A stretch of DNA of 7,325 bases, taken from positions 1-7,325 of the forward strand of contig JACMQP010000296.1 in NCBI GenBank assembly GCA_014376915.1. Reading direction: 5' to 3'. Below are positions 1 to 7,325 of this stretch, in pieces. Source of the DNA: Ramlibacter sp. GTDB lineage: Bacteria > Pseudomonadota > Gammaproteobacteria > Burkholderiales > Burkholderiaceae. The notes beneath the pieces are model-generated. The model searched no databases. It was not told where the DNA came from and was given only the letters and a program-made list of their open reading frames with translations. Numbering within the stretch: the stretch's first letter is position 1; the number at the start of each line of letters is the position of its first letter. A program made the translations under genes and the position numbers.

Positions 1-549
1 CGCCTGCAGCGCGAACTGAAGATCACGACCGTGTATGTCACCCACGACCAGAGCGAGGCGCTGGCGCTGTCGCACCAGGTCGCGGTGATGAACCAGGGAC
101 GGATCCAGCAGATCGGTTCGCCGCGCGACATCTACGAGCGGCCCCAGAACCAGTTCGTCGCCGACTTCGTCGGATCGACCAATTTCCTCGATGGCATCGT
201 GCGAAGCAAGGAAGCCGAAGCGGACTGCTACATCATCGAGACCGAGCTCGGCCCGCTGCGCTCGCAATCGGTCGAGCCGGTGCAGGCGGGCGACAAGGTG
301 GTGCTGTCGATCCGGCCCGAGGATGTCGAGCTGTCGGATGAGAAGCCCGCCGACGTTAGCGTGAACGCCTGGCACGCCATGGTCGACCAGAAGGTGTTTC
401 TCGGCGAAGCGATGGACTTCCGCATCAAGGTCGGCAACCGCATGCTGCTGTCGCGCGCCCATCCCTCGATCCGCACGCCGATCGGCCAGCCGATCTGGGC
501 CCGCGTCGATCCGCACAAGAGCGTCGCCATGCCGGCGGCCGGGAACTGA
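1..549 (+). CDS. ABC transporter ATP-binding protein, PotA/FbpC type, C-terminal part (5' end outside window)
   Basis: This is the C-terminal 182 residues of an importer ATPase, open in frame from the first base. It would energise uptake of a small solute from the cytoplasmic face of the inner membrane. The part seen starts just after the Walker B region. It has the H-loop (Val-Thr-His-Asp-Gln, His at codon 15), then the 'EALALS..VAVMN.GRIQQIGSP..IYE.P...FVADFVG' pattern typical of spermidine/putrescine and Fe(III) importer ATPases. From about codon 75 a TOBE-like regulatory domain follows, with an 'SIRPEDVEL' segment and a final beta-rich part. Walker A, the signature motif and Walker B lie upstream, outside the window. 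The stop is 32 bases before the ThDP-enzyme gene on the same strand, so co-transcription is likely. Cognate permeases are not visible. The substrate is not determinable from the ATPase. Confidence 0.93.
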   Translation, partial: RLQRELKITTVYVTHDQSEALALSHQVAVMNQGRIQQIGSPRDIYERPQNQFVADFVGSTNFLDGIVRSKEAEADCYIIETELGPLRSQSVEPVQAGDKVVLSIRPEDVELSDEKPADVSVNAWHAMVDQKVFLGEAMDFRIKVGNRMLLSRAHPSIRTPIGQPIWARVDPHKSVAMPAAGN

Positions 550-581
550 CGAGACGGGTTGTCCCGACTGCGAACGGCCTC

Positions 582-2378
582 ATGTCCAAAGACGAATTTT
601 CCCGGGTGGCGAAGCCCAAGAAGACGCCTGTCGCGATCAAGCCCAAGGAGCACTGGGGCGCCGACGTCATCGTCGACCTGCTGCACCGTTACCAGCTTCC
701 CTACGCGGCGTTGAATCCCGGCGCCAGTTACCGCGGGCTGCACGATTCCATCGTCAACTACGGTGGCAACATGCCGGTGATGATGCTGTGCCAGCACGAG
801 GAGACGGCGGTGCAGATCGCCCACGGCTACGGCAAGGCCAGCGGCAAGCCGATGGTGGCGATCCTGCACAACCTGGTGGGACTGCTGCACGCCAACATGG
901 CCGTGTACTACGCCTACATCGACCGTGCGCCGATCTTCATCGTCGGCGCCACCGGCCCGATGGATGAAACCAAACGCCGTCCGAGGATCGACTGGATCCA
1001 CTCGGCGCAGTCGCAGGGCGCGGCCATCCGCGACTACACCAAGTGGGACTACCAGCCGACCACGGTGGAAGGCGTGCCCGAAGCGTTCGCCCGCGCCTAT
1101 TCGGTGATGATGAGCGAGCCGCGCGGCCCGGTCTACATGTGCTACGACGCCTGGCTGCAGGAAAAGCAGCTTGAGCATCCGGTGCCGCTGCCGCCGAAAA
1201 CCTTCCAGACGGTGCCAGCGCCGATCGCGCCCGATCCGGCGGCGCTGGCCCGGGCGGCCGACACGCTCGTCGCCGCCAAGCGGCCGGTGATCCTGACCGA
1301 ATACGTGGGCCGCGACCCGAAAGGCTTCGAAGCGCTGGTCAAGCTGGCGGAGGCCCTCGGCGCCCCGGTGTACGACCTCAACATGCGGCTGAGTTTCCCC
1401 GGCTGCCATCCGCTGAACCTGAGCATGTCGAAAGACATCTTCCGTGACGCCGACGTGGTGCTGTGCCTGGACGTGCGTGACTGGGAGCGCCCGACCACCA
1501 CGCTGACCAGCACCACGCGCGAGCTGGTCAGCCTGGTGCCCAAGAAATGCCAATGGATCGACATCGGTTTCGGTGACATGAACATTTCGGCCTGGGCGAT
1601 GGATTACCAGCGCTTTCTCTACGCCGACCAGCGCATCGTGGCGGACACCACCGTGGCCATTCCCGCGCTGACTGCCTTGCTCAAGCAGCGTGCGCGCAAG
1701 GACCAGCCCTTTGTCGCCCGCGTCGCCAAACGTGGTGCTGCCACCGGCCGCAAGCATGCAGCCCTGCGCGCGCAGTGGGCTGCCGAAGCCAAAGTCGACT
1801 GGGACGCCAGCCCGATCACGCTACCCCGCCTGGCCAGCGAAGTGTGGGACGCGATCAAGGACGAGGACTGGGTCCTCACCGCCGGCACCCTCGAGGAGTG
1901 GACGCGCAAGCTGTGGGATTTCGACCAGCCGCACCGGCATGCCGGCAAGTCGCTGGGCACCGCGACGCAATTCGGCATTTCACTGGGCGTGGCGCTGGCG
2001 CACCGCGGCCAGGGCCGGCTGGTGGTGGACATGCAGCCGGACGGCGACCTGATGTTCGACGCCGGCGCGCTGTGGGTGGCGGCCAAACACAAGATCCCGA
2101 TGCTGGTGGTGATGTTCAACAACCGCGCCTACTTCAACGACTGGGAGCACCAGATCCGCATGGCCAAACAGCGCGGCACGCCGGTGGATCGCGCCTACAT
2201 CGGCATGGACCTGGACGACCCGCCGCCCGACTTCGCCACGCTGGCGCGTTCCATGGGCTGGTATGCCGAGGGCCCGATCGACCAGCCCGGCGACATCGCC
2301 GCCGCGTTGAAGCGCGCGATCGCCGAGGTCAAGGCCGGGCGGCCCGCGCTGCTCGACACCATCACGCAGAAACGTTGA
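582..2378 (+). CDS. Thiamine-diphosphate-dependent enzyme, acetolactate synthase/decarboxylase superfamily
   Basis: This 598-residue protein has the three-domain plan of ThDP enzymes acting on 2-oxoacids (carboligases or decarboxylases; cytoplasmic). The pyrimidine-binding domain spans about 25-195 and holds the catalytic Glu in Gln-His-Glu (E73), followed by 'HGYGKASGKP' and 'APIFIVGATGP'. A central Rossmann-like domain spans about 215-360 and starts near 'AADTLVAAKRPVIL'. The pyrophosphate-binding domain spans about 415-595, with D487-G488 and N513-N514 at the spacing of the GDG...NN Mg/ThDP motif. The first Gly of GDG is Pro (P486), which is uncommon. The sequence 'DGDLMFDAGALW' resembles family members annotated only as 'thiamine pyrophosphate-requiring protein'. 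The ATG start is preceded only by a weak Shine-Dalgarno sequence; no in-frame alternative start lies between it and the upstream stop. It sits between a transporter gene and a dehydrogenase gene, so a catabolic role is inferred. The exact reaction is unknown. Confidence 0.93.
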   Translation: MSKDEFSRVAKPKKTPVAIKPKEHWGADVIVDLLHRYQLPYAALNPGASYRGLHDSIVNYGGNMPVMMLCQHEETAVQIAHGYGKASGKPMVAILHNLVGLLHANMAVYYAYIDRAPIFIVGATGPMDETKRRPRIDWIHSAQSQGAAIRDYTKWDYQPTTVEGVPEAFARAYSVMMSEPRGPVYMCYDAWLQEKQLEHPVPLPPKTFQTVPAPIAPDPAALARAADTLVAAKRPVILTEYVGRDPKGFEALVKLAEALGAPVYDLNMRLSFPGCHPLNLSMSKDIFRDADVVLCLDVRDWERPTTTLTSTTRELVSLVPKKCQWIDIGFGDMNISAWAMDYQRFLYADQRIVADTTVAIPALTALLKQRARKDQPFVARVAKRGAATGRKHAALRAQWAAEAKVDWDASPITLPRLASEVWDAIKDEDWVLTAGTLEEWTRKLWDFDQPHRHAGKSLGTATQFGISLGVALAHRGQGRLVVDMQPDGDLMFDAGALWVAAKHKIPMLVVMFNNRAYFNDWEHQIRMAKQRGTPVDRAYIGMDLDDPPPDFATLARSMGWYAEGPIDQPGDIAAALKRAIAEVKAGRPALLDTITQKR

Positions 2379-2388
2379 GCGGAACAGC

Positions 2389-3201
2389 ATGAATCCAACC
2401 GTCGGCGTCATCGGAGCAGGGCGCATGGGCGCGCCGATCATCGGCCACCTGGTGCGCAAAGGCTTTGAAACCCATGCCTGTGACGTCAATCCCGCGCGCC
2501 AGGCGCTGGTCAGCGGTCACGCGGCAAAGTGGGCCGGCGACGCAGCCACGCTGGCGCCCCTGTGCGATGTGATCCTGGTCTGTGTCGGCTTCGATGCCGA
2601 GGTGCGCCGCCTGCTGGCCGAAGGCGGAGCGCTGCGTTGCGCCCGCGCGGGCACCATCGTGGCCATCCTCAGCACCGTTCATCCCGACACGATCAAAGAA
2701 CTGGCGGTCCAGGCGGAGCCGTACGGCGTGCATGTCGTCGACTCCACCGTCTGCCGCGGCGGCGAGGCGGCCGACCAGGGCACGCTGCTGTCTTTCGTGG
2801 GCGGCGAGGCCGAGGTCGTCGCCCGCCTGATGCCGGTCTTGAAGGCGTACTCGGCCGACGTCGTCCATACCGGCGGTATCGGCACGGCCCAGGTCGCCAA
2901 GGCCGTCAACAACCTGATTCTCTGGGCTTGCCTGGTGGCCGACCACGAAGGGCTGGCGCTGGCACAGCACCATGGGGTCGATATCGAGGCGCTGCGCAAG
3001 GCTCTGTTGCTGTCAAGTTGCACCAATGGCCCGCTGGAGAAGTGGGGCACCCAGACCATGGCCTGGGCCGAGGATGACATGGCCATCGTCGGCGAGATGG
3101 CGGCCCAGGCCGGCATCTCCATGCCCCAGGCGGGCGTTAACCGCGAAGTGTGCCGCGCGCTCAAACCCAAACGCTACCAACTGGAACTCTATGGACGCTA
3201 A
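2389..3201 (+). CDS. NAD(P)-dependent beta-hydroxyacid dehydrogenase (3-hydroxyisobutyrate dehydrogenase-like)
   Basis: This 270-residue cytoplasmic oxidoreductase should interconvert a 3-hydroxy acid and its semialdehyde or oxo form. The N-terminal Rossmann fold starts with Gly-Ala-Gly-Arg-Met-Gly (9-14). Asp32 at the end of strand 2 ('CDVN') favours NAD over NADP, by analogy with the family. The substrate loop is 'DSTVCRGG' (118-125), where the family consensus is DAPVSGG, and is followed by 'GTLLSFVGG'. The catalytic Lys is K171 in 'AKAVNNLI', with N174 and N175. The fourth conserved motif, usually Lys-Asp-Leu, reads Asp-Asp-Met (229-231). The protein is about 20 residues shorter than typical members. 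It begins 10 bases after the ThDP-enzyme stop, with GGAA at 2381-2384 as ribosome binding site, and its last 11 bases overlap the next gene. The product of the ThDP enzyme could be its substrate, but this is inference. Confidence 0.92.
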   Translation: MNPTVGVIGAGRMGAPIIGHLVRKGFETHACDVNPARQALVSGHAAKWAGDAATLAPLCDVILVCVGFDAEVRRLLAEGGALRCARAGTIVAILSTVHPDTIKELAVQAEPYGVHVVDSTVCRGGEAADQGTLLSFVGGEAEVVARLMPVLKAYSADVVHTGGIGTAQVAKAVNNLILWACLVADHEGLALAQHHGVDIEALRKALLLSSCTNGPLEKWGTQTMAWAEDDMAIVGEMAAQAGISMPQAGVNREVCRALKPKRYQLELYGR

Positions 3202-3793
3202 AGACAAACCGGCAGGCGCGCAGCCCGCAGCCGTTGCCACCCCCAACGAATCCCACTATCACAGCAAGAAGGACCGCGTCTTCGTGCGCGGCATCCAGGG
3301 CCAGTACAGCATGAAGGAGGAGCTCGAGCGCCTGCGCGCCATGCCGCGCGTGCGCAAGGGCTCGGAGATCAAGTTCAACGACGGCCCGCAGGCCTTCAGC
3401 CGGCATTACGTCGAGCCCAAGGACGGCATTACGCAGACCTTCCACCTGCACCTCGAAGAATACGGGCCGGGCGGCAAGTCGCAAAAGCACGGCCACGTCA
3501 ACGAAGCGGCTTTCTACATCCTGGACGGCGAGGGCTACGAGATCCACGACGGCGTGCGCTACGACTGGAAGGCCGGCGACATCGCGATCGTCCACAACAA
3601 CTGCGTGCACCAGCACTTCAACGCCAGCGACAGCAAGCCGGCGCGGGCGCTGGTGATCAAGAGCAAGCCGATGTACATGTTCATGAACATGCTGTTCCAG
3701 CAACAGGTGGAGCCGCGTTCCAGCGTCGCGGCGCCCGGCGGCGAAAACTTCCAGGTGCGCGAAGCGGAAGACAACTACAACCACGGCGACTGA
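3191..3793 (+). CDS. Single-domain cupin protein (type A: HxH kept, Glu lost)
   Basis: This is a 200-residue single-domain cupin. Motif 1 lies at about 92-113: H100-x-H102 are present, but the position of the canonical Glu is A106 (E105 sits one residue earlier). The motif ends in Gly-Glu-Gly. Motif 2 is 'WKAGDIAIVHNNCVHQHFN', giving H140, H142 and N144. Three His metal ligands are therefore available without the Glu. An extension of about 70 residues precedes the barrel and a tail of about 50 residues follows it; neither looks like a signal peptide or membrane segment, so it should be cytoplasmic. The reading frame is open upstream to 2972, but ATG 3191 is chosen because anything longer would lie inside the dehydrogenase gene. 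GGAA at 3183-3186 can serve as ribosome binding site. The gene overlaps the dehydrogenase gene by 11 bases. Function is unknown: cupins of this shape include dioxygenases, isomerases and decarboxylases. Confidence 0.88.
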   Translation: MDAKDKPAGAQPAAVATPNESHYHSKKDRVFVRGIQGQYSMKEELERLRAMPRVRKGSEIKFNDGPQAFSRHYVEPKDGITQTFHLHLEEYGPGGKSQKHGHVNEAAFYILDGEGYEIHDGVRYDWKAGDIAIVHNNCVHQHFNASDSKPARALVIKSKPMYMFMNMLFQQQVEPRSSVAAPGGENFQVREAEDNYNHGD

Positions 3794-3801
3794 CCGAACA
3801 T

Positions 3802-3808
3802 GGAGAAG
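3802..3808 (+). promoter_or_regulatory. Ribosome binding site for the second cupin gene
   Basis: GGAGAAG lies 4 bases before ATG 3813 (the GGAG core is 7 bases away). It is the clearest Shine-Dalgarno sequence in the operon-like part of the window and fixes the start of the second cupin gene. Confidence 0.75.
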
Positions 3809-3812
3809 CAAT

Positions 3813-4460
3813 ATGGCATGGAGTGAATCGAAGGCGTGGCTGCAGGGCAGCGCGCAGCAGAACCTGTACCAGCAGCTGCTGGACGACGCGGCCAGCGCGC
3901 CGGCGCGCAACGCCAGGCGCAAGAAGGTTGTCACACCGGGCGACATGCCCTGGGAGATGTCGCGCCAGGGCCTGCTCAAGCACCTGTTGAACGAGGGCAT
4001 GAACACGCGCATGGAAACGGTCGATGCGTTCATGCTGCTCGTGCCGCCGGGCAGCCGGTCCGGCAAGCGCCGCCAGCTGGCCGAGGAATGCCTGTACGTG
4101 CTGGAAGGCCGCGGCTATGACCTGCACCAGGACTGCGACGTCGAAATCACCGACACCTACCACTGGAAGCCGCAGGACGAAATCAAGCGCTACGAGTGGG
4201 AAGCGGGGGACGTGATCTACATCCCGCCGAACACCATTCACCAGCATTTCAACGCCAGCGCCGACCAGCCGGTGCGGCTGATCTCGGCCGTCAACCGGAT
4301 CTTCAAGGCCTGCGGGCTGAACGACCTGGAGCAGATTGAAGATGCGCCTGAATACCGTCCCGACATGGTGGTGACGCCCGAGATGGTGGCCGCCTACCTG
4401 CGCGGCGCGCAGCGCCAGGACGGCAAATCGACATCCCTTCCCCAGCCGGTGACCCAATGA
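3813..4460 (+). CDS. Single-domain cupin protein (type B: HxH lost, Glu kept)
   Basis: This is a 215-residue single-domain cupin. Motif 1 reads 'RRQLAEECLYVLEGRG' (86-101): the two motif-1 His positions are R86 and Q88, while the Glu (E92) is kept, and the motif ends in Gly-Arg-Gly. A long inter-motif loop (about 102-128) carries several acidic and His residues. Motif 2 is 'AGDVIYIPPNTIHQHFN' with H143, H145 and N147. With two standard ligands missing, metal binding is doubtful or would need the spare H145 or a partner chain. An N-terminal basic stretch 'ARNARRKK' (31-38) precedes a helix-like region. There is no signal peptide. The gene starts 19 bases after the first cupin stop, and its stop overlaps the next start in an ATGA junction. 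It most resembles the N-terminal module of the following gene. Function is unknown; pairing with the type A cupin is inferred. Confidence 0.9.
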   Translation: MAWSESKAWLQGSAQQNLYQQLLDDAASAPARNARRKKVVTPGDMPWEMSRQGLLKHLLNEGMNTRMETVDAFMLLVPPGSRSGKRRQLAEECLYVLEGRGYDLHQDCDVEITDTYHWKPQDEIKRYEWEAGDVIYIPPNTIHQHFNASADQPVRLISAVNRIFKACGLNDLEQIEDAPEYRPDMVVTPEMVAAYLRGAQRQDGKSTSLPQPVTQ

Positions 4461-5629
4461 ACAACGACAACAGCAAGAACGCCCTGGTCTCAGACGCCAT
4501 CGCCAAGAAATTCGAAACCGAGAAGGCCACGCCCTACACCCGCTGGATCGCGGCCGAGGGGCTGGACATCATCGACGCGATGTACGTCCCCAACCTGCAC
4601 ACCGTTGACCTCAAGCCCTGGGCACGGCGCGGTGGTCGCGGCGTGTACCTGAACCACGATGCCTCGCGGACGTCGAACGACTGCTACGTCTGCGAGATCC
4701 CGCCCGGCAAGCAGCTGGCGCCGCAGCGGCAGCTCTACGAGGAAATGATCTATGTGCTGGACGGCCGCGGCTCGACCAGCGTCTGGAGCGACTCCGGCCA
4801 GAAGGTCAGCTTCGAGTGGAAGGCGGGGGCCATCTTCGCCATCCCGCTGAACACCAGCCACCAGCACTTCAACGGTTCCGGCAAGGAGGCGGCGCGCTTC
4901 GTTTCGGTGACCAACGCGCCGGTCATCATCAATTCGTTCGGCGACACCGACTTCGTGTTTGGGACCCAGCACGACTTCAAGAACCGGTTCGCCGGCGAGA
5001 GCAACTACTTCGCCAACGGCGGTGAGCAGAAGGGGCTGTTGCTGGACACCAACTTTGTCGCCGACGCAATCAACCTGCCGCTGATTCCCGCCAAGGAGCG
5101 GGGCGCCGGCGGCGGCCACATCCGCTTCAGCATGGCCAAAGGCAGCATGAACAGCCACATCTCGCAATTTCCGATCGGCACCTACAAGAAGGCCCATGCC
5201 CATGGCCCGGGCGCGCACGTGATCGTGATGAGCGGCGAAGGCTTCAGCCTGATGTGGCCCGAAGGCGAAGAGCCCAGGCGCTTCGAGTGGAAGGAGGGCA
5301 CCCTGATCGTGCCGCCCAACATGTGGTTCCACCAGCACTTCAACACCGGAACAACACCGGCACGCTACCTGGCGTTCAAGGCTGAAGGCGTTTCGATCCG
5401 CAACGCGCAGGGCGTTCCCAAGGCCTGGATCAGCCGCCGGGTCGGTGGTGACCAGATCGACTACGCCGACGAGGCCCCCCGGATTCGGGAGACGTTCACG
5501 GCAGCGCTGGCCAGGACCGGCCTGGCGCCGCGCATGGACGAGGCCTATCGGGCCGAACTGGCGGACCTGCCGCCGGTCCGGCCGGCATCCGGGACGACAC
5601 GCATTGACAGTCTTGCGGACGCTTCATAA
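4457..5629 (+). CDS. Bicupin protein (type B module fused to type A module)
   Basis: This 390-residue protein has two cupin modules. In the N-terminal module (about 75-150), motif 1 is 'QRQLYEEMIYVLDGRG', so the His positions are Q90 and Q92 and E96 is kept; motif 2 gives H135, H137 and N139. In the C-terminal module (about 225-310), motif 1 is 'HAHGPGAHVIVMSGEG', so H247 and H249 are kept and the Glu position is A253; motif 2 gives H292, H294 and N296. By ligand count, only the C-terminal module looks competent for classical three-His metal binding. The overall plan recalls bicupin ring-cleavage dioxygenases (gentisate or hydroxynaphthoate type), but their diagnostic residues are not recognised here. 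The start is in an ATGA overlap with the previous gene and no Shine-Dalgarno sequence is visible, which suggests translational coupling. The final bases carry the promoter of the next gene. Substrate unknown. Confidence 0.9.
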   Translation: MNNDNSKNALVSDAIAKKFETEKATPYTRWIAAEGLDIIDAMYVPNLHTVDLKPWARRGGRGVYLNHDASRTSNDCYVCEIPPGKQLAPQRQLYEEMIYVLDGRGSTSVWSDSGQKVSFEWKAGAIFAIPLNTSHQHFNGSGKEAARFVSVTNAPVIINSFGDTDFVFGTQHDFKNRFAGESNYFANGGEQKGLLLDTNFVADAINLPLIPAKERGAGGGHIRFSMAKGSMNSHISQFPIGTYKKAHAHGPGAHVIVMSGEGFSLMWPEGEEPRRFEWKEGTLIVPPNMWFHQHFNTGTTPARYLAFKAEGVSIRNAQGVPKAWISRRVGGDQIDYADEAPRIRETFTAALARTGLAPRMDEAYRAELADLPPVRPASGTTRIDSLADAS

Positions 5630-5632
5630 AGT
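5604..5632 (+). promoter_or_regulatory. Predicted sigma70 promoter of the porin gene
   Basis: A perfect -35 box TTGACA (5604-5609) is separated by 17 bases from TAAAGT (5627-5632), which matches TATAAT at four of six positions. The -10 box includes the stop codon of the bicupin gene, so the promoter sits at the extreme 3' end of that coding region. The predicted transcription start is about 5638-5640, giving a leader of about 88 bases before the porin ATG. This is the only convincing promoter in the window, and it implies that the porin is expressed independently of the upstream catabolic genes. Confidence 0.68.
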
Positions 5633-5637
5633 TAACC

Positions 5638-5674
5638 GTTCTTTTTGGCGGACTGTTGTTCCGCATAGAAGAAC
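5638..5674 (+). promoter_or_regulatory. 5' leader stem-loop of the porin mRNA
   Basis: This 37-base inverted repeat starts where transcription from the predicted promoter should begin. The lower stem is 8 pairs (5638-5645 with 5667-5674, one G-U). A 2x2 internal mismatch follows (5646-5647 against 5665-5666), then a 5-pair upper stem GCGGA/TCCGC (5648-5652 with 5660-5664) closed by a 7-base loop. It has no T-run downstream, so it is not an intrinsic terminator. A stem-loop at the very 5' end of a porin mRNA could protect it from degradation, as known for ompA; that role is inferred. An alternative small hairpin, GAAC-AAAA-GTTC (5671-5682), would compete for the same bases. Confidence 0.55.
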
Positions 5675-5716
5675 AAAAGTTCGCTGCTTGAGAAAGCATC
5701 GCGCCGAATAAAACCT

Positions 5717-5720
5717 GGAG
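5717..5720 (+). promoter_or_regulatory. Ribosome binding site of the porin gene
   Basis: GGAG lies 6 bases before ATG 5727, in an A/T-rich unpaired-looking context. It supports the chosen porin start together with the signal peptide that follows. Confidence 0.75.
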
Positions 5721-5726
5721 ATATCA

Positions 5727-6947
5727 ATGAAACTGAGGAACATTCCCCTGGCCGTCGCAGTCGGTGCCATCCTGGCGGCACCCGTTGCCATGGCGCAAAG
5801 CTCAGTGCAGATCTACGGCAAGCTTTATCCGTATTTACTGGACGAGAAGGGCTCCGGCGCCACCGAGAAAGGCGCAACCGTCTCCACGCTGGCGGCCACA
5901 CCCACCGGAGAAGGCGGCGTGAGTCGCGTGCGCGGCATGGTTTCCGGTAATTCGCGCCTCGGCTTCCGTGGTCAGGAAGACCTGGGCGGTGGGTTGAATG
6001 CGGTTTTCCAGCTTGAAGGAGTTGCCTCCGTTGACGACGGCACCGGCGCCGCGGCCGGCGGCGGCTTCATGTTCAACCGCAACACCTACGTCGGCCTGGA
6101 AGACAAACGATTCGGCTCACTGCAACTCGGCGTCAACGACACCATCCTGAAGAACTACGGCGACACCATTGGTTTGCTTGGCGTCAGCAGCGGCACCTTC
6201 ATGTCGACCAGCAGCGTGTTCCGCAAGGCCGGCTTCGGACCCAGTTCGGCCTCCAGCTTCCACCTGCGCCGGGCCAACTCGGTGACTTATGAAACACCCG
6301 AGTTCGGCGGCGTCACGGGCGGAATCCAGTGGTCGACCGACGAGGCCAAGACCGAGATCCGCGATCCGCGGGTGCTGTCGATGGGCGTCAAGTACGACAA
6401 CGGCCCGTTCTACGTGGCGCTGGCCCACGAGATTCACTACGACCTGTACGGCGGTTCGCGCAATGTGCCGACGGCGCAGCGCAACAACGGTGCGACGGAC
6501 CCCACCCGCTCCAAGGACCGGGCCACGCAGTTCACGGTCGAGTGGCGGATGAACAAGCAGCACAAGTTCGAATTCGATGCGATCCGCAAGGAATACAGCG
6601 AAAACGCTGCGACTGCCGGCCGCTTCAGTTCCTACCGGAACATGGCGTATTTGCTGGCGATGGAGAACCGCTGGAGCGACCAGTGGCGCACCTCGGCCCA
6701 TTACGTCATGGCGACGGCCGGCAACTGCACCCGGGTTGCGGCGGCATGTACGACCGATGGCCTGGAAGGCAAGAAGGTCACTGTCGGCGCCGCCTACTAC
6801 CTGAGCAAGCGGACCTATCTGTTCTCGGCTGCCAGCCGAATCACGAACGGCAAGTCGGCCCGCTTCAGCAACGCGGAACTCGGAGGCGCGCCGACCCCCG
6901 GCGAGGACCTCACGCACTTTGCGATCGGCCTCTCGCACAGTTTCTGA
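5727..6947 (+). CDS. Gram-negative outer-membrane porin (Omp32-like, betaproteobacterial family)
   Basis: This 406-residue precursor of a trimeric 16-strand porin allows diffusion of small solutes across the outer membrane. Residues 1-23 form a Sec signal peptide (basic Lys-Leu-Arg start, hydrophobic core, Ala-Met-Ala then Gln). The mature N terminus 'SSVQIYGKLYPYL' is the usual first strand. Family hallmarks follow: 'SRLGFRGQEDLGGGLNAVFQLE' in shorter blocks near 75-95, 'FNRNTYVGLEDKRFGSLQLG' near 114-133, and 'NSVTYETPEFGGVTGG' near 181-196. The C-terminal strand ends 'IGLSHSF', the terminal Phe being the signal for outer-membrane assembly. Two cysteines (C334 and C341), likely in a surface loop, are uncommon in porins and could form a disulfide. 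It has its own promoter and leader. Its position next to catabolic and transport genes suggests that it admits their substrate. Confidence 0.95.
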   Translation: MKLRNIPLAVAVGAILAAPVAMAQSSVQIYGKLYPYLLDEKGSGATEKGATVSTLAATPTGEGGVSRVRGMVSGNSRLGFRGQEDLGGGLNAVFQLEGVASVDDGTGAAAGGGFMFNRNTYVGLEDKRFGSLQLGVNDTILKNYGDTIGLLGVSSGTFMSTSSVFRKAGFGPSSASSFHLRRANSVTYETPEFGGVTGGIQWSTDEAKTEIRDPRVLSMGVKYDNGPFYVALAHEIHYDLYGGSRNVPTAQRNNGATDPTRSKDRATQFTVEWRMNKQHKFEFDAIRKEYSENAATAGRFSSYRNMAYLLAMENRWSDQWRTSAHYVMATAGNCTRVAAACTTDGLEGKKVTVGAAYYLSKRTYLFSAASRITNGKSARFSNAELGGAPTPGEDLTHFAIGLSHSF

Positions 6948-6956
6948 AACTGGACT

Positions 6957-6970
6957 GGCCCGTGGGGGCC
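6957..6970 (+). other. Short GC hairpin in the porin to binding-protein gap
   Basis: GGCCC (6957-6961) and GGGCC (6966-6970) can form a 5-pair stem with a GTGG loop, 10 bases after the porin stop. No T-run follows, so it is not a standard intrinsic terminator. GGGGCC at 6965-6970 can instead pair with GGCCCC at 6991-6996. It may stabilise the 3' end of the porin message or weaken read-through, or may only reflect local GC richness. Confidence 0.25.
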
Positions 6971-7017
6971 GCCTGTCGATGCGTTGGCCCGGCCCCGATC
7001 CCACAACGTCCGCTTCC

Positions 7018-7022
7018 GGAGG
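7018..7022 (+). promoter_or_regulatory. Ribosome binding site of the solute-binding protein gene
   Basis: GGAGG lies 6 bases before ATG 7029, an almost ideal Shine-Dalgarno sequence and spacing. It fixes the start of the gene that runs off the window. Confidence 0.8.
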
Positions 7023-7028
7023 CTCCAG

Positions 7029-7325
7029 ATGAATACGGCAGTCCTTTTCGATCCGCTGCGCCGCCAGCTCATGGCGGCCTCGCTGGGGACTCTCGCCACG
7101 ACCGGTTCCTGGGCCCAGGACACGGCAGCGCGCAACCGCGAGGTCTACCTGTACAAAGGCGGCGACCGCGAAGCGAAGTTGCTTGAGGGCGCCAGGAAAG
7201 AGGGCCCGGTCAACATCTACACCTCGCTCAACACGCGCGATTCAGGGCCCATCACCGAAGCTTTCGAGAAGAAATACGGTGTCAAGACCCTGTTGTGGCG
7301 CTCCAGTTCCGAGAAGGTGCTGCAA
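7029..7325 (+). CDS. ABC transporter extracellular solute-binding protein, N-terminal part (3' end outside window)
   Basis: The first 99 residues are present. A signal peptide spans about 1-29: two adjacent Arg (R11, R12) in 'LRRQLMAAS', a hydrophobic stretch, and a Ser-Trp-Ala cleavage site before Gln-Asp. The twin Arg followed by x-Leu-Met resembles a Tat signal, though a Sec signal is also possible. The mature part 'REAKLLEGARKEGPVNIYTSL', read in two parts around residue 50, then 'PITEAFEKKYGVKTLLWRSSSEKVLQ', read likewise, matches the start of the Fe(III)/polyamine-type periplasmic binding proteins (AfuA/FbpA/PotD superfamily). This protein would capture a substrate in the periplasm for an ABC importer. 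The 81-base gap after the porin has no clear promoter, so read-through from the porin promoter is possible. Whether it partners with the ATPase at the window start is unknown. Confidence 0.88.
   Translation, partial: MNTAVLFDPLRRQLMAASLGTLATTGSWAQDTAARNREVYLYKGGDREAKLLEGARKEGPVNIYTSLNTRDSGPITEAFEKKYGVKTLLWRSSSEKVLQ

Follow-up and report, generated by a model that had tools for sequence, protein, structure and literature searches.

The window, the whole 7,325-nucleotide stretch of Ramlibacter sp. DNA analysed here, carries three cupin genes among transport genes and two further enzyme genes, all on the plus strand. It begins inside the gene of an ABC importer ATPase (1..549, cut at the window start), followed by a thiamine-diphosphate (ThDP) enzyme resembling acetolactate synthase and benzoylformate decarboxylase (582..2378), both named from sequence family searches. 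A 3-hydroxyisobutyrate-dehydrogenase-like NAD(P) reductase (2389..3201) shares its last 11 bases with the start of gene A, which codes for a single-cupin protein of 200 aa (3191..3793). Next come gene B, a second single-cupin protein of 215 aa (3813..4460), and a bicupin of 390 aa (4457..5629), which starts inside the gene B stop with a 4-base overlap. The three cupin proteins scored 55.1, 38.6 and 49.2 bits against Pfam Cupin_2 (PF07883), with a cut-off of 27.2. Downstream lie a Gram-negative porin (5727..6947, family search) and, truncated where the window stops, the first part of a periplasmic solute-binding protein (7029..7325). This last piece had no match in Pfam or NCBIfam and was named from its relatives, one representative of which matches SBP_bac families.

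The arrangement recurs in related loci, where gene calls were greedy and some cupins were missed. Gene A lay at most 700 bp upstream of B genes in 54/63 cases, and a bicupin at most 700 bp downstream in 39/63. A Rieske LigXa_C oxygenase was present in 28 of 80 loci, an FNR-type reductase in 22 and IclR in 27. For residue conservation, homologue alignments combined the window, the loci, and the 120 best of 5703, 5031 and 2147 database hits, so that their rows lean to close relatives.

Gene A reads H100-G-H102, E105, A106 and G113-E114-G115 in motif 1, and H140-Q-H142-F-N144 in motif 2. Its predicted metal site consists of H100, H102 and H140 (codons 3488-3490, 3494-3496 and 3608-3610), with Ala106 (codon 3506-3508) at the Glu position and H142 as the second motif-2 His. 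H100, H102, A106, H140, H142 and N144 were invariant in 188/188 rows. E105 was considered as a shifted Glu ligand and rejected, because three distant homologues have Ser there and keep A106 and the His set. The gene A profile matched gentisate 1,2-dioxygenase 3bu7 with an E value of 9.5e-14; the His pair and the motif-2 HxH were aligned, and A106 fell on Ala/Val of that enzyme.

The bicupin joins one module of each ligand type. Its N-terminal half (4457..5041, B-type) has Q90-R-Q92 in place of HxH, E95, E96, G103-R-G105 and H135-Q-H137-F-N139, and its closest profile was gene B. The C-terminal half (5042..5626, A-type) has H247-A-H249, A253, G260-E-G262 and H292-Q-H294-F-N296, with a putative three-His site formed by H247, H249 and H292, and A253 at the Glu position. 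H247, H249, A253, H292, H294 and N296 were found in 204/204 rows. Even in five distant bicupins (30-37% identity), the four His residues H247, H249, H292 and H294 were kept, with Ala at residue 253 in four of them and Thr in the fifth. The full N-half pattern of QxQ, EE and HxHxN was present in 178 of the 204 rows; the His pair of the N-half was lost early. In the structural model of the bicupin (pLDDT 85), E96 opens strand 96-102 and A253 precedes strand 254-259. A mere misalignment of the Glu and Ala positions, raised in the initial annotation as a possible flaw, does not hold, as both lie seven residues before the motif Gly, at or next to a strand start.

Gene B reads R86-R-Q88, E91, E92 and G99-R-G101 in motif 1, and H143-Q-H145-F-N147 in motif 2. 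R86 and Q88 (codons 4068-4070 and 4074-4076) replace HxH, and by alignment E92 and H143 (codons 4086-4088 and 4239-4241) are kept, which suggests a partly lost metal site. The complete HxH/Glu/His set occurred in 103/179 rows, and these included all seven outgroup rows. Variants of the motif-1 pair among natural gene B proteins include HxH, HxQ and RxQ, and the Limnohabitans type is an example with a complete site. In the separate residue tally of the gene B homologue alignment, one row consisted of gaps only. The first His of motif 2 was Ser, Gln, Thr or Asn in 59/179. Parsimony on a quick tree, with 77/174 inner branches weak, gave minimum counts: at least 5, 6 and 14 changes for the three His columns (5, 6 and 9 if only His versus non-His is scored), 16 for R100, and none within the ingroup for R87, L89, E91, E92, Q144, H145 and N147. 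Two short pieces (L011, L032) were left out of this tree, as was P0152, an apparent A-B fusion rejected because it reads as a frameshifted joint. By these counts, the His-pair loss in gene B is lineage-specific and not a family rule. Recurrent His changes next to unchanged neighbours suggest that gene B was released from metal binding with its barrel kept.

These data recast the initial annotation, which had placed the residues of all four modules as the translations of the three genes have them. It had interpreted the four modules as complementary losses of metal ligands. The Ala of the A-type modules is, instead, a class trait of three-His cupin dioxygenases, so that these modules have lost nothing. 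The sites of gene A and of the bicupin C-half match the usual three-His site of gentisate/salicylate 1,2-dioxygenases; in gene B, most rows keep the complete site. The proposed division of labour, in which A provides the metal site and its partner B can do without a complete one, agrees with constant A ligands, variable B ligands and genes that usually occur together. Irregular ligand loss among homologues, which had been named as evidence against it, was seen for gene B, was not seen for gene A or the bicupin C-half, and applied in part to the N-half. The His-Gln-His-Phe-Asn string is identical in the four modules of the window, and this identity breaks down in the gene B homologues with a replaced first His. 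Likewise, the Gly-Glu-Gly and Gly-Arg-Gly endings are present in the window as described; they are no class signatures, because the middle residue varies, as shown by R100 of gene B and by GDG, GKG and GTG among gene A homologues. Profile comparison likewise gave no support to a descent of the modules in two clean lineages, A and B. Gene A was closest to gene B (E 1.3e-24) and not to the bicupin C-half (E 5.6e-13), which makes A and B ligand classes.

In sequence, the profiles of gene A, gene B and the bicupin all matched gentisate 1,2-dioxygenase best. This enzyme (3bu7, Silicibacter pomeroyi) and salicylate 1,2-dioxygenase (2phd) share with the proteins described here the bicupin fold, the three-His site and Ala/Val at the Glu position. 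In VIA-align comparisons of the bicupin model, gentisate/salicylate dioxygenases had the highest Z (20.6-19.9), tied by MncA and oxalate decarboxylase. According to PMC10306065, these dioxygenases also have the second motif-2 His, one barrel is often metal-less, and Ala stands at the Glu position in salicylate dioxygenase (Ala125) and in 5-nitrosalicylate dioxygenase (Ala102). There are also differences: the intact bicupin barrel is C-terminal here, the second copy is split over two genes, the sequence match is weak, the gene A value being the best, and many relatives have a Ni/Co permease nearby. The gentisate/salicylate NCBIfam models TIGR02272 and NF049978 gave 17 to 35 bits, with cut-offs of 442 and 650. 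The counterparts of Arg127 and Gln108 of salicylate dioxygenase are not kept in gene A, which has F108 and E89 in 188/188 rows (numbers hand-counted). In the monocupin 5-nitrosalicylate 1,2-dioxygenase (8ch4), counterparts are retained only for Arg83, Gly106, Gln108 and Ala125; the enzyme has a single three-His cupin with the same Ala as gene A (PMC10306065). It is a tetramer of identical subunits, whereas gene A usually stands beside gene B, and its sequence match had an E value of only 0.083.

We consider it reasonably probable that the cupin genes of this operon specify two versions of one oxygenase system of the gentisate/salicylate 1,2-dioxygenase type: A plus B as separate proteins, and the fused bicupin. 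Each unit would hold one catalytic mononuclear metal in its A-type barrel, where three His would bind it and Ala takes the place of the Glu of other cupins; the B-type barrel would be structural or complete the pocket. Gene B would formerly have had a full three-His/one-Glu site, its His ligands being released in several lineages, including this one; the barrel and the seven unchanged residues would have stayed fixed within the group during this release. Most likely, the cupin system cleaves the ring of an aromatic or heteroaromatic acid taken up by the cell, a role suggested by the adjacent ThDP enzyme, reductase, ABC importer and porin, and by the Rieske oxygenases and reductases in relatives. 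Riboflavin catabolism has the logic of ThDP decarboxylase and Rieske oxygenase in common with this scheme; its ring cleaver is an extradiol catechol dioxygenase per the authors of PMC12746152.

A precedent for a heteromer is hydroquinone 1,2-dioxygenase, described in PMC10306065 as a heterotetramer built from two different cupin subunits, of which just one has a functional metal site. That site is 2-His-1-Glu, unlike gene A, which by alignment has Ala at the Glu position, and no Pfam or NCBIfam match ties the enzyme to gene A or B. An A/B complex, by comparison, is suggested by the frequent gene pairing. The relatives offer a natural series in which the B partner went from a complete to a broken site several times beside a constant A partner, a direct test of the role of the second barrel in bicupin dioxygenases.

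Split active and vestigial cupins have precedents; the novel hint comes from beyond the window, in NicO and EutA-like genes of relatives. No description of this three-cupin operon or of its nickel link was recognised in the titles and abstract openings of the open-licence PMC papers listed by the literature searches. By family the metal would be iron; by gene neighbourhood it may be nickel or cobalt. In 27/80 genomes, a NicO-type Ni/Co permease lay no more than 20 kb from the bicupin, versus 0.97 expected. HupE, sought in 32 genomes, added three. Nramp was near the bicupin in 0/80 genomes, and FeoB in 0/32, counting the 14 best-scoring copies among the matches listed, which also hold other GTPases. 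The first 32 genomes were hand-chosen, 12 of them with NicO, HupE or NikR already seen; among the remaining 20, ten had one of these genes at most 20 kb from a bicupin-type gene of any sort (1.02 expected), and eight had one near the close bicupin (0.44 expected). The other 48 genomes, many with short contigs, were covered by the NicO and Nramp searches. NikR occurred in 11/80 loci and a CobW-type GTPase in 17/80. The Ni/Co-permease signatures HxxxxDH and HPxxGxDH were present in the 14 NicO proteins inspected (17 loci had a match) and in the three HupE, respectively.

An EutA-like ATPase was present in 52/80 loci, and 36 of 71 EutA-like ORFs were no more than 1.5 kb away from a bicupin-type ORF. 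EutB occurred in only 5/32 genomes and in none of them shared a contig with a bicupin-type match; this is no proof of absence, as many of these genomes are metagenome assemblies. An ethanolamine ammonia-lyase system, the name carried by the bicupin relative P0043, would have EutB beside EutA and is not supported by the 32 genomes.

These genes would fit a cupin enzyme that depends on nickel or cobalt, with uptake through NicO/HupE, control by NikR, a CobW-type GTPase as metal chaperone and the EutA-like ATPase as reactivase of the cupin, a reading we hold possible, on the unlikely side. Against it, none of these genes lies in the window, in 53/80 genomes the contig carrying the bicupin (in many cases a short one) showed no NicO up to 20 kb away, and a whole-genome search found none in the 5 acidobacterial genomes. 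A single Limnohabitans-like group supplied 10 of the 27 NicO genomes and 10/11 NikR loci. Betaproteobacterial NicO near bicupins scored about 26-69 bits, where Pfam demands 27.7 and four of them reached this only when neighbouring pieces were included, and the one compared with NCBIfam scored 41.7 bits against an NCBIfam cut-off of 333, far below it. NicO members can also export, and gene linkage is silent on which protein takes the metal. The combined scheme is rather doubtful: three-His cupins using nickel or cobalt, fed by dedicated NicO/HupE and a CobW-type chaperone, kept active by an EutA-like ATPase without EutB, and joined by a partner cupin that repeatedly lost its metal site with much of its pocket fixed. 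If the linkage does reflect the cofactor, the short list of nickel enzymes would gain a member, and an EutA-like ATPase would be tied to a non-B12 enzyme.

Alternatively, the B modules could be a separate enzyme or sensor with a pocket of their own (R87/E91/E92/H145), using metal in ancestors and needing none here. The constancy of these residues and of N147 in the ingroup through all ligand losses would suit this, as would five Hyphomicrobiales loci with gene B but no adjacent gene A. Auxin-binding protein 1 (1lr5), a plant protein, was the top Foldseek match of the gene B model (pLDDT 76, pTM 0.68, both modest); its HxHxxxE motif aligns with that of gene B homologues with complete sites, whereas gene B of the window lacks HxH. 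The A-B pairing and the bicupin, which joins a B-type to an A-type module, speak rather for a shared complex, and we regard a separate function as improbable.

Equally improbable, the modules could be metal-dependent isomerases, decarboxylases or hydrolases, as the tie in Z, the oxalate decarboxylases heading the Foldseek list and weak sequence matches to cupin phosphoglucose isomerase might suggest, but MncA, oxalate decarboxylase and cupin phosphoglucose isomerase keep an active-site Glu ligand that the A modules lack, and all three profiles match gentisate dioxygenase best.

A single operon-like run, all on the + strand, was found in the window. An incomplete ABC ATPase gene at the window start was followed by genes for a ThDP enzyme (582-2378), a 3-hydroxyisobutyrate-dehydrogenase-like reductase (2389-3201), cupin A (3191-3793), cupin B (3813-4460), a bicupin (4457-5629) and a porin (5727-6947). 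After the porin, at the window end, only the start of a solute-binding protein gene was present. The reductase gene and gene A overlapped by 11 bases, gene B and the bicupin gene by 4. All three cupin proteins exceeded the Pfam Cupin_2 cut-off. The initial annotation had proposed complementary metal-ligand loss in four cupin modules: Glu in the A type (gene A, bicupin C-half), and both His of the HxH pair in the B type (gene B, bicupin N-half). Each residue it named was found in place, and its reading proved half right, the proposed loss not holding for the A modules.

Among the matches listed, the A pattern was invariant. HxH, A106, H140, H142 and N144 of gene A were present in 188/188 homologue rows, and HxH, A253, H292, H294 and N296 of the bicupin C-half in 204/204. 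The gene A profile matched gentisate 1,2-dioxygenase 3bu7 (E 9.5e-14). Its His pair and motif-2 HxH lined up with those of 3bu7, whose two barrels have Ala or Val where Glu would stand. A106 faced Ala125 of salicylate dioxygenase in an alignment that was weak for that enzyme; according to PMC10306065, Ala125 is among four active-site residues that 5-nitrosalicylate dioxygenase shares unchanged. E105, one position off, was rejected as a gene A ligand, being Ser in three distant homologues with A106 unchanged. A 3-His centre is usual for the gentisate/salicylate dioxygenase class, according to a review (PMC4019311). Given the 3bu7 alignment, the Ala125 counterpart and the Ser at 105 with A106 kept, the A modules hold this class-typical centre. 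Ala in place of Glu is thus a trait of the class, and no ligand has been lost.

The gene B pattern varied. Among the matches listed, the full HxH/EE/H set occurred in 96 of 173 rows and the window's RxQ/EE/H in only 16 (one row was all gaps). In a tree of 179 rows, built with the ligand columns left out, HxH+E+H was present in 103 rows, and all seven outgroup rows had it (38-41% identity for the six aligned). The three His columns changed at least 5, 6 and 14 times, or 5, 6 and 9 times when scored as His versus non-His, and the site switched between complete and incomplete at least seven times. E92 was Glu in all 179 rows. R87, L89, E91, E92, Q144, H145 and N147 had zero ingroup changes; the neighbours K85, I142, F146 and A90 had 12, 7, 3 and 1. 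Across residues 40-189, changes per residue had a median of 2 and a mean of 7.08. The His columns fell in between, changing more than the protein's conserved half but less than its loose regions, as expected for ligands freed in a still-needed barrel. RxQ was shared by the nearest database hits (P0121-P0124, P0126, P0127) and is therefore not a sequencing error; the RxQ/H set also occurred in a second clade of nine rows. One hit joining A and B in one protein (P0152) had a frameshifted-looking joint and is probably an artefact.

The bicupin N-half had the full QxQ/EE/HxHxN set in 178 of 204 rows among the matches listed. The other 26 deviated at one or more positions, most commonly in having Cys at the motif-2 His position (13 rows). 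In five distant bicupin paralogues the pair still had its second His, as xKH or xRH, and the N-half loss is therefore older than that in gene B. E96 and H135 were both kept in four of the five and neither in the fifth. On these sequences the B modules are a metal site in decay, at two ages. The proposed A/B division of labour is of an already known kind. What is variant is the recurrent, observable gene B loss, together with the arrangement of the two halves in the bicupin. The architecture is a known one, varied in an instructive way; outside the window lay a metal clue that was unexpected and can be tested.

The best 80 of 322 public loci found were surveyed, from Beta-, Alpha- and Gammaproteobacteria, Acidobacteria and one acidimicrobiial MAG. 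Recurring neighbours were an ABC importer with several binding proteins, porin, MFS, IclR, a Rieske LigXa_C oxygenase, an FNR-type reductase, the ThDP enzyme and reductase, and an EutA-like ATPase. Less frequent were CobW (17 loci), NicO (17), NikR (11), a class II aldolase-like protein (7), HupE (3) and an RraA-like protein (1). This neighbourhood suggests catabolism of an aromatic or heteroaromatic acid. In many clusters a second copy of gene A (about 184 aa), sometimes with one of gene B, sat downstream of additional solute-binding proteins (L010, L012, L023, L025, L027, L031, L036 and other loci). A protein of ~330-340 aa recurred in 13 loci, beside genes for IclR, a reductase and an EutA-like ATPase (e.g. 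L027:412-1443, L039:11308-12294); two members searched had no Pfam match.

Nickel/cobalt permease genes were linked to the bicupin. Of 32 hand-picked genomes, 12 of them already known to have NicO, HupE or NikR, 22 had one of these genes no further than 20 kb from a bicupin-type gene, versus 1.43 expected; the other 20 genomes gave 10 versus 1.02. With the remaining 48 added, NicO lay within 20 kb of the close bicupin in 27 of 80 genomes versus 0.97 expected, and was absent within that distance on the bicupin's contig in 53. As the genomes are related, 10 of the 27 being Limnohabitans-like, the Poisson value for this count cannot be taken as a real probability. Nramp was found within 20 kb of the bicupin in 0/80 genomes, and FeoB within 20 kb of a bicupin-type gene in 0/32. 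The link recurred in Comamonadaceae, Oxalobacteraceae, Rhodocyclaceae (Aromatoleum), Nevskia, Caulobacter and Rhizobiales. Against it stand, besides the 53 genomes above, all five acidobacterial ones (L010, L018, L020, L026, L038), which gave no NicO match, and both Pusillimonas loci, whose closest gene of this kind on the contig was NikR, 31-34 kb off. HxxxxDH was present in all 14 NicO proteins inspected (17 loci had a match) and HPxxGxDH in 3/3 HupE. NicO or HupE-type permeases stood near the bicupin in, for example, L041, L042, L050, L066 and L077, and were the sole NicO match in several genomes. In the close relatives L001, L002, L004 and L005, bicupin and NicO were 10.3 to 13.6 kb apart, a distance at which the window is too short to reveal NicO. 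L001 kept NicO with a gene B lacking two ligands. If the metal serves these cupins, the A-type site should hold it, on this one case of four broken-B loci; the other three (L012, L015, L019) had no NicO on the bicupin's contig.

EutA-like (PF06277) ATPases occurred in 52 of 80 loci, with 36 of 71 ORFs lying no more than 1.5 kb from a bicupin-type ORF (examples are L027:2373-4238 and L041:18021-19532). One bicupin relative is named 'ethanolamine ammonia lyase-activating protein'. This name was not borne out, because EutB matched in 5 of 32 genomes, with no match in the other 27, and these EutB matches never shared a contig with a bicupin-type match. The EutA-like ATPase might, as a guess, be a cupin reactivase; one such protein, searched against solved structures, had no sequence match. 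A second, distant bicupin (30-37% identity, five aligned) was present in L041, L054, L063 and L069 (Limnohabitans-like) and in Hyphomicrobiales loci, paired with a further EutA-like gene and, in many cases, an alpha/beta hydrolase.
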